DNA of 64,000 nucleotides from Hornefia butyriciproducens (GTDB lineage: Bacteria > Bacillota > Clostridia > Peptostreptococcales > Anaerovoracaceae): positions 1 to 64,000 of the forward strand of contig NZ_VUMZ01000009.1 in the NCBI RefSeq assembly GCF_009695915.1, written 5' to 3'. Under the pieces are notes generated by a model. The model searched no databases and was not told the origin of the DNA. It worked only from the letters and a program-made list of their open reading frames with translations. Below, piece after piece: positions 1 through 64,000 of this stretch. A program made the position numbers and the translations under genes. Every line of letters begins with the position of its first letter. Positions within the stretch are counted from its first letter, which is position 1.

Positions 1-98
1 ATCATCCTGAAATTGTCTCCGCGAATCAGAGCCTGTTCGATGTAGATACGGTCTGACAGTGTCAGATGCTTGTGGTCACTTTTGATATCTTTACTCAT
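1..98 (-). CDS. IS30-type transposase, N-terminal fragment (cut by window edge)
   Basis: Only the first 32 codons are in the window; the rest lies to the left of base 1. The protein begins MSKDIKSDHKHLTLSDR, followed by IYIEQALIRGDNFR, which is the pattern of the N-terminal helix-turn-helix (HTH_38) of IS30-family transposases: a His-Leu-Thr-Leu-x-Asp-Arg motif and then a helix. A strong GGAGG ribosome binding site lies just upstream, on the minus strand near base 107. Family assignment rests on this short stretch alone. It differs in sequence from the broken IS30-like element near 16.5 kb, so it is not simply another copy. Confidence 0.6.
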   Translation of the reverse strand, partial: MSKDIKSDHKHLTLSDRIYIEQALIRGDNFRM

Positions 99-534
99 AA
101 AAACCTCCTCATTGCGCAGACAGGTGACCATATGTTCATTATATAGTTGTGCAGGAGTAAATTCAGCAATGTGGAAGTTAGTCTTACACAAATGGAATTT
201 AAAAATATATTTAACGTTTATAATTCTTCTGTGGAAGACAGCGCGTGGAAGGCAGCGCCGGGACGGGGCTGTCTGGAGCCGGAGCCTCAGTAGGTAAAAA
301 AATACCATCTACGGACTGAGGCCTTACTTTTTTGTTGCACAGTGACGAAAAAGTCAATAAAATAGAAACGCAGCGATGATATTACAGCGCTGTCCGTCTT
401 TCTTTTGTTGTTTTCCGGTATTGAGTGGACAAAACGCTATAGGGGTTTAACGAGAGTTTCCCTTATATGGTCGGAGAGCGGTAAGCACGGGATGATCTGT
501 ACATAGATGTGGAATATTGGAGAGTAACAGACAT
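99..534. other. Gene-free stretch left of the nucleotidyltransferase pair
   Basis: About 435 bases lie between the divergent transposase fragment and the first nucleotidyltransferase gene. I see a hairpin with a T-run at 284-334 but no convincing reading frame: the open frame at 70-297 lacks a ribosome binding site and resembles nothing I know. I could not pick a clear promoter for the downstream gene. Confidence 0.5.
284..334 (+). terminator. Terminator-like hairpin with T-run
   Basis: GCCTCAGT at 284-291 pairs exactly with ACTGAGGC at 315-322, and an inner GGTA/TACC pair closes over a run of A. A run of six T follows at about 328-333. This is the form of an intrinsic terminator, though no gene is visible upstream on this strand. 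It may instead belong to the neighbouring insertion sequence. Confidence 0.35.
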
Positions 535-1557
535 ATGGATTTTAAGGAATTCATGAACACGGCAGAGTATGATTTTCTGCGAACGAATAAGCGTCTGGGA
601 GACAGGATTATGCTGCTCGGTTTGGGCGGCAGCTATGCTTACGGCACAAATAACGAAGGCAGCGATATCGATTTTCGCGGTGTCACGCTTATGATGCCGT
701 CCGATCTGCTGGGACTGACAAAATTTGAGCAGTATGAGGATGCTAAGACTGATACAGTTATCTATGGATTCAACAAGATGGTAAAGCTGCTATTGGAGTG
801 CAATCCGAATGCCTGTGAAATGCTTGGGTTAGATGAGGAACAATATCTGATCAAGTCGGAATTGGGGCAGGAACTTATCAATAACAGTAGGCTTTTTCTT
901 TCCAAAAGAGCTGTTAAATCCTTCGGGGGATATGCGGGCGCGCAACTTCGCAGGCTTCAAAATGCCATCGCGAGAGATACACTGTCACAGAGTGGCAGGG
1001 AAAAGCATATCCTGAGATCAGTAATGAATGTGCTGGATGATTTTAATCGCAGATATGCAGGTAAAGAAAACGGGAGCATCCGGCTGTACATTGACCGGGC
1101 GGAGAATCCTGAACTGAAAACAGAGATTTTTGCAGATGTAAGCTACAGACATTTTCCTCTTCGGGATTATACGAATCTGTGGGGAACCATGAGATCGGTA
1201 GTCCGTGAGTATGACAAGATCGGCAGGCGTAATAAAAAAAAGGATGAGGATCATTTGAATAAACACGCAATGCACCTGATCAGACTGTTTATGATGGCGA
1301 TTGACATTCTGGAAAAGGGCGAAATACGCACTCACAGAGAGGGTGATCTGCCGACTCTTCTTGCTATAAGGAGAGGCGATTATATGCTCCCTGACGGTAC
1401 ATTTTCTCCGGAGTTTTATGAGATGCTGGAAGAATATGAGCATAGGCTGGATGAGGCTGCTGCAAAGACAGAGCTGCCGGACGGTCCTGATATGAAGAAG
1501 GTGGAAGCTTTTGTGGAGCGAATCAACAGGTATGCAGTTACGGGAGAATTAACATGA
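535..1557 (+). CDS. RlaP/YcgL-type nucleotidyltransferase (first of a pair)
   Basis: A 340-residue protein of the DNA polymerase beta-like nucleotidyltransferase superfamily. The signature is the Gly-Gly-Ser motif at residues 31-33 followed by the Asp-x-Asp pair at residues 44 and 46 (GGSYAYGTNNEGSDIDF). The two aspartates should hold the catalytic metal ions. The layout fits the RlaP/YcgL family, some members of which sit in RNA-repair operons; the true substrate is unknown. An in-frame TTG at 517 gives six extra residues; I chose ATG 535 because of the GGAGAG stretch upstream, although the spacing is long. The stop overlaps the start of the next gene by 4 nt, so the two are translationally coupled. 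No RNA ligase or antitoxin gene is adjacent. Confidence 0.75.
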   Translation: MDFKEFMNTAEYDFLRTNKRLGDRIMLLGLGGSYAYGTNNEGSDIDFRGVTLMMPSDLLGLTKFEQYEDAKTDTVIYGFNKMVKLLLECNPNACEMLGLDEEQYLIKSELGQELINNSRLFLSKRAVKSFGGYAGAQLRRLQNAIARDTLSQSGREKHILRSVMNVLDDFNRRYAGKENGSIRLYIDRAENPELKTEIFADVSYRHFPLRDYTNLWGTMRSVVREYDKIGRRNKKKDEDHLNKHAMHLIRLFMMAIDILEKGEIRTHREGDLPTLLAIRRGDYMLPDGTFSPEFYEMLEEYEHRLDEAAAKTELPDGPDMKKVEAFVERINRYAVTGELT

Positions 1558-2330
1558 GAAATATTATTGGCGAAATAAATGAGGAACTGGATAAAATAGA
1601 AAGAAAAGAGGGCGTGCGGATTCTGCATGCTGTTGAGTCCGGAAGCCGGGCCTGGGGATTTGCATCACCGGATAGTGACTATGATGTCCGTTTTGTATAT
1701 GTCAGACCGAAGGAAGACTATTTGAGGCTGGATGAACCAAAGGATGTGATTGAATGGCAGCTGGATGAGGTGCTGGATATCAACGGCTGGGATTTGAAGA
1801 AAGCACTAAGACAGTTTGCAAAAGGGAACGTAACGCTTTTTGAATGGAGCGAATCTCCAATCGTCTACAGGACAACGGCGGAATGGGCGCAGATAAAGGA
1901 AATTTCGAAACACTTTTTTTCGGAAAAGGCGGCAGTCTGCCATTATTACGGGACGGCAAACAACACGCTCCAGAAATATCTGCTGGGGGATCTTGTCAGA
2001 TATAAGAAATATTTCTATGCACTGAGACCTTTGCTGGCGGCACGATATATTGAAACGTATCATACTGCTCCGCCGGTACTTTTTGACGATCTGTTGAAAA
2101 TGGATATGCCTGAGGTGCTGAGGCGTGCTGTCGATGAACTGCTGGATGTGAAGAAAGTAACGGCAGAGGGAGAAGAAAATCCGCAGATTCCGATTATTAG
2201 AGGGTTTATCGTGAATGAAACGGCACGTCAGAAGAAAATTGCTAATAATATGAGAAATGATCGCAATAAGGACTATGCGAGATTAAACCGTATTTTCATA
2301 GACATTGTATTAGGAAATGAGCATTCATAA
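1554..2330 (+). CDS. RlaP/YcgL-type nucleotidyltransferase (second of a pair)
   Basis: A 258-residue protein of the same superfamily as its upstream neighbour. It carries Gly-Ser at residues 30-31 and Asp-x-Asp at residues 42 and 44 (ESGSRAWGFASPDSDYDVRF), which is the classic start of the COG3541/YcgL group. The start codon lies inside the stop of the preceding gene (ATGA overlap), so both are made from one message. The two proteins are related in fold but not close duplicates; they differ in length and in most residues. An acting pair is plausible (two subunits, or two enzymes acting on one RNA or nucleotide), but nothing here proves this. The gene ends about 80 bp before the first copy of the 54-bp repeat. 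Confidence 0.75.
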   Translation: MRNIIGEINEELDKIERKEGVRILHAVESGSRAWGFASPDSDYDVRFVYVRPKEDYLRLDEPKDVIEWQLDEVLDINGWDLKKALRQFAKGNVTLFEWSESPIVYRTTAEWAQIKEISKHFFSEKAAVCHYYGTANNTLQKYLLGDLVRYKKYFYALRPLLAARYIETYHTAPPVLFDDLLKMDMPEVLRRAVDELLDVKKVTAEGEENPQIPIIRGFIVNETARQKKIANNMRNDRNKDYARLNRIFIDIVLGNEHS

Positions 2331-2409
2331 TGGGTCGATCAGAGAATTACCCGCAAATGTCGTGATGCATCAATCGCCGGAGCAAATTTAAGACGCAGCA
2401 CGGAGCATA

Positions 2410-2463
2410 TTTGAAATCCCAATACTGCCGTGACAGTATCCCATGTACACTTCTGTACACTTC
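2410..2463 (+). repeat. 54-bp direct repeat, left copy
   Basis: This 54-bp sequence recurs at 4639-4692 in the same direction with one mismatch (C/T at 2429). It contains a hairpin, ATACTG and CAGTAT with a 6-nt loop, followed by two tandem copies of TGTACACTTC. The left copy lies just upstream of the XRE gene promoter. The two copies bound a 2.2-kb module, so they could be duplicated operators, recombination sites, or the footprint of an insertion. Confidence 0.85.
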
Positions 2464-2479
2464 TTGATTCCCTGTTCTA

Positions 2480-2508
2480 TTGACGTTGGGTCGGCATACC
2501 GATATAAT
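2480..2508 (+). promoter_or_regulatory. Promoter of the XRE gene
   Basis: TTGACG at 2480-2485 and TATAAT at 2503-2508 are separated by exactly 17 bp, close to the sigma-A consensus. It begins 17 bp after the 54-bp repeat, so a protein bound at the repeat would sit just upstream of the -35 box. Confidence 0.8.
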
Positions 2509-2538
2509 GAAAATGAGCAAAAATCGGGAGGTGACGAT

Positions 2539-2742
2539 ATGGACTTACAGACACTGCTTAATCAGAAACAGATCACCAAATGCCATCTTTCGAAAATCAG
2601 CGGGGTACCAAAGACCACGATTATGGATATATGCGCAGGACGCAGCAAGATAGAACGTTGTTCGGCAAAAACAATCCAGCAGCTTGCAAAAGCCCTGGAT
2701 TGCACAATGGAAGATATCATGGAATTATCCTCTCTCTATTGA
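2539..2742 (+). CDS. Small XRE-family HTH regulator (67 aa, probably truncated)
   Basis: The 67-residue protein is a single helix-turn-helix domain of the XRE/Cro type: residues 10-35 (KQITKCHLSKISGVPKTTI) give the two recognition helices, followed by an Ala-Lys-Ala-Leu-Asp helix. The start is ATG 2539, with GGAGGTGA 8 nt upstream. An in-frame ATG at 2443 lies in the 54-bp repeat upstream of the promoter and can be ignored. Related HTH proteins in Clostridia often carry a further C-terminal region. Here translation stops right after the HTH, and the next 230 bp read as a decayed continuation, so this is likely a truncated gene that still makes a DNA-binding domain. It may bind the flanking repeats. 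Confidence 0.75.
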   Translation: MDLQTLLNQKQITKCHLSKISGVPKTTIMDICAGRSKIERCSAKTIQQLAKALDCTMEDIMELSSLY

Positions 2743-2972
2743 CGGAAAGACAGGCCCGAAAGATGAGGCATATTTTGAGTGACAACTGTCACCATTTCTC
2801 AAAACATCCATCGAAGTCATGCTGGACCGTGGCGAGGAATGATATGATCGGGACTGCGACTTTTGCAACCTGCAATCCGGCATAAATGTCATCGAGTGAG
2901 ATGGAGCAGACCATAAGCTCTGATTAGGCGTGGTATCTCGAGAAGAAATATCTGGGACTGCAGAGGGTGTAA
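2743..2972 (+). pseudogene. Decayed C-terminal part of the XRE-type gene
   Basis: After the TGA of the HTH gene the sequence still reads like protein, broken by stops and one frameshift. One frame gives FLKTSIEVMLDRGEE, a TGA at 2840, YDRDCDFCNLQSGINVIE, and a TGA at 2897. Shifting the frame at about 2898 gives EMEQTISSD, a TAG at 2925, then AWYLEKKYLGLQRV and a TAA at 2970. The acidic and aromatic composition looks coding, but I do not recognise the family. The most likely reading is an eroded tail of the upstream gene, or a decayed partner gene. Confidence is modest because this rests on my own frame-joining. Confidence 0.4.
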
Positions 2973-3042
2973 TATGGCTTGATTTGTGATTCTTCCTCTC
3001 AGGCTGCGGTAAAAAAATGATTATAGAAAAGAAGGGATCAAT

Positions 3043-4482
3043 TTGCGGCAATTCAACAATCTTGAAGAACTGATCGGTGAAGCAACCGAGTATGATAAAA
3101 AACAGGCGGTGGAGCTTAAGAAGCCCAAAAGCTGGTGCAAAAGTGTCAGCGCCTTCGCCAATACATCAGGAGGCATTCTGATCTTTGGAATTGCCAATGA
3201 CAATTCTGTTATCGGTTTGCCGGATGCAGAGCATGACGCGGAAGCAGTCAGTGAAATCATGAAAAACCGCCTGTCCCCTGTTCCGGAGTTCCACCTGTCT
3301 TTTCATGTGGCAGAAAATGGGAAGAAACTTTTGCTGCTGCAAGTTTTCAAAGGAGAAGAGACGCCGTATTACTACTCCGCAGATGGGACAACGGAAGCCT
3401 ATATTCGTATCGGCAACGAAAGTGTCCCTGCTGATTCGACCGATTTGAAGCGGCTAGTTCTCAGAGGTCGTAATTCAAGTTATGATTCGCAAAATTCACC
3501 TTTCGAAGCGGCGGATTATTCTTTTACCAAGCTGAGAGAACGGTTCAAGGTCTGGACCGGGAAGAGTTTAGTGGAGAAAGACTTATCATCCTTTGGGATG
3601 ATCGGTACAAATGGGAATCTCACGAATACAGGCGCCCTCCTTGCGGATGAATCCCCTATTCGATGGTCAAGAGTATTCTGCACCCGCTGGAATGGTAAAA
3701 CAAAAGGCGGCGGCATTGTAGATGCGCTGAATCATGCCGAATACGCAGGAAGCCTCATCTCTCTTTTGAACGACGCGGAATCGTTTATTAAGAATAATTC
3801 TAAAACCATTTGGAAGAAATTGCCTGATTCAAGGCTGGAACTGCCGGAATATGTGCACCGCAGCTATTTTGAGGCATTGGTCAATGCCCTGATTCATCGG
3901 GACTATCTGATCAATGGCAGTGAAGTGCATATAGATATTTTTGATGACCGCATGGAGATCTACTCTCCCGGCGGAATGCCGGACGGGACACTCATACAGG
4001 ATCGCAACATCAAAGGGGTTCCCTCCATCCGTCGGAATCCAGTGCTTGCCGACATCTTCGCAAGACTTGGCTATATGGAACGTTCCGGGAGTGGATTGGG
4101 CAAGATACGGGAAGCCTATGAGTTTTCAGCCAATTATTCACAAGACAAGGCACCGGTTTTCTATTCAGATCGGTCTCAGTTTCTTGTAACATTGCCTAAT
4201 TTGAATTATGAACAGTTGCAGAAAGAAGAAATCCCGTCAGATAAAGTAGCAGATGTAGCAGATCGAGTAGCAGATATAGCAGATATCTCCGAGCGCCAAA
4301 AACAAATTCTATCGTCGATGGAAATCGGCACCGAATACAGCAGCAATGATATTGCAGATATGATCGGACTGAAAGGCGCAATGACGAGAAGACTTCTGAA
4401 TGATCTTGTGGATAAGGGATTGTTGAATAAAACAGCCGAAACGAACAGAAGGCGTTATTTGAAGGTTCCCCCAGCTAAATAA
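3043..4482 (+). CDS. AlbA_2 (Schlafen-like) / HATPase_c_4 / winged-helix protein
   Basis: A 479-residue protein with three parts. Residues about 12-125 form an AlbA_2 (Schlafen-like) DNA-binding domain, recognisable from AFANTSGGILIFGIAND. Residues about 270-370 match the HATPase_c_4 region (NALIHRDY, IYSPGGMP, ERSGSGLGKI). Residues about 420-479 look like a winged helix. Proteins of this plan are usually called transcriptional regulators or putative ATP-dependent helicase-related proteins; their biochemical role is poorly known. Between the last two parts is a short tandem repeat of Val-Ala-Asp (4246-4284). The start is TTG 3043; the ATG at 3018 is out of frame. The gene lies between the two 54-bp repeats, together with the XRE gene. 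Confidence 0.8.
   Translation: MRQFNNLEELIGEATEYDKKQAVELKKPKSWCKSVSAFANTSGGILIFGIANDNSVIGLPDAEHDAEAVSEIMKNRLSPVPEFHLSFHVAENGKKLLLLQVFKGEETPYYYSADGTTEAYIRIGNESVPADSTDLKRLVLRGRNSSYDSQNSPFEAADYSFTKLRERFKVWTGKSLVEKDLSSFGMIGTNGNLTNTGALLADESPIRWSRVFCTRWNGKTKGGGIVDALNHAEYAGSLISLLNDAESFIKNNSKTIWKKLPDSRLELPEYVHRSYFEALVNALIHRDYLINGSEVHIDIFDDRMEIYSPGGMPDGTLIQDRNIKGVPSIRRNPVLADIFARLGYMERSGSGLGKIREAYEFSANYSQDKAPVFYSDRSQFLVTLPNLNYEQLQKEEIPSDKVADVADRVADIADISERQKQILSSMEIGTEYSSNDIADMIGLKGAMTRRLLNDLVDKGLLNKTAETNRRRYLKVPPAK
4246..4284 (+). repeat. 9-bp tandem repeat inside the AlbA_2 gene
   Basis: GTAGCAGAT occurs at 4246, 4255 and 4267, with a near copy (ATAGCAGAT) at 4276. It encodes repeated Val/Ile-Ala-Asp in the linker before the winged helix. 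Copy-number change in steps of 9 bp would keep the frame. Confidence 0.85.
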
Positions 4483-4638
4483 AGTTCGATTTGTTTGGAC
4501 AGGTGCGTGATATACGGGATAAAATGAACTATTTTTAAAGGAATAATAAATGCGATTGCAACAATAAAAAAGAGTGTTCATAATAGAGCGATTAGAGAGT
4601 ACCTTGCTTGCGGTGAGTAACTCTGCTGTTCTGCGCAC

Positions 4639-4692
4639 TTTGAAATCCCAATACTGCTGTGACAGTATCCCATGTACACTTCTGTACACTTC
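4639..4692 (+). repeat. 54-bp direct repeat, right copy
   Basis: Second copy of the 2410-2463 repeat, again with the ATACTG/CAGTAT hairpin and two copies of TGTACACTTC. It lies in the 299-bp gap between the AlbA_2 gene and the SNF2 helicase gene, about 90 bp before the helicase start. Apart from this repeat the gap is AT-rich and shows nothing else I can support; a helicase promoter (TTGATT 4741, GATAAT 4762, 15-bp spacing) is weak. Confidence 0.85.
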
Positions 4693-4781
4693 GCACACTA
4701 TTTTCTCCAAACTTTATTTTTTGATTTTTTATGGTATGCTTTGATTTATGGTATGTTCTGAGATAATAGGGGGATACGATA

Positions 4782-7700
4782 TTGATGATGAAAACGGTAC
4801 AGGCCGGCGCAGAGTTGGATCGGATGCAGAAGGAAAATGAAGAGGAATATTTTCAGGAACTTGAGGAAAGCGGCGATCTGAAATACAGCGAGAGCCAGCT
4901 GGGGCTGGACGGCTATCGCTACTTTCATCCGGAAACTATTTGCGGCGAAGCGAAGATCAGTCCGTCTGCGAAGAGCAAGGCTGAGCGCTTCGTAGAAAAA
5001 TATGATCTGCGGAAACATTTCCGTGTAAACACGGGCTTCCTGAACAACCCGATTTTTGGAGAAATGCAGGGGCAGATCGAGGTTCCTCACCGGGAGGGGT
5101 TTCCGGATGTCAGATTGATATTTAACCGGGATCATCTGCATTATGCTCACTGTGGAGATTTGAGCTGCAGATGTTACGGAGACCGGGATATCAAAAAGCA
5201 CACGACGCTTTGTGCGCATGAAGCTGCGGCGGTGCTTCTGCTGGAGGAGTTTCTGACGACATACGATATCGGCGACGCAACAGATTCGACGGGAATGCGT
5301 TTTTTGAGGGGAGAGCATATGGAGGAGACCTTTTCCGAGAACGACGTGCCGGATGGACAGGAACCGTGCAGAATCATCCCGCAGCTTTCTATATCTGACG
5401 GAAGGCTCACTGTATCCTTTCGGTACGGGCCGGTCTCAGGCAGTAAACGCCCGTATAAGATCAAGAGTGTACCGGAATTTGTGGACAAAACAAAGAAGCG
5501 GGAACCGATGCCCTTCGGGAAAAAATGGACGCCTGTTCTGACTGAGGAACGTCTGGAGGACAACTCACGCAGGATGTATGATCTGATGCGCAGAATCCTG
5601 GATGAAGAACGGCTTCATGCAGAGAATTTCATAAACCGGAGCAGTTTATACAGTTACTGGGGTACTTCCCATTTTGAAATGACATTCCGGGATGAGCTTC
5701 CGCTGTATGGGCGCTGGCTCGACGAATTTTTCAGTATCGTGGCTGAAAATGCCGGGCCGCTTGATTATCTGGAAACCGATCATTATGATTATTATAAAGA
5801 GAAGAAGAAAGGCAAACTTACGATTTCTCCGGAGGCACATCGGCCGTCGTTTCTGATTACGGCATATCACAGCGAGGAGGGGGAATTTCTGGGAGTCCGG
5901 CTTACCGGAGGCATGGGACAATGCTTTTATGGGGAGCGGAGGGCTTACTCTTTTGGAAATAACGAGCTTGCGCCTTTGAATATTCGATTGGCGAAGTTGA
6001 TGGAGCCTGTGGAGCAGGCAGCAGGGCTGGAAGATATCGTAATGGAAATCGGCCGCAGAGAACTGCCGGAATTTTACCACAAGGTTGTGCCTCAGCTGAG
6101 AGAAATGACAGAGCTTTCCGAGCCGGATGATGAGGAAATACAGAGATACCTGCCGCCCGAAGCGAAGATATTTTATTATCTGGATGCAGAGGAGGATCAG
6201 GTGTTCGGCCGCGGGGCTGCTTTGTACAACACAAGGAGGCATAGCCTGTCGGAACCGCTGAATAACAGACCCCTTGAGCCTTATCGTGATCTGGATGCGG
6301 AAATCAGAGCGCGTGATGCGTTGGAAGCCTATTTCCCATACTATGATGAGGAGCGGGATCTGTTTTATAACGACCGGGAGGACGGGATCTGTCAGTTCCT
6401 GCAGGACGGCCTCGACCGGTTGTTCACCATCGGCGACGTGCGCAGCACTGAGCGTTTCCAGAGCCTCGGCGTAAAGCGTACCATTCCGCTCAATATCGGT
6501 GTCTCCATGGAGAACAATCTGCTGGATCTGAAGGTGACGAGCGATGAATATTCGGAGGAGGAGCTTCTAGATATTCTTCAGGCCTACCGGGAGAAAAAGA
6601 AATTTTTCCGCCTGAAGAACGGAAATTTCCTGCTACTTGCTGAACAGGAAAATAATGCGGTGGCGGAGCTCAGCATGATGCTGGATACGATGCAGGTGAG
6701 TCTGAAGGACTTCGTCCGCGGGAAAATGCAGATCCCTGCGTACCGTGCTTTGTATCTTGACCGGATGATGCAGAGTATGGAGAATGTATATGCCGACCGG
6801 GACCGGCACTTCCGTTCGCTGGTCCGGGATTTCCGAACGGTGGAGGAATCGGACTATGAGGTGCCCGAGGCGCTCCGGGGAGTGCTGCGCCCTTATCAGA
6901 CAGTGGGGTATCAGTGGCTCCGCATGCTGGATCATTGCGGATTTGGCGGAATTCTGGCTGACGATATGGGTCTGGGGAAAACGCTGCAGATCATTACGCT
7001 GCTCGCGTCTTTGCAGGGGGACGGGGTGTCGATGATTGTGACTCCCGCATCTCTGGTTTACAACTGGCGCGAGGAGTTCCGGCGGTTCGCACCGGAGCTG
7101 AAGGTTCTCACGGTTACAGGAACGGCGGGAACGCGCCGTGATGTGATTGAGGCGGTGAACAAAGAAAACCGGGATGTGGATGTTCTGATCACCTCGTATG
7201 ATCTTCTGAAAAGAGACATCGATGCTTACGAGGACGCTGAATTTCGCTTTGTTGTCCTCGATGAGGCACAATATATTAAAAACGCCAGAACATCGGCGGC
7301 TCGGTCGGTGAAACTTCTGCGGGGGCAGACCAGGTTCGCCCTGACAGGCACGCCTATCGAGAACAGGCTCAGCGATCTGTGGAGCATTTTTGATTTCCTG
7401 ATGCCGGGTTTATTGTTCGATTACGAGACTTTCCGGCGGGAGATCGAGACTCCGGTCGTCAGAGGCGGGGATGAGGCGAAGGCGGAGCAGCTGAAAAGAA
7501 TGGTAACGCCCTTTGTTCTACGCCGGCTGAAGCAGGACGTTCTGAAGGAACTTCCGGAAAAACTGGAGGAGATCCAGTACACCTCTATGGAAAGCCGCCA
7601 GCAGCAGCTGTATGACGCGCAGGTGCTGCATATCCGGAATCTTCTCGCGGGGGCGGACTACCAGAAGGACCGGTTCCGGATTCTGGCAGAGCTCACACGG

Positions 7701-8264
7701 TTGCGGCAGATATGCTGCGACCCCGCCCTTTGCTTTGAAAATTACCGGAAAGGCTCCGCCAAGCGTCAGCGCTGCATAGAGCTGATCCGGAGCGCGATGG
7801 AGGGCGGGCATAAAATCCTGCTCTTCTCACAGTTTACCTCCATGCTGGAACTTCTCGAGGGAGATCTGCGCGGTGAGGGAATCGCATATTACAAAATCAC
7901 GGGGGCTACGGCGAAGGAAAAACGGATACGGATGGTGAACGCGTTCAACGGAGATGATACACCGGTCTTCCTGATTTCGCTGAAAGCCGGCGGCACAGGT
8001 CTGAATCTGGTCGGGGCGGATATCGTGATCCACTATGATCCCTGGTGGAATTTCGCCGCACAGAACCAGGCGACGGATCGCGCACACCGGATCGGGCAGA
8101 AAAATATCGTCAGCGTCTATAAACTGATTCTCAAGGATACGATTGAGGAACGGATTATCGAGATGCAGGACAGTAAGCAGAAACTGTCGGAAGACATCCT
8201 CGGGGCGGAGGATATTTCCAGCAGCGCCATCGACCGAGACGAGCTGCTGCAGCTTCTGGGGTAG
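4782..8264 (+). CDS. SWIM-domain SNF2 family helicase/ATPase
   Basis: A 1160-residue Swi2/Snf2-type DNA translocase. Residues about 120-150 hold a SWIM-like zinc site with the CRC...LCAHEAA pattern. The middle third matches the SNF2-associated region common in Bacillota. The ATPase core has Walker A ADDMGLGKTLQ (around residue 730), the DEAQ box (around 826), TGTPIENRL, and motif VI DRAHRIGQ (around 1101). Such enzymes use ATP to move along duplex DNA and remodel protein-DNA complexes; in bacteria they are linked to repair or transcription (RapA-like), and some to defence islands. The TTG at 4782 has better spacing from the GGGGG site at 4769 than the ATGs at 4785 and 4788; any of the three is possible. 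Confidence 0.93.
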   Translation: MMMKTVQAGAELDRMQKENEEEYFQELEESGDLKYSESQLGLDGYRYFHPETICGEAKISPSAKSKAERFVEKYDLRKHFRVNTGFLNNPIFGEMQGQIEVPHREGFPDVRLIFNRDHLHYAHCGDLSCRCYGDRDIKKHTTLCAHEAAAVLLLEEFLTTYDIGDATDSTGMRFLRGEHMEETFSENDVPDGQEPCRIIPQLSISDGRLTVSFRYGPVSGSKRPYKIKSVPEFVDKTKKREPMPFGKKWTPVLTEERLEDNSRRMYDLMRRILDEERLHAENFINRSSLYSYWGTSHFEMTFRDELPLYGRWLDEFFSIVAENAGPLDYLETDHYDYYKEKKKGKLTISPEAHRPSFLITAYHSEEGEFLGVRLTGGMGQCFYGERRAYSFGNNELAPLNIRLAKLMEPVEQAAGLEDIVMEIGRRELPEFYHKVVPQLREMTELSEPDDEEIQRYLPPEAKIFYYLDAEEDQVFGRGAALYNTRRHSLSEPLNNRPLEPYRDLDAEIRARDALEAYFPYYDEERDLFYNDREDGICQFLQDGLDRLFTIGDVRSTERFQSLGVKRTIPLNIGVSMENNLLDLKVTSDEYSEEELLDILQAYREKKKFFRLKNGNFLLLAEQENNAVAELSMMLDTMQVSLKDFVRGKMQIPAYRALYLDRMMQSMENVYADRDRHFRSLVRDFRTVEESDYEVPEALRGVLRPYQTVGYQWLRMLDHCGFGGILADDMGLGKTLQIITLLASLQGDGVSMIVTPASLVYNWREEFRRFAPELKVLTVTGTAGTRRDVIEAVNKENRDVDVLITSYDLLKRDIDAYEDAEFRFVVLDEAQYIKNARTSAARSVKLLRGQTRFALTGTPIENRLSDLWSIFDFLMPGLLFDYETFRREIETPVVRGGDEAKAEQLKRMVTPFVLRRLKQDVLKELPEKLEEIQYTSMESRQQQLYDAQVLHIRNLLAGADYQKDRFRILAELTRLRQICCDPALCFENYRKGSAKRQRCIELIRSAMEGGHKILLFSQFTSMLELLEGDLRGEGIAYYKITGATAKEKRIRMVNAFNGDDTPVFLISLKAGGTGLNLVGADIVIHYDPWWNFAAQNQATDRAHRIGQKNIVSVYKLILKDTIEERIIEMQDSKQKLSEDILGAEDISSSAIDRDELLQLLG

Positions 8265-8368
8265 TCCGCACCGCCGGGCGGCAGCGGTGTGCAGGATGAT
8301 TCATGCTGCCGGCCGCCGCCCGGGAGGATAATCCGTACCGTTGTCCGGCTGCGGAGCGGTCGGAAGCC

Positions 8369-9058
8369 TTACGCCATCGCCTGAATGTCATCCGCGGTGA
8401 GATCCCGGTAGTCGTTGATGCGGTGCGCCTCATTCGGCCGCAGATCCTTGGGATCATACAAAAGAGCATGCATGCCCGCGCTCCGTGCGCCCTTGATATC
8501 AAATTCATAGTTGTCACCGATGAACAGAATCTCATCCGGCTCCGCCTTTGCTTTCCCTATACAGCACTGGAAAAAGGCGGGATCCGGTTTGTCGATGCCG
8601 ATCTCCTCGCTGGTGACGATAAAATCAAAGTATTCTCCAAGCTTCAGCTGATCCAGCTTCTGATACTGAATCAGTGCGGTCATGTTGGTGCCCACGCCCA
8701 GCCGGATGCCGCTGTCCCGCAGCATCGCCAGACATTCCCGGATGCCCGGCTCGCGGATGGCGGTGTCCATCAGCGTTTTCCAGTAGAGATTGCTCATGGT
8801 CAGCGCGTGAGGAAACACCGGAAGGTCCCGCTCCTCCAGGAATCGCTGGAACCGGATGATCCGGTTGTGACTCGCCGCGATGGGGCCCATTTCGTCAAAC
8901 TGCTGCTTCATGATTTTGTCGATGCCCTCGGTGGTCTCCCGGGTCGTCAGCCCGAACTCGCGCTCGCAATAGGCGCAGATCGCGTACATGGCGATGCGGT
9001 GACTGTCCTTAAAGTCATAGAGGGTATCGTCCAGGTCAAATATTACGGTCTTTATCAT
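8369..9058 (-). CDS. HAD superfamily hydrolase (YjjG-like)
   Basis: A 229-residue soluble phosphatase of the haloacid dehalogenase superfamily. Motif I is DLDDTLYDF near residue 8 (nucleophile and acid/base aspartates), motif II is GVGTNMT, motif III includes the lysine of DKPDPAFF, and motif IV is GDNYEFDI. The cap is helical, inserted after motif I, as in YjjG-type nucleotidases or other small-molecule phosphatases; the substrate cannot be told from sequence. The gene converges on the SNF2 helicase gene, with about 100 bp of GC-rich sequence between them. No operon partner. Confidence 0.88.
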   Translation of the reverse strand: MIKTVIFDLDDTLYDFKDSHRIAMYAICAYCEREFGLTTRETTEGIDKIMKQQFDEMGPIAASHNRIIRFQRFLEERDLPVFPHALTMSNLYWKTLMDTAIREPGIRECLAMLRDSGIRLGVGTNMTALIQYQKLDQLKLGEYFDFIVTSEEIGIDKPDPAFFQCCIGKAKAEPDEILFIGDNYEFDIKGARSAGMHALLYDPKDLRPNEAHRINDYRDLTADDIQAMA

Positions 9059-9329
9059 ATTCAGTCTCGCTTTCTTATCGTTCTTGTTCCTGCAGTAAAA
9101 TCGAAATCATATCGGTCGTTTCATACCGGACTTTAATTGTATCACAAAGCCATCGCGGCTGCTTTCATTTCTTATGATGCTTGTGTGAATTTTTTCGTGC
9201 GTCTTTGAACTGAGGACAAAACTATCGCTGAATTATACGTATATGTTAGTTTCTCAGAGAAAGGGGCAAATATATGGTACACAGACTTGAAATTCAGAAA
9301 CAGAAATGAAATACAGAAGGAGAGTAGTG

Positions 9330-10181
9330 ATGAAGAGAACAATCAGAAAGGCTGTAACAGGTTTTCGCACTGTGGACGGTGCAGGCGTAAATCTGGTACG
9401 CGTACTAGGCCGGGATAATGTGGAGGAGTTTGACCCTATTTTGATGCTGGATTCCTTCGACAGCACCGACCCCGCAGACTATACCGCGGGATTTCCCATG
9501 CATCCTCATCGTGGTATCGAGACGGTGAGCTACCTGTACCGTGGCAGGATGGTGCACAGAGACACGCTGGGAAATGAAGATCAGATCTCTGACGGCGAGG
9601 TTCAGTGGATGAATTCCGGATCAGGAATCCTTCATGAGGAACAGGTGCCGGCAGCTGAGCGTCTGCTTGGCGTTCAGCTCTGGCTGAATCTTCCGGAAGA
9701 GGATAAGATGAGCGTTCCGACTTATCGTGCGATAAGGAAAGATGAAATCAGGGAGATTCCTTTTGAGGGAGGGTTCCTCCGCCTGCTTGCCGGCGCTTAC
9801 GGAGCGTATCAGGGACATCGCGGGGATCATCTTCCGCTGGACTACTATGACGTACACCTGGACGAAGACGCGGAGCTTGTGATTCCCACAGAGGAGGATG
9901 AATCCGTAATGGTATTCACCCTTCTGGGAGACGCGCTCGTTGCAGATGAGCCGGTCAGAGAGAAGACTGCAGTGAAGTTGACTGAGGGCGACAGTCTGTC
10001 CCTGCGGGGGGCAGCCGGCGGTTCACAGATTCTGGTGATGAAATCCAGAGCGCTCCATGAACCGGTGGCCTGGGCGGGATCCATTGTCATGAATTCCCGA
10101 CAGGAGCTCAGCGAAGCCTTCCTCGAACTGGAAGAAGGAACTTTTATCAGAGAACGCCCGGACTTCAACACCGGGCGTTGA
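9330..10181 (+). CDS. Pirin family protein
   Basis: A 283-residue bicupin of the pirin family. The N-terminal cupin has the metal-binding motif HPHRGIET (His58 and His60) and downstream SGSGILHEE; the C-terminal half begins around residue 170. Pirins bind iron; some have quercetinase activity and others act as redox-linked cofactors, so no function is assigned. I place the start at ATG 9330, 24 nt after the first in-frame ATG, because AAGGAGAG lies just upstream. The gene is alone and closed by a terminator. A GC-rich hairpin overlaps its last codons (CGCCCGG and CCGGGCG near 10156-10178). Confidence 0.9.
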   Translation: MKRTIRKAVTGFRTVDGAGVNLVRVLGRDNVEEFDPILMLDSFDSTDPADYTAGFPMHPHRGIETVSYLYRGRMVHRDTLGNEDQISDGEVQWMNSGSGILHEEQVPAAERLLGVQLWLNLPEEDKMSVPTYRAIRKDEIREIPFEGGFLRLLAGAYGAYQGHRGDHLPLDYYDVHLDEDAELVIPTEEDESVMVFTLLGDALVADEPVREKTAVKLTEGDSLSLRGAAGGSQILVMKSRALHEPVAWAGSIVMNSRQELSEAFLELEEGTFIRERPDFNTGR

Positions 10182-10202
10182 CCGGATCCGAAGGGCTGAG
10201 AG

Positions 10203-10233
10203 AAGTGTCTGCCAACACGGCGGGCACTTTTTT
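10203..10233 (+). terminator. Intrinsic terminator after the pirin gene
   Basis: AAGTGTCTGCC and GGCGGGCACTT form an 11-bp stem (two G-U pairs) over an AACAC loop, and the stem runs into six T. Confidence 0.85.
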
Positions 10234-10337
10234 GCTGTCTGTATACCTGAACTTTTTCGTGCATAAACAAATAATTCATCGGGCACATGCGAACCATTTT
10301 CTGGTAATAATCGGAAGCATCAGGTACATTCCGGCAA

Positions 10338-10366
10338 TTGTGCTGCCAGTATATCGATAATATAAT
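10338..10366 (+). promoter_or_regulatory. Promoter of the small anchored-protein gene
   Basis: TTGTGC at 10338-10343 and TATAAT at 10361-10366 are 17 bp apart. The start codon lies about 195 bp downstream, giving a long leader that contains the hairpin at 10444-10477. The surrounding 380-bp gap holds nothing else I can support. Confidence 0.65.
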
Positions 10367-10443
10367 TTTATTAAAGATGAAAGAATTTTTTGATGATTCA
10401 AGTAGCGACGGCTCGCCGAGAAATGACAGTGCATTATATATGG

Positions 10444-10477
10444 CTGGTACAGATCATGCATTAATGTATTGTACCAG
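10444..10477 (+). promoter_or_regulatory. Perfect 8-bp inverted repeat in a leader
   Basis: CTGGTACA at 10444-10451 is the exact reverse complement of TGTACCAG at 10470-10477, with an 18-nt loop. It is not followed by a T-run, so it is more likely an operator or a leader RNA hairpin than a terminator. Confidence 0.5.
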
Positions 10478-10561
10478 AGAACGCCGGGAATGCAGTGCTG
10501 ATATATCGCGGCAGGATAAATGAAGGGTGGACCGGCAGCGAAATGGCAGGAGGTGTGAAGA

Positions 10562-10981
10562 ATGAGTCATGAAGATGAATTTATAAAATTTCAGGAAGAA
10601 AGCCTGAGGCAGACGGAAGTGCTGAAGGTGATTTTCTCGGTTATTATAATCGTGTGTCTGATTGCCGGGGGACTGTATATAAAAAAGCGTGACGGCGATA
10701 ACGTTATCATACGGGTTCCTGTCTCCGCTTCTTCGGGAGAACAGTGGCAGTGTGAGGCAGAAAACCGGGACGTGCTGGATATCAAAGAGGATCGCGTAGA
10801 AGGAAACAAATATTGCGTGTATCTCACGCCGAAAACGGATGGGAATGCGAAGCTTGTATTTCTTAAGACGGTAAAGGACGGGTCGAAGCAGATCGAGAAA
10901 AGGGTCTATTATTACAGAGTCGACGATTCCGGGAATCTGATTTTCCGCAAAATGGTTAGGAACGAATGCAAGGATGCATAA
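10562..10981 (+). CDS. Small single-pass membrane protein, extracellular beta-rich domain
   Basis: A 139-residue protein I do not recognise by name. The first 20 residues are charged, residues about 22-41 (VIFSVIIIVCLIAGGLYI) form one transmembrane segment without a signal-peptidase site, and about 95 residues should lie outside the cell. That part has strand-like pieces (NVIIRVPVSASSGEQW, NKYCVYLTPKTDGNAKLVFL) faintly like chagasin-type (I42) protease inhibitors, but the diagnostic loops are not clear, so I do not assign that function. The ribosome binding site AGGAGGTG is strong. The gene stands alone with its own promoter. Confidence 0.7.
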   Translation: MSHEDEFIKFQEESLRQTEVLKVIFSVIIIVCLIAGGLYIKKRDGDNVIIRVPVSASSGEQWQCEAENRDVLDIKEDRVEGNKYCVYLTPKTDGNAKLVFLKTVKDGSKQIEKRVYYYRVDDSGNLIFRKMVRNECKDA

Positions 10982-11278
10982 CGTCCCCTGTAGCCGTGCA
11001 AAAGTGCATGAAATTTCAGTCATTTGTAATGCGGGAAATGCTGCGCAGCCGGGTCGGACTATGGTTTTGTCGGAGAAAACCCTGAAAAAATCAGTATGGA
11101 GAATTGTCTGACAAATGAAAGCCGGATGGCACGTAAGTTGCAATAACGGTAATTGTCAATTATAGCAGAGCTTATCAATGGTAAGGCGACATATTCTTAA
11201 TTAGCAGTGAGAATATGAAGCAGGCGGATGTATATCCGGCGAGGCAGTTTCAGTGAGCAGAAAGAAAAGGAGTTAGTA

Positions 11279-11686
11279 ATGAAGAAGAAAGTTTTAATTG
11301 TTGCGCTGAGCGCAGTGATGGCAATTGGAATGAGTGTCGGTCTGACCGGCTGCGGCGGCAGTTCTTCGTCAGGTGGAAGCGGGAAAACCGTGACTCTGCA
11401 TTTTGCGTCTTCCCAGGGGACAACTCATGTCTGGTATGCGTTCATGTATGAGCCGGAGAAAAAGCGCGGGCAGTATATGCTGAATCTGGCGGAACAGTAC
11501 AACGCGGATGCAATCGTTGTGATGATGATGAAATTCTGCGATCCGGAGCAGTATGATTATCCGATCTACAAGGCTGAGCTGGAGGCCGCCGGGATTCCGT
11601 TCCTGTACATGGAGGTGGATCAGCAGACCACTGGATTTGAACAGCTGCGGACGCGGATTCAGAGCTTCTGTGAAATGCTGATGTAG
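11279..11686 (+). CDS. Chimera: lipoprotein/solute-binding N-terminus fused to the C-terminal end of a 2-hydroxyacyl-CoA dehydratase subunit
   Basis: A 135-residue open frame that joins two unrelated proteins. Residues 1-25 are a lipoprotein signal peptide with lipobox LTGC (Cys25) and a Ser/Gly linker. Residues 36-54 (KTVTLHFASSQGTTHVWYA) look like the first strand of a TRAP-type (DctP) solute-binding protein. From about residue 56 the sequence is the C-terminal part of an HgdB/BcrB-type dehydratase D-subunit: NADAIVVMMMKFCDPEQYDY with the cluster-binding Cys87, then a strand-helix end (EVDQQ, RTRIQSFCEML). ATG 11279 has AAGGAG upstream. The dehydratase activator follows 22 nt later, which suits the right half but not the left. 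The simplest reading is a deletion that removed the rest of the TRAP genes and most of the dehydratase. An exported dehydratase tail should not function. Confidence 0.75.
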   Translation: MKKKVLIVALSAVMAIGMSVGLTGCGGSSSSGGSGKTVTLHFASSQGTTHVWYAFMYEPEKKRGQYMLNLAEQYNADAIVVMMMKFCDPEQYDYPIYKAELEAAGIPFLYMEVDQQTTGFEQLRTRIQSFCEMLM

Positions 11687-11708
11687 TTGTAGAGCGAGGA
11701 GTAAAAGA

Positions 11709-12482
11709 ATGTTTCTAGGCGTTGACATAGGGTCTTCATCGTCCAAAGTTGCGATTCTGGATGATGACAAAAAATTGAGAGCAATTCAGATCATCAATCT
11801 CGGAACCGGAACCAATGCGCCGGAGGAAGCCCGCCGCTGCGCATTGGAGGAGGCCGGAATTACAGAAGCGGAAATCGAAGCCGCAGTAGTTACAGGCTAT
11901 GGTCGGATCAACTATAAAAACGCTGACAGACAGATCACGGAAATCAGCTGTCATGCGAAGGGTGTCACGTATCTTGCACCGGATGCCAGAACGATTGTAG
12001 ACATCGGAGGGCAGGACGCCAAGGTCATCAAACTGGGCGAAGACGGTAAGGTTCGGAACTTTGTGATGAACGAAAAATGTGCGGCAGGTACCGGACGTTT
12101 TCTGGAAGTGATGGCCCGGGTACTGGGATGCGGGCTTGGGGAGTTATCCGCTCTTGCGGAAAAGTCCACCAAAGAGGTCGCAATCAGCAGTGTATGCACC
12201 GTATTTGCAGAAAGCGAAGTGATTTCCAGGCTGGCGTCGGGAGAAACGGCTGCGGATGTGGCGAGAGGAGCACATGTGGCGATCTCAAAGCGCGTGGCCG
12301 GATTGTGCAACCGGATCCAGTATGAGCCTGAGATTGTAATGACCGGCGGGGTCGCACTGAACAGCAACGTCGTAAATGCTCTTTCCATAGAGCTCGGGTA
12401 CCCTGTGTATGTGGTGCCTCACTGCCAGGCGGCCGGAGCAATCGGCGCAGCATTGTTTGCTTATGAATTGAAGAGAAAGTAG
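11709..12482 (+). CDS. hgdC: 2-hydroxyacyl-CoA dehydratase activator (HgdC-type ATPase)
   Basis: A 257-residue ASKHA-fold ATPase of the BcrAD/BadFG/HgdC family. These homodimers hold one [4Fe-4S] cluster between subunits and use ATP to push one electron into a 2-hydroxyacyl-CoA dehydratase. The phosphate-1 motif GVDIGSSSSK is at the N-terminus and the second one is DIGGQDAK; the cluster cysteines are Cys124 (NEKCAAGTG) and Cys163 (SSVCTVFAES); MTGGVALN is the adenosine motif. The start is ATG 11709. It lies between the truncated dehydratase remnant and abfD, which itself needs no activator. Its proper partner therefore appears lost from this locus or encoded elsewhere. Confidence 0.93.
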   Translation: MFLGVDIGSSSSKVAILDDDKKLRAIQIINLGTGTNAPEEARRCALEEAGITEAEIEAAVVTGYGRINYKNADRQITEISCHAKGVTYLAPDARTIVDIGGQDAKVIKLGEDGKVRNFVMNEKCAAGTGRFLEVMARVLGCGLGELSALAEKSTKEVAISSVCTVFAESEVISRLASGETAADVARGAHVAISKRVAGLCNRIQYEPEIVMTGGVALNSNVVNALSIELGYPVYVVPHCQAAGAIGAALFAYELKRK

Positions 12483-12492
12483 AGGTGTGAGA

Positions 12493-13971
12493 ATGCCATT
12501 AATGACAGGAGAACAATATATTGAAAGTCTGCGCAGGCTGAAGACCAGGGTGTACATGTTCGGCGAGCAGGTGGAGAACTGGGTGGATCATCCGATTATC
12601 CGCCCGTCCATCAACAGCGTTGCGATGACCTACGATCTGGCGCAGGACCCGGAGTATGCGGATCTGATGACCGCGAAATCCTCCCTGACCGGCAAGACGA
12701 TCAACCGGTTCACCCATCTGCACCAGAGCACGGACGATCTGATCCGCAAGGTGAAGATGCAGAGGCTTCTGGGACAAAAGACGGGTGCATGTTTTCAGCG
12801 CTGTGTGGGGATGGACGCGTTTAACGCGGTGTTCTCCACGACCTATGAGCTGGACGAGGCGAAGGGAACAAAATATCACGAGAACTTTGTGAAGTTCCTG
12901 GAAATGATCCAGGACGAGGATCTGGTGGTGGACGGCGCGATGACGGATCCCAAAGGCGACCGGGGCAAAGCGCCCCACGCGCAGCCGGACAAAGATCTGT
13001 TTCTGCGGATCGTGGAGCGGCGGCCGGACGGAATCGTGGTGCGGGGTGCCAAGGCACATCAGACCGGTGCGGTCAATTCCCACTGGCACCTGATCATGCC
13101 CACCATCGCCATGCGGGAGGCGGATGCGGATTACGCGGTTTCCTTTGCCTGCCCCAGTGATGCGGAAGGGCTGTTCATGGTATACGGCCGTCAGTCCTGC
13201 GATACCCGGAAACTGGAGGATCCCTGCTCCGTCGATGTAGGAAACAACAGGTTTGGCGGGCAGGAGGCGCTGGTTGTCTTCGACGATGTGTTCATTCCCA
13301 ATGAATATGTGTTCATGGCCGGAGAATATGAGTTTGCGGGCATGATGGTGGAGCGGTTTGCCGGATATCACCGTCAGAGCTACGGCGGCTGCAAGGTGGG
13401 CGTCGGAGACGTGGTCATCGGTGCGGCGGCGCTGGCAGCGGAATACAACGGAGCGGAGAAGGCTTCTCATATCAAAGACAAGCTTATCGAGATGACACAT
13501 CTGAATGAGACGCTGTTCTGCTGCGGAATCGCCTGCTCGGCTGAAGGACATCCCACCAAAGCTGGGAACTATCAGATCGATCTGCTGCTGGCAAATGTCT
13601 GCAAGCAGAATGTGACACGTTTTCCGTATGAAATCGTCCGGCTGGCGGAGGACATTGCCGGCGGGCTGATGGTGACGATGCCGTCCCAGAAGGACTTTGA
13701 ATCGGAGCTGCCTGCGGGAAGAGGAGGAGAATCCGTCGGTGCGATCTGCCGGAAGTACTTTGCGACCCGGGAAGATGTGGATGTGGAGGACCGCCAGAAG
13801 GTGCTCCGGCTGCTGGAGAATCTGTGTCTGGGGACCGCTGCGGTGGGGTACCGGACAGAATCCATGCATGGTGCGGGATCGCCTCAGGCACAGCGCATCA
13901 TGATTTCCAGACAGGGTAATATTCAGGGAAAGAAAGACCTTGCCAGGGCAATTGCCGGAATAGAAAAATGA
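12493..13971 (+). CDS. abfD: 4-hydroxybutyryl-CoA dehydratase / vinylacetyl-CoA isomerase
   Basis: A 492-residue flavoprotein with a [4Fe-4S] cluster that dehydrates 4-hydroxybutyryl-CoA to crotonyl-CoA in 4-aminobutyrate and succinate fermentation. The cluster ligands are plain: Cys100 and Cys104 (KTGACFQRCVG) and the His-x6-Cys pair in GYHRQSYGGCK, the same spacing as in the Clostridium aminobutyricum enzyme (99, 103, 292, 299). Length is normal for the family. I chose ATG 12493, 11 nt after the hgdC-like stop, with AGAGGTG upstream; GTG 12487 is also in frame. It probably shares a message with the activator gene. The next gene, an iron alcohol dehydrogenase, has its own promoter. Confidence 0.95.
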   Translation: MPLMTGEQYIESLRRLKTRVYMFGEQVENWVDHPIIRPSINSVAMTYDLAQDPEYADLMTAKSSLTGKTINRFTHLHQSTDDLIRKVKMQRLLGQKTGACFQRCVGMDAFNAVFSTTYELDEAKGTKYHENFVKFLEMIQDEDLVVDGAMTDPKGDRGKAPHAQPDKDLFLRIVERRPDGIVVRGAKAHQTGAVNSHWHLIMPTIAMREADADYAVSFACPSDAEGLFMVYGRQSCDTRKLEDPCSVDVGNNRFGGQEALVVFDDVFIPNEYVFMAGEYEFAGMMVERFAGYHRQSYGGCKVGVGDVVIGAAALAAEYNGAEKASHIKDKLIEMTHLNETLFCCGIACSAEGHPTKAGNYQIDLLLANVCKQNVTRFPYEIVRLAEDIAGGLMVTMPSQKDFESELPAGRGGESVGAICRKYFATREDVDVEDRQKVLRLLENLCLGTAAVGYRTESMHGAGSPQAQRIMISRQGNIQGKKDLARAIAGIEK

Positions 13972-14004
13972 TGAAAGCGCGGCGCGGAAGCGTCGGAATG
14001 CATG

Positions 14005-14090
14005 AAAAGGGGCTGTCGCACAGTTGATTTAAATATCAGCTGGAGCGACGGCTCCTTCTTTTTGATAATTGTGCGATAGCCTCTTTGTTT
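14005..14090 (+). terminator. Long hairpin terminator after abfD
   Basis: GGGGCTGTCGCACA (14009-14022) pairs with TGTGCGATAGCCTC (14070-14083) with few mismatches, and an inner GGAGC/GCTCC hairpin sits in the loop. A T-rich tail (CTCTTTGTTTT) follows. This could be a terminator or a small mobile hairpin repeat; both ends are nearly symmetric, so it may work in both directions. Confidence 0.65.
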
Positions 14091-14326
14091 TGCCGGGACA
14101 GTCAGGGCAGTGCCATCGTTTTTTCCTCATCGCTAACACACCCTGCTGCGGTTAAAAATCTAACAAAATGAATAATAATTCGTAACAAGCAATACTTCGC
14201 CAATGAATTATCAAACTGTTTGACGCAGATTTAACAAGCGGACGAAGGATAGACGGTTGTTTGTCATTTGACTATCGAAAATGCATAAAAATTCACAAAA
14301 ACACAATTTTTTTTGAGATAAAGTAC
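14091..14326. other. AT-rich gene-free stretch before the alcohol dehydrogenase promoter
   Basis: About 235 bp of AT-rich DNA with no reading frame worth calling and no repeat I can support. It contains several TTAACA/TAACAA runs (ATCTAACAAAATG, TCGTAACAAGC, TTTAACAAGCGG) that could bind a regulator, but they are not regular enough to call an operator. Confidence 0.4.
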
Positions 14327-14354
14327 TTGCATTCTTCTTTTCGGGTGGTATAAT
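14327..14354 (+). promoter_or_regulatory. Promoter of the iron alcohol dehydrogenase gene
   Basis: TTGCAT at 14327-14332 and TATAAT at 14349-14354 are 16 bp apart; the start codon is about 68 bp further on. Confidence 0.75.
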
Positions 14355-14422
14355 GCAGAAAATTCAGGTGCGGTTATGAATAAATATAAAACCGTATCGC
14401 ATAAACGAAGGGAGAATCAGTT

Positions 14423-15586
14423 ATGTCAATGTATTATTATTTACCCGCGCGAAATGTTTTTGGTGAAGGAGCTGTAAAAGAATGCGGACGTCTGCTGGCC
14501 ACCATGCATGCGAAAAAAGCGATGATCGTCACTGACGCATTTCTCGCCACGCAGCCGATGGCCGCAGATATACAGGGATATCTGAAAGATGCGGGAATCG
14601 ATTCGGTGATTTTCGGCGGAGCAGAGCCGAACCCGAAGGATACGAATGTTGAAGCGGGACTGAAGGTTTTCAACAAAGAGCAGTGTGATGCCATCGTCAC
14701 ACTCGGCGGCGGTTCTTCTCATGACTGCGGCAAGGGAATCGGACTTGTGGCCGCCAATGGCGGTACAATTCATGATTATGAAGGAGTTGATAAGGCCGCC
14801 ATCAGCCCGGTACCGATCCTTGCGATTAATACAACGGCAGGAACCGCATCGGAAATTACGCGGTTCTGCATTATTACCGATACCAGGAGAAAGGTGAAGA
14901 TGGCCATTCTGGACTGGAGAGTCACACCGGATATTTCCATTAATGATCCGGAGCTTATGATTGGCATGCCGCCATCGCTGACCGCTTCAACTGGAATGGA
15001 TGCGCTTACTCACGCGATTGAGGCCTATGTTTCCACGATGGCAACTCCGATGACGGACGCTACTGCGCTTCTGGCGATTACAATGATCACACAGTATCTT
15101 CCGAAAGCAGTTGCAAACGGTGAGTATATGAAGGCGAGAGACCGAATGGCCTACGCGCAGTATCTGGCTGGCGCTGCGTTTAATAACGCTTCTCTCGGAT
15201 ATGTCCATGCGATGGCTCACCAGCTGGGAGGTTTTTATAATCTGCCTCATGGCGTCTGTAACGCAATTCTGCTGCCGTATGTGGAGGAATTCAATATTAT
15301 CGGAAACCTGAACCGTTTCAGAGATATAGCGAGAGCGATGGGCGAGAAGGTTGACGGGTTGTCCACGGACGATGCGGCAGTGAAGGCGATTCGGGCAATC
15401 CGGCGTCTGAGCGGTCAGGTCGGGATTCCGGCGAACCTGAAGGAACTGGGCGTCCGGCGAGAGGATTTTGATATCCTGGCCGAGAACGCCATGAAGGATG
15501 CCTGCGCAGCGACGAACCCGCGGAAGGCGACAAAGGAACAGATTATCGATATCTTTGAGAAGGCGTATGAGGGCGCGGCGCAGTAG
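14423..15586 (+). CDS. Iron-containing alcohol dehydrogenase (group III; 4-hydroxybutyrate or alcohol dehydrogenase)
   Basis: A 387-residue NAD(P)-dependent dehydrogenase of the iron-dependent group III family. The nucleotide-binding loop is GGGSSHDCGKGIG and is followed by NTTAGTASE. The metal ligands are Asp193, His197, His262 and His276 (MDALTHAIEAY and HAMAHQLGGFYNLPHG). Members reduce aldehydes such as succinic semialdehyde, butanal or 3-hydroxypropanal. Because abfD is just upstream, 4-hydroxybutyrate dehydrogenase is the attractive reading, but sequence alone cannot separate it from butanol or 1,3-propanediol dehydrogenases. It has its own promoter and ribosome binding site (GAAGGGAG), so it can be expressed apart from abfD. 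Confidence 0.9.
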   Translation: MSMYYYLPARNVFGEGAVKECGRLLATMHAKKAMIVTDAFLATQPMAADIQGYLKDAGIDSVIFGGAEPNPKDTNVEAGLKVFNKEQCDAIVTLGGGSSHDCGKGIGLVAANGGTIHDYEGVDKAAISPVPILAINTTAGTASEITRFCIITDTRRKVKMAILDWRVTPDISINDPELMIGMPPSLTASTGMDALTHAIEAYVSTMATPMTDATALLAITMITQYLPKAVANGEYMKARDRMAYAQYLAGAAFNNASLGYVHAMAHQLGGFYNLPHGVCNAILLPYVEEFNIIGNLNRFRDIARAMGEKVDGLSTDDAAVKAIRAIRRLSGQVGIPANLKELGVRREDFDILAENAMKDACAATNPRKATKEQIIDIFEKAYEGAAQ

Positions 15587-15721
15587 CGCCTTCGCTGCCC
15601 TCTGTTTCATTCATCGGTCTGCCTTCACCGGCAGCTCCGATGGATTATTTCTCCCGCCGCTGGTGGGAGTATGTATTATATCTCTTATTTTTATAATATA
15701 ATGTTTGCTCGTTAAACCCCG

Positions 15722-16240
15722 TCAGCGTTCGATTCCATCCCGGGCTTCCACGCCCGCTTCATAATAGTGGCGGACTTCTCTCATTTCAGTGACCAGGTCT
15801 GCCTTCTCCAACAGCCATTCCGGAGCGTAGCGCCCGGTCATGACCAGCTCGGTGCCGGAGGGCTTCGCCTCCAGGAGATTTTCCAGGTCTTCACGAGTAA
15901 TCAGATTGAAATACAGTGCGATGAATATCTCATCCAGAATCACCAGATCATAGCTTCCGGAGCGCAGTACCTCCAGTGCGCGCTTTACGCCGGTACGGGC
16001 AGCCCGGATATCGGGAATTCCCGCGTCACGGTCCACGATGCAGCCCATGCCGAACAGTTCGACCTGAATTTCCGGAACCCTCTCCTTCAGAATGCCGATT
16101 TCGTGGTATTCCATGCTTTTCATAAACTGCCCGAGATAAACCTGAAGACCTGCACCGGCCGCCCGAAGGGCCAGGCCCAGGGCAGCTGTGGTTTTTCCCT
16201 TGCCGTTGCCGGTATAAATCTGAAAATATCCTTTGTTCAT
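15722..16240 (-). CDS. cobA: Cob(I)alamin adenosyltransferase, CobA/BtuR type
   Basis: A 172-residue ATP:corrinoid adenosyltransferase that makes the adenosyl form of B12. The P-loop GNGKGKTTAALG is at residues about 11-22, with the later motifs GQFMKSMEY and the DEIF acidic motif, as in the CobA/CobO family. The start is ATG at base 16240 with GAGGAGG upstream; a longer open frame to 16423 runs through a repeat-rich spacer and is not coding. The gene stands alone. Adenosylcobalamin is the cofactor of several fermentative mutases and eliminases and is the ligand of many cobalamin riboswitches; a possible such leader is at 34.45 kb. Confidence 0.92.
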   Translation of the reverse strand: MNKGYFQIYTGNGKGKTTAALGLALRAAGAGLQVYLGQFMKSMEYHEIGILKERVPEIQVELFGMGCIVDRDAGIPDIRAARTGVKRALEVLRSGSYDLVILDEIFIALYFNLITREDLENLLEAKPSGTELVMTGRYAPEWLLEKADLVTEMREVRHYYEAGVEARDGIER

Positions 16241-16262
16241 GCTGCGTCCTCCTCGTGTTGCG

Positions 16263-16340
16263 TGTCGCGTCTGCGATGCTCTGCGTGCATCCCGGCGCCA
16301 TGTGTCGCATCTGCGATGCCCTGCGCGTATACCGGCTTTG
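16263..16340. repeat. Imperfect 38-bp tandem repeat upstream of cobA
   Basis: Two units, 16263-16300 and 16303-16340, share TGTCGC, then TCTGCGATGC, CTGCG and CCGGC with scattered changes. They lie in the GC-rich spacer directly upstream of cobA. The composition resembles the intergenic blocks near 37.6 and 45.0 kb. Confidence 0.7.
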
Positions 16341-16453
16341 TGCGCCGTGTGCTGCGGTGCGGATGATGCGTTGTGCGTCCCCGTATGTGCGGCTGCTTTT
16401 TTGTATATCACAAAGTATACCACAAAAAAATTATTTTGGTTGATTGTAAAATG

Positions 16454-17214
<761 letters not shown>

Positions 17215-17329
17215 GTTGTTGCAATTAAGCAAAAAAATAATGTTGAGTGTGAAAGCCTTTATGGGCGGAAATTTTCAATACGTATATCGCCATTTTGACC
17301 GATGTATACACTTATTGCAGGCAGTTTTA

Positions 17330-17338
17330 TGTTATAAT
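17330..17338 (+). promoter_or_regulatory. Extended -10 promoter of the cell-wall operon
   Basis: TGTTATAAT at 17330-17338 is an extended -10 element with no good -35 at the usual distance. The first start codon is about 178 bp downstream. The gap between the insertion sequence and this operon (17215-17515) holds nothing else I can support apart from a GC-rich leader. Confidence 0.5.
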
Positions 17339-17515
17339 GGAAATGCTATTTTTAATTTTTGGCATCGAACCGGAAGGTGAGATCAGTCTGCCTGCATCAC
17401 GTGCATGGCGACTGTATCAGCACCGTCAGCGCCTGTAAGGTTTGCAGCAGCGGCAACGTCTGCAGCGTTGACAGCGCCGACCGTGCCGGGGCAGATGCTG
17501 TGAAAGGGTATATGG

Positions 17516-18319
17516 ATGTTTTTGAATATCGATGGCTATGAAATCAATTATACAGTGACCGGGAAAGGAGAGAAGACTCTGGTGATCCTGCAGGGCTGGG
17601 GCACGGAGCTGACGGTGTATGATTCCGTCGCGGCCTGTGTATCAGACCGGTACCGTGTGGTGCAGTTTGATTTCCCCGGATTCGGAAAGAGTACGGAGCC
17701 GGCGGAACCCTGGTCAGTGGAGGACTACGCTCAGTTTTTCATTAAATTCATGGACGCGCTGCAGATCCGCAGGGCGTCGCTTCTGGGGCATTCCTACGGC
17801 GGACGGGTCATCATCCGGCTGGCGGCGAAGGAGAGTCTGCCCTTTGAGATTGATAGAATCGTTCTGGTGGACAGCGCGGGCGTGCTTCCGGAGAAAACGG
17901 CGAAACAGAAATGGAGCGTCCGCCGGTATAAATTTCTGAAGAAGATAGTCAGCATGAAACTGGCGCAGGCGATCTGTCCGGAACTTATTGAAGAGTGGCG
18001 GAACAGTCAGGGATCTGCGGATTACCGGAACGCCACGCCGATCATGAGGCAGTGCCTTGTGAAGGCTGTCAATGAGGATCTGACGCCTCTGATGCCGAAA
18101 ATCCGGCAGGATACGCTGCTGGTCTGGGGAGATCAGGATGATGCGACGCCGCTTTCGGATGCGAAAATCATGGAGGAGAAAATTCCGGAATCGGGTCTGG
18201 CAGTGATCCACGGAGCGGGTCATTACTGCTTTCTGGAGCAGCCGCAGGTGTTCCGGCGGATTATGCAGTCATATTTCCGGACAGAGGGCACAGACAGAAA
18301 ACAGATAGAAGAGAATTAG
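17516..18319 (+). CDS. Alpha/beta-fold hydrolase of the murF-ddl operon
   Basis: A 267-residue soluble alpha/beta hydrolase. The nucleophile elbow is GHSYGG (Ser around residue 100), the acid is in VWGDQDDATPL, and the histidine is in IHGAGHYCFLEQP; oxyanion residues follow LQGWG. The substrate is unknown. It lies 16 nt upstream of the MurF-like gene, so a link with peptidoglycan precursor metabolism is inferred from position only. ATG 17516 is chosen because GTGAAAGGG lies 7 nt before it; the ATG four bases earlier opens only a nine-codon frame. Confidence 0.88.
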   Translation: MFLNIDGYEINYTVTGKGEKTLVILQGWGTELTVYDSVAACVSDRYRVVQFDFPGFGKSTEPAEPWSVEDYAQFFIKFMDALQIRRASLLGHSYGGRVIIRLAAKESLPFEIDRIVLVDSAGVLPEKTAKQKWSVRRYKFLKKIVSMKLAQAICPELIEEWRNSQGSADYRNATPIMRQCLVKAVNEDLTPLMPKIRQDTLLVWGDQDDATPLSDAKIMEEKIPESGLAVIHGAGHYCFLEQPQVFRRIMQSYFRTEGTDRKQIEEN

Positions 18320-18335
18320 AAGAGGAGTAGGGAGC

Positions 18336-19898
18336 ATGGAGTTTTTTCAGATCGTTGTTTCCATCGTGATGCTGCCGGCGTTTCTGCTGGTCATGCGATA
18401 TAATATGCATATGTTCCAGCTGAACGGATATTTCAACGGTGAGCATCGGAACTGGCTGAAACAGAAACACGGCAAGCAGCGCAGCCTGCTGTTTCTCTGT
18501 GTGTTCGGCGTGCTTTCCGCGGTCTTCCCGACGGCGCTGCCGCTGATGGCGCTGTTGGTGACAGCGCTGGTGGTTTGGCGGTATTATCAGTTTCTGAAGA
18601 AGATCAATACAAAGAAGAACATCGTCTATACTCATCGGGTGCAGCGGATGATCGGCGCAGATATCGTGCTGGCAGTTGTTATTGCCGCGGCTGCGGTCTG
18701 GGGATCGGGAATTTCTGTGCTTCCCGGAACGCTGGCGGTGCTCACGGCACTGCAGATGTTCGTCTTCCTGCTCATCAACATTCTGATGAAGCCTTTTGAG
18801 AAGATGATCAAGAACCGCTATATCCGGGACGCGGAGTGGATCCTTGCGGCGAATCCGGATCTGAAGATTATCGGTGTCACGGGAAGCTACGGCAAGACCA
18901 GCGTCAAATTCTATCTGCAGACCCTGCTGTCCAGCCGCTACAGTGTGCTGGTCACTCCGGAAAGCTACAACACGCCGATGGGCGTCGTGAAAACAATCCG
19001 GGAGTCGCTGCGGTCCACCCATGAGATCTTCGTCTGTGAGATGGGAGCACGAAAGACCGGAGAAATTAAGGAAATCTGTGATTTCGTCCATCCGGATCAC
19101 GGCCTGATCACTTCCATTGGCCCCGCGCATCTGGACACATTTCATTCCATCGACAACATCGTGAAAACCAAGTTCGAACTGGCAGATGCGCTGCCGGAGG
19201 GCGGAACGCTGTTTCTCAACGGAGACAATGAGTATCTGAGTGAAAACAGCGGAAAATATCCGAACGTCGTATTTTACCGGAATCATTCCGCGGGCGCAGG
19301 CTACTGCGCGGGGAATATACATTTGTCTCAGAAGGGAACAGAGTTCACTGTTACTGCGCCTTCCGGGGAGACGGAGAAATTTCAGACCCGGCTTCTGGGA
19401 GAGCATAATATCATCAACATCGCCGGTGCCATCGCGGTGGCGAATACCTTCGGGATCCCGCTGAAGGAGCTGCGGGTTCCGGTGCGGCGTATCCGGCCGG
19501 TGCCTCATCGTATGGAGATGATCGAGCGCGGCGCAGTCACGATTATCGACGATGCATATAATTCCAATCCGGTAGGTTCCAGGGCCGCGGTGGAAACGCT
19601 GAAAAATTTCGACGGCATCCGGATCTTGATTACGCCGGGTATGGTGGAACTGGGCGACCGGGAAGAAGAATATAACTATAAGTTCGGGGGCTATGCGGCG
19701 GACTGCTGCGATTACGTCCTGCTCATCGGACGGCGGCATACGGCGCCGATCGAGAAGGGCCTGCTGGAGAAGGGCTTCCCCGGGGAACGCTGCCACGTTT
19801 ATGAGCACCTCCGGGACGCTCTGGACTTCGCATACGGGATCAGGGCAGAGGGACACAAGTTCATCCTTCTGGAAAACGACCTGCCCGACAACTATTAG
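18336..19898 (+). CDS. Membrane-anchored MurF-like Mur ligase
   Basis: A 520-residue protein. Residues 1-160 hold about four hydrophobic helices (a first segment MLPAFLLVM, then others around 50-85 and 105-150) in place of the usual MurF N-terminal substrate domain. From residue about 175 it is a Mur ligase: the P-loop GVTGSYGKTS, ESYNTP, CEMGARKTGEI, the central GDNE region, and the C-terminal domain with RPVPHRMEM and DDAYNSNP. MurF adds D-Ala-D-Ala to the UDP-muramoyl tripeptide, and the ddl gene follows 9 nt later, so this is the likely reaction. The membrane-bound form is known in Clostridia but less studied than soluble MurF; whether it is the only MurF cannot be told here. Confidence 0.88.
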   Translation: MEFFQIVVSIVMLPAFLLVMRYNMHMFQLNGYFNGEHRNWLKQKHGKQRSLLFLCVFGVLSAVFPTALPLMALLVTALVVWRYYQFLKKINTKKNIVYTHRVQRMIGADIVLAVVIAAAAVWGSGISVLPGTLAVLTALQMFVFLLINILMKPFEKMIKNRYIRDAEWILAANPDLKIIGVTGSYGKTSVKFYLQTLLSSRYSVLVTPESYNTPMGVVKTIRESLRSTHEIFVCEMGARKTGEIKEICDFVHPDHGLITSIGPAHLDTFHSIDNIVKTKFELADALPEGGTLFLNGDNEYLSENSGKYPNVVFYRNHSAGAGYCAGNIHLSQKGTEFTVTAPSGETEKFQTRLLGEHNIINIAGAIAVANTFGIPLKELRVPVRRIRPVPHRMEMIERGAVTIIDDAYNSNPVGSRAAVETLKNFDGIRILITPGMVELGDREEEYNYKFGGYAADCCDYVLLIGRRHTAPIEKGLLEKGFPGERCHVYEHLRDALDFAYGIRAEGHKFILLENDLPDNY

Positions 19899-19907
19899 GG
19901 GGATTTA

Positions 19908-21092
19908 ATGAAGACGAGAATTGCGGTTCTGTTCGGCGGAAACAGCGTGGAGCACGAGGTCTCGGTGATTTCGGGGATCCAGGCGATCATGAGCATGAAC
20001 AAAGAAAAATACGATGTGACGGCGGTGTATATCACAAAGGACTCTGTGATGTATACCGGACCGGACATCAGCGAGATCGACGCATACAAAGATATTCCGG
20101 GACTTCTGTCCCGATCGCAGCGGGTGATCTTTGTCAATGAAGGAGGAAGGGTCAGACTGGAGCCTTACCCGAAAAAGCGCTTCGGCGGCGGCAGCGTGGA
20201 AATCGATCTTGCCTTCCCTGTGGTTCACGGGAAAAATGTGGAGGACGGAACGCTGGCGGGATATTTCAGAACACTGGGACTGCCCTTTGTAGGCTGTGAT
20301 GTGGGGGCCTCCGCTCTCGGCATGGATAAATACGCCTCCAAAGTTGTTCTGAAGGAGAACGGTGTGCCCGTTCTGGACGGGATCATCTATACGACAGCAG
20401 ACTACGGCGACATCGACGGAATAATCGGCGGCATTGAGGAAAAACTGGGATATCCGGTCATCGTCAAGCCTGTAGATCTTGGCTCCAGCGTGGGTATCAG
20501 CGTGGCGAAGAACCGTATGGAACTGGTGGATTCCATTGATGACGCGTTTACCTACGCTCATAGGATCATTGTGGAGCATGCCATCACTCAGCTTCGGGAG
20601 ATCAACTGTTCGGTGCTGGGCGATGAGAATCACGCCGTCGCTTCGGAAATCGAGGAACCCCTTCATACAAAGGATATCCTGAGCTATGAGGACAAATACC
20701 TGAGCGGTGGAAATTCCAAGGGCGGCGGATCCAAAGGAATGGCCGGAGTCTCCAGAAAGATTCCGGCAGAGCTTCCGCCGGAGAAGCGGGAAGAAGTGAG
20801 ACAGCTGGCGGTCCGCTCGTTTCAGACCCTGGGATGCAGCGGTGTGGCCAGAATCGATTTCATGATTGATGAAGCCAACGGGAAACTGTATTTCAATGAA
20901 ATCAATACGATTCCGGGCTCCCTGGCATTTTATCTGTGGGAGCCGCTGGGGATTCCCTATGAGGAACTGCTGGACCGCCTGATCCGGCTGGCACTGAAGA
21001 GGGTGCGCGAGGAGGAAGCGCTGACCTTCAGCTTCGATACGAATCTGCTGGACCAGACTTCTCTGTCCGGCTCCAAGAGCAAGCTGGGATAG
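19908..21092 (+). CDS. ddl: D-alanine--D-alanine ligase
   Basis: A 394-residue ATP-grasp ligase that joins two D-alanines for peptidoglycan. The signature GGNSVEHEVSVISG is at the N-terminus, KPVDLGSSVGIS in the middle, and the ATP/Mg site RIDFM...NEINTIPGS near the C-terminus. The length is normal. It has a GGGGG-type site before ATG 19908 and is co-transcribed with the MurF-like gene. The last 36 bp after position 21083 are partly repeated in the spacer (see the repeat at 21083-21186). Confidence 0.94.
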   Translation: MKTRIAVLFGGNSVEHEVSVISGIQAIMSMNKEKYDVTAVYITKDSVMYTGPDISEIDAYKDIPGLLSRSQRVIFVNEGGRVRLEPYPKKRFGGGSVEIDLAFPVVHGKNVEDGTLAGYFRTLGLPFVGCDVGASALGMDKYASKVVLKENGVPVLDGIIYTTADYGDIDGIIGGIEEKLGYPVIVKPVDLGSSVGISVAKNRMELVDSIDDAFTYAHRIIVEHAITQLREINCSVLGDENHAVASEIEEPLHTKDILSYEDKYLSGGNSKGGGSKGMAGVSRKIPAELPPEKREEVRQLAVRSFQTLGCSGVARIDFMIDEANGKLYFNEINTIPGSLAFYLWEPLGIPYEELLDRLIRLALKRVREEEALTFSFDTNLLDQTSLSGSKSKLG

Positions 21093-21186
21093 ACCGCCGG
21101 AGCTTGCTTTTGTGAAACAAGCGTCGCCTGCGCATGTGACTGCGCCTTCATGCTAGGATAGACTGCCGGGACTGCTTTTGGGAAAC
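21083..21186 (+). repeat. Imperfect 36-bp repeat at the end of ddl
   Basis: GCTGGGATAGACCGCCGGAG...GCTTTTGTGAAAC (21083-21117) recurs as GCTAGGATAGACTGCCGGGA...GCTTTTGGGAAAC (21152-21185). The first copy contains the ddl stop codon, so this is a local duplication of the gene end about 69 bp apart. Confidence 0.75.
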
Positions 21187-21198
21187 CTCTGAAATAAG

Positions 21199-21238
21199 CC
21201 GTGAGTCCGGCCGGAAAGACCGCCTGGCCGGACTTGCG
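21199..21238 (+). terminator. Terminator-like hairpin after ddl
   Basis: GTCCGGCC at 21205-21212 pairs perfectly with GGCCGGAC at 21226-21233, and the outer CCGTGA/TTGCGG bases extend it to about 14 bp with G-U pairs. The tail (GATTTATTTTGTC) is only loosely T-rich. Confidence 0.6.
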
Positions 21239-21320
21239 GATTTATTTTGTCAAACTCTTGAAATGGGCCGGGAGGACGCTCATAATATAAGCATAGAAGT
21301 GGGAGGAATGTGCGTATACG

Positions 21321-22691
21321 ATGAGCAGAAAACAGAAGCAGACGATGAACATGATTGAGGGGTCTCTGGGGGACAAAATCCTTCGCTTTGCTGTGCCGCT
21401 GGCGATTACAGGGATTCTCCAGCAGATCTTCAACGCCACGGATGTGGCGGTTGTCGGACAGTTCGCCGGCAAGAATGCCATGGCCGCGGTGGGCAGCAAC
21501 AGCCCGGTTGTCGGTCTGATGGTCAATCTTTTCGTGGGCGTATCGCTGGGAGCGAATGTAGTGATTTCCAGGTTTACGGGACAGAGGAACCCGGATGGGA
21601 TTCGACGGGGCGTTCATACGGCGGTTCTGGTCGCCCTGATTACCGGCGTGCTTGTGGCGGTTTTCGGGGTGCTGATTTCACGGCCTATGCTAGAGCTTCT
21701 GGGGGTTCCGGCTTCCATCATGCCCATGGCGCTGGCTTACCTGCGTATTTATCTGCTGGGTATGCCGGTGATTCTCCTGTATAACTTTGAATCGTCGATT
21801 TTTCGGAGCCAGGGGGATACCAAAACACCGCTGCTCTGTCTGATTGCAGCGGGGCTTCTTAATGTAGCACTGAATCTGTTTTTTGTAATCGTCCTGAACA
21901 TGACTGCCGACGGCGTAGCCACTGCGACGGTTATTTCCAATACCGTGAGCTCCGGTCTCATGTTCCTGGTGCTGTGCCGGACAAAGACGCAGATCCGGAT
22001 ACGGTTCCGGGATTTCCGAATCGACCGGGGAATCCTGAAGGTCATGCTGCAGATCGGGCTGCCCGCCGGGCTGCAGGGCATGGTGTTTTCCATTTCCAAC
22101 CTGTGTATCCAGTCGGCTCTGAACAGTCTGGGTCCGGACGTCATCGCGGCATCCTCCGCGGCGTTTAATATTGAAATCGTGGCCTATTATATCATCAACG
22201 CCTTCGGACAGGCGGAGACCACATTTATCGGTCAGAACAGCGGCGCACGAAAGCCGGAACGGTGCAGGAGGGTGATTCGGATCGGGCTGGTGCAGGACCT
22301 GATTTTCACGGCTCTGTTGTGCGCGGGCATCATCTGGTTCGCTGTTCCGCTGCTGCGGCTGTTCAACACTGACCCTGTTGTCGTGCATTACGGGCAGATC
22401 CGCATCGTATATATTTTGTCCTTTGAGGTGATAAACGCGCTGATCGAAGGGTTCTCCGGCGTGCTCCGGGGATTTGGCAGGTCGCTGGCGCCTGCGCTGG
22501 TGGCGCTGTTCGGGATCTGTGGTACCCGGATCTTCTGGGTGTTTTTCGTGTTCCGAAATCATCCCGATTTCAAGCTTCTGATTCTGTGCTTCCCCATAAG
22601 CTGGGCAATTACAGCGGGAATTCTGATCCTTTATTATCTGCTGATTCGCAGACGTCTTTTTGCCGGAATCGCGCCGGCAGGTGTTCACTGA
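21321..22691 (+). CDS. MATE family efflux transporter
   Basis: A 456-residue, 12-helix membrane protein of the MATE family of sodium- or proton-driven multidrug/small-molecule exporters. The N-terminus MIEGSLGDKILRFAVPLAI and the segments NATDVAVVGQFAG and GSNSPVVGLMVNLFVGVSLGA are typical of the NorM/DinF group. The substrate is unknown. It follows the ddl terminator and converges on corA with 21 bp between. A second, distinct MATE gene lies at 31.4 kb. Confidence 0.93.
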   Translation: MSRKQKQTMNMIEGSLGDKILRFAVPLAITGILQQIFNATDVAVVGQFAGKNAMAAVGSNSPVVGLMVNLFVGVSLGANVVISRFTGQRNPDGIRRGVHTAVLVALITGVLVAVFGVLISRPMLELLGVPASIMPMALAYLRIYLLGMPVILLYNFESSIFRSQGDTKTPLLCLIAAGLLNVALNLFFVIVLNMTADGVATATVISNTVSSGLMFLVLCRTKTQIRIRFRDFRIDRGILKVMLQIGLPAGLQGMVFSISNLCIQSALNSLGPDVIAASSAAFNIEIVAYYIINAFGQAETTFIGQNSGARKPERCRRVIRIGLVQDLIFTALLCAGIIWFAVPLLRLFNTDPVVVHYGQIRIVYILSFEVINALIEGFSGVLRGFGRSLAPALVALFGICGTRIFWVFFVFRNHPDFKLLILCFPISWAITAGILILYYLLIRRRLFAGIAPAGVH

Positions 22692-22712
22692 GCCGAAGTG
22701 TGCCGGATTGCG

Positions 22713-23654
22713 TCACAGCATTCGCAGGCGGCGGAGGAGGAAGAACAGAACGGCGCAGATGGCCAGGATGATCAGACAGATGATGCCGAACCCGTTGACC
22801 ATGGCGGCGAAGGGCATGCCCCGGCCGTTGACGTTCATGCCGTAGAGCCCGGAAATGACAGTGGGGATGGCGAGAATCAGAGTGATGGAGGTCAGGATCT
22901 TCATCACATTATTCAGCCGCTTGTCCAGAATCGTGGACATCAGATCACGCGTACTGTCGATGATGCCCTGATAGATCTGGGTCATCTCCATCGCCTGCTG
23001 ATTTTCCACGATAACATCGCCCAGCAGGTCTTTGTCCTCAGGGTACTGTTCAATTCTTTCGTAGCGGGTGAGACGGTTGAGTACGTTTGAATTTCCGCTT
23101 AGTCCGGTGGCGAAGTACACCAGAGTGGATTCCAGCTCATGAAGCCCGATCAGGTCATCCTCGCCGGTGCGGCTGCCGATATCCTCTTCAATCAGGCGGC
23201 GCTTGCGGTCGATGTCCCGCAGCCCGTCCTGGAACCGCAGCGTGTTCTCCAGCATGATCTGATAGATAAAACGCATTCTTTTCTTTGTGGAAAAACCGCG
23301 GTAGCGCCCGTCGGCGAAGGCCTGAAGCACCGGTGTCTGCTGAATTGTGACGGTGACAATATGATCTCCGGTCAGCATGATCCCCATAGGAATGGTGTTG
23401 TATACCTCCTTTTCGTGTCGGATTTCCTCGGCCGGAATATCGATGATAATCAGGGTATAGCCGTCGGCAAGCTCTACCCGGTTGTTTTCGTCCAGATCTG
23501 TGGCGGCCAGGATATCGTCAAGATCGATTCCCAGTGTGCCGGCGACCTGCTGCGCCTCTGCCTCGGTGGGATCGGTCAGACGAATCCAGGAGCCCGGAAG
23601 CGGTTCTGAAATCTGCAGAATCCGGCTTTTTTCTGTAATATAATATCTCAGCAT
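22713..23654 (-). CDS. corA: CorA-like magnesium/divalent cation transporter
   Basis: A 313-residue CorA family channel. The N-terminal two thirds are cytoplasmic, alpha/beta then a long helix (residues about 140-250). The C-terminus has two transmembrane helices with the YGMN signature at the end of the first (LYGMNVNGRG), which forms the Mg2+ filter, and ends in a Lys/Arg-rich tail (LLRRLRML). It is probably a pentameric Mg2+, Co2+ or Ni2+ channel; selectivity cannot be told. No obvious Mg2+ riboswitch precedes it. Monocistronic. Confidence 0.93.
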   Translation of the reverse strand: MLRYYITEKSRILQISEPLPGSWIRLTDPTEAEAQQVAGTLGIDLDDILAATDLDENNRVELADGYTLIIIDIPAEEIRHEKEVYNTIPMGIMLTGDHIVTVTIQQTPVLQAFADGRYRGFSTKKRMRFIYQIMLENTLRFQDGLRDIDRKRRLIEEDIGSRTGEDDLIGLHELESTLVYFATGLSGNSNVLNRLTRYERIEQYPEDKDLLGDVIVENQQAMEMTQIYQGIIDSTRDLMSTILDKRLNNVMKILTSITLILAIPTVISGLYGMNVNGRGMPFAAMVNGFGIICLIILAICAVLFFLLRRLRML

Positions 23655-23716
23655 GACCTCACTGCCTCCAAATACAAAAATAGTCTCTGAGAATAATTTA
23701 ACACATTTGCGAAAAA

Positions 23717-24589
23717 TTACAATGCCATATCGTCAGGCTTTACAAGAATATAACCCTTCCCGGGAGGGCGCAGGGCATTCAGACAGATCCCTCCCAGAAT
23801 CAGCAGGAAACCTGCGATTACCATTCCGGAGGAGTATTCATGCAGGAAAAGGGCGACCCATACCGGCCCCAGAATCATCTCCCAGAGCGCGAGAATGGAC
23901 GCCCGCTGCGGGGAAACGTACTGCAGTCCGAGATTGTAGAGACCGTATCCCATAGCTACCTGCACGACGCCGAGCACCAGAAGAATTTCCCACTGGGACG
24001 GCGTCATCGACAGGGCTTCGCTCGCCGTCTGCGGATGAATCAGCAGGACCAGAGCACCGGTGAACAGATTGGCGATGCAGGTCAGTCCCAGTGCGTTCTC
24101 CTGTCCCGCCCTCTTCCCGCTGGCGGTCATGACGGCGAACAGAATCCCTTCAGAGGCGGCGATCAGATTGCCGGAAAGAGAGCCGGCGCTGCCGGAACTC
24201 ATGAACAAAAGAAGGCCCCCCAGAATCAGAATTACCGGTCCCCAGGGCTGTCCTCTGAAGCGGCGGGTCCGGAGAACTGCGGTCAGTGTCAGCCAGATCA
24301 GTGCGGTGTACTGCATTCCGACCGCGATGGCCGCATCAGTCATGGAGAGCGATGCGATGACCGTGATGCATACGCCGGCAAAGGCAAGAAGATAGACCGC
24401 CATCCAGCGATCCGGCTTCAGTCGGGAAGGCCGGAGAAACGGAAGCAGCGCAATACCGGCGATCAGCGCTCTGAGACAGCAGATGGTCATCGCCGAAGCC
24501 GTCATGTATTTTACCAGCGGGGAGTTCAGACTCCAGCAGACCGCCCCGAGGAAGACGAGAATCCAGCCGTGCTTGTCAATGAATTTCAT
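23717..24589 (-). CDS. EamA/DMT family transporter
   Basis: A 290-residue membrane protein with ten predicted helices in two repeated halves (EamA domains, residues about 8-135 and 150-280), beginning WILVFLGAVCWSLNSPLVKY and with the second half marked by ASEGILFAVMTASGKRAG. Such proteins move metabolites, often exporting amino acids or nucleosides. It is transcribed away from the LysR gene at 24.8 kb; the 226-bp shared gap holds a likely operator, so the LysR protein probably controls it. Confidence 0.9.
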   Translation of the reverse strand: MKFIDKHGWILVFLGAVCWSLNSPLVKYMTASAMTICCLRALIAGIALLPFLRPSRLKPDRWMAVYLLAFAGVCITVIASLSMTDAAIAVGMQYTALIWLTLTAVLRTRRFRGQPWGPVILILGGLLLFMSSGSAGSLSGNLIAASEGILFAVMTASGKRAGQENALGLTCIANLFTGALVLLIHPQTASEALSMTPSQWEILLVLGVVQVAMGYGLYNLGLQYVSPQRASILALWEMILGPVWVALFLHEYSSGMVIAGFLLILGGICLNALRPPGKGYILVKPDDMAL

Positions 24590-24630
24590 GGTTTACTCCG
24601 TTTCTGAATTTTATGGGTTTGTATCGTTTC

Positions 24631-24659
24631 TTGAAATATTCCGGCAGTTATTATATAAT
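24631..24659 (+). promoter_or_regulatory. Promoter of the LysR gene at 24.8 kb
   Basis: TTGAAA at 24631-24636 and TATAAT at 24654-24659 are 17 bp apart, a near-consensus sigma-A promoter. It leaves a leader of about 150 nt that contains the palindrome at 24701. Confidence 0.8.
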
Positions 24660-24700
24660 CGGAGCAATAAGAAGTAAAACTAAAATTATTTATATTTATA

Positions 24701-24715
24701 TTAAGCCGTACTTAA
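24701..24715. promoter_or_regulatory. Candidate LysR operator
   Basis: TTAAGCCGTACTTAA is a perfect 5-bp inverted repeat around a 5-bp centre, with the inner T-N11-A form expected of LysR-type sites. It sits between the divergent EamA and LysR genes. Confidence 0.55.
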
Positions 24716-24815
24716 TACACGCTCGGCTATCGGATATGCTCAAAATATCAATAATGCAAAGAGTATATTCGGCGGTCTCCGCAAGGAATTTCAGGCGGCT
24801 CATAAAGGAGGAGTT

Positions 24816-25700
24816 ATGGAAAGTGCGAGATGTAAGGCTTTTGTGGCGGCGGCGGAATGCGGGAGCTTCACTGCGGCTGCCGGAAAACTGGGATATACTC
24901 CGTCGGGTGTCAGTCAGCTGGTCACGGCACTGGAAAAAGAGCTGGGGTTTCCGCTGCTGGATCGGAGTAGGCGGGGAGTGACGCTCACTAGGGAGGGCGA
25001 GCGGTTTTTGCCCGAGATCCGCGGATTTCTGGGGAAGGAGGATCGTATTTATGAACTGGCGGCGGAGATCCGCGGGCTGGTGGTGGGAAGTGTCGCAATC
25101 GCATCTTATCCCAGTGTCGCAACATACTGGCTCCCCGCGGTGATCCGTGAATTTCAGACGGAGTATCCGGAGATAGAACTCCGGCTGATGGAGGGGATCC
25201 GGCAGGAAATGCTGGAATGGATTGATCAGGGAATCGCGGATATGGGATTTTTAACGTATACGGAGCCCATGGATTATGAGTGGATCCCACTGGCGGAGGA
25301 TCGGATGGTGGCAGTGCTTCCCGCAGATCATCCCCTGGCGGGGCGCAAGTCTTATCCTTTGTCTCGATGTGAAGAGGAGGATTTTATCATGCCTGCGCTG
25401 GGTCACGACGTAGACGTGGAGGCGCTGCTGACGGAAAACCGCATCCGTCCGCACATCAAATTCACCACACTGGAAAACCCGGCGACTCTGGCTATGATTC
25501 AGAACGGACTGGGAATGAGCATCATGAACGAGCTTTGCACTACCGGCTGGAACAGAAAACTGGTCAAGCTCCCGCTGGAGCCGGAGAAAAACCTGACCTT
25601 CGGCATCGCTGTTCCGTCGGTCCGGCATGCGTCGCCGGCGTCCAGGCGGTTCCTGGAATACGCGGTTCGTATGCTGACACGGCCGGAGCGAAGGAAATAG
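24816..25700 (+). CDS. LysR-type regulator, divergent from the EamA transporter
   Basis: A 294-residue LysR-type transcription factor: N-terminal winged HTH (residues 1-60, CKAFVAAAECGSFTAAAGKLG, SGVSQLVTALEKELG) and a C-terminal periplasmic-binding-like effector domain (residues about 90-290). AAAGGAGGAG precedes ATG 24816. Divergent arrangement with the EamA gene is the usual LysR-target layout. The effector is unknown. Confidence 0.93.
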   Translation: MESARCKAFVAAAECGSFTAAAGKLGYTPSGVSQLVTALEKELGFPLLDRSRRGVTLTREGERFLPEIRGFLGKEDRIYELAAEIRGLVVGSVAIASYPSVATYWLPAVIREFQTEYPEIELRLMEGIRQEMLEWIDQGIADMGFLTYTEPMDYEWIPLAEDRMVAVLPADHPLAGRKSYPLSRCEEEDFIMPALGHDVDVEALLTENRIRPHIKFTTLENPATLAMIQNGLGMSIMNELCTTGWNRKLVKLPLEPEKNLTFGIAVPSVRHASPASRRFLEYAVRMLTRPERRK

Positions 25701-25728
25701 GGGTCTGTTTTCGCCGGAAACAAAAGAA

Positions 25729-25750
25729 GATCCGGCGCTTTTGCCGGATC
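25729..25750 (-). terminator. Terminator between the LysR and alpha-amylase genes
   Basis: GATCCGGC and GCCGGATC form a perfect 8-bp stem with a 6-nt loop. On the minus strand a T-rich tail (TTCTTTTGTTT) follows, so it best serves the alpha-amylase gene ending at 25758; it may also help stop the LysR transcript. Confidence 0.7.
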
Positions 25751-25757
25751 ACCAAAG

Positions 25758-27107
25758 CTAATCCGCCCGCCTCAGCCAGAGCACTTCGTAACCCGGAATT
25801 TCAACGGAGCCGTCTAGTGCAAGATCCTGTCCGCTGATGAGCTCACGGAAATTACCGCGCAGTTCATCGGAACCGGCAGTAAAGGGACTGTCCGATGCGT
25901 TGACGCAGACGTAGATCTGTCCCTGCTCGTCGGTTCTGGCGAAGACCAGCTGCAGACTGGTGATTACAACATTGCGGTAGTCGCCGAAGCGGAGTGGATG
26001 CGCTTCCGGACTGTGGCGAAGGGTCAGCAGCCGGGTCACGAACCGGACGGTTTCGTCATCGGAACGTGGCGCACTGAAACAGGGACGCAGATCAGCATCA
26101 GAACCGTCATGGCGGACGCCGGCAGCGCCCCACTCGGAACCGTAGTAGATGCACGGAATTCCCGGCATTCCTGTCATCAGACCGTAAGCTGGTTTCAGGT
26201 GAGCCGGATTAATCAGGGTGGAGGCGATACGGTTCACATCGTGGTTGTCCAGAAAAGAAACCATATGCATTCCCCGGTACAGGCACCAGTCCTCAGGCCC
26301 GAACTGGCGGTTCAGAGAATGGGCGATCTCGAACATGTTTCCGGAATTGAAGGAGGAGTACAGCCCTTTATAGCACTCGTAGTTGGTGCAGGAATCCAGC
26401 ATTTCGCCGTTGACTATCCGGCGATAATCGCCGAACAGTATTTCACCGATCAGCGGAAAATCCGGATCCGGTCTGCCTGCAAGGACCTCCCGGAGAGGCT
26501 CCCGGACGAACCAGTGCAGATGTCGCAGGAAATTTTCGTCCAGACAGTATGCTACATCCAGCCGCAGACCGTCTATGTCAAAGGCCTCGACCCAGAACCG
26601 GACGGAATCAGTCAGATAATCCCGAACCTCCGGATTCTGCAGATTCAGCCTGACCAGCTCGTAGTGCCCCTCCCAGCCCTCGTACCAAAATCCGTCGCCG
26701 TAGTTCGAGTCTCTGCCGAAATCAATATAGAACCAGTCTTTGTACGGGGAGTTCTGTCTGCGTTCGCGCACATCCCGGAATGCCCAGAACCCCCGTCCTA
26801 CATGATTGAACACGCCGTCCAGAAGGACGCGGATGCCGTGAGCGTGCAGGTCGTCTGTAACCGCCCGGAAGTCCTCGTTGGTCCCCAGGCGGCAGTCCAG
26901 TCTGCGGAAGTCCCGGGTATCGTAGCCGTGGCTGTCAGATTCAAAGACAGGATTGAACAGAACTGTGTCAATCCCCAGAGCCTGCAGATATCCGCTCCAC
27001 TCCGTAACCTTCCGGATCCGCGGAACGGTGTTCCCGTCATTTTCCGGCGGTGCGCCGCAGAAGCCGAGGGGATAGATCTGATAAAGGCTGCTTTCGTTAA
27101 TCCACAT
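25758..27107 (-). CDS. Intracellular alpha-amylase family (GH13) enzyme
   Basis: A 449-residue glycoside hydrolase family 13 enzyme without a signal peptide, so cytoplasmic and probably acting on maltodextrins. The four conserved regions are visible: DGVFNH (residues 97-102), the nucleophile Asp184 in GLRLDVAY, the acid Glu222 in GEILFGD, and FLDNHD (285-290). Activity could be alpha-amylase, cyclomaltodextrinase or neopullulanase; the short form lacks the N-terminal CBM34 domain of neopullulanases. It follows the MerR-type regulator gene by 20 nt on the same strand, so the two form an operon. Confidence 0.9.
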   Translation of the reverse strand: MWINESSLYQIYPLGFCGAPPENDGNTVPRIRKVTEWSGYLQALGIDTVLFNPVFESDSHGYDTRDFRRLDCRLGTNEDFRAVTDDLHAHGIRVLLDGVFNHVGRGFWAFRDVRERRQNSPYKDWFYIDFGRDSNYGDGFWYEGWEGHYELVRLNLQNPEVRDYLTDSVRFWVEAFDIDGLRLDVAYCLDENFLRHLHWFVREPLREVLAGRPDPDFPLIGEILFGDYRRIVNGEMLDSCTNYECYKGLYSSFNSGNMFEIAHSLNRQFGPEDWCLYRGMHMVSFLDNHDVNRIASTLINPAHLKPAYGLMTGMPGIPCIYYGSEWGAAGVRHDGSDADLRPCFSAPRSDDETVRFVTRLLTLRHSPEAHPLRFGDYRNVVITSLQLVFARTDEQGQIYVCVNASDSPFTAGSDELRGNFRELISGQDLALDGSVEIPGYEVLWLRRAD

Positions 27108-27127
27108 GAGAAACCTCCGTTTCGGAT

Positions 27128-28414
27128 TTATTCGGTAGACGGCTGCGCCGCGGTTCTGGACGCGGCACGCCGCGGGTGCTGTTCCCGATGCCCGAGATAC
27201 GTCATCAGATACATTTCATCTCCGGTGACATGGAAGCCGAACCCCAGGTTATTGCCGGAATCTGTGGTGTGGCCGCAGACCTGGGAGCGGTCGAGGGCGA
27301 ATCCGGAGCGGGCGAGCTGCTGCCGGAACCAGGGAAGAGAGAAATTGTTCGGGGAACTTTCCGGATACTCCTGCTTCAGGAGCTTCATGGAGCGCTGCCC
27401 GTTTTTAAAATAGAACCAGGTGCCGAGGATCCGTCCGTCTTCCTTAAGATAGGGGGAAAGACGATCCAGCAGAAAATCGTCGTGATAGAACAGGTGCTCG
27501 TTGACGGCAAAGAAATCGAGATTAAGATCTACGATTCCCTTCTTCAGCGGGTAATCGGTGGAGGAGTCTGCCAGATACAGAATCGGCAGACTGTAATTTT
27601 CCTGCTCGATCAGTGTTTTGTACATCCGCAGCATCTCGGGAAATTTATCCACGACAATGTAGAAGCCCTGCGGGCTGAAGTACTGCTGATGGTTGTGCAG
27701 AAAAAACCACGCATTGATATAGGTTTCCATAACCACCTTGCCGGACAGGTCTATTTCAGATAAGTCTTTTTTCATGTTGTTGTAAGAGCGCTGGAACAGG
27801 CTGATCAGCGAGGAGGGGAGATCTTTGTACAGGTCCCGGTCGAGATCGGGTTTGTCCGCCTCACCTGCATATCCGTTTGGTGTGATCAGAATTCCGTCGT
27901 CGATGTGAGCCTCGTAGCCGCAGTCGCAGTGCAGGCTTCCGTCGTAGATGTATTTCATGTCCATCGTCACGTCGCCGATAGTCAGCTCTCTGCCGCAGCG
28001 GGGGCAGCAAAGGAGATCCAGCATCCTCAGAGGAACACCGGTATGCGCGGGCGTCTCTGAACCGGCGCTGGAGAGTTCAACGATTCGGGAATCCAGATCG
28101 TGTATCACGGTTTCATAATGCCGGATTTTTCGGGCGCATTCGTCCCTCTTGGCGCTGTAAATCTCCCGGAGATCGGCCCGGTCCCGGGGGTTTTCCAGCC
28201 CCGAGATGCGCCGGAGGGAAAGAATCCGGTGGATTTCTGCAAGAGAGTATTCCATGTTTTTCAGTTCCAGAATCCACTCCAGATCCTGCAGGGTATCGTC
28301 GTCAAAAACGTATTGATTGTTGCGGCGCGGCGGAACCAGCAGACCATAGTTGATATAATAGTACAGATTGTCTCTTGAAATCCCATACCGGCGGGAAACC
28401 TGTCCGATTTTCAT
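27128..28414 (-). CDS. MerR-type HTH, zinc-ribbon and methyltransferase-like fusion protein
   Basis: A 428-residue fusion. Residues 1-70 are a MerR winged HTH (MKIGQVSRRYGISRDNLYYY), followed by a coiled-coil helix (80-115). Residues 134-170 form a zinc ribbon: CCPRCG and then CDCGYE. The rest, residues about 195-420, resembles a Rossmann-type SAM-dependent methyltransferase: KDLSEIDLSGKVVMETYINAW as first strand and GFYIVVDKFPEML as a later one, though the Gly-rich motif I is weak, so the domain may only bind a ligand. The start is ATG 28414, 6 nt after GAGGTG; GTG 28423 is also in frame. It forms an operon with the amylase and may regulate it. Confidence 0.78.
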   Translation of the reverse strand: MKIGQVSRRYGISRDNLYYYINYGLLVPPRRNNQYVFDDDTLQDLEWILELKNMEYSLAEIHRILSLRRISGLENPRDRADLREIYSAKRDECARKIRHYETVIHDLDSRIVELSSAGSETPAHTGVPLRMLDLLCCPRCGRELTIGDVTMDMKYIYDGSLHCDCGYEAHIDDGILITPNGYAGEADKPDLDRDLYKDLPSSLISLFQRSYNNMKKDLSEIDLSGKVVMETYINAWFFLHNHQQYFSPQGFYIVVDKFPEMLRMYKTLIEQENYSLPILYLADSSTDYPLKKGIVDLNLDFFAVNEHLFYHDDFLLDRLSPYLKEDGRILGTWFYFKNGQRSMKLLKQEYPESSPNNFSLPWFRQQLARSGFALDRSQVCGHTTDSGNNLGFGFHVTGDEMYLMTYLGHREQHPRRAASRTAAQPSTE

Positions 28415-28432
28415 TTGTGCCACCTCAGGAAC

Positions 28433-28461
28433 ATTATAACAAAAACATGGAGTCCACTCAA
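28433..28461 (-). promoter_or_regulatory. Promoter of the MerR-amylase operon
   Basis: On the minus strand TTGAGT (28461-28456) and TATAAT (28438-28433) are 17 bp apart, with TGT before the -10, an extended form. The start codon is about 19 bp past the -10, so the leader is very short. No long-spacer MerR-type promoter is needed. Confidence 0.75.
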
Positions 28462-28492
28462 CGTTTTTGATAAAATCCTGCGGAATTGCCTC

Positions 28493-28523
28493 TTGACATC
28501 GATTTAACTCAATAAAGTAGTAT
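28493..28523 (+). promoter_or_regulatory. hisD: Candidate promoter of hisD
   Basis: TTGACA at 28493-28498 is consensus; the best -10 is TAGTAT at 28518-28523 with 19 bp between. The 19-bp spacing is the MerR-type spacing, and a divergent MerR-type gene lies alongside, so a regulatory link is possible but unproven. Confidence 0.5.
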
Positions 28524-28545
28524 AGCGGTAAAGGAGATGAATATC

Positions 28546-29808
28546 GTGAGAATCATAAAAAAAGCAAAAGAACGAACCGCGGAGGACAACCGCAGACTTC
28601 GGGGAACGGTAACGGAAATTATCGATAGCGTGTGTGAGAACGGCGATGCGGCGCTGAAGGAATACAGCGACCGCTTCGACGGATACGTGAGAGAGGAACT
28701 GAGGGTCAGCCGCCGGGAAATTGACGAGGCATACAGCAAAATCAGTAAGCAGGAACTACAGGATCTGAAGGAGGCCTGTGAGAACATAGAGGCCTTTGCC
28801 AGAGCACAGAGAGAGTCGATGAGCGAGGTACGGGACTTCAGCCCCGCTCCGGGAATTTTTCTGGGACACAGGATTATCCCGGTTTCCTCTTGCTGCTGCT
28901 ATGTGCCGGGCGGGAGCTATCCGCTGTACTCGACGGCGCTGATGCTGATCACTCCGGCCCGGGTGGCAGGTGTCAGGCGGATTGTGGCGTGCTCCCCGGC
29001 AGTACATGGAACAGGAAGCATCCACTACAAAACGCTGGTCGCCATGGATCTTGCGGGCGCAGATGAAATCTATGCGGTCGGAGGCGCGCAGGCGATTGCC
29101 GCGTTTGCCTACGGAACAGAACAGATCCGGCCTGTGGATATGATTGTGGGCCCCGGAAATAAATTTGTAGCGGAGGCCAAACGCCAGTGTTACGGACAGA
29201 TCGGCATTGATTTCATCGCCGGCCCTAGTGAGGTGCTCGTAATTGCCGACGGACAGGCAGATCCGGAGGTTCTGGCAGCGGATTTGCTGGCGCAGTGTGA
29301 GCATGATCCAAACGCGAAGGGATTCCTGCTGGCTACGGAAGAGTCGCTGGCAAACAGGGTCATAGAAGCGGTCGAGCGGGAGCTTGAGAGTCTGACGACT
29401 GCAGGAATTGCCCGGAAATCCTGGGAGGATTACGGTGAAGTGGTAGTCGTGGACAGCCTGAAGGAAGCGGTGGATGTAGCCAATGAATACGCGCCGGAGC
29501 ATCTGGAGGTCAATCTGGAGGATCCGGAGCAGATTATCGGACAGCTTGAGAATTACGGTTCGCTCTTTGTCGGAGGAAACACTGCGGAGGTGTTCGGGGA
29601 TTATGCTTCCGGCACCAACCACACACTGCCGACTGTCAGAGCATCCCGTTACACCGGCGGAGTCTGGGTCGGAACATTTCTGAAGGTATGCACCGATCAG
29701 CGGATGACAGCGGAGGCATCGGGGAAGATCGCACCGTTGGTCAGCCGGATGGCCCGCGGCGAAGGTCTGGAGGGACACGCAGTCGCGGCAGAGAAGAGAC
29801 TTCGCTGA
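28546..29808 (+). CDS. hisD: Histidinol dehydrogenase family protein (orphan HisD)
   Basis: A 420-residue zinc- and NAD-dependent dehydrogenase. HisD oxidises L-histidinol to histidine in two steps. All expected residues are present: zinc ligands in AQCEHDP, the Asp of FGDYASGTNH, and the C-terminal EGHAVAAE His; the catalytic Glu-His pair is in APEHLEV; GPGNKFVAEAK is the nucleotide-binding part. The start is probably GTG 28546, 8 nt after AAGGAG; ATG 28537 overlaps that site. No other his gene is near. An APC permease follows, so it may act on an imported amino alcohol or sulfonate (HpsN-like) rather than in histidine synthesis. That is inference from context. Confidence 0.88.
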   Translation: MRIIKKAKERTAEDNRRLRGTVTEIIDSVCENGDAALKEYSDRFDGYVREELRVSRREIDEAYSKISKQELQDLKEACENIEAFARAQRESMSEVRDFSPAPGIFLGHRIIPVSSCCCYVPGGSYPLYSTALMLITPARVAGVRRIVACSPAVHGTGSIHYKTLVAMDLAGADEIYAVGGAQAIAAFAYGTEQIRPVDMIVGPGNKFVAEAKRQCYGQIGIDFIAGPSEVLVIADGQADPEVLAADLLAQCEHDPNAKGFLLATEESLANRVIEAVERELESLTTAGIARKSWEDYGEVVVVDSLKEAVDVANEYAPEHLEVNLEDPEQIIGQLENYGSLFVGGNTAEVFGDYASGTNHTLPTVRASRYTGGVWVGTFLKVCTDQRMTAEASGKIAPLVSRMARGEGLEGHAVAAEKRLR

Positions 29809-29901
29809 GCAGGCTGAACCGGCGGAATGTCGGGAAACACGGAAGATCCTGCCTGAAGATGCGTCAGCGGTAGCAGTAGCATCGCAGTCAGGAGGAGGTA
29901 A

Positions 29902-31413
29902 ATGAGAAAGAAAGGGGACAGTATGTCTAAGAATGCAGAACCTCAGAGTGGAATGACTCTGAAGAGGGCCTTCGGAATGAGGGAGGCGGTGACGATCACT
30001 GTGGGTACAGTCATCGGCGTCGGCCTGTTCACCACCGGAGCCCAGATTGTCGGAACCATGGGTTCCATGGTGGTTGTGGCGACGTTTATCGCAATGGTGA
30101 TCAGTGTGTACCCGTCCATGCTGTACGGAGAGATGGGTGCGGCTCTGCCCTATGCCGGAGGAACCTACAAATATGCCCAGCTGGGGCTGGGAAAGGCGGC
30201 TGGAACTATGGCGGGATGGAATTTCATCGCATCGCTTATCGCGGTGACATCGGGAGAGGCGCTGGCTTTCTCCTTCTATTTCAAAACCATTTTCCGGGCA
30301 TTTGGAATCGAACTGCCGATCAGTGACGCAGTGCTTGCGATGATTCCCATCGTGTTGTTCATTGTCACCAATATTCTGGGGACCGAGATGACCGGAAAGT
30401 TGCAGAACGGATTCATGTTCTTCTTCTGGGGCGTCGCGATTATCTGGTTCCTGGCGATGATTCCCAGCATTCAGATGCCGGCCTATGTGGTGCTTCCGGA
30501 TGCGATGAAGACTATGACGCCGTGGGGATTCATCGGATGTGTGGCAATGATATGGTGGTGCTTTGCGGGCTTCGAGACCTGCTGTGCCATGGGTGAGGAG
30601 ATCCGCTATCCACAGATCAATCTGCCCCGGGCGCTGATTTTGTCACCCTTTATCGTATTCGCAGTAAACGCATTGTTCCAGTGGTTCCTGGTGGGAATTA
30701 CGCCGGTGAACAAAGCAGCAGCCCTGGCGTCTGCCAACGCGCCCTTCGCGGAAGCGATGTCCGCGGCGGGGATTCTGGGACTTCCGATGGCGCTTCTGGC
30801 GGTGGGAATCGCCTTTGGCGGGGACTTCTCAACACTGAACGCCAGCATCGCCGTGCCGCCCCGTTATTTGTACGCCATGGCAAGAGAAGGCTCTATGCCG
30901 AAGTTTTTTGCGAAGCTGCATCCCAGGTATCAGACGCCCTATGTCTCAATTCTGTTTCTGGGGATCCTGTCGCTGATTCTGACGGTGTATCCCATTAACT
31001 TTGTGGCGTCCGTCAGCCTCTTTGCGGATCTCTTCTATTACATTATCGGAATCGCCGCGGCACTGGGCCTCCGCATCCGCCACCCTGAACTGAAGAGGCC
31101 TTTTACGGCGCCGGGCATCCGGGTCGGCGTTCCGGTCAGCATTGTCATCTATTTCATCATGATGACTCAGCTGGATCGTTATGCGATTGTGACAGGAATT
31201 ATTTGGTGTATCGTCGGTCTTGTGGTATATTATATCTGTCGGAGGATATACGGAGAGGCAGAGAATGAGAAACTCGATGCCTATGTACTGCAGGAGGAGC
31301 TGCCCGGCGACGCTGAACGCGCGTCGATGGATCGGGAATACCGGATCTGGAAGACGGTGGTGATCGCGGCCTGCGTCGTGGCGGGAGTGCTCTATCTGAT
31401 ACCATTACTATGA
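29902..31413 (+). CDS. APC family amino acid permease
   Basis: A 503-residue, 12-helix amino acid/polyamine/organocation transporter. The first helix pair carries the unwound GTVIGVGLFTTGAQ motif and the later FAGFETCCAMGEEIRYPQ segment is the typical APC loop. Substrate unknown; nearby hisD suggests an amino acid, amino alcohol or related amine. GGAGGAGG lies close to ATG 29902, and a second in-frame ATG at 29923 also has a Shine-Dalgarno (AAGGGG), so either could be used. Its stop overlaps the next start by 4 nt. Confidence 0.9.
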   Translation: MRKKGDSMSKNAEPQSGMTLKRAFGMREAVTITVGTVIGVGLFTTGAQIVGTMGSMVVVATFIAMVISVYPSMLYGEMGAALPYAGGTYKYAQLGLGKAAGTMAGWNFIASLIAVTSGEALAFSFYFKTIFRAFGIELPISDAVLAMIPIVLFIVTNILGTEMTGKLQNGFMFFFWGVAIIWFLAMIPSIQMPAYVVLPDAMKTMTPWGFIGCVAMIWWCFAGFETCCAMGEEIRYPQINLPRALILSPFIVFAVNALFQWFLVGITPVNKAAALASANAPFAEAMSAAGILGLPMALLAVGIAFGGDFSTLNASIAVPPRYLYAMAREGSMPKFFAKLHPRYQTPYVSILFLGILSLILTVYPINFVASVSLFADLFYYIIGIAAALGLRIRHPELKRPFTAPGIRVGVPVSIVIYFIMMTQLDRYAIVTGIIWCIVGLVVYYICRRIYGEAENEKLDAYVLQEELPGDAERASMDREYRIWKTVVIAACVVAGVLYLIPLL

Positions 31414-32741
31414 GAATACAGCTTTCAGATCATTTTACATACAAAAGACTTTTACGATTCGTATACCCATCGATCCTCATGATGATTTTCACATCGATTT
31501 ATGGGGTTGTCGATGGGTTATTTGTGTCCAACTTCGCGGGGAAGATTCCGTTTGCTGCGGTGAATCTGGTGATGCCGGTGCTGACCATCATGTCGACACT
31601 GGGATTCATGATTGGAACCGGCGGCAGCGCGGTAGTGGGAATCACACTTGGAGAACGGGACCGTGACCGAGCGAACCGGTATTTTTCCATGTTCATTTAT
31701 ACGCTGATCGGCGTCGGGATTATCGTGACTGTAATCTGTGAACTTCTGCTGACGCGGCTGGTGAGCCTGCTGGGTGCTGATACGGCGATGGCGCCCTACT
31801 GCATCCTGTACTGCAGGATCACGATGATTTCCATTCCCATGTTCATGCTGCAGGTGGCGTTTCAGACCTTTTTCAATACTGCGGAAAAGCCTAAGCTCGG
31901 ATTGTTTATAACGGTGGCCGCCGGTCTGACCAACATGGTGCTGGACGGCATTCTTGTGGGCGTCTTTCACTGGGGCGTGGCAGGGGCAGCTGTCGCTACA
32001 GTATGCAGTGAGTTCATCGGGGGAGGCATTCCGCTGATTTATTTCTCACGAAAAAACGACAGTCTTCTGAAGCTCGTTCCCGCCCGCATTGAATGGAAAA
32101 TCCTGGGACGCGCCTGCTTCAACGGCTCCTCTGAGATGATGAGCAGCATTTCCGGTTCGCTGGTCACCGTACTGTATAATTATCAGCTGATGCGCTTCGC
32201 CGGCTCGGACGGCGTTGCAGCCTACGGCGCGATCATGTATGTCATGTTCATTTTCCTGGCGATTTTCCTGGGATTTACTTTCGGATCTGCGCCGATTATG
32301 AGTTACCACTACGGAGCCGGTAATAAAGACGAAATGAAAAATCTTTTGCGCATTGCCGTTCGGATTCTATCCGTCTTTGCGGTGGCGATGCTGAGTCTCG
32401 GGGAAATCAGCAGCGGACTGGTGACGCGGTTCTTCGTGGGCTATGACGCAGAACTATACCGGATGACGCTCCACGCTTTTCGTATCTATTCGCTGGTTTT
32501 TCTTGTCAGCGGTTTTAATATTTACGCATCTTCTCTGTTCACATCGCTGGGGGACGGGCTGGTGTCGGCGATTCTGTCCTTTATCAGGACGCTGGTTTTC
32601 CAGGTAATCTGTATCCTCCTGCTTCCGGTGCTGTTCGGTCTCGAAGGTATCTGGTGGGCATCGGTGGCTGCGGAGCTTATGGCGTTTGCGGTGTCGATAT
32701 ATTTCGTGATCGGAAAGAGAAAAAAATATCAGTATATGTAA
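31410..32741 (+). CDS. MATE family efflux transporter (second)
   Basis: A 443-residue MATE exporter with 12 helices (MMIFTSIYGVVDGLFVSNFAG, GGSAVVGITLGERDRDRANRYF). It shares an ATGA overlap with the permease gene, so import and export genes are translated together. It belongs to a different subgroup from the MATE gene at 21.3 kb, judged by its N-terminus. Substrate unknown. Confidence 0.92.
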   Translation: MRIQLSDHFTYKRLLRFVYPSILMMIFTSIYGVVDGLFVSNFAGKIPFAAVNLVMPVLTIMSTLGFMIGTGGSAVVGITLGERDRDRANRYFSMFIYTLIGVGIIVTVICELLLTRLVSLLGADTAMAPYCILYCRITMISIPMFMLQVAFQTFFNTAEKPKLGLFITVAAGLTNMVLDGILVGVFHWGVAGAAVATVCSEFIGGGIPLIYFSRKNDSLLKLVPARIEWKILGRACFNGSSEMMSSISGSLVTVLYNYQLMRFAGSDGVAAYGAIMYVMFIFLAIFLGFTFGSAPIMSYHYGAGNKDEMKNLLRIAVRILSVFAVAMLSLGEISSGLVTRFFVGYDAELYRMTLHAFRIYSLVFLVSGFNIYASSLFTSLGDGLVSAILSFIRTLVFQVICILLLPVLFGLEGIWWASVAAELMAFAVSIYFVIGKRKKYQYM

Positions 32742-32816
32742 GCGTGCAGGCGCCGGAGGACTCCGGTTTCCGGGGCGCCGGCGAATCCTGCGGCAGATGA
32801 GCCGAGGTGAGGAAGG

Positions 32817-34409
32817 ATGAAGTATTTACTGGCATATGACATTGGGACGACAGGAGTCAAGACCTGCCTTTTCGGCGTGGAAAGGACCTTTGAACTTCTG
32901 GCGGCAGCCAGCCGAAGCTATCCTTTGTACGTGCTGCCGGACGGCGGAGCGGAGCAGAGCGGCGAGGACTGGTGGCGGGGGATGTGCGAGTCCACCCGGG
33001 AACTTTTCTCCGGAACAAAGGTCAGTCCGTCGGAGATCGCGGGGATCTCCTTTTGTTCGCAGATGCAGGGGCTGGTGCTGACCGACGCCTCCGGAGTACC
33101 GGTTCGGCGTCCCATGAGTTATATGGATCAGCGTGCTGTAGAGGAGATTAGAAAGGGCATCGCCTACGGGATACAGATTGCCGGCGCTAATATCTTCAAG
33201 CTGCTGCCCAGTCTGATGATCACCGGCGCGGTCAGCAGCAGTGTCAAGGATCCGCTGTGGAAATATAAATGGGTTGAGGCGCATGAGCCGGAAAACTTTG
33301 CGCGGGCTTCCTGGTGGCTGGATGTGAAGGATTATCTCGTTTCTCGCTGTACCGGGCGGTTCACGATGACAGAGGACAGTGCCTTCGCCACACTGCTTTA
33401 TGACAACCGTTCGGGGCATGAGGGGTGGAGCGACAAAATGTGTTCCATGTTCGGGGTCAGGCGGGAGCTCCTTCCACCGATCATACGGTCTGAGGACGAG
33501 GCGGGCGAACTGTGCTCCCAAGCGGCGGTCGAACTTGGTCTTGCTACGGGAACTCCGGTGTTCGGTGGCGGAGGCGACAGCAGTCTGATCGGAATCGGGG
33601 CCGGCGCGGTCAGCGTAGGAGATACGCATATCTATTCCGGCACCTCCGGCTGGGTATCCACCGTGACTGATCGTCGTATGGCTGATACCTCCTGCATGAT
33701 TGCCGCGATAACCGGAGCCCGGAGCGGCCGGTTCAACTACTTTGCGGAGATGGAGACTGCCGGAAAAGCGCTGGAATGGGTAAAGGATCACCTGGCTCTG
33801 GACGAGATCAATATTTATCTTGAAAAGAAGGACATCTCGCAGGGCTACGAGAGTACGTACAGGAGCCTTTATGATTATATGACAGAAACGGTAAAGGATG
33901 TTCCGCCCGGCTCTGGAGGCGTGATTTTCACGCCCTGGCTTCACGGGAACCGATGCCCCTTTGAGGATCCGGATGCTACCGGGATGTTTTTCGGCATCCG
34001 TCTGGAAACCGGTAAAACGGAAATGATCCATGCGGTGCTGGAAGGCGTATTTTACCATCTCCGCTGGATGCTGGAATGTCAGGACCGGAAACTGAAGACG
34101 TCCAATCCCGTCAGATTCGTGGGCGGCGGGGCGCTGTCTCCCGTTTCCTGTCAGATGCTGGCTGATATCACCGGACGGACGATTGAAACGGTTCGCTCTC
34201 CGCAGAACGCGGGAGCGGTGGGGGCTGCCGCCGTTGCGGCGGCCGGTCTCGGGATCCTTTCGGATCTGGACTGTGTACGAAGCTTCATCCCTGCTGCGGC
34301 CAGTTATTTCCCCTCCGCAGAGAAGCATCGCCTTTATGAGCCCTATTATCAGACCTTCCGGAAACTCCACAGCGCGAACCGGAAGCTGTATAAGGGCCTG
34401 CGGAAATAA
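32817..34409 (+). CDS. FGGY family carbohydrate kinase
   Basis: A 530-residue kinase of the FGGY family (xylulokinase/gluconokinase fold). The N-terminal ATPase half starts YDIGTTGVKTCLFG, and the C-terminal half has FGGGGDSSLIGIGAG, YSGTSGWV and RFVGGGALSP, matching the two FGGY signatures. A hexulose, pentulose or polyol is the usual substrate; I cannot say which. It is not next to any isomerase or sugar transporter; the MATE gene upstream ends 75 bp earlier, across a GC-rich spacer. Translation starts at ATG 32817 with GAGGAAGG upstream. Confidence 0.87.
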   Translation: MKYLLAYDIGTTGVKTCLFGVERTFELLAAASRSYPLYVLPDGGAEQSGEDWWRGMCESTRELFSGTKVSPSEIAGISFCSQMQGLVLTDASGVPVRRPMSYMDQRAVEEIRKGIAYGIQIAGANIFKLLPSLMITGAVSSSVKDPLWKYKWVEAHEPENFARASWWLDVKDYLVSRCTGRFTMTEDSAFATLLYDNRSGHEGWSDKMCSMFGVRRELLPPIIRSEDEAGELCSQAAVELGLATGTPVFGGGGDSSLIGIGAGAVSVGDTHIYSGTSGWVSTVTDRRMADTSCMIAAITGARSGRFNYFAEMETAGKALEWVKDHLALDEINIYLEKKDISQGYESTYRSLYDYMTETVKDVPPGSGGVIFTPWLHGNRCPFEDPDATGMFFGIRLETGKTEMIHAVLEGVFYHLRWMLECQDRKLKTSNPVRFVGGGALSPVSCQMLADITGRTIETVRSPQNAGAVGAAAVAAAGLGILSDLDCVRSFIPAAASYFPSAEKHRLYEPYYQTFRKLHSANRKLYKGLRK

Positions 34410-34417
34410 AAGCTCCC

Positions 34418-34446
34418 TTTACTTTTCGGGGCGGGTCGTGTAGAAT
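34418..34446 (+). promoter_or_regulatory. Promoter of the hydrogenase maturation operon
   Basis: TTTACT at 34418-34423 and TAGAAT at 34441-34446 are 17 bp apart. Transcription would begin near 34453 and run into the structured leader. Confidence 0.75.
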
Positions 34447-34452
34447 ATTGGA

Positions 34453-34610
34453 AAAGGATGACTGGAAAGAGCGATGGCTCTGCCCGGGAATCTAAGGTGC
34501 GGACAACCTGAGAGTGCCCGCGGACAAAGGAATACTGCTCTGTACTGACCGGGAGGGTACGCCCCGAACGGAAAGGCGGATGAGCTAATGAATCTGACAG
34601 CTCCTGCGCC
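34453..34610 (+). promoter_or_regulatory. Cobalamin-riboswitch-like leader of the hyd operon
   Basis: The leader carries pieces, in order, that resemble the conserved core of cobalamin riboswitches: GGGAATC (34486), then GGTG with a closing CAACCT, the GTGCCCGCGGAC stretch that parallels the GCUG-CCCGC-ACUGU block, ACTGACCGGGAGGGTACGCC that parallels CACUG...GGGAAGG, and GATGAG...TGACAGCTCCTGC that parallels the final GUCAG-ACCUGCC part. The last part merges with the terminator stem at 34601. Matching was by eye and is partial (the ACUGU loop is altered), so this may be a variant or a different leader RNA. It is directly upstream of the TM1266-hydE-hydG-hydF genes. Confidence 0.5.
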
Positions 34611-34631
34611 TTTCGGCGCGGGAGTTTTTTT
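34601..34631 (+). terminator. Intrinsic terminator in the hyd leader
   Basis: CTCCTGCGCC and GGCGCGGGAG form a 10-bp stem over TTTC, followed by seven T. It lies 68 bp upstream of the first gene of the operon, in the right place for riboswitch-controlled attenuation. Confidence 0.9.
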
Positions 34632-34698
34632 CTGGCGCATCTGAACGTGAAAATTTGAATATGGACGGATGCGGAGCGGTGATGAACAGGAGGAGAAA

Positions 34699-34956
34699 AT
34701 GGAAAAGAGAGTCGCTATGCTTGCGATCGTTGTAGAAGATAACGAGCGGACGGAGGAACTGAATCATGTGCTTCATGAATACAGCGAGTACATTATCGGA
34801 AGACTGGGCCTGCCCTATCGGGATCGCAGTATTTCACTGATCAGCATTGCAATTGACGGACCGGCCGACGCGATCAGCGCCCTTTCCGGAAAACTTGGAC
34901 AGATACCGGGGGTTTCGGCAAAGGCTGTATATGCAAAGCTGCCGGAGGACGCGTGA
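34699..34956 (+). CDS. TM1266-type hydrogenase-system regulator
   Basis: An 85-residue ACT-like small protein (ferredoxin-like fold: beta strand KRVAMLAIVVED, helix, GRLGLPYRDRSISLISIAIDG, a second helix and strand). It matches the family called putative iron-only hydrogenase system regulator (TM1266), which is almost always beside hydE, hydF or hydG. The role is not established. The start is ATG 34699 with AGGAGG upstream; a GTG at 34669 gives a longer frame without support. Its TGA overlaps the GTG start of hydE. Confidence 0.88.
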   Translation: MEKRVAMLAIVVEDNERTEELNHVLHEYSEYIIGRLGLPYRDRSISLISIAIDGPADAISALSGKLGQIPGVSAKAVYAKLPEDA

Positions 34957-36143
34957 ATCGTTTCTCTGCCGCAGCAGCGCCGGACGCAGCCGGCGGAACA
35001 GGCGTGAAAGCTTCATCGGATGCGACACGTGCCAAAACTGTGTCGGGCGCTGCTGATTCACCGGATATGCCCGGCGACAGGATTCGAATCTTGCTTGGCA
35101 GATTGGAGCGTGAGCATAGTCTCAGCCGGGATGAATGGGTCTATCTGTTTGAACATCGAGATGCGAAGAGTCTGGAATACCTGAAACAGAAGGCCCGCGC
35201 CGTCGCCGACCGGTATTTCGGGAAGGATATCTATACCCGCGGGCTCATCGAATTTACCAACCACTGCAGAAATGACTGCCTCTACTGCGGAATCAGGCGA
35301 AGCAACCGGAACGCGGAGCGTTACCGTCTGACCCGGGAAGAGATCCTGCAGTGCTGTGAAGACGGATACACGCTGGGTTTCCGGACCTTTGTGCTCCAGG
35401 GCGGTGAAGACGAGTCGTATTCAGATGAGGATATCGTCGAAATCGTCCGGAGCATCAAAGCCGGATTCCCCGACTGCGCGGTGACGCTGTCCATCGGGGA
35501 GAAAAGTCGTGCTTCATATCTGCGCTTCTTTGAAGCCGGAGCGGACCGGTATTTGTTGCGGCATGAGACAGCGGATTTCGGCCATTATCGGCGGCTGCAT
35601 CCTCCGGAACTTTCTCCGGAGCACCGCAGGGAATGCTTGTGGAATCTGAAAGAAATCGGTTATCAGGTGGGCACCGGGTTCATGGTCGGAGCACCGGGAC
35701 AGACGGCGGAATGTCTGGCTGAGGATATGCTGTTTATCCGCGAGCTGGAGCCTCATATGGTTGGCATAGGGCCCTTTGTACCCCATCACGAAACGCCCTT
35801 GGCAAAGGAGCCGGGAGGCTCGGTGGAGTTGACTTTGTGGTGCATAGGTGTGCTCCGCCTCATGCTCCCTCAGGCTCTGATTCCTGCGACGACAGCACTG
35901 GGAACTATTGCGCCGGACGGACGGGAGCAGGGGATACTTGCCGGAGCCAATGTAGTGATGCCGAATCTGTCGCCGGTGGCGGTACGGAAGAAATATGAAC
36001 TTTATGATAACAAAATCTGTACAGGAGAGGAAGCTGCAGAATGCCGCTTCTGCCTGGCAGGGAGAATGGAACGGATCGGATATCACATTGCGGTATCCAG
36101 AGGAGATCATCCATCGAGAAGAAAGGAAGAAGCAGATGTATGA
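34953..36143 (+). CDS. hydE: [FeFe] hydrogenase maturase HydE (radical SAM)
   Basis: A 396-residue radical SAM enzyme that, with HydG, helps build the 2Fe subcluster of [FeFe] hydrogenase. The cluster motif is Cys105-x3-Cys109-x2-Cys112 (HCRNDCLYCGIRR), and the C-terminus keeps the second, accessory cluster motif CTGEEAAECRFC. It starts with GTG inside the TGA of the upstream gene. Residues 1-40 are an Ala/Ser-rich extension not usual in the family; a later start (ATG 35067) would give a normal length but lacks a ribosome site. The HydG gene overlaps its end by 8 nt. Confidence 0.93.
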   Translation: MNRFSAAAAPDAAGGTGVKASSDATRAKTVSGAADSPDMPGDRIRILLGRLEREHSLSRDEWVYLFEHRDAKSLEYLKQKARAVADRYFGKDIYTRGLIEFTNHCRNDCLYCGIRRSNRNAERYRLTREEILQCCEDGYTLGFRTFVLQGGEDESYSDEDIVEIVRSIKAGFPDCAVTLSIGEKSRASYLRFFEAGADRYLLRHETADFGHYRRLHPPELSPEHRRECLWNLKEIGYQVGTGFMVGAPGQTAECLAEDMLFIRELEPHMVGIGPFVPHHETPLAKEPGGSVELTLWCIGVLRLMLPQALIPATTALGTIAPDGREQGILAGANVVMPNLSPVAVRKKYELYDNKICTGEEAAECRFCLAGRMERIGYHIAVSRGDHPSRRKEEADV

Positions 36144-37551
36144 TATGATGTCGCCGCGCGCGGAGGAATTTATTAACCATGAGGAAATTCTGAAGTGTCT
36201 TGAGTACGGCGAGAAGAACAAAGACAACCGGGAACTGATTGACGAAATTCTCGAGAAAGCGCGTTTGCGCAAGGGGATTTCTCATAAAGAGGCGATCGTA
36301 CTTCTGAATTGCGAGCTGGAGGACAAAAATCAGGAAATTTATGCTTTGGCGGAGCAGATAAAAAAAGATTTTTACGGAAATCGAATCGTGATGTTCGCGC
36401 CGCTGTATCTTTCCAACTACTGTGTGAACGGCTGTGAATACTGTCCCTACCACCAGCGGAATAAGGATATCCCGCGGAAAAAACTGACGCAGCAGGAAAT
36501 CCGGGACGAGGTTATCGCTCTGCAGGATATGGGGCACAAAAGGCTGGCCATCGAATCCGGGGAGGATCCGGTGAATAACCCGATCGAGTACATCCTGGAG
36601 TCCATCAATACGATCTACAGCATCAAACACAAGAACGGGGCGATCCGTCGGGTGAACGTGAATATCGCGGCTACAACGCCTGAGAACTACAGAAAACTGA
36701 AGGATGCGGGCATCGGAACGTATATTTTGTTCCAGGAAACCTACCACAAGGAAAACTACGAGCGGCTGCACCCCACGGGGCCTAAGCACGACTATGCATA
36801 CCATACGGAGGCAATGGATCGGGCCATGGACGCCGGAATCGACGATGTGGGGCTGGGGGTGCTGTTTGGCCTGAACAACTACAAATATGATTTCATCGGG
36901 ATCCTGATGCATGCGGAGCATCTGGAGGGGGCGAAAGGCTGCGGCCCCCACACCATCAGTGTCCCGAGGGTGCGCCCGGCGGACGACATCGATCCGGAGG
37001 TGTTCGACAACAGTATTTCTGACGATACCTTTGCAAAAATCGTCGCCTGCATCCGCATCGCTGTGCCGTACACCGGGATGATCGTTTCCACGCGGGAAAG
37101 TCAGAAAACCCGGGAGCGCGTGCTGCATCTGGGGATTTCGCAGATCAGCGGAGGATCCAGAACCAGTGTCGGCGGGTATGTGAATGAGGAACGTCACGAC
37201 GAAACCGCGCAGTTCGATGTCAATGATCTGCGGACGCTGGACGAAGTTGTGAACTGGCTGATGGGAATGGGCTATGTTCCCAGCTTCTGCACGGCGTGCT
37301 ACCGCGAGGGGCGCACCGGCGACCGATTCATGTCCCTTCTGAAGAGCGGACAGATTGTCAACTGTTGTCATCCCAATGCACTGATGACTCTGAAAGAGTA
37401 TCTGGAGGATTATGCCTCACCGGAAACAAAGGAAATCGGGGACGCGCTGATAGCGCGCGAGCTTGACGTAATCACAAACCCTGTGGTAAGGGAGAAGTGT
37501 GAAGCCTACCTGAATAACATCCATACAGGCGAAAGAGATTTCAGATTTTAA
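36136..37551 (+). CDS. hydG: [FeFe] hydrogenase maturase HydG (radical SAM tyrosine lyase)
   Basis: A 471-residue enzyme that splits tyrosine to give p-cresol and the CO and cyanide ligands of the hydrogenase H-cluster. The radical SAM cysteines are 96, 100 and 103 (NYCVNGCEYCPYH). The C-terminal cluster motif is FCTACYREGRTGD...NCCHP, the site for the auxiliary cluster with the labile iron. I place the start at ATG 36136 (MYDMMSPRAEEF) with AAGGAAG upstream, although the open frame extends to 35995; the family length fits this choice. It overlaps hydE by 8 nt. Confidence 0.94.
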   Translation: MYDMMSPRAEEFINHEEILKCLEYGEKNKDNRELIDEILEKARLRKGISHKEAIVLLNCELEDKNQEIYALAEQIKKDFYGNRIVMFAPLYLSNYCVNGCEYCPYHQRNKDIPRKKLTQQEIRDEVIALQDMGHKRLAIESGEDPVNNPIEYILESINTIYSIKHKNGAIRRVNVNIAATTPENYRKLKDAGIGTYILFQETYHKENYERLHPTGPKHDYAYHTEAMDRAMDAGIDDVGLGVLFGLNNYKYDFIGILMHAEHLEGAKGCGPHTISVPRVRPADDIDPEVFDNSISDDTFAKIVACIRIAVPYTGMIVSTRESQKTRERVLHLGISQISGGSRTSVGGYVNEERHDETAQFDVNDLRTLDEVVNWLMGMGYVPSFCTACYREGRTGDRFMSLLKSGQIVNCCHPNALMTLKEYLEDYASPETKEIGDALIARELDVITNPVVREKCEAYLNNIHTGERDFRF

Positions 37552-37559
37552 AACTGCGG

Positions 37560-37740
37560 CGCTGCCGAGCGGGACGTAACGACGTGCATGACTCGCGTTG
37601 GCACCGCTGCGACTTGCGACAGTACACTGCGCACGACGATATTGCGGCAACTTGCGCTACGAGTTGCGACAGTGCCGCGTACCGCGATGACTTGCGCGAC
37701 AGTGCACTGCGTCATGCCGACGAAGGCTCGCGAAACCTGG
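37560..37740. repeat. Degenerate GC-rich repeat block between hydG and hydF
   Basis: ACTTGCGACAGT occurs at 37612, AGTTGCGACAGTGC at 37662, and ACTTGCGCGACAGTGC at 37690, with shorter ACTGCG and CGCGT echoes in between. Units are not equally spaced, so this is not a CRISPR. The block fills the 228-bp spacer, the only sizeable gap inside the operon. Confidence 0.65.
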
Positions 37741-37779
37741 CTATACGAAAAGCCTCGATGAACGACGGGAGGAATATAT

Positions 37780-39057
37780 ATGAGTTTGAACGACACGCCC
37801 TCCGGCGAACGGATCCATATCGGGTTCTTCGGCCGCCGAAATGCCGGGAAATCCAGCATTGTCAACGGCGTTACGGGACAGAAACTGTCCATCGTTTCCG
37901 ACCGGGAAGGAACGACGACGGATCCCGTGTACAAGGCCATGGAACTTTTGCCTCTGGGACCGGTGGAAATTATTGACACGCCGGGGTTTGATGATGAAGG
38001 GACTCTCGGCGAACTTCGGGTTGAAAAAACCCGAGAAGTATTGCGCAAAACGGACATCGCGGTTCTTGTTATTGACGGAATACGCGGGGAAACGCCGGAG
38101 GACAGGGAACTTCAGCAGATTTTTATCAAGGAGAGGATCCCATTCATCATCGTATATAACAAGGCAGATCTGATGGATCCGGATACGGCTGCCGAAATCG
38201 AGGCCTGCCTCCAAACCGGAGCGATCGACGGTGCCGCAAACAGCGAAAAAACAATTGATAAGAAACAGCCGGCGATTCTTTGTGTCAGCACAGAGACGGG
38301 CCGGGGAATCCACAGACTGAAAGAGACGCTGGCTGCTCTGGTACCGAAAAAAACGGACGTGCCTCCACTTGTCAGGGATTTGCTTTCCCCCGATGATCTT
38401 GTGGTGCTGGTAATCCCTATTGACGAGTCGGCTCCGAAGGGTCGCCTGATCCTGCCCCAGCAGCAGGCGGTTCGGGATATTCTGGATGCGGGCGCCACCG
38501 CCCTTGCCTGCCGGGAGACGGAACTTGCGGAAACGCTGAAGCGTCTGGGCCGTCCGCCGGAGCTGGTGATCACAGACAGCCAGGCATTTAAGGCTGTTGC
38601 GGAAATCGTTCCGGAATCCGTGCCGCTGACATCCTTCTCGATTCTGATGGCGAGGCACAAAGGCTTTCTGGATGCGGCTCTTGCCGCGGTGCCGGCTGTC
38701 GGCAGACTTTCTGACGGCGATCCTGTTCTGATTGCGGAAGGATGTACTCATCACAGACAGTGCAACGATATCGGCACGGTAAAAATTCCCCGCTGGCTCC
38801 GTGCATACTCTGGCGCGGATATCGTGGTCGAGACCTGCTCCGGGCGCGAATTCCCGGAAAAACTGGACGGATACCGTCTGGTGGTTCATTGCGGCGGCTG
38901 CATGCTGAATGAGCGAGAGATCCAAAGCCGTATGCGGCAGACAGTATCACAAGGTGTGCCGTTCATCAATTATGGCGTGCTCATCGCACTTGTGACAGGA
39001 ATTCTTCCGCGCAGCATCCGCATGCTGAACAAAGGCGTCCCCACTGAAACCCATTGA
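37780..39057 (+). CDS. hydF: [FeFe] hydrogenase maturase HydF (GTPase scaffold)
   Basis: A 425-residue GTPase that carries the 2Fe precursor and hands it to apo-hydrogenase. The G domain has GRRNAGKSSI (P-loop, near residue 20), DTPGFDD and NKAD. The C-terminal cluster ligands are in EGCTHHRQCND and HCGGCML. It is normal length for the family. AGGAGG precedes ATG 37780. With hydE and hydG upstream the full maturase set is present; the hydrogenase itself is not in this window. Its last codons lie in a 10-bp tandem run (CCATTGAAGC-like). Confidence 0.94.
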   Translation: MSLNDTPSGERIHIGFFGRRNAGKSSIVNGVTGQKLSIVSDREGTTTDPVYKAMELLPLGPVEIIDTPGFDDEGTLGELRVEKTREVLRKTDIAVLVIDGIRGETPEDRELQQIFIKERIPFIIVYNKADLMDPDTAAEIEACLQTGAIDGAANSEKTIDKKQPAILCVSTETGRGIHRLKETLAALVPKKTDVPPLVRDLLSPDDLVVLVIPIDESAPKGRLILPQQQAVRDILDAGATALACRETELAETLKRLGRPPELVITDSQAFKAVAEIVPESVPLTSFSILMARHKGFLDAALAAVPAVGRLSDGDPVLIAEGCTHHRQCNDIGTVKIPRWLRAYSGADIVVETCSGREFPEKLDGYRLVVHCGGCMLNEREIQSRMRQTVSQGVPFINYGVLIALVTGILPRSIRMLNKGVPTETH

Positions 39058-39087
39058 AGCCCATTGAAAACTGCTGAAACTCTCTGA
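39038..39087 (+). repeat. 10-bp tandem repeat over the hydF stop codon
   Basis: CCACTGAAAC, CCATTGAAGC, CCATTGAAAA, CTGCTGAAAC and TCTCTGAAGA follow one another in 10-bp steps. The repeats run from the last hydF codons into the spacer. The shared core is CTGAA or TTGAA. Confidence 0.6.
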
Positions 39088-39783
39088 AGATCATGCCGGC
39101 AGCCCGGAGAGCCCTTTCGACGGGGCTGAATGTTAAACATCAAATCGCAAATTAACGATTACAAACCCGTTTAAAAGACCCTTGTTCGGGAAATCTGCCA
39201 CATTTCTCGCAAAAAAACAAAAATGTGGCAGGTCTGACCGCCCTCTAACTCGTCCGGGGTCGTTCAAGGTTGTCCGGTTCTGCTCTGAACCTTAATCCGG
39301 AAACTACCTGTCGTGTTGTCAACTGATTCATCGTATTTGCATATCTTTTATCCCACAGGCCGCACACTTCTCATTGCGATCTGCGATAAACTCCCTTTCC
39401 GTTCACTTTTGACTTTTCTTCTTCATACCGGACATCTCCGGTATCATGCCGTCATGTTCATACCTGACGCTGCGCACCGCCGACTCTTTTTATCTTGCAC
39501 TTGAATGCAACTATATTTCCATTCGTGTATACGCCCATATATCCATACATACACTCATATACCTATCCCGAACTGTAAGAGTGTGTATCCACAGTCGTTA
39601 ATACTTTCGGAACATCAGCGTTTCATGTATATTTGGATGCGAAACCATGCGGCAAGTCGATCCGGCAATGGAAAAATTGTCGGGGGATTCGACAACAAAA
39701 AGCTGCGCCCGGATATCCGGCAACAGAAAAATAAGAAATTCAACCCATAGAAAAAAAGAAATCCGACACACAGAAAAAGGGGG
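39088..39783. other. Large gene-free spacer between hydF and the FAS operon
   Basis: About 700 bp with no supported gene. It holds two clean inverted repeats: CTGCCACATTT/AAATGTGGCAG (39195-39231) and ATACCGG/CCGGTAT (39425-39444). The two longer open frames at 39313-39504 and 39505-39750 lack ribosome binding sites and typical coding composition, so I do not call them genes. A GC-rich CAGCCC/GGGCTG hairpin at 39101-39128 lacks a T-run; it may still end the hyd transcript. Confidence 0.5.
39195..39231. promoter_or_regulatory. 11-bp perfect inverted repeat
   Basis: CTGCCACATTT and AAATGTGGCAG are exact reverse complements separated by 15 bp, mostly A. No T-run follows, so a protein-binding site or RNA hairpin is more likely than a terminator. 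Confidence 0.6.
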
Positions 39784-39812
39784 TTGACAGTTCAACCGCC
39801 GTCTGTTATTAT
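39784..39812 (+). promoter_or_regulatory. Promoter of the fatty acid synthesis operon
   Basis: TTGACA at 39784-39789 and TATTAT at 39807-39812 are 17 bp apart, an almost perfect sigma-A promoter. The leader to acpP is about 220 nt. Confidence 0.9.
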
Positions 39813-39817
39813 ACTTA

Positions 39818-39853
39818 AAAATATTTAGTTAAAATATTTTAATTAAATATTTT
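39818..39853. promoter_or_regulatory. 36-bp palindromic operator candidate at the FAS promoter
   Basis: The 36 bp are a palindrome with a single mismatched pair: outer arms AAAATATTTA (39818) and the matching TAAATATTTT (39844), with AAAATATTTT in the centre. It begins 5 bp after the -10 box, so it covers the transcription start. It is AT-only except one G. A MarR dimer site is the natural reading, since a MarR gene ends the operon. Confidence 0.65.
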
Positions 39854-40038
39854 TAAATTATATCGTGCGATCTCACGCGACAACTCGAAACATCGCATGC
39901 AACCGCATGAGTTATCTTATGGAGCCGTGCGAAATACTGTGTAAGGCCGCGTGGATTATCTCGCGAGGGAACAAGCAAAAACTGCTTATGGAACAGAGCG
40001 TCCGGTCATGGAGACCGGCAGACGAGGAGGTACCCGTT

Positions 40039-40269
40039 ATGAATTTTGAGAAAATCAAGGAAATTATGGTAGACACATTGAGCTGTGATGAGGAAAAGAT
40101 CCGGCCTGAGGCGAGAATCGCGGAGGATCTTTCCATTGATTCACTGGATGCCGTGGAACTGGTCATGGCGTTGGAGGAAGAGTTTGATATCAAGATTCCG
40201 GATGAGGAGCTTGGCAAGATGAAAACTGTCCAGGATATCGCGGACTGTGTCGCCAGATATCAGGCGTAA
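40039..40269 (+). CDS. acpP: Acyl carrier protein
   Basis: A 76-residue acidic acyl carrier protein. The phosphopantetheine site is Ser35 in the SIDSLDAVELV motif; helices I-III have the expected lengths. It carries the growing fatty acyl chain on all FAS steps encoded downstream. GGAGG lies before ATG 40039 (an in-frame upstream extension to 39865 has no support). It is the first gene of the operon, which places the carrier protein ahead of the acc and fab genes. Confidence 0.95.
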   Translation: MNFEKIKEIMVDTLSCDEEKIRPEARIAEDLSIDSLDAVELVMALEEEFDIKIPDEELGKMKTVQDIADCVARYQA

Positions 40270-40320
40270 CGCGGTTCCTCGGTTTTGCAGGAAACAGTCA
40301 GGCGGGAAGCAGGCAGGAAA

Positions 40321-40914
40321 ATGGAAAAGAAAGAGATATTCGATCTTATAAAAAAATTCGAGAGGTCTGAGCTGACTGCGCTGGAATATGAGGCGGACGG
40401 CGATAGGCTTCGCCTGGAAAAGACGGAGAAGAGAGATGGGGTTACTGAGGAACTGCTGAGACAGCTTCTTTCTCTTGTGGCGGCAGGCACAAAAAAAGAG
40501 TCGGAGATGAGAGGCGGTATGCTTTGTGCGGGCGCCACAGAAAATACTTCGGGTTCTGGCGCTCCACTAGCTTCTCCAGACTCTGATTTGCTGAGGGGAG
40601 TCGATTCGCCGGGAATCTCGCCGGAGTCTTCGGACACTTCTCCATCACCTGACTTGTCGGGTGGGATCGCGACGCCGGAAACCGTCAAAGCGCCTCTGGT
40701 TGGAATTTTCTATCGCGCTGCAGCGCCGGGAGCAAAACCTTTTGTGGAAATCGGCGATACGGTCAAAAAAGGGGAGGTTATGTGCATCATTGAGGCCATG
40801 AAGGTCATGAATGAAATTAAGGCTCCTTGTGATCTGACAGTAACGAAGGTTCTGGGGGTCGACGGTGAACTGGTGGATTGCGGAAGGACACTGTTCGAGG
40901 TGGAAAAATGCTGA
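40321..40914 (+). CDS. accB: Acetyl-CoA carboxylase biotin carboxyl carrier protein
   Basis: A 197-residue BCCP. The N-terminal region is helical and charged, followed by a linker of about 60 residues rich in Ser, Pro and Gly (residues about 65-120), then the biotinyl domain with EAMKVMNEI, where Lys161 takes biotin. The linker is longer than in many BCCPs. ATG 40321 is preceded by a purine-rich CAGGCAGG. It overlaps accC by 7 nt. Confidence 0.93.
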   Translation: MEKKEIFDLIKKFERSELTALEYEADGDRLRLEKTEKRDGVTEELLRQLLSLVAAGTKKESEMRGGMLCAGATENTSGSGAPLASPDSDLLRGVDSPGISPESSDTSPSPDLSGGIATPETVKAPLVGIFYRAAAPGAKPFVEIGDTVKKGEVMCIIEAMKVMNEIKAPCDLTVTKVLGVDGELVDCGRTLFEVEKC

Positions 40915-42296
40915 GAAGGGTACTTATTGCCAATCGCGGAGAGATTGCAGTTCGGATTATCCGGGAATGCAGGGACGCATCAATTGGTACGGTGGCGGTT
41001 TATTCGGAGGCTGATCTCAACGCCCTTCATGTAATGCTCGCCGACAAGGCTGTCTGCATCGGGAAGGCCCCTTCTGCCCTGAGTTACCTGAACATGGAGA
41101 ACATTATTGAAGCAGCCAGGGGAACCGGATGTGAGGCGATTCATCCGGGCTTCGGGTTTCTCTCGGAAAATCCTGAATTTGCAGCTTTGTGCAGGGAAAA
41201 CGGACTGATCTTCGTCGGTCCTCCGGCGCAGGTGATTGAGAAACTCGGGAACAAAGCTGAGGCCAGGAAGACCATGAAAGCGGCCGGAGTGCCGGTGGTG
41301 CCGGGATCTGACGGACCCGTGGAGACCGTGGAGGATGCGGAAACGATTGCGGAACAGATTGGATATCCTGTGCTGATCAAGGCCTCTGCAGGCGGAGGAG
41401 GCCGAGGAATGCGCGTGGCGGAGAATTCCGGTGAAGTGCGCCGGGCCTTTGAGGACGCACGGCTGGAGGCTGAGAAGTGTTTTGGAGACGGAACCGTCTA
41501 CTTGGAAAAGTTGGTTCGAAATCCCCGGCACGTTGAATTTCAGATTCTCGCTGATCAGTATGGCAACGTGATTCATCTGGGCGAACGGAACTGCTCGATT
41601 CAACGCAGAAATCAGAAGATGATTGAAGAGGCTCCGGACTGGTGTCTGAGTGAGGAGCTTCGTGCGCGGATGGGAGCGGATGCGGTGAAGGCTGCTCGGG
41701 TCGCGGGGTACCGGAACGCAGGAACTGTGGAATTCATTGTGGACGGAGATCGTTACTACTTCATCGAGATGAACACGAGACTGCAGGTGGAGCATCCGAT
41801 TACAGAGATGATCACCGGGGTCAATCTTGTCAGAGAGCAGCTGAGAATCGCGTCGGGACTTCCGCTGGAAATCAGTCAGCAGGACGTCCGAACCCGGGGG
41901 CATGCCATCGAGTGCAGAATCAATGCGGAGGATATTTTCCGGAACTTCGCTCCCAGTCCGGGACATGTGGGGTTTCTGCACTTCCCTGCCGGCAACCATG
42001 TGCGCGTGGAAAGTGCTTTGTACAGCGGATGTGATATCAGCCCGTTTTATGATTCCATGGCGGCGAAGATCATAGTCTACGGTGACACCCGGCTGGAGGC
42101 TATCCGCAGAATGCGCCGTGCGCTGGGCGAAACAATCATCAAGGGCGTCAGGACGACGCTTCCGATCCAGCATTTGATCATGTATCATCAGGACTTTCTC
42201 CGGGGGCACTACAACACGGGGTTTATTGAGAACAATCTGGAGGAACTGATCAGTATCTATGAGGCAGCAGGAGGCCGAAATGAATCCATTCAGTGA
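40908..42296 (+). CDS. accC: Acetyl-CoA carboxylase biotin carboxylase
   Basis: A 462-residue ATP-grasp enzyme that carboxylates the biotin of AccB. It begins MLRRVLIANRGEIAVRIIREC; the ATP loop is KASAGGGGRGM, the catalytic part is RNCSIQRRNQKMIEEAP, and the Glu-x-Asn metal site is FIEMNTRLQVEHP. Length is normal for the single-domain form. I chose ATG 40908 within accB's stop (ATGCTGA); an upstream in-frame ATG at 40878 lies in accB. It overlaps accD by 17 nt. Confidence 0.95.
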   Translation: MLRRVLIANRGEIAVRIIRECRDASIGTVAVYSEADLNALHVMLADKAVCIGKAPSALSYLNMENIIEAARGTGCEAIHPGFGFLSENPEFAALCRENGLIFVGPPAQVIEKLGNKAEARKTMKAAGVPVVPGSDGPVETVEDAETIAEQIGYPVLIKASAGGGGRGMRVAENSGEVRRAFEDARLEAEKCFGDGTVYLEKLVRNPRHVEFQILADQYGNVIHLGERNCSIQRRNQKMIEEAPDWCLSEELRARMGADAVKAARVAGYRNAGTVEFIVDGDRYYFIEMNTRLQVEHPITEMITGVNLVREQLRIASGLPLEISQQDVRTRGHAIECRINAEDIFRNFAPSPGHVGFLHFPAGNHVRVESALYSGCDISPFYDSMAAKIIVYGDTRLEAIRRMRRALGETIIKGVRTTLPIQHLIMYHQDFLRGHYNTGFIENNLEELISIYEAAGGRNESIQ

Positions 42297-43137
42297 ACGG
42301 AAAGACATTCTGAACGCAATCAATCGGGTGATTCGTCCGGAGACAGGAAACGGTGAGCGAAGTGACGACGGGGAAGTTCTGGAATGCAGGGCCTGCGGAA
42401 GCCGCTCCACAAAGGGAGAACTGCGCGAGAATTTGTATGTCTGTCCCCATTGTGGGTTTCACAGCAAGGTTTCTGCCCGGAGCAGGATACGCATGATAGC
42501 CGACAAGGGGAGCTTCCGAGAACTCTCCAGAACGCTGGAAGGCTCGGATCCGTTGGATTTTCCGGGATACCGCGAAAAGACAGCGCAGGCTCGTGAGACA
42601 ACCGGGCTGCGGGAGGCCGTGATCACTGGTACCTGCCGTATCGACGGCTATAAGGTGGTTATTGCCGTGATGGACAGCCGGTTTCTGATGGCCAGTATGG
42701 GAATGGCGGTGGGAGAGAAAATTACCCGCGCCTGCGAGTACGCAGTCAAGAAGAAGCTTCCGCTGATAATCTTTTCCGCATCCGGAGGAGCTCGCATGCA
42801 AGAGGGGATTCTGTCTCTAATGCAGATGGCGAAGACCTCTGCGGCAATCGCAAGGCATGATGAGGCCGGTCTTTTGTATATCAGCGTCCTAACGAACCCG
42901 ACGACCGGGGGCGTCACAGCGAGTTTTGCGAGCCTGGGGGACGTGATTCTGGCAGAGCCGGGAGCGCTCATCGGCTTCGCCGGTCCCAGAGTCATCGAGC
43001 AGACGATAGGAGAGAAGCTGCCTGAGGGATTTCAGCATGCGGAGTTTCAGCGGGAGCACGGATTCGTGGATGTGGTAGTTTCCCGGCCGGAAATGAGGGA
43101 AACGCTGGCGCGCCTTCTTCGACTGCATCAACAGTGA
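42280..43137 (+). CDS. accD: Acetyl-CoA carboxylase carboxyltransferase beta subunit
   Basis: A 285-residue AccD. The N-terminal zinc ribbon is CRACGSRS...CPHCGFH (four Cys), followed by the crotonase-fold carboxyltransferase domain with FSASGGARMQEG and NPTTGGVTASFA. It pairs with AccA to move CO2 to acetyl-CoA. ATG 42280 has AGGAGG upstream; an in-frame start at 42259 would lie in accC. A 93-bp spacer separates it from accA. Confidence 0.94.
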   Translation: MNPFSERKDILNAINRVIRPETGNGERSDDGEVLECRACGSRSTKGELRENLYVCPHCGFHSKVSARSRIRMIADKGSFRELSRTLEGSDPLDFPGYREKTAQARETTGLREAVITGTCRIDGYKVVIAVMDSRFLMASMGMAVGEKITRACEYAVKKKLPLIIFSASGGARMQEGILSLMQMAKTSAAIARHDEAGLLYISVLTNPTTGGVTASFASLGDVILAEPGALIGFAGPRVIEQTIGEKLPEGFQHAEFQREHGFVDVVVSRPEMRETLARLLRLHQQ

Positions 43138-43230
43138 AAGCACAGATGCGCAGGAACTCCGCGACCGTATCAGAGGACAAAGCACGGGGATGCAGGGAAT
43201 CCACTCCTGCACCAGAGGAGAAAAGTACAG

Positions 43231-44043
43231 ATGGACAGAGAATTCACGGCTGCGGATCGGGTTCTGTCAGCCAGAGATCAGAAAAGACCGACGTGCAGGG
43301 AGTATATCGACCGTATCTTTCATGACTTCACGGAACTTGCGGGAGATCGGGTTTTCGGGGAGGATCCCGGCATTCTCGGCGGAATCGGAAACTTTCACGG
43401 GGTTCCGGTTACGGTGATTGGACAGCAGAAGGGAAGAAGCCTGGAAGAGAATCTGAAGTACCGTTTCGGGATGCCGAATCCGGAGGGTTATCGGAAAGCT
43501 GTACGGCTGATGAAGCAGGCAGAGAAATTCGGCCGCCCTCTGATAACCTTTGTTGACACCCCGGGAGCGTATCCGGGAAAGGAGGCAGAGGAAAGAGGTC
43601 AGGGAGAAGCCATCGCGCGGAGCATCGAGGTGATGAGCCGGCTTGAGGTTCCATGCATCGCCGTTTTCATCGGAGAAGGTGGAAGCGGCGGGGCGCTGGC
43701 ACTGGCTGTGGCGGACCGGATCGTCATGCTGGAGAACAGCATCTTTTCAATTTTGTCGCCGGAAGGCTTCGCCAGTATTTTGTGGAAGGATGCCGGACTA
43801 TGGAAAGAGGCGGCGGAGGCGATGAAACTGACAGCGGAGGATCTCAGCCGGCTCGGAATCTGTGATGTTATCGTGCAGGAGCGGGATATCGCGGAGGAAG
43901 CCGGGCGGGACCGACTCTTCGTGGATACGGATCGGGTGATCTGGGAGCAGCTTGAGCCGCTTCTGAAACTCAACGGCCGGGAACTTCGTCGGGGAAGATA
44001 CAGAAAACTCAGGAACATAGGAAATTTCAATGGCAGGAATTAA
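43231..44043 (+). CDS. accA: Acetyl-CoA carboxylase carboxyltransferase alpha subunit
   Basis: A 270-residue AccA with the crotonase-fold domain; the motifs GDRVFGEDP, VDTPGAYPGKEAEERGQ and GEGGSGGALAL are all typical. It is shorter than the E. coli protein because part of the N-terminal helical region is absent, as in many Bacillota. GAGGAG lies upstream of ATG 43231. Its end overlaps the fabH start by 14 nt. Confidence 0.94.
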   Translation: MDREFTAADRVLSARDQKRPTCREYIDRIFHDFTELAGDRVFGEDPGILGGIGNFHGVPVTVIGQQKGRSLEENLKYRFGMPNPEGYRKAVRLMKQAEKFGRPLITFVDTPGAYPGKEAEERGQGEAIARSIEVMSRLEVPCIAVFIGEGGSGGALALAVADRIVMLENSIFSILSPEGFASILWKDAGLWKEAAEAMKLTAEDLSRLGICDVIVQERDIAEEAGRDRLFVDTDRVIWEQLEPLLKLNGRELRRGRYRKLRNIGNFNGRN

Positions 44044-44959
44044 GATAACCGGGTACGGCTGTGCCCACGGAGACAGAACTGTAACAAATGAAGAACTGGC
44101 GCGTGTTGTGGATAGCAGCGACGCGTGGATACGCAGCAGGACCGGGATCGAAAGCAGATATTTCGCGGATAACCGGTCGAATCTCGATATGGCCTGTGAA
44201 GCAGCAGAGATGGCGTTTCAGCGTTGGGGCGGAGATCGGGGAGCCGTGGATCTCCTGCTGGTATGCACATTTACGCCGGATCTGGCAACGCCTTCAGTGG
44301 CGTGCGGAGCGGCGGGGAGGTTGGGACTTTCACAGAAAGTTATGTGTCTGGATATCAACGGTGCCTGCTCGGGATTTGTGTACGGCTGCACTCTGGCACA
44401 CGCCATGCTTACCGCCGGAGATGCACGCTGTGCACTGGTCATCGGAAGTGAGAAGATCTCTCCGCTGATGGATCTGACGGAGCGGGGAAGCGCGATTCTT
44501 TTCGGGGACGGAGCGGGAGCCGTGGTGCTGGAGGCAGATGGAACAAAGGAATTCGCTTCGTATTCCGACTGTATCCCGGAGTCGGAGACACTCTTCTGCG
44601 AGCGATTCGATCCGGCGATCATGATGAAGGGACAGGAGGTCTATCGATTTGCTGTCAATGCGGTTCCGGAAAGCATTTACGGAGTTCTCCGCAGAGCCGG
44701 GAGAAGAGTGGAGGATGTGGACTGGTTTATCTGTCATCAGGCAAATCTCAGAATTCTGCGCAGCGTCGCGGGGAAACTGGATGTGGGAATGGAACACTTT
44801 TATGTGAATATCCAACGGTATGGGAATACATCGGCGGCCAGCGTCGCTATCTGTCTCAGCGAGATGCTGGAAAAAGGATTGCTGAAACCGGGACAGAGAG
44901 TCATCATCACCGGCTTCGGAGCGGGGCTGACATGCGGATCGATTCTGCTTACCGTATAG
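44030..44959 (+). CDS. fabH: 3-oxoacyl-ACP synthase III
   Basis: A 309-residue KASIII that starts chains from acetyl-CoA or branched acyl-CoA and malonyl-ACP. The catalytic triad is visible: Cys113 in INGACSGFVYG, His in FICHQANLRI, and Asn in RYGNTSAASV. Its initiation step fits its place right after the acetyl-CoA carboxylase genes. Start is ATG 44030, inside accA. The 157-bp spacer that follows is repeat-rich. Confidence 0.94.
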   Translation: MAGIKITGYGCAHGDRTVTNEELARVVDSSDAWIRSRTGIESRYFADNRSNLDMACEAAEMAFQRWGGDRGAVDLLLVCTFTPDLATPSVACGAAGRLGLSQKVMCLDINGACSGFVYGCTLAHAMLTAGDARCALVIGSEKISPLMDLTERGSAILFGDGAGAVVLEADGTKEFASYSDCIPESETLFCERFDPAIMMKGQEVYRFAVNAVPESIYGVLRRAGRRVEDVDWFICHQANLRILRSVAGKLDVGMEHFYVNIQRYGNTSAASVAICLSEMLEKGLLKPGQRVIITGFGAGLTCGSILLTV

Positions 44960-44960
44960 C

Positions 44961-45095
44961 ACCTGCGACGAAACACAGAGTCCGCGACGCAGCAGGGAGT
45001 CCGAGGCGGAGCGCAGTACTTGCGATGCAGCACGGAGTCCGCGGCGGAGCACAAGGTGCGCGGCGGAGTATAGCGCCCGCGGTGGAATATAGAGG
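44961..45095. repeat. Degenerate GC-rich repeat block between fabH and fabK
   Basis: GGAGTCCG followed by GGCGGAGC occurs at 44997 and 45034, with related forms AGAGTCCGCGACGCAG (44977) and GTGCGCGGCGGAG (45056). Units vary in length (about 20-37 bp). Like the block between hydG and hydF, it fills a spacer inside an operon. It includes TTGCGATGCAGC at about 45020, close to motifs in the other blocks. Confidence 0.6.
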
Positions 45096-45116
45096 GCAAA
45101 GCAAAATAGGAGGAAT

Positions 45117-46031
45117 ATGGATATCAACAAAATGTTCGGGATAGAATTCCCGATTTTTCAGGGAGGCATGGCGAACATCGCGACCGGGGAATTCGCTGCG
45201 GCTGTTTCCAATGCCGGCGCCATGGGAATTATCGGAGTCGGAGGTATGGACAGTGCTGATTTACGGGAGAATATCCGGCGCTGTAAAGACAGAACGGCTC
45301 GCCCCTTCGGCGTCAATATCATGCTGATGAACCCCTGTGCGGACGAGATGGCGGAAATCGTCTGCCGGGAGGGGGTTTCCCTTGTGACTACCGGAGCGGG
45401 GAACCCTGGGAAATACGTAGAACGGTGGAAAAAAGCAGGGATACGGGTTTTTCCGGTGGTATCGTCTGTGGCGCTGGCAAGACGTCTCGCCGCTTCGGGT
45501 GTGGACGGACTGATTGCAGAGGGATGTGAAAGCGGCGGTCATATCGGAGAACTGACCACGATGACGCTGGTTCCGCAGGTCGCTGATGCGGTGGATCTTC
45601 CGGTAATTGCGGCCGGAGGCATCGCCGGAGGCCGTCAGATGGCGGCCGCTGAGATTCTGGGTGCCTCCGGCGTGCAGATCGGTACGATTCTGCTTGCCAG
45701 TGAGGAATGTCCGATTCATCAGAACTATAAAGACGCGCTGATCCGGGCGAAGGACAACGATACTGTAGTTACAGGAAGAACCGTAGGGGCGCCGGTGCGG
45801 ATATTGAAAAATCCCATGGCCCGGGAATATCTGAGAAAAGAACGGGCAGGTGCGGAGAAAATGGAGCTGGAAGCCTTTACGCTGGGTTCGCTGCGCAAGG
45901 CGGTGATGGAGGGCGATGTCAGAAACGGTTCGCTTATGGCGGGACAGGTGGCGTCGCAGATCAAGGAGATCCGCCCGGTTCGGGAGATCCTGGAACAATT
46001 GGAGAAGGAATATGAAGAAATTGCTGGATAA
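45117..46031 (+). CDS. fabK: Enoyl-ACP reductase II
   Basis: A 304-residue FMN enzyme of the FabK type that reduces the enoyl double bond in the last step of the cycle using NADH or NADPH. It starts IEFPIFQGGMANIATGEFAAAV; the FMN phosphate region is EGCESGGHIGE and AAGGIAGGRQ. No fabI gene is present, so this is the likely reductase. AGGAGG precedes ATG 45117. Its last 20 nt overlap the next gene, a related protein. Confidence 0.92.
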   Translation: MDINKMFGIEFPIFQGGMANIATGEFAAAVSNAGAMGIIGVGGMDSADLRENIRRCKDRTARPFGVNIMLMNPCADEMAEIVCREGVSLVTTGAGNPGKYVERWKKAGIRVFPVVSSVALARRLAASGVDGLIAEGCESGGHIGELTTMTLVPQVADAVDLPVIAAGGIAGGRQMAAAEILGASGVQIGTILLASEECPIHQNYKDALIRAKDNDTVVTGRTVGAPVRILKNPMAREYLRKERAGAEKMELEAFTLGSLRKAVMEGDVRNGSLMAGQVASQIKEIRPVREILEQLEKEYEEIAG

Positions 46032-47031
46032 GCTGTCAGTCCCTGTAATTCAGGGAGGCATGGGAATCGGGATCTCCATGGGAGGACTCGCCGGAGCTGT
46101 GGCTGCGGAGGGCGGAATGGGAGTCATCTCCACTGCGAATATCGGATTTCGTGAGCCGGATTTCCGGGAAAATCCGCTTGTCGCCAATATTCGGGCACTG
46201 CGGCAGGAGATCCGCAAAGCGCGGGAAATCGCGGGAGGACGCGGACTGATCGCGGTAAACGCCATGGTGGCGACAACGGAGTTCGCGGTCATGGTCCGGG
46301 AAGCGGTTCGCGCTGGAATCGATGCGGTGATCAGCGGCGCCGGATTGCCTCTGACCCTTCCGGAGGCTGCTGGAGAAGGGGCTCTTCTCGCACCTGTCGT
46401 GTCGGGAGACAGGGCCGCAGCTCTTCTGTTGAAACACTGGGAACGCAAGTTCCAATGCCGACCGGATTTTGTTGTCGTAGAAGGCAGCAAAGCCGGAGGG
46501 CATCTCGGGTTCCGTAAGGAGGAACTGCTCGATGGCACAGCCAAAAGCCTGCGGGATACGGTGAAGGCGGTGAAACAGAAGGTAGGAGATATACCTGTAT
46601 TCGCGGCTGGGGGCGTTTTCAGCAGAAAGGACATTGATGAAATTTGCCGGGCCGGCGCGGCAGGAGCTCAGATTGCAACGCGTTTCATCGCGACGGATGA
46701 GTGCGACGCCAGCCAGGGGTATAAGGATGTGATACTCGCGGCCGGCGAGGAGGATGCGGTGATTATCGACAGTCCGGTGGGGATGCCCGGGAGAGCACTG
46801 CGCACGCCTTTGATTGAAAGAATCCGGACACAGGGGCGCATCCCGCCCCAGAGCTGCATGAACTGCATTGTGACCTGTGATCCCGGAACTACAAAATACT
46901 GTATCAGCCGGGCGCTGATCGCGGCATATCACGGTGACCTGGAGAACGGACTGTTTTTCTGCGGGAGCAATGTGGGACGGGTGAACCGACAGGTTACCGT
47001 GCATGAACTGATAAAGGAGTTGACGAAATGA
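46012..47031 (+). CDS. FabK/nitronate monooxygenase-family flavoprotein with C-terminal Cys cluster
   Basis: A 339-residue TIM-barrel FMN protein related to FabK and 2-nitropropane dioxygenase (nitronate monooxygenase), starting VPVIQGGMGIGISMGGLAGAV. FMN contacts lie around GSKAGGHLG and FAAGGVFSRK. Unlike fabK it has a cysteine group near the C-terminus: Cys282, 285, 289 and 297 (SCMNCIVTCDPGTTKYC), with Cys317 further on. This spacing suits an iron-sulfur cluster but does not prove one. I chose ATG 46012, since the open frame back to 45916 lies in fabK; the GAGAAGG site supports it. It overlaps fabK by 20 nt and fabD by 4, so it belongs to the FAS unit. Its role is unknown: a second enoyl reductase, or a lipid or electron-transfer job. 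Confidence 0.8.
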   Translation: MKKLLDKLSVPVIQGGMGIGISMGGLAGAVAAEGGMGVISTANIGFREPDFRENPLVANIRALRQEIRKAREIAGGRGLIAVNAMVATTEFAVMVREAVRAGIDAVISGAGLPLTLPEAAGEGALLAPVVSGDRAAALLLKHWERKFQCRPDFVVVEGSKAGGHLGFRKEELLDGTAKSLRDTVKAVKQKVGDIPVFAAGGVFSRKDIDEICRAGAAGAQIATRFIATDECDASQGYKDVILAAGEEDAVIIDSPVGMPGRALRTPLIERIRTQGRIPPQSCMNCIVTCDPGTTKYCISRALIAAYHGDLENGLFFCGSNVGRVNRQVTVHELIKELTK

Positions 47032-47954
47032 AAACTGCAATTTTGTTTGCCGGACAGGGTGCGCAGCATGTCGGCATGGGAAAAGATTTTTATGCCGAAT
47101 ATCCGGGGTTCCGTCGGGTGTTCGACCTGCTTCCGGAGGAGCAGCGGCGGATCGCCTTCGAGGGGCCGGCAGAGGAACTGAAGAAGACAGAGAACACCCA
47201 GCCGATTATGCTGGCCTTCGCTCTCGGCGTGTACCGGGTGCTGCAGGAACATGGCTTTGTTCCCGACATGGCTGCAGGCCTCAGCCTCGGTGAATATTCC
47301 GCACTCGCTGCTGCGGGAGTCTTCGACGACAAAACAGCGGTCGAACTTATTACGTTCCGCGGAAAGCAGATGGCGAAGGCTTCAGAGGGAACGGATACCG
47401 TGATGAGCGCGGTAATCGGGCTGGAACGGGAAGCGGCAGAGAACGCGTGCCGCGAAGCGCAGAGTGAGGGGGATGTTGAAATCGCCAATTATAACTGCCC
47501 CGGCCAGATCGTGGTGTCCGGAACGGAAGCGGGAGTCACCGCCTGTGAGAGGAATGCGAAGGAACTGGGAGCACGGCGGTGCATACGCCTCGAGGTCAGT
47601 GGACCATTCCATACATCGTATATGAAACCGGCGGGGAAAGCTCTTGCAGAATATTTCCGTGGCAGGACATTCGGGAGGATGGAGTTTCCGGTGGTATTCA
47701 ATTGCCTGGGAAGAGAGAAAACCGGAGCAGAAACCGTCAGAGAACTGCTGGTCAGGCAGGTTTCCGGCAGTGTGTATTTTGAGGATACCATACGGTATAT
47801 GGCGGAGCGCGGAGTGACCAGAACTCTGGAGATCGGACCGAGGAGAGCACTTTCCGGCTTTGTGCGCAAGACAGATAGGAACATCGAAACGATGAGTATT
47901 GAGACGACGGAGGATCTCGGGAAGGTGATAGCATGGACAGAGAAACAGCAGTAA
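47028..47954 (+). CDS. fabD: Malonyl-CoA-ACP transacylase
   Basis: A 308-residue FabD. FAGQGAQHVGMGKDF is the start motif and the nucleophile serine lies in GLSLGEYSALAA; the conserved His is in SGPFHTSYM. It loads malonyl groups onto AcpP. Translation starts at ATG within the previous stop (ATGA), and its end overlaps fabG by 22 nt. Confidence 0.95.
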   Translation: MKTAILFAGQGAQHVGMGKDFYAEYPGFRRVFDLLPEEQRRIAFEGPAEELKKTENTQPIMLAFALGVYRVLQEHGFVPDMAAGLSLGEYSALAAAGVFDDKTAVELITFRGKQMAKASEGTDTVMSAVIGLEREAAENACREAQSEGDVEIANYNCPGQIVVSGTEAGVTACERNAKELGARRCIRLEVSGPFHTSYMKPAGKALAEYFRGRTFGRMEFPVVFNCLGREKTGAETVRELLVRQVSGSVYFEDTIRYMAERGVTRTLEIGPRRALSGFVRKTDRNIETMSIETTEDLGKVIAWTEKQQ

Positions 47955-48670
47955 TTACCGGCGGAAGCCGGGGCATAGGCAGAGCCGTCGCACTGAAGCT
48001 GGCGGAGAGGGGCTGCGACACGGTGATAAATTACGCCGGGAACAAAGAAAAAGCGGAGGAGACCGCCGCTCTCTGCCGGGAGTACGGTGTGTCGGCTGTG
48101 ACCGTGCAGGGAGATATCGCGCGGAAGGAGGACTGCGAGAGAATCCTTCAGGCCGCTCTTGAAAACTTCGACCACATTGACATTCTGGTCAATAATGCGG
48201 GGATCACGAGGGACAATATCATCATGCGGATGAGTGATGAGGAGTTCGATGCGGTCATCGACACAAATCTGCGGGGCACTTATCATATGATGAAGCTTGT
48301 CTCGCGGCCGATGATGAAGCAGCGCTACGGTCGAATCGTCAGCCTGGCGTCGGTGGTGGGCCTGATGGGAAACAGCGGACAGATCAATTATGCGGCCAGC
48401 AAAGCCGGTGTCATTGGGATGACAAAATCTCTTGCCCGGGAGCTTGCGTCCCGGAATGTGACGGTAAATGCGGTGGCGCCGGGATTCATCGAGACTGATA
48501 TGACGGCCGTGCTGACAGAGGCCGCGGCAGGGATCATGAGAGGAATGATTCCTCAGGGTCGTCCGGGAACTCCGGAGGAAGTGGCCGCGGCGGTGTGCTT
48601 CCTGGCCGGAAGAGAAGCCGGATACATCACAGGACAGGTGTTGTGTGTAGACGGCGGAATGTGTATGTAG
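47933..48670 (+). CDS. fabG: 3-oxoacyl-ACP reductase
   Basis: A 245-residue short-chain dehydrogenase. The NADPH loop is TGGSRGIGRA; the catalytic Ser-Tyr-Lys appear in SLASVVG and YAASKAGVIG; NNAG is present. It reduces beta-ketoacyl-ACP. Overlap with fabD by 22 nt indicates coupling. Confidence 0.95.
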   Translation: MDRETAVITGGSRGIGRAVALKLAERGCDTVINYAGNKEKAEETAALCREYGVSAVTVQGDIARKEDCERILQAALENFDHIDILVNNAGITRDNIIMRMSDEEFDAVIDTNLRGTYHMMKLVSRPMMKQRYGRIVSLASVVGLMGNSGQINYAASKAGVIGMTKSLARELASRNVTVNAVAPGFIETDMTAVLTEAAAGIMRGMIPQGRPGTPEEVAAAVCFLAGREAGYITGQVLCVDGGMCM

Positions 48671-48680
48671 GGGGAACAAA

Positions 48681-49913
48681 ATGAAGAGAAGAGTAGTCAT
48701 CACAGGTATGGGAGCGATCTCTCCCATCGGCAATTCGACTGAGGAACTGTGGAGAAGTGCGGAAGCCGGAGTCTGCGGAATCGGACCTGTTACAGAATAT
48801 GACAGCACCGGCATGAAGGTGCAGGTCGCAGCGGAGGTGAAGGATTTTGATCCTGCACGGTATATGGATAAAATGGAGGCGCGGCGGACCGCACGTTTTA
48901 CGCAGCTCGCTATCGGCGCGGCGGACGAGGCCTTTCTGCAGAGTGGCCTCGCACCGGACAGAGTGGAATCGTACCGCTGCGGGGTGAACATCTCCAGCGG
49001 CATCGGCGGACTGGATGTTATCGAGAAGGAACATCTGAGGGGCCTCAAACGTGGATTTGACCGTGTATCGCCACTCTTTGTCCCGTCAGCGATCTGCAAT
49101 ATGGCGGCGGGAGTCGTCGCTATACGCCTGGGTTTTCGAGGGAGCTGCACCTGTGTGCTTACGGCCTGTGCGTCTTCTGCGAATGCGATTGGGGAGGCGT
49201 TCCGCAGTATTCGTGACGGATATGCGGATGTGATGGCGGCCGGCGGCTCAGAGAGCTGTATTACCGATCTGGGCATGGGAGGATTCACGGCCATGAAGGC
49301 TTTGTCTGAGGAAACAGACCCGCAGCGTGCGTCCATCCCCTTCGACGCGGAGCGGGAAGGATTTGTTATGGGAGAAGGCGCCGGGATCGTGATCCTGGAG
49401 GAACTTGAGCATGCAAGAGACAGAGGGGCATCAATTCTGGGGGAAATCGCCGGATACGGGGTCAGCTGTGACGCGCATCATATGACTGCGCCGCTGGAGG
49501 ATGGAAGCGGTGCGGCCCGGAGCATAACGGAGGCGATCCGTGACGCCGGAATCCGGCCTGAAGAGGTGGGATACATCAATGCACACGGAACGGGAACTCC
49601 GATGAACGACCGGTGCGAGACCGCGGCAGTGAAGCTTTCCTTCGGGGAACACGCCCGGAGACTGACCATGTCTTCCACAAAGTCTATGACGGGGCATACG
49701 CTGGGCGCCTCCGGCGCGCTTGAGACAATTCTGACCGCAAAAACGCTGGCTTGCCAGATTGCTCCACCCACGATAAACTATCAGGTGGCGGATCCGGATT
49801 GTGATCTGGATATCGTTCCGAACAAAAGCAGGAAGATCGACACGGAGTATGCCATGACGAACTCCTTCGGGTTCGGCGGACATAACGCGTCGCTGATTTT
49901 AAGGAGGGTTTAA
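48681..49913 (+). CDS. fabF: 3-oxoacyl-ACP synthase II
   Basis: A 410-residue KASII that elongates acyl-ACP. The catalytic Cys163 is in [12 protein letters not shown], and the two histidines are in [11 protein letters not shown] and TGHTLGASG. Normal length. A GGGGG-type site precedes ATG 48681, 10 nt after fabG. Confidence 0.95.
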
Positions 49914-49914
49914 T

Positions 49915-50355
49915 ATGCAGCTGAATATCAGTCAGATCCAGAAGATTCTGCCTCACCGGTACCCGTTTCTGCTGATCGACAGGATAACGGATATGGAGGA
50001 GGGAAAGTGGGCCAGCGGGATCAAGTGTGTTTCTGCCGGGGAGATGCAGTTCTTAGGACATTTTCCGGATTATCCGGTGATGCCGGGGGTGCTGATTATA
50101 GAGGCGCTGGCTCAGACAGGCGCAGTGGCGCTTCTCAGCGAGCCGGAAAACAGAGGCAAACTGGCCATGTTCGGCGGCGTCCGCAACTGCCGTTTCAAGA
50201 GAGAGGTACTGCCGGGCGATGTGCTGGAACTGTACTGCGAAATCGAGTCCCGGCGCGGTCCCATGGGCTTCGGAAAGGCTATCGCCAGCGTGGGGAGCGA
50301 GATCGTCGCCCAGGCCAGACTGTCCTTTGTCATCAAGGATTCAATTGAAAAATGA
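49915..50355 (+). CDS. fabZ: 3-hydroxyacyl-ACP dehydratase
   Basis: A 146-residue hot-dog-fold dehydratase. The N-terminal HRYPFLLID contains the catalytic His, and [20 protein letters not shown] holds the partner acidic residue. It completes the elongation cycle. No FabM or FabN gene is visible, so any unsaturated fatty acids would have to come from another enzyme. The AGGAGGG site lies just before ATG 49915. Confidence 0.95.
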
Positions 50356-50373
50356 TAAAGAGTTTGGTAAAAT
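50345..50373 (+). promoter_or_regulatory. Separate promoter for the MarR gene
   Basis: TTGAAA at 50345-50350 and TAAAAT at 50368-50373 are 17 bp apart and lie over the end of fabZ. The MarR gene can therefore be expressed both from the FAS message and from its own promoter. Confidence 0.6.
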
Positions 50374-50396
50374 CGACACATAAGGAGAGTGCCGAG

Positions 50397-50852
50397 ATGT
50401 TAGAGCAGAATTTTTCCCGTGTGTATAATAAATTCAAGCTTCTTTTGTACACCCGTGTGCTGAAGGACTTCAATGATAAAAAGGAAGAAGCGTTGTCCAC
50501 TCTGGAGGTGATCTGCATGGAAATCATCGTGGCGCTGGGTGAACCGACGGTCAACGAGTTCGCCAGATTCGCCAGGATGTCGGCGCCCAACGCGGCGTAC
50601 CGGGTCAGCAAACTGTGCAATAAGGGATATATTGAGAAAATCCAGAGCCAGGAGGATAAGCGGGAATATCACCTCCGCCCCACCGGAAAGTATCAGGAAA
50701 ACTACGGAGACGCCTTTAACTATATTGACGTCGTTTCCGGACGGATAAAGAAGCGTTTCGATGCGGCAGACAGCGAGAAACTCGATCGTATGCTGGAGAT
50801 CATTGCCGATGAGCTCATGCCTGAGGTGGATACCATCCGGAACTGCGAATAG
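50397..50852 (+). CDS. MarR-family regulator, candidate FAS operon repressor (FabT-like)
   Basis: A 151-residue winged-helix regulator of the MarR family (HTH residues about 50-95: GEPTVNEFARFARMSAPNAAYRVSKLCNKG; wing EDKREYHL). FabT-type MarR proteins control fatty acid genes in Bacillota in response to acyl-ACP. Being the last gene of the FAS cluster, and with a palindromic site at the head of the operon, it is the natural candidate repressor; this is inference from position. I chose ATG 50397 with AAGGAGAG seven nt upstream over the in-frame ATG at 50352. Confidence 0.88.
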   Translation: MLEQNFSRVYNKFKLLLYTRVLKDFNDKKEEALSTLEVICMEIIVALGEPTVNEFARFARMSAPNAAYRVSKLCNKGYIEKIQSQEDKREYHLRPTGKYQENYGDAFNYIDVVSGRIKKRFDAADSEKLDRMLEIIADELMPEVDTIRNCE

Positions 50853-50895
50853 CGGTTCGCTCTATGGAGGGAAACAGAAAGGGAAAAGAGAGTTT

Positions 50896-53800
50896 ATGCC
50901 TGAATTCAGTGTCAGACGTCCATACGTGGTTCTTGTGGCGGTGCTTGCGCTTTGTGTCCTCGGAATAACCGGGTTTACCCGTATGACGACGGATTTTCTT
51001 CCGGAGATGAACCTGCCCTACATGGTGATCGTTACCAGCGACCCCGGCGCGTCGCCCCAGAAGGTGGAGAGCGAAATTACCAATCCTGTGGAGGACGGAG
51101 TATCAACGCTTCCGGGAATCAAAAATGTCACCAGCACCTCGGCTGGCAACGTCAGTCAGGTTATGCTGGAGTTTGAGACGGACACTAATATGGACAGTGC
51201 CATGGTCAAGGTGACGTCGGCAGTGAATCAGCTGGAACTTCCGGACGGAGCGGGAAAACCGTCTGTGATGGAGGTCTCCATGGACATGATGCCGGTTCTC
51301 TACGTCAGTGTTGACAAAGAAGGACTGGAGGGCGGCGAACTGTCCCGCTATATTGAGGATAATGTCGTGCCGGACATCAAACGTCAGGACGGCGTTGCCA
51401 GCGTTCAGACCGAAGGCATGGTTCAGGACTCTGTTCAGGTGAAGTTGAATCAGAAAAAAATTGATGCGGTCAATAAAAGAATCCGTGCCGCAGCGCTGTC
51501 GAAACTGCAGGAGGCAAAAGAAAAGCTGGATCGTGGACAGGCGCAGCTGAATGAGGCGAAAACCACGCTGCAGAAGCAGAAGGACAGCCTGAGCCGACAG
51601 CAGAAGAAGTCGGCCGGTGAAATGGCAAAATTTACTCGGACGATGAACACCCTTCTGGCTGCGAAAGCAGCTCAGCAGTCACAGGTTACATCACTGTCCG
51701 CTTATACGGCGGCGCTGAACGCTGAAAAGGCGCTGTACACTCAGAACGATCCATCCAGTTCGAGAATAGGTGAGATTGAAACGGAGCTTCGGAATCTCAG
51801 GACGAAGTCGGCTGCGGCACAGGCGGCAGCCGATAAAAGCAATGAACAGATTGACAAGGCACTGAAAAACTATAATAAAGTGGAGGCCGGGAAGATTACC
51901 GCGGCTGCTGCCTTCGGCGGCGCCAGCGCACAGATCGCTATAGCGGAGGCCAGCCTGAACGACAGTCAGAAGGAACTGGAGCAGGGATATGCGAACTACC
52001 GGAGCGGACGGAAGAAGGCTCTGGCGAACGCCAACGCGAATCAGCTTTTGTCTCTGGATACTCTTTCTAAATTAATCACGGCGGAGAATTTCTCCATGCC
52101 TGCCGGCTACGTCACCGGAGGGAATCGACAGTACCTGGTCCGCATCGATGAGGAAGCGAAGAGCGCCGGCGCTGTCGGAGACATGGTGCTGACCAGCATA
52201 GACGGAGTCGGTGACATCACGGTGGACAGTGTGGCCGATGTGAAGATTGAGGATAACGGCAGTGAGACCTACGCAAGAGTAAACGGAAGGGATGCTGCTG
52301 TTCTTGCGGTGTATAAAGCCAGTGCGGCCGGAACCTCAGCGGTATCGGATAATGTGAACGCCGCATTTGACCAGATGCAGAAGGAGCAGAAGGGGCTTGA
52401 GGTGACAACCCTGATGGATCAGGGTGAGTATATCAATGTCATTATCAGTTCGGTATTTTCTAATCTGATCTGGGGCGCGATTCTGGCATTTCTGGTGCTT
52501 CTGCTGTTCCTGAGAGATTTGCGGCCGACGCTCGTTGTGGCGGTATCTATTCCGCTGAGTGTGCTGTTCACGATTCTTCTGATGTATTTTTCGGATATTT
52601 CCATGAACATCATCTCCATGTCGGGGCTGGCGCTGGGTATCGGCATGCTGGTGGATAACTCTATTGTTGTGATGGAGAATATTTACCGGCTGCGCAATCA
52701 GGGAGTCAGTGCGGCTCAGGCGGCGGTTCAGGGAGCGGGGCAGGTCGCAGGAGCTATTGCCTCGTCTACATTGACGACCATCTGCGTATTCCTGCCGGTT
52801 CTGTTTACAAACGGACTGACAAGAGAACTTGTGCAGGATATGTGTCTGACCATCACGTTCAGTCTGCTGGCTTCTCTTGCCGTCGCTCTGACGGTTGTTC
52901 CATCGATTTCGGCGACGCTGATGCGGAATGTGAAGCCGAAGGAGCACCGGCTTCTGGAAAGGCTCATGGTACGCTATGAAAGGGCTCTGAGGTTCTGTCT
53001 CCGGAAGAAATGGGTTCCGGTTCTGCTGGCGGTCGTGCTGCTTGGGGTCTGCGCCGCCAGAGTAGCGAGCACCGGCGTGGTGATAATTCCGGAAATGTCC
53101 GGAACACAGATCAGCGTTGCGGTGGAAGGGGACCCGGAGGATGACCTGGAGGATAATTTCAAAGTGATGGATCAGGCCTCCCGGCAGATACGGGAAATCG
53201 ACGGGGTGAAGACCGTAGGCGCTATGCAGTCTGCGACACTGTCCATGGGAATGATGGACAGCAGCTCGAGAAATTTCACAACTCTGGTACTGCTGCGGGA
53301 TGACGCCGCGGATCAGAACCGGAAAATCGGCAGAAAGATCGAGAATATTCTCGACGGCCTGAACGTGAAGAGCTACACGGTCAGCACTGAGGCCATGAGC
53401 TCCTCCTCCCTGACGGGGAGCGGTCTTCAGGTGGACATTTACGGCGACAGCAATGAAAAGATCCTGAACATAAGCGACGACATCATGAGCATGGTGAAAA
53501 AGGAGAAGGGCTTTGAAAACGTGGTCAACGGTCAGGAGGCTGCGGACCCGGAAATCGTTCTGAACATCGACAAAGCAAAGGCCATGCGGCGCGGGCTGAC
53601 TGTCGCACAGATATATCAGGCATTGGCAGAGAAACTGAAGGGTTCCCGGACGGCCACGCAGATTCAGATAAACGGGGATCAGATCGATGTGAACCTGAAG
53701 GACAGCCGCCGTCAGCTCACAAAGAAAAATCTGCTTGACTTCAGAATTTCCGGCACCACTACCGGTGCGGACGGCACTCAGACCACGAAAAAATACAGGC

Positions 53801-54564
53801 TCGGCGACTTCGCCACCTTCAAGGTTCAGGACGGAATCGCATCCATCGGCCATGACAACGGTTCCAGAATGATTTCCGTCAAGGCTGATACGAAGGACGG
53901 CTACAACACGACGCTGCTGTCCCGGAAGCTGGAAAAGAAACTGAGCGCATATCATGTCCCCGCAGGGTATGAGGTGAAGCTTGCCGGTGAAACAGAATCC
54001 GTCAACAAAATGCTTCGCGACATGGGACTGATGATGCTGGTGGCACTGATTCTGATTTATCTGATCATGGTGGCACAGTTCGCTAATTTCCTGTCGCCAT
54101 TCATCGTCATGTTTACGATTCCTCTGGCATTTACAGGAGGATTTCTCGCGCTGATGATCACGGGAGAAGAGCTGTCCATGATTTCTCTGATGGGTTTTCT
54201 GATTCTGTCCGGAGTTGTGGTGAATAACGGAATTGTGTTCATCGATTATGCGAATCAGATGCGGAAAGCGGGAATGGACAGGGTGGAGGCGCTGGTGAAG
54301 ACCGGAAGGGATCGCATGAGGCCGATTATGATGACCGCGCTGACGACGATCCTCGCAATGTCAGTGATGGCGCTGAGTCACGATGAAGGAGCAGAGATGG
54401 GCCGGGGCATGGCGATCGTCACCATCGGCGGACTGCTGTACGCCACTCTGATGACACTGTTCATCGTGCCGGTCCTCTACGACGCCTTCTATCACAAAAG
54501 AAATCGCCGCCGCCCCGGAGCCCTCCGGAGGAAATTCTTCCGCCGGAAGACATCGCAGGCCTGA
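50896..54564 (+). CDS. RND-family exporter with a coiled-coil insertion
   Basis: A 1222-residue RND transporter (AcrB/SwrC-like; Bacillota type). The first transmembrane helix is at residues 10-28, then comes a large extracellular domain. Residues about 188-390 form a long Lys/Gln/Ala-rich coiled coil (EAKEKLDRGQAQLNEAKTTL and beyond) absent from the Gram-negative pumps. The second helix set starts around residue 514 (NLIWGAILAFLVLLLFLRDLRP), the core proton relay is in GLALGIGMLVDNSIVVMENI, and the second half repeats the plan. I place the start at ATG 50896; the open frame to 50761 overlaps the MarR gene. It lies 43 bp after that gene, so joint expression is possible. Export of lipids, surfactants or drugs cannot be told apart. 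Confidence 0.9.
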   Translation: MPEFSVRRPYVVLVAVLALCVLGITGFTRMTTDFLPEMNLPYMVIVTSDPGASPQKVESEITNPVEDGVSTLPGIKNVTSTSAGNVSQVMLEFETDTNMDSAMVKVTSAVNQLELPDGAGKPSVMEVSMDMMPVLYVSVDKEGLEGGELSRYIEDNVVPDIKRQDGVASVQTEGMVQDSVQVKLNQKKIDAVNKRIRAAALSKLQEAKEKLDRGQAQLNEAKTTLQKQKDSLSRQQKKSAGEMAKFTRTMNTLLAAKAAQQSQVTSLSAYTAALNAEKALYTQNDPSSSRIGEIETELRNLRTKSAAAQAAADKSNEQIDKALKNYNKVEAGKITAAAAFGGASAQIAIAEASLNDSQKELEQGYANYRSGRKKALANANANQLLSLDTLSKLITAENFSMPAGYVTGGNRQYLVRIDEEAKSAGAVGDMVLTSIDGVGDITVDSVADVKIEDNGSETYARVNGRDAAVLAVYKASAAGTSAVSDNVNAAFDQMQKEQKGLEVTTLMDQGEYINVIISSVFSNLIWGAILAFLVLLLFLRDLRPTLVVAVSIPLSVLFTILLMYFSDISMNIISMSGLALGIGMLVDNSIVVMENIYRLRNQGVSAAQAAVQGAGQVAGAIASSTLTTICVFLPVLFTNGLTRELVQDMCLTITFSLLASLAVALTVVPSISATLMRNVKPKEHRLLERLMVRYERALRFCLRKKWVPVLLAVVLLGVCAARVASTGVVIIPEMSGTQISVAVEGDPEDDLEDNFKVMDQASRQIREIDGVKTVGAMQSATLSMGMMDSSSRNFTTLVLLRDDAADQNRKIGRKIENILDGLNVKSYTVSTEAMSSSSLTGSGLQVDIYGDSNEKILNISDDIMSMVKKEKGFENVVNGQEAADPEIVLNIDKAKAMRRGLTVAQIYQALAEKLKGSRTATQIQINGDQIDVNLKDSRRQLTKKNLLDFRISGTTTGADGTQTTKKYRLGDFATFKVQDGIASIGHDNGSRMISVKADTKDGYNTTLLSRKLEKKLSAYHVPAGYEVKLAGETESVNKMLRDMGLMMLVALILIYLIMVAQFANFLSPFIVMFTIPLAFTGGFLALMITGEELSMISLMGFLILSGVVVNNGIVFIDYANQMRKAGMDRVEALVKTGRDRMRPIMMTALTTILAMSVMALSHDEGAEMGRGMAIVTIGGLLYATLMTLFIVPVLYDAFYHKRNRRRPGALRRKFFRRKTSQA

Positions 54565-54628
54565 GACAGCGAAGGCGAAGGCGTCGAACGCACCCACGGC
54601 ACCGACAGGCGCCGACGAAGCTCCGGAC

Positions 54629-55591
54629 TCAGAGCAGTCCGAGGGTTTTCAACACGAAAAGCCAGCCTGTCAGCGTGAACGCGGAGAAAAATGTTGTCAG
54701 CATCACTGTGCTGGAGGTCAGTGTACCCTCGTGCCCCATTTCGCGCGCCATGACGTAGCAGCTGACGGTGCTGCAGGAACAGCACATAATCAGAATTGCG
54801 ACGAGCCTGTCCTGCCGAAATCCCAGTGTGACGGCGAGGGGAACAAAAATCAGTCCCAGTCCGATGAGCTTGATGAACGCACCGAGTCCGGCGGTTCGGA
54901 TGCCGGAGAGCGCTTTCTGCAGATTAAAGGATGCGCCCATGGCCATGATGCCGAGAGGCGTAGCCAGCCGGGCCAGATTTTGTACGGTATGATCAAGGAT
55001 GTTCCCCATGGGCAGGCGCAGCACGGACCACAAAAGACCGGCGAATATCCCGATCAGAATCGGATTGGTGATGATCCCGACCGCCGTTTTTCTCACCTGC
55101 GCCCGATTCATTCCAGTCCGTTTCATTTTGTTCCTCTCCGGCGTGAAAATCGTAAGAACGACTACAGCAGCCGCATTATACAGTGGAACCGCGCCCAGCA
55201 TCATCAGCGGGGTCATGCCGGAGGTTCCGTAAAGGTTGGTGACCAGGGAAACCCCCAGGATGGCGGCGCTGCTGCGGTAGCTGACCTGAATGAATTCGCC
55301 CTGAACGCGCCGGTCCCTCAGCAGACAGGAGATGGCGACGCACAGCAGGATGGAGACCAGAGTCGCCAGAAAACAGAAAAGCACGAACCGCAGATCCCAG
55401 ACGCGGCCGAAGTCTTCGCTGCACAGATCGTAGAACACCAGTGCCGGCAGAGCCACCCTGAATACAAAAGAATTCATTTTCGAAACAAAAGCATCATCAA
55501 ATATTCCTATGCGCATAAAAAACATCCCCAGGAGCATGAGTAAAAATATGGGGACGACAGCGTTCAGACAGAAGATGAGGTTGTTCAGCAT
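54629..55591 (-). CDS. AEC family transporter (auxin efflux carrier type)
   Basis: A 320-residue membrane protein with about ten helices in two repeated halves (residues 8-140 and 170-318), typical of the AEC/MleP family, which moves dicarboxylates, malate or other organic acids. The unwound motifs ITNPILIGIFAGLLW and VMLTTFFSAFTL are characteristic. Substrate unknown. It converges on the RND exporter gene with a 64-bp gap. Confidence 0.9.
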   Translation of the reverse strand: MLNNLIFCLNAVVPIFLLMLLGMFFMRIGIFDDAFVSKMNSFVFRVALPALVFYDLCSEDFGRVWDLRFVLFCFLATLVSILLCVAISCLLRDRRVQGEFIQVSYRSSAAILGVSLVTNLYGTSGMTPLMMLGAVPLYNAAAVVVLTIFTPERNKMKRTGMNRAQVRKTAVGIITNPILIGIFAGLLWSVLRLPMGNILDHTVQNLARLATPLGIMAMGASFNLQKALSGIRTAGLGAFIKLIGLGLIFVPLAVTLGFRQDRLVAILIMCCSCSTVSCYVMAREMGHEGTLTSSTVMLTTFFSAFTLTGWLFVLKTLGLL

Positions 55592-55728
55592 TTCATGCTC
55601 CTTTTTCTACAGATTAAACACGGTATTTTTCTTAGTCTATTATAGCGGCAAAGAGCATAATGTCAACGGATCTATATGGAATCGGAAACTGCGTGCCTTG
55701 GTCCCGTGTGATTCCGTCATTTCAACAG

Positions 55729-55757
55729 TTGCCATCACGCTCTTACAGGAGTATAAT
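55729..55757 (+). promoter_or_regulatory. Promoter of thrH
   Basis: TTGCCA at 55729-55734 and TATAAT at 55752-55757 are 17 bp apart; the start codon follows 57 bp later, with AAAGGGGAG between. Confidence 0.8.
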
Positions 55758-55813
55758 ATTGAATCTGAAAAGAAAAATCCGCTGATGAATCCATCAATAG
55801 AAAGGGGAGACTT

Positions 55814-56413
55814 ATGAATATTGTTTGCTTGGATATGGAGGGAGTGCTGGTTCCGGAAATCTGGATCGCATTTGCAGAGGAGACCGGAATTCCGGAGCTG
55901 AAAAGAACCACGCGGGATGAACCGGACTATAACAAACTGATGCGTTATCGCCTGGACATCCTGAAGGAGCACGGCCTGGGTCTGAAAGAAATTCAGGAAA
56001 CCATCGGTAAAATCGATCCGCTGCCCGGAGCACGGGAATTTCTGGATGAACTGCGCCAGACCACGCAGGTGATTATCCTCAGCGACACCTTCGAGCAGTT
56101 CGCCAAACCGCTGATGGAAAAACTGAACTGGCCCACCATTATGTGCAACACGCTGGAGGTCGCGCCGGACGGTGAAATTACAGATTTCCATATGAGGGTG
56201 GAAAACTCCAAACTCAGTACTGTGAAGGCGCTGCAGTCTATCGGATATGAAACCATCGCGAGTGGAGACAGTCATAACGACCTGGCGATGATTCAGGCGA
56301 GCAAAGCCGGATTCCTGTTCCGCAGCACAGACGCCATCAAAGCAGAGCATCCGGAACTCCCGGCATATGAAGAGTTCAACGATCTCCTGGCAGCCATCAA
56401 GGCGGCGCTTTAG
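55814..56413 (+). CDS. thrH: ThrH-type phosphoserine phosphatase / homoserine phosphotransferase
   Basis: A 199-residue HAD enzyme very like Pseudomonas ThrH. Motif I is CLDMEGVLVPEIW, with the ThrH-specific PEIWIAFAEETGI; motif II is ILSDTFEQF; motif IV is ASGDSHNDLAMI. ThrH dephosphorylates phosphoserine and can pass the phosphate to homoserine. AAGGGGAG lies before ATG 55814. The flavin reductase-like gene follows 18 nt later, so the two form an operon; no functional link is known to me. Confidence 0.9.
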   Translation: MNIVCLDMEGVLVPEIWIAFAEETGIPELKRTTRDEPDYNKLMRYRLDILKEHGLGLKEIQETIGKIDPLPGAREFLDELRQTTQVIILSDTFEQFAKPLMEKLNWPTIMCNTLEVAPDGEITDFHMRVENSKLSTVKALQSIGYETIASGDSHNDLAMIQASKAGFLFRSTDAIKAEHPELPAYEEFNDLLAAIKAAL

Positions 56414-56431
56414 TTTTTGCGGAGGCAGCAG

Positions 56432-57193
56432 ATGATGCAGAAGTCGAAGTCCTCCCGAAATCCGCGGAAGGCAAAGAAGCCGAAAGGCTCACCGACACTG
56501 AAGGAACCGCAATGTTCACAGGCACCGAAGAAGTCGACGGCTCGTCAGGATTCACGAGATACGCGGACAGACAGGGTGGTCAGAAAGGTGACGATGAAGC
56601 CGGGAACAATGCTGAATCCGGTACCGGTTGTGCTGGTTTCCTGTGCTGCCGACGGAAAACAGAATCTGATTACCATTGCCTGGACCGGCATCGTCAATTC
56701 CGAGCCGCCCACGACCTACATTTCGGTGCGGAAATCCCGTTATTCACATGAGTTAATCCGCCGAAGCGGCGAATTCGTTATTAATCTGGCGACGGAGTCG
56801 ATTGCGGAAAAGGTGGATTTCTGCGGCGTACGCTCCGGGAGGGATGTGGATAAATTTGCGGAGTGCGGTTTCACGCCGGTTCCGTCGGATCAGGTTTCCG
56901 CGCCGCTTGTGGCGGAATCGCCGGTGAATCTGGAGTGCGTGGTGCGTGATGTGATTGAGTATCCCAGCCATGATATGTTCGTCGCAGAGATTGTCTGCGT
57001 TCACGGGAACAAAAACCTGTTCGGCGAGACCGGGCGGTTTTGTCTGGAAGAGGCCGGTCTCATTGCTTACAGCCACGGGGAATATTTCGGGCTGAAGCCC
57101 CGGCCGCTCGGAAGGTTCGGATATTCGGTAATGAAACCGAAAACCTGCCGCCGTATCCGGCGGGAGCAGAGGAACTCGCGAAAGCGCAGATAA
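56432..57193 (+). CDS. Flavin reductase-like (FMN-binding) protein
   Basis: A 253-residue protein. The first 55 residues are very basic and Ser/Pro/Lys-rich (SSRNPRKAKKPKG), without known fold. The rest is a flavin reductase-like domain: MLNPVPVVLVSCAADGKQNLITIAWTG, then NSEPPTTYISVRKSRYSHELI and FVINLATESIAEKVDFCG. Such domains bind FMN. I chose ATG 56432 with GGAGG six nt upstream; the next codon pair also has ATG (56435). The basic tail could help bind nucleic acid or membrane, but that is a guess. It is closed by a strong terminator. Confidence 0.85.
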   Translation: MMQKSKSSRNPRKAKKPKGSPTLKEPQCSQAPKKSTARQDSRDTRTDRVVRKVTMKPGTMLNPVPVVLVSCAADGKQNLITIAWTGIVNSEPPTTYISVRKSRYSHELIRRSGEFVINLATESIAEKVDFCGVRSGRDVDKFAECGFTPVPSDQVSAPLVAESPVNLECVVRDVIEYPSHDMFVAEIVCVHGNKNLFGETGRFCLEEAGLIAYSHGEYFGLKPRPLGRFGYSVMKPKTCRRIRREQRNSRKRR

Positions 57194-57300
57194 TTCCCGG
57201 GCACGGCCAGAGCTGCATATCAGCAGGCTCAGTCGCAGCGGGAGCCCGGACTGACGGCAGGCGTATGCCGTACAGTCGAAACGGAATGAAAAAGAATCGA

Positions 57301-57332
57301 AAAGATGCGGACAAAACGTTCCGCATCTTTTT
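57301..57332 (+). terminator. Bidirectional intrinsic terminator
   Basis: AAAGATGCGGA and TCCGCATCTTT form a perfect 11-bp stem with an 8-nt loop, ending in five T. On the minus strand the same stem ends with T4, so it serves both the flavin reductase gene and azlD. Confidence 0.9.
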
Positions 57333-57342
57333 CGTACCGGAA

Positions 57343-57651
57343 TTAAATCACGATCAGCTCCAGAATGAATACAGTCAGACAGCTCATCCCTGCAACCAGA
57401 AACAGGCTTGCGCCGAACCAGGCGGCGAGAATGCCGACGATCATGGCTGCTGCACCGGAAAGAGGTGACTGGGTTGCGGTAAGGATAGCCGGGAATGTCA
57501 TGACTGCCAGGGTCACATAAGGCACATAATACAGGAATGATTGAAAAAACTGATTTTCTATGGGGCGGCGGATCAGCGTGACCGGAAGAACCCGGCAGGC
57601 TGCCGTTGCCAGAGCCATGACGGCGATATAAATGTAAATATTATGCTGCAT
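57343..57651 (-). CDS. azlD: AzlD-type subunit of a branched-chain amino acid exporter
   Basis: A 102-residue protein with four hydrophobic segments (IAVMALATAACRVLPVTLI at the start). It is the small partner of AzlC in branched-chain amino acid export. Its start overlaps the end of azlC by 11 nt, as is usual. Confidence 0.92.
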   Translation of the reverse strand: MQHNIYIYIAVMALATAACRVLPVTLIRRPIENQFFQSFLYYVPYVTLAVMTFPAILTATQSPLSGAAAMIVGILAAWFGASLFLVAGMSCLTVFILELIVI

Positions 57652-58384
57652 TTCCGGGGTCCTCCTTATTTACGGCCGCAGTTTTTTTTTTCACCGGGAA
57701 GGCGATGGCTGCGATAGCAGAGATCACCACGGTCAGAATGATTGTTCTGTTTCCCGCGGACAGCTCTTTCACCATCGGAAGCTGCGATGCGGCGTAACTG
57801 CTCGCGAAGCTGACGGCAACAAAAGCGCAGACGATTTTGTCTCTGCGTGCGGGCGGGATGATAACCGACAGGAACATTCCGTAGAGCGCGACACTCAGAG
57901 CACTGACAAGCCGCATAGGGAGAAGATTGCCCATGACGATTCCGAGTGCGGTTCCCACCGACCACATAGGCGCTGCGACCGTCCACGCCCCCAGCATATA
58001 GAAGGGATTGACACTGCCCGGACGGGCGATGGTGATGCCGAAGATCTCATCGGTAATGCACAGCCCGGTAATCAGCCGCTTCATCGGCGAGGTGTTTTCC
58101 GGGAGTCGCTGGTTCAGCGCGAATCCCATCAGAAGATAGCGCAGGTTGGTAATCAGAGTCATGACTGCCAGCTGAAACAGGGTGGCGTTTGCCGCGTACA
58201 AAGTAAAACCTATGTATTGTCCTGCGGAGGCGTAGGTCGTATAGCTTGCCAGAAAGCCCTGGAATGCGTTGAAACCGCAGTCTCTGGCGGTGATGCCGAG
58301 AGAAAAAGAAACGGCGAAGTATCCCAGCGCGATGGGGATGCCGTGACGCATGCCCTGCAGGAAAACAGCCCGGTTGGATTCCAT
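57641..58384 (-). CDS. azlC: AzlC family branched-chain amino acid permease
   Basis: A 247-residue membrane protein with about eight helices. The N-terminus GMRHGIPIALGYFAVSFSLGI and the TNLRYLLMGFALNQRL segment are diagnostic of AzlC. With AzlD it exports branched-chain amino acids or analogues. It is divergent from a LysR gene, and a shared operator region makes regulation by that protein likely. Confidence 0.93.
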   Translation of the reverse strand: MESNRAVFLQGMRHGIPIALGYFAVSFSLGITARDCGFNAFQGFLASYTTYASAGQYIGFTLYAANATLFQLAVMTLITNLRYLLMGFALNQRLPENTSPMKRLITGLCITDEIFGITIARPGSVNPFYMLGAWTVAAPMWSVGTALGIVMGNLLPMRLVSALSVALYGMFLSVIIPPARRDKIVCAFVAVSFASSYAASQLPMVKELSAGNRTIILTVVISAIAAIAFPVKKKTAAVNKEDPGNAA

Positions 58385-58418
58385 TCAGATCAACTCCTTA
58401 ACAGTAATTCTGCCTACA

Positions 58419-58447
58419 ACTATAACACCGGCATTGACATAAGTAAA
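58419..58447 (-). promoter_or_regulatory. Promoter of azlCD
   Basis: On the minus strand TTTACT (58447-58442) and TATAGT (58424-58419) are 17 bp apart. The -35 box lies inside the first ACATAAGTAAAA copy. Confidence 0.75.
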
Positions 58448-58462
58448 ATTCATTTATATTAT
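58434..58462 (+). promoter_or_regulatory. Promoter of the LysR gene at 58.6 kb
   Basis: TTGACA at 58434-58439 and TATTAT at 58457-58462 are 17 bp apart, a consensus-grade promoter. It runs back to back with the azlCD promoter over the same 45 bp. Confidence 0.8.
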
Positions 58463-58485
58463 ATTTACATAAGTAAAACTTATGT
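58437..58485. promoter_or_regulatory. Paired operator sites in the azlC-LysR gap
   Basis: ACATAAGTAAAA occurs at 58437 and again at 58467, exactly 30 bp (three helical turns) apart. The second copy extends into a perfect palindrome, ACATAAGT-AAA-ACTTATGT (58467-58485). The sites overlap both promoters, which suits a LysR tetramer that bends the DNA. Confidence 0.7.
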
Positions 58486-58594
58486 TATTGTGATTATATG
58501 TACTCATGAGCACTGTGAGTGCGGTATGATACACTAAGAAGTGCTGCGGGTGCGGTACTTGTGGAGAGATGCCCGGGAGTGAGGAGGCAAGACG

Positions 58595-59485
58595 ATGAAT
58601 GCACTGTCGAAAAGCCGGATTTTCTGCCGCGTGATGGAGAAGGGCAGTTTTACCGGAGTTGCGGAGGAGATCGGCTACTCTCAGAGTGCGGTCAGCCAGA
58701 TAATAAGAGGCCTTGAGAAGGAACTGGGGACACAGCTGATTGAGCGGCGCAGGGAAGGGATTCGTCTGACGCCGGATGGCGTTCAGTATTTTCCGTATCT
58801 GCAGGCGATCTGCGGGGCGGAGGATGCGCTGGAGCGAAAGCGGAGAGAAATGCAGGGACTGGAAAACAGCATGATACGCATTCTTACATTTACGAGTGTC
58901 AGCCGCAACATACTTCCGCCGATGATGAAAAAATTCAGACAGGAATATCCCGGAGTTGATTTTCAGCTTAAGCAGGGAGATTATACCTCCATACGCAGAG
59001 ATATTGTGAACGGCGAGGCGGATTTCGGATTTATGAGCACCGGAGACGCCAGTTATACAGACGTCAGAACTCATGTGCTCTATGAAGACGGAATGGTTGC
59101 GGTGCTGCCTGCAGGGCATCCGCTGACCGCCCGGAAGAGCGTGTCTTTGACGGAGCTGGCAAAGGAGCCCTTTATACTGCTGAATGAAGGCGAGGATTAT
59201 AATACGGTGGAAACAGGATTTGCCCGGTACGGCCTTAAACCTCGCATCGAGTACGATGTGTATGATGATTATACGATTCTGGCGATGATCCGGCAGGGCT
59301 TCGGAGTGTCTATCCTGTTTCGGAAGGTCATCCAGGGATTTGAGAAAAATGTAGAGATCCGGGAGATCGATGAGCCGTTGAGCCGCACGGTTGCGCTGGT
59401 ATGGCGGGACTGGAATACCATGCCGCTGGCGTCGCGGCGCTTTGCGGATTTCATTATTCGTCACATCCAAGATTATAACGGTTAA
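58595..59485 (+). CDS. LysR-type regulator, divergent from azlCD
   Basis: A 296-residue LysR-type regulator with the N-terminal HTH (SRIFCRVMEKGSFTGVAEEIGYSQSAVSQIIRGL) and an effector domain from about residue 90. AGGAGG precedes ATG 58595. It probably controls azlCD and itself through the sites at 58437-58485. The likely effector is an amino acid or analogue exported by AzlCD; this is inference. Confidence 0.93.
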   Translation: MNALSKSRIFCRVMEKGSFTGVAEEIGYSQSAVSQIIRGLEKELGTQLIERRREGIRLTPDGVQYFPYLQAICGAEDALERKRREMQGLENSMIRILTFTSVSRNILPPMMKKFRQEYPGVDFQLKQGDYTSIRRDIVNGEADFGFMSTGDASYTDVRTHVLYEDGMVAVLPAGHPLTARKSVSLTELAKEPFILLNEGEDYNTVETGFARYGLKPRIEYDVYDDYTILAMIRQGFGVSILFRKVIQGFEKNVEIREIDEPLSRTVALVWRDWNTMPLASRRFADFIIRHIQDYNG

Positions 59486-59531
59486 CCGGCGTCCGCGGCT
59501 CCGGCGCCGCGGACGGTCTGTAGGCCGCAGA

Positions 59532-60686
59532 TCATGCAAGCCCCGCCTGAATCAGGAACTTTGCACCGGCCAGTTCCCTGTGCAGGAGACGGGCGATATG
59601 GCGGTGCCGGAGCAGGCTGTCGCCCTGATGGTTTTTCAGATAATCGGCGATGGTCAGGGTCAGGGTCTTGCGGTTGGCGGCATCAGCGACATCCCGAAGA
59701 ATGTCCTTAGCTCCGGCGGGATCAAGGTTTCGCAGGGTATTCAGAGACAAAATATGATCTGTCCGGACTGCGATATCCACATCGGCCCGCGCTGCGGCGA
59801 CAGCGTCCGCCAGGCGATCCAGAAAATGCTCCCTGCCGTACAGCACCAGAGGATCCAGTTCGAAAATCTGGGCGCAGGCGTCCGCATTACGGAGCGTTTT
59901 TTTGTCGAAGGAGCCTTTGATAAATGTGAAGAATTCTCCGTCGTACACGCCGAATTCCTTCATGGCGTGCTGATATCCCAGACGTACCGTTCGCCTGGAG
60001 TTTTCAGGGTCGAAGACCAGAAAATCCCCAAGATCCCATTTGCTCCGGATCAGGCGGACGCCGGGTACACCTTCCGCCTGTTTCGGAAAATACCGTCCGG
60101 GGGCGTTCATGTAGACGGCGACGCATGAGGCAGCGCCGTGCTCCTGTGCCATGGGAACCGGTAGATTATTGGTGTATCCGCCGTCGATGTATTTGTGCCC
60201 GTCGATCTCATGGTACTGAACGGCAGGGAAGGCGGAAGCGGATGCTATGATGTAGTCTGCCAGCCGGCCCCTCGGAATGTCGCCGATCCAGAAGGGGCAG
60301 CCTTTCATGGAAGGAATTTCAGTCGTCAGAAGTCCCATCTCTATAGACGAACGGCGCACTGCCTCTTCGTCCAGAAATTCCCGGAGAAGTTTCCGGAGTC
60401 CGGAGATTCCCGCACCGCCCTGCTTTACAAATTCCTTTGCGAAGTCCTTTGTCGTAGCATGCGGGTCCACATCGAAGATCATGTCTGTTCCCAGACTTTT
60501 CCACAGCCCGTACATGCTGTCCGCATCTCCCTGGGCGATCATCGCCGCGTTCAGCGCGCCGACGGAAACGCCGACTACCATATCAAAATGCATATCCAGC
60601 TCCGTCAGAGCCTGCCATACTCCGGCCTCGTATGCGCCCCGGGAACCGCCTCCGCCGAGAACAAGCGCTGTTTTATCCTTTTTCAT
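59532..60686 (-). CDS. Patatin-like phospholipase
   Basis: A 384-residue soluble patatin-like hydrolase. The oxyanion loop is LGGGGSRGAYEAG, the nucleophile is in GVSVGALNAA, and the Asp of the dyad is in IDGGYTNN. It should hydrolyse acyl esters of phospholipids or similar. I chose ATG 60686 (MKKDKTALVLGG) with GAGGAG upstream instead of the frame up to 60725. It is divergent from the sirtuin gene. Confidence 0.92.
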   Translation of the reverse strand: MKKDKTALVLGGGGSRGAYEAGVWQALTELDMHFDMVVGVSVGALNAAMIAQGDADSMYGLWKSLGTDMIFDVDPHATTKDFAKEFVKQGGAGISGLRKLLREFLDEEAVRRSSIEMGLLTTEIPSMKGCPFWIGDIPRGRLADYIIASASAFPAVQYHEIDGHKYIDGGYTNNLPVPMAQEHGAASCVAVYMNAPGRYFPKQAEGVPGVRLIRSKWDLGDFLVFDPENSRRTVRLGYQHAMKEFGVYDGEFFTFIKGSFDKKTLRNADACAQIFELDPLVLYGREHFLDRLADAVAAARADVDIAVRTDHILSLNTLRNLDPAGAKDILRDVADAANRKTLTLTIADYLKNHQGDSLLRHRHIARLLHRELAGAKFLIQAGLA

Positions 60687-60752
60687 TGATGTTTCTCCTC
60701 TATCCGTGATATACTGATAATGCAAGTATACCCGATGAAGGGAGGACAGACA

Positions 60753-61475
60753 ATGGATGAAAGACTAAAAAAGATTATTGACGCGAGCAGCAATATCGTT
60801 TTTTTCGGCGGCGCGGGAGTTTCCACGGAAAGCGGAATCCCGGATTTTCGTTCGGAAACCGGACTTTATCACGCACAGAAGGTCTATGGCCATTCGCCGG
60901 AGACGATGCTGTCGCATACATTTTACCGGCAGAATCCGGAACTTTTTTTCAGGTACTATAAGGAAAACCTGATCCACACGTCGGCAGAGCCCAACGACGC
61001 TCACAAGGCTCTGGCCAAGCTGGAGGCGGACGGTAAGGTGAAAGCCGTCGTGACGCAGAATATCGACGGACTGCATCAGAAGGCGGGGAGTCGGAACGTC
61101 TATGAACTTCACGGCAGTGTACAGCGCAATTACTGTGAAAAATGCGGTAAACCATATTCGCTGGATTACATTCTGGATGAGAGCAACTGCACCGGCGGAG
61201 TTCCGAAGTGCAGCTGCGGCGGCACGGTCAAGCCGGATGTGGTTCTGTACGAGGAGGCGCTGAACGAGGATGTGATTAACGGCGCAGTTAACGCGATCGC
61301 AGCGGCGGATACGCTGATTATCGGCGGAACCTCTCTGGTGGTCTACCCGGCGGCGGGGCTGATCCACTATTTCCGCGGCAGTACCCTGGTTCTGATTAAC
61401 AAAGACAGTACGCCGTATGATGACAAAGCGGATCTCGTCATTCATGACGCGATCGGAAAGGTGATGAAGCTGTGA
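60753..61475 (+). CDS. cobB: Sirtuin NAD-dependent protein deacylase
   Basis: A 240-residue sirtuin. NAD motifs GGAGVSTESGIPDFRS and QNIDGLHQKAG are intact, as is the catalytic His in ELHGSV. The zinc site has two CxxC or CxC pairs (YCEKCGKP and KCSCGG). It removes acetyl or other acyl groups from lysines using NAD. The start ATG 60753 has GGGAGG upstream, rather than the in-frame ATG at 60720. Its TGA overlaps the surE GTG by 4 nt. Confidence 0.93.
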   Translation: MDERLKKIIDASSNIVFFGGAGVSTESGIPDFRSETGLYHAQKVYGHSPETMLSHTFYRQNPELFFRYYKENLIHTSAEPNDAHKALAKLEADGKVKAVVTQNIDGLHQKAGSRNVYELHGSVQRNYCEKCGKPYSLDYILDESNCTGGVPKCSCGGTVKPDVVLYEEALNEDVINGAVNAIAAADTLIIGGTSLVVYPAAGLIHYFRGSTLVLINKDSTPYDDKADLVIHDAIGKVMKL

Positions 61476-62269
61476 ATATCCTTGTGGTAAACGACGACGG
61501 AATCCGGTCTCCGGGGATTGCGCATCTGGTGAGGGCGCTGTCGGAACGGGCGGACGTATATGTCGCTGCACCTGAGGGGCAGAGGAGCGGAGCCAGCCAG
61601 GCCATCACCATAAGTGAAGAGATATTTGTCCGACCCGTTGAGTTCCCCTGCGCAGAGGCCGCATATGAGGTCGCCGGAACTCCGGCGGACTGTACCAAAA
61701 TCGGACTTCAGTTTTTTGGCGAACAGGGGATCGCGATGGACATGGTCTACTCCGGAATCAACTTCGGCAGTAATCTCGGCATGGATACTCTTTACTCCGG
61801 TACTGTGGGAGCGGCGATGGAGGGTGCACTGACGGGGGTGCATTCCGTGGCCGTGTCGGTGGACAGTCACGAGGCAAGGCATTTTGACGCAGCCTGCGAT
61901 CTGGCGCTGGATGTGATGTCCTTTGTGCGTACAAAGACAAGCCCGGCTACGGTTCTGAACATCAATGTTCCGGATCAGCCCAGGGAAAAGATAAAAGGAG
62001 TGCGCTTTACCCGGCTGGGCGGAAGATATTACCGCGACATCTTTGTACCGACTGAAGGCGGAGGATATAAAATGGAGGGAACTCCGGACGCTGTGGCAGA
62101 TGACAGAAAACTGCTGGATGTGACTGCATTGGCCGAGGGTTATGCATCTATTACCCCTCTTGCAGTGGACAATACTCGGCTGGATATGATGACGCCTCTC
62201 GCAGAGGCGGGCTTCGGGATCCGGCGCAGAGCAGAGATGTCTTCCGGACGGACTTTGAAAAGTTCTTAG
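61472..62269 (+). CDS. surE: SurE 5'/3'-nucleotidase
   Basis: A 265-residue survival protein E phosphatase. It starts MNILVVNDDGIRSPGI with the metal-binding Asp pair, followed by APEGQRSGAS and YSGINFGSNLG, all core SurE motifs. It removes phosphate from nucleoside monophosphates. Translation begins with GTG overlapping the sirtuin stop. The stop is 123 bp before the thiolase promoter. Confidence 0.94.
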   Translation: MNILVVNDDGIRSPGIAHLVRALSERADVYVAAPEGQRSGASQAITISEEIFVRPVEFPCAEAAYEVAGTPADCTKIGLQFFGEQGIAMDMVYSGINFGSNLGMDTLYSGTVGAAMEGALTGVHSVAVSVDSHEARHFDAACDLALDVMSFVRTKTSPATVLNINVPDQPREKIKGVRFTRLGGRYYRDIFVPTEGGGYKMEGTPDAVADDRKLLDVTALAEGYASITPLAVDNTRLDMMTPLAEAGFGIRRRAEMSSGRTLKSS

Positions 62270-62391
62270 GAGGTGTCAGCCGGATCCGCCGCAGAATAAC
62301 CTGCAGGATCCGCGGAAAAGCCGGCGCAAGGAGTGGAAAAAACGCGGAGAGAGCCGCTGCAGAAACGGGGGCAGACATCGAGAGAATATGG

Positions 62392-62420
62392 TTGCTTTTT
62401 GTTCAGCACTGTTGTAGAAT
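62392..62420 (+). promoter_or_regulatory. Promoter of the thiolase gene
   Basis: TTGCTT at 62392-62397 and TAGAAT at 62415-62420 are 17 bp apart, 77 bp before the start codon. Confidence 0.7.
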
Positions 62421-62496
62421 GAAAGTGACAAAGATTTAACAAAATCCTGATTGAATTGCCAAATGGCTTTTTAAATAACAAGGAGGTACACTTAAT

Positions 62497-63684
62497 ATGA
62501 AAGATGTAGTAATCGTAGGCGCTGCGAGAACAGCGATCGGAACCTTTGGCGGAACTCTGAAGGACGTTCCCGCAAGAACTCTTGGTGCCGTTGTAATTAA
62601 AGAAGCAATTAAAAGAGCAGGCATCGAGGCGGATCAGGTGGAAGAAGTCATCATGGGCGACGTGCTTCAGGGCGGCCTCGGCCAGAACGTTGCGAGACAG
62701 ATGTCGTTGGATGCGGGAGTTCCCAAGGAAGTACCTGCGATGACAATCAATAAGGTCTGCGGATCCGGACTGAGAGCAGTTGAACTGGCGGCTCAGATCA
62801 TCAAGGCCGGCGATGCTGACATCATCGTTGCCGGCGGAGCGGAGAATATGTCCGCGACTGCTTATGCACTTCCGAAGGCAAGATGGGGAGCCAGAATGTT
62901 CGACGGAAAGATGGTCGACATGATGGTCAACGACGGTCTGTGGGATGCGTTCAACAACTATCACATGGGTATGACCGCCGAGAACGTTGCGGAGCAGTGG
63001 GGACTGACCAGAGAAGAGCTGGACGAGTTCTCACTGAAATCCCAGCAGAAGGCAGAGGCCGCGATTAAGGGCGGCAAGTTCAAGGACGAGATCGTTCCGG
63101 TTGAGGTTCCGCAGAGAAAGGGCGATCCGATCGTCTTCGACACTGACGAGCATCCCAAGTTCGGTTCCACAATTGAGAAGATGGCCAAACTGAAGCCGGC
63201 GTTTAAGAAGGACGGCGGAATCGTTACAGCGGCCAACGCTTCCGGAATCAACGATTCCGGCGCTGCAGTCGTCGTTATGTCCGCGGACAAAGCCAAGGAG
63301 CTGGGCCTGAAGCCGCTGGTCAAGATCGTAAGCTATGCTTCCGCAGGCGTCGATCCGAAGATCATGGGTGTCGGACCGGTTCCGGCTTCCAAGAAGGCTC
63401 TGGAGAAGGCAGGCCTGTCCATCGCGGATATGGATCTGTACGAGGCAAACGAAGCGTTTGCGGCGCAGTCTGTAGCGGTTGGCAAGGAACTGGGATTCGA
63501 TCCTGAGAAACTGAATGTAAACGGCGGCGCAATCGCGCTCGGCCACCCGATCGGAGCTTCCGGCTGCAGAATTCTGATCACTCTGATCTATGAGATGCTG
63601 AGAAGAGACGATGCGAACAAAGGACTGGCGACGCTCTGCATCGGCGGCGGCATGGGAACCGCAGTCGTTGTCGAGAAGTGCTGA
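62497..63684 (+). CDS. thlA: Acetyl-CoA acetyltransferase (biosynthetic thiolase)
   Basis: A 395-residue thiolase that condenses two acetyl-CoA to acetoacetyl-CoA, the entry to butyrate formation. The catalytic Cys88 is in [12 protein letters not shown]; the other active-site motifs are [18 protein letters not shown] and CIGGGMG. Length is normal. AAGGAGG precedes ATG 62497. Codon choice differs from neighbours (many AGA, few CGG; AAG and GTT frequent), as expected for a strongly expressed gene. It stands alone, closed by a terminator; the rest of a butyrate operon is not here. Confidence 0.95.
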
Positions 63685-63788
63685 CCCGGATCATACTGAT
63701 CGCGCGGCGGCGTCCGCACAGTTGTATCCGTAAACCTTTGTTGTCACAAAGAACTTAAAATCCCTGCCCGCGCTGCCGGGCGGGACAC

Positions 63789-63813
63789 AGCCCTGCTGAC
63801 GCGGGGCTTTTTT
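63789..63813 (+). terminator. Intrinsic terminator after the thiolase gene
   Basis: AGCCCTGC and GCGGGGCT form an 8-bp stem (one G-U) over TGAC, followed by a run of six T. Confidence 0.85.
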
Positions 63814-63886
63814 ATGCGGCCGTTCATCGACATTCACCGTAAACTGTGGTAAAATGAGGCAGGGAGCAAAAGGTGAGGAGAAGAAT

Positions 63887-64000
63887 ATGACTGGGAAAAA
63901 GCTGACGTTGATTATTGTGTTGCTGTTCGCTCTGACGATCGCGGTCGGAACGCTGGGGGGATATCGGTTCTGGCAGGACAGCCGGAGGGAGCCTGTGATT
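63887..64000 (+). CDS. Membrane-anchored or secreted protein, N-terminus only
   Basis: The first 38 codons of a gene that runs off the window. MTGKKLTLIIVLLFALTIAV forms a single hydrophobic N-terminal segment after two lysines: a signal peptide or anchor. The following GTLGGYRFWQDSRREPVI shows no domain I recognise. The start ATG 63887 has GGTGAGGAG upstream, and an extended -10 (TGGTAAAAT at 63847-63855) could be its promoter. Confidence 0.65.
   Translation, partial: MTGKKLTLIIVLLFALTIAVGTLGGYRFWQDSRREPVI

Follow-up and report, generated by a model that had tools for sequence, protein, structure and literature searches.

How does a gene come to begin as the lipoprotein of a TRAP-type uptake system and to end as a subunit of an acyl-CoA dehydratase? 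A frame of this kind lies at 11279-11686 of the window (here, the whole 64,000-nucleotide stretch that was analysed, from a contig of the gut-type anaerobe Hornefia butyriciproducens). A preliminary description, made from the letters of the window, had explained it as the product of a deletion between two operons that happened to keep the frame. In the open-access literature searched we found no publication on such a dctP/hgdB fusion; in the accessible portion of PMC6615313 the dehydratase occurs in the reference list only. We followed the two halves of the frame, its neighbors and its presumed lost parts through the genome itself and through its relatives.

The chimeric frame and its neighborhood

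The features on which the argument draws are given below; G006 and G007 are genomes of the same genus, and G007 is the closest relative found.

9306..10181, + strand: pirin gene, in the left flank common with G007 (G007 match, which ends at 10231)
10232..11438, + strand: smp and the dctP start, a stretch to which G007 has nothing corresponding at this place (G007 comparison)
10562..10981, + strand: smp, encoding a small membrane protein and in relatives a neighbor of dctP (match to the smp of G006 with 27% identity, E 3e-9)
11104..11114, + strand: palindrome TTGTCTGACAA, 12 bases before the sigma-54 site (pattern search)
11127..11142, + strand: sigma-54 type promoter TGGCACGTAAGTTGCA (strict-pattern match)
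11267..11272, + strand: AAGGAG, ribosome-binding-like site of the chimera (sequence)
11279..11686, + strand: chimeric frame, DctP-type lipoprotein start and HadC/HgdB-type tail (translation, profile matches)
11279..11437, + strand: dctP part, codons 1-53, with signal peptide, lipobox, Ser/Gly linker and first strand (identity to G006; alignment to three full DctP proteins)
11342..11353, + strand: presumed lipobox LTGC, ending at Cys25 (translation)
11438..11683, + strand: hgdB/hadC tail, codons 54-135, codon 54 being the ambiguous junction codon (profiles, G007 match)
11709..12482, + strand: acyl-CoA dehydratase activator of the hgdC type, now with no subunit pair at the locus (BcrAD_BadFG, E 9e-66; TIGR00241, E 8.6e-79)
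12493..13971, + strand: HpaB-fold gene, named abfD here (PF11794, PF03241)
14038..14055, + strand: terminator-like hairpin 3' of abfD (five such sites in the region on both strands, against 3.4 expected)
14423..15586, + strand: iron-dependent alcohol dehydrogenase (Fe-ADH), in the right flank common with G007 (Pfam, G007 match)

The frame runs from the ATG at 11279 to the stop at 11684-11686 and encodes 135 residues. Residues 2-54 match the start of a G006 frame with 62% identity (E 1.3e-12), and the full protein of that frame is DctP (E 2e-68). The LTGC ending at Cys25 we take, by eye, to be the lipobox of the chimera; it aligns by eye with three full DctP proteins, and through this alignment the chimera has the signal peptide that characterizes DctP. 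The Pfam DctP profile (PF03480, 286 positions) found no match in the chimera, so that the DctP half rests on the G006 alignment together with the alignment to the three full proteins. At the other end, residues 54-134 correspond to columns 263-342 of the 342 of Pfam HGD-D (PF06050; E 3.7e-25), and residues 55-134 to columns 293-372 of the 372 of NCBIfam HadC (NF052456; E 9.2e-31). The HadC score, 107 bits against a whole-protein cut-off of 700, is far under that cut-off because the tail alone is present. The lipoprotein signal with a first solute-binding strand, the C-terminal 80 or so residues of an HgdB-type subunit, and the activator gene directly behind them are thus all as the preliminary description had read them.

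The alignments place the joint between codons 53 and 55, and codon 54 can be assigned to neither parent. Of 20000 simulated random dctP/hgdB joints, 6509 could be read without interruption as far as the hgdB stop, so the open frame by itself is unremarkable. By eye, the dctP genes of G006 and of G067 (another genus of the same family) have few bases in common, in register, with three hgdB genes at the break; both dctP genes are proxies for the true parent, which may differ from them.

No alpha subunit gene stands at the locus, though the activator follows the chimera. The name abfD for the HpaB-fold gene reflects its context and our presumption that it is 4-hydroxybutyryl-CoA dehydratase-like; no named NCBIfam model applied to it, HpaB models only being hit, all under cut-off. 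The smp product has 139 amino acids and no Pfam match; its family travels with dctP, and it is possibly an accessory part of this TRAP system.

Comparison with the nearest relative

The window matches G007 at 6060-10231 (94.2% identity) and again at 11439-15652 (91.8%). Between these matches G007 has 8.4 kb (L059, 4457-12865) and the window 1207 bases. The G007 segment contains frames for EBP (a sigma-54 activator), thl (thiolase), CoA transferase, hbd (3-hydroxybutyryl-CoA dehydrogenase), crt (crotonase), hgdA and the greater part of hgdB (frame names by eye, those of hgdA and hgdB being backed by NCBIfam profiles), and the order between the common flanks reads EBP-thl-CoAT-hbd-crt-hgdA-hgdB-hgdC-abfD. 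The right match starts at the fusion point, identifying the window tail as the orthologous hgdB tail. G007 has no smp-dctP at the corresponding place; either a second loss in G007 or a gain in the window lineage is therefore needed.

Another difference from G007 lies about 5 kb from the joint. Window 16445-17291 has no counterpart there, and the window lineage thus probably took up an insertion element. Remains of a transposase-like gene occupy two frames at 16543-17150; the first piece has an HTH_38 domain and is presumably IS30-like, and the second has no Pfam match.

Gene orders in other relatives

The smp gene directly precedes dctP in G006, where dctQ and dctM follow. In G067 the order is hgdB tail-abfD-smp-dctP-dctQ-dctM-EBP, with the hgdB tail at the contig end; the G067 EBP is 70% identical to that of G007, and behind it stands an unrelated ATP-binding gene rather than thl or the enzyme genes. 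The dctPQM genes lie upstream of hgdABC, on the same strand, in L070 (with EBP between) and L116 (without EBP). TRAP genes lie downstream of hgdABC in G006, G007b and L072, and the hgd neighborhood stretches examined at L062, L063, L064, L069+L110, L090, L111-L114 and L117 contain no TRAP genes. The complete ancestral order was found in no single genome. The preliminary description had pointed to dctP-dctQ-dctM and hgdA-hgdB between the ends of the chimera in close relatives: the hgd pair does lie between the flanks in G007, and the hgdB end of the joint and both flanks are collinear with that genome, but for the placement of the dctP end there are G067, L070 and L116 only.

The smp gene, before dctP in G006 and G067, comes after dctM in G007b. 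It had at least three matches among 197 family genomes (the window's own, G067 and G085), in a search that was incomplete: G006 and G007 were not among its matches, despite matching in the genus search. Around the G085 match (L115) none of the reference genes was found.

Two further observations concern these neighborhoods. In G067 (L109, 9711-11505) some 170 bases separate the hgdB tail from the abfD that follows it, and hgdC is not among them, an order unlike that of the window and G007. The neighborhoods at 6513-19140 of L061 (G006) and 2818-15321 of L060 (G007) combine a dehydratase pair, activator, CoA transferase and abfD-like gene with an IlvD-type dehydratase, a galactarate-dehydratase-like gene, TRAP genes and sigma-54 sites, a combination suggestive of a fermentation pathway that leads from a sugar acid or a hydroxy acid to crotonyl-CoA.

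Promoter and transcription unit

The strict sigma-54 pattern TGGCAC-N5-TTGCW has one match in the 64 kb, against 0.05 expected, and five of 100 shuffles contained one; a looser pattern has four matches in the window against 4.2 expected. Since the looser pattern is at chance level, the strength of the site lies in its strict match (12 of 12 specified bases) and in its place 136 bases before the dctP start. Sigma-54-like sites with 11 of the 12 specified bases precede dctP in G006 and G007b, and by eye a similar site precedes it in G067; before the dctP of L070 none was scored. In the stretch from EBP to the enzyme genes such sites have 11/12 bases in G007 and 10/12 in G006, and the G006 stretch before thl reaches 5/12. 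All these sites in relatives are best scores in chosen stretches, taken without a chance control. Their occurrence before both dctP and the enzyme genes indicates that the two parent genes of the chimera probably each belonged to a sigma-54 unit, and the promoter at 11127-11142 was probably inherited from dctP.

From the promoter to the end of abfD the + strand has no terminator-like site; the first is the hairpin at 14038-14055, the likely end of the new transcription unit. The palindrome TTGTCTGACAA may be an activator-binding site, a candidate function suggested by its place; its pattern occurs once in the window and is absent from L059, L060 and L061. The dedicated sigma-54 activator is missing at the locus.

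The presumed lost genes and the fusion elsewhere

If genes were lost at this locus, do they survive elsewhere in the genome? The assembly is a 28-contig draft, 98.46% complete. A profile search for DctP (PF03480) found no match in the whole assembly. DctM gave one partial match, half of the model in a 237-codon frame on contig C12, and no reference protein matched any listed frame of that stretch (L086). Besides the window's own, HGD-D has five matches, on contig C1, one of them over columns 2-342. These C1 proteins are about 30% identical to the chimera tail, and the larger of them either show 21% identity to G007 hgdA or have an activator part of their own; the assembly contains no close HGD-D pair and no second copy of the tail. 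EBP has 13 matches in the own genome, the best-scoring of which is 39% identical over most of its length, with up to 53% over parts only; none is a close full-length EBP. The G007 8.4 kb, compared with the window and about 20 own-genome loci, retrieved paralogues only, the best a thiolase-like stretch at 77% (L092). Within the window itself, 63182-63665 is 67% identical to part of the thiolase gene of the G007 locus and is probably another thiolase gene. The earlier statement that the activator was left without its usual partner is accordingly right for the locus and when close relatives of that partner are sought, but it does not extend to the genome, given the other HGD-D proteins on C1.

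We found the two halves in one frame in no genome but the window's own among 61 relatives (E <=0.01), 17 genus genomes (E <=1e-4) and 393 order genomes (E <=1e-12, with at most 10 candidates scored per genome and the 393 drawn from a larger group); these sets overlap, and each counts the window's own genome. Conservation of the same short fusion in relatives, named beforehand as the finding that would speak against a deletion, was therefore looked for and not found. G006 and G007 have both halves, in separate genes. The order-search matches in G044, G123, G171, G116 and G248 start before residue 50, in frames of 377-454 codons, which is the length of a full subunit. The G118 match starts at base 3 of its contig. 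Two short matches were traced further: a 48-residue piece in G067 is cut by the contig end, and a 209-codon frame in G197 is part of a gene that a run of N interrupts.

Constraint and age

The tail differs from its G007 counterpart by 21 synonymous and two nonsynonymous substitutions, one of the latter in the junction codon (dS 0.65, dN 0.010, dN/dS 0.016). The same comparison gives dS 0.59 and dN 0.030 for hgdC, and dS 0.31 and dN 0.002 for Fe-ADH. With G007b and G006 as outgroups, amino-acid changes in hgdC were assigned to the window branch in three cases, to the G007 branch in five, and were ambiguous in nine; the corresponding counts are 0, 1 and 4 for abfD, and 0, 0 and 1 for the tail. 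Relaxed selection on the activator, expected of an old deletion, is not seen in the hgdC branch counts, and those of abfD give no sign of it either.

Such strong constraint on the tail means that the deletion is recent, that the tail is still used, or that the joint is not real in the organism; a recent deletion is the simplest of these readings. In a rough calculation that assumes equal branch lengths and a Poisson model, a tail unselected for 10% of the window branch would have about six nonsynonymous changes (probability of one or fewer, 0.013), and for 7% of the branch the probability of one or fewer is 0.06. The deletion is thus probably recent and, if the tail is dead, by this rough calculation no older than about 7% of the branch.

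Origin of the chimera

We consider it probable that the chimera is the scar of a collinear chromosomal deletion between dctP and hgdB, as the preliminary description had proposed; the gene orders of G007, G067, L070 and L116 and the lack of DctP in the assembly support it. When the smp-dctPQM-EBP order of G067 is chained with the EBP-thl...abfD order of G007, the result is an ancestor a single collinear loss away from the window, which would have read pirin-smp-dctP-dctQ-dctM-EBP-thl-CoA transferase-hbd-crt-hgdA-hgdB-hgdC-abfD-Fe-ADH. The loss would amount to about 11.5 kb (0.9 kb of dctP, 2.5 kb to the EBP start, and from there a further 8.1 kb until the break is reached), an estimate for which G067 and G007 are proxies, the full ancestral order and length being themselves reconstructed. 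One break would have fallen at dctP codon 53-55 and the other about 82 codons before the hgdB end. Since the proxies have no long common sequence at the break, the joining was probably non-homologous, and the frame would have been retained by a one-in-three chance. The sigma-54 promoter would now read the chimera, hgdC and abfD. The matching activator gene would have gone with the deleted stretch; with EBP gone, expression of this unit is uncertain, and it may be weak or silent. The deletion is favored by the position of smp before dctP, an order common to G006 and G067, and by the sigma-54 site in front of dctP, which has counterparts in G006, G007b and G067. Counting against the order that it supposes are the G067 TRAP genes, which lie behind an hgdB tail and abfD and whose EBP does not precede thl, and the TRAP genes downstream of hgdABC in G006, G007b and L072.

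A possible objection is that the joint exists only in the assembly, an assembler or binning step having joined the start of one gene to the end of the other, with intact dctP and hgdB present in the organism. The preliminary description had raised this, and the genome is indeed a 28-contig draft; the full constraint apparent on the tail, hgdC and abfD is also what an intact hgdB would lead one to expect. But to the left and to the right of the replaced stretch the window is syntenic with G007, in the same orientation, and the skipped genes are not elsewhere in the assembly, which has no DctP, no close HGD-D and no close full-length EBP. The few bases that the proxy dctP and hgdB genes have in common at the break make a repeat-driven misjoin unlikely, although the true parent dctP may differ from the proxies. 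On balance we regard an artefact as unlikely. A real joint could also have been made by recombination, a foreign or translocated smp-dctP segment replacing everything from EBP to hgdB. G007 has no smp-dctP at this locus, the dctP start is only 62% identical to its best same-genus match, and smp and the spacers around it have a G+C of 0.42-0.45 against 0.533 for the window; yet the dctP part itself is at 0.525, and in G067 the TRAP genes lie directly before a related EBP, making an import unneeded. Such a replacement appears very improbable to us.

More improbable again is a joint of rearrangement, in which an ancestor hgdB-hgdC-abfD-smp-dctP underwent a tandem duplication or similar event that joined the dctP start to a second hgdB tail, with later losses. 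The hgdB and abfD genes do lie upstream of smp-dctP in G006 and G067, and a duplication joint would read smp-dctP::hgdB-...-abfD just as the window does; against this, more steps are required, pirin stands before smp and Fe-ADH after abfD as around the G007 locus, and the assembly has no second tail copy. That the fusion is functional, as a retained lipoprotein or as a leader whose translation keeps that of hgdC and abfD going, we hold to be scarcely credible. Its start site, lipobox and frame are intact, the two nonsynonymous against 21 synonymous differences show tail constraint, and no + strand terminator-like site intervenes before the end of abfD. A recent deletion predicts the same constraint, however; the fusion is present in only one of the genomes searched, its tail is half a domain with one invariant cysteine and no N-terminal region, and no activity is evident for a piece of dehydratase outside the membrane. 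A deletion might instead have been favored rather than accidental, rewiring the activator and the abfD-like gene to the dctP sigma-54 promoter, with the open frame kept because both translation and transcription into hgdC and abfD need it; to this we give only a slight chance, between those of the replacement and of the rearrangement. All in all, the frame has the look of a recent accident of evolution and not of a newly evolved protein.

Product of the chimera

In a model predicted from six aligned rows (mean pLDDT 64), which served only to show how strands and helices succeed one another, the tail forms two strands and three helices, with block pLDDT 68-86. The related BzdN has a four-strand C-terminal domain of 149 residues (228-376), according to PMC11971306; compared with it, the modeled tail would be about half of a C-terminal domain. 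Cys87, in KFCDPE, is invariant in 6/6 rows and is the sole invariant cysteine left in the tail. The same paper gives Cys95, Cys128 and Cys380 as the cluster ligands of BzdO, a related subunit. By analogy with BzdO, iron-sulfur ligation would draw on N- and C-terminal cysteines, and the chimera has Cys87 only, the N-terminal region being gone. If it is made at all, the product would be a lipoprotein about 110 residues long, with neither function: anchored outside the membrane, and lacking the rest of the subunit, its partner and the transporter, it would have no plausible activity.

Read in this way, the locus offers a clear example of how a chimeric gene can originate: what lay between a gene for uptake and one for an enzyme is deleted, a promoter is handed over, and an activator stays behind without its enzyme. 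It also calls for caution from annotators. The frame is not part of a transporter, nor is it a dehydratase, and the remaining activator gene is no ground for crediting the species with this dehydratase route.

Comparison with known systems

Full-length D-components of PF06050 have about 340-375 residues, and the chimera covers only the end columns of that profile. HadC is the beta subunit of (R)-2-hydroxyisocaproyl-CoA dehydratase (PDB 3o3m_B); the chimera matches the last 80 of its 372 profile positions, but lacks the first three quarters and has no alpha subunit gene at its locus. The full G007 hgdB-type protein matches 3o3m_B with E 2.8e-93 and is itself under the HadC cut-off (379 against 700 bits), so that the HadC substrate is not transferable. 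With DctP (PF03480, TIGR00787) the chimera shares the signal peptide, lipobox and first strand, as in the full-length G006 DctP, but this part ends after about 53 residues, and neither dctQ nor dctM comes behind it.

Fusion genes that arise when a deletion joins two neighboring genes form a general class, characterized by collinear loss, an in-frame joint and retention of the upstream promoter. Set beside these, the chimera would be an ordinary deletion chimera, with nothing special about it save that both its parents apparently had sigma-54-type promoters.
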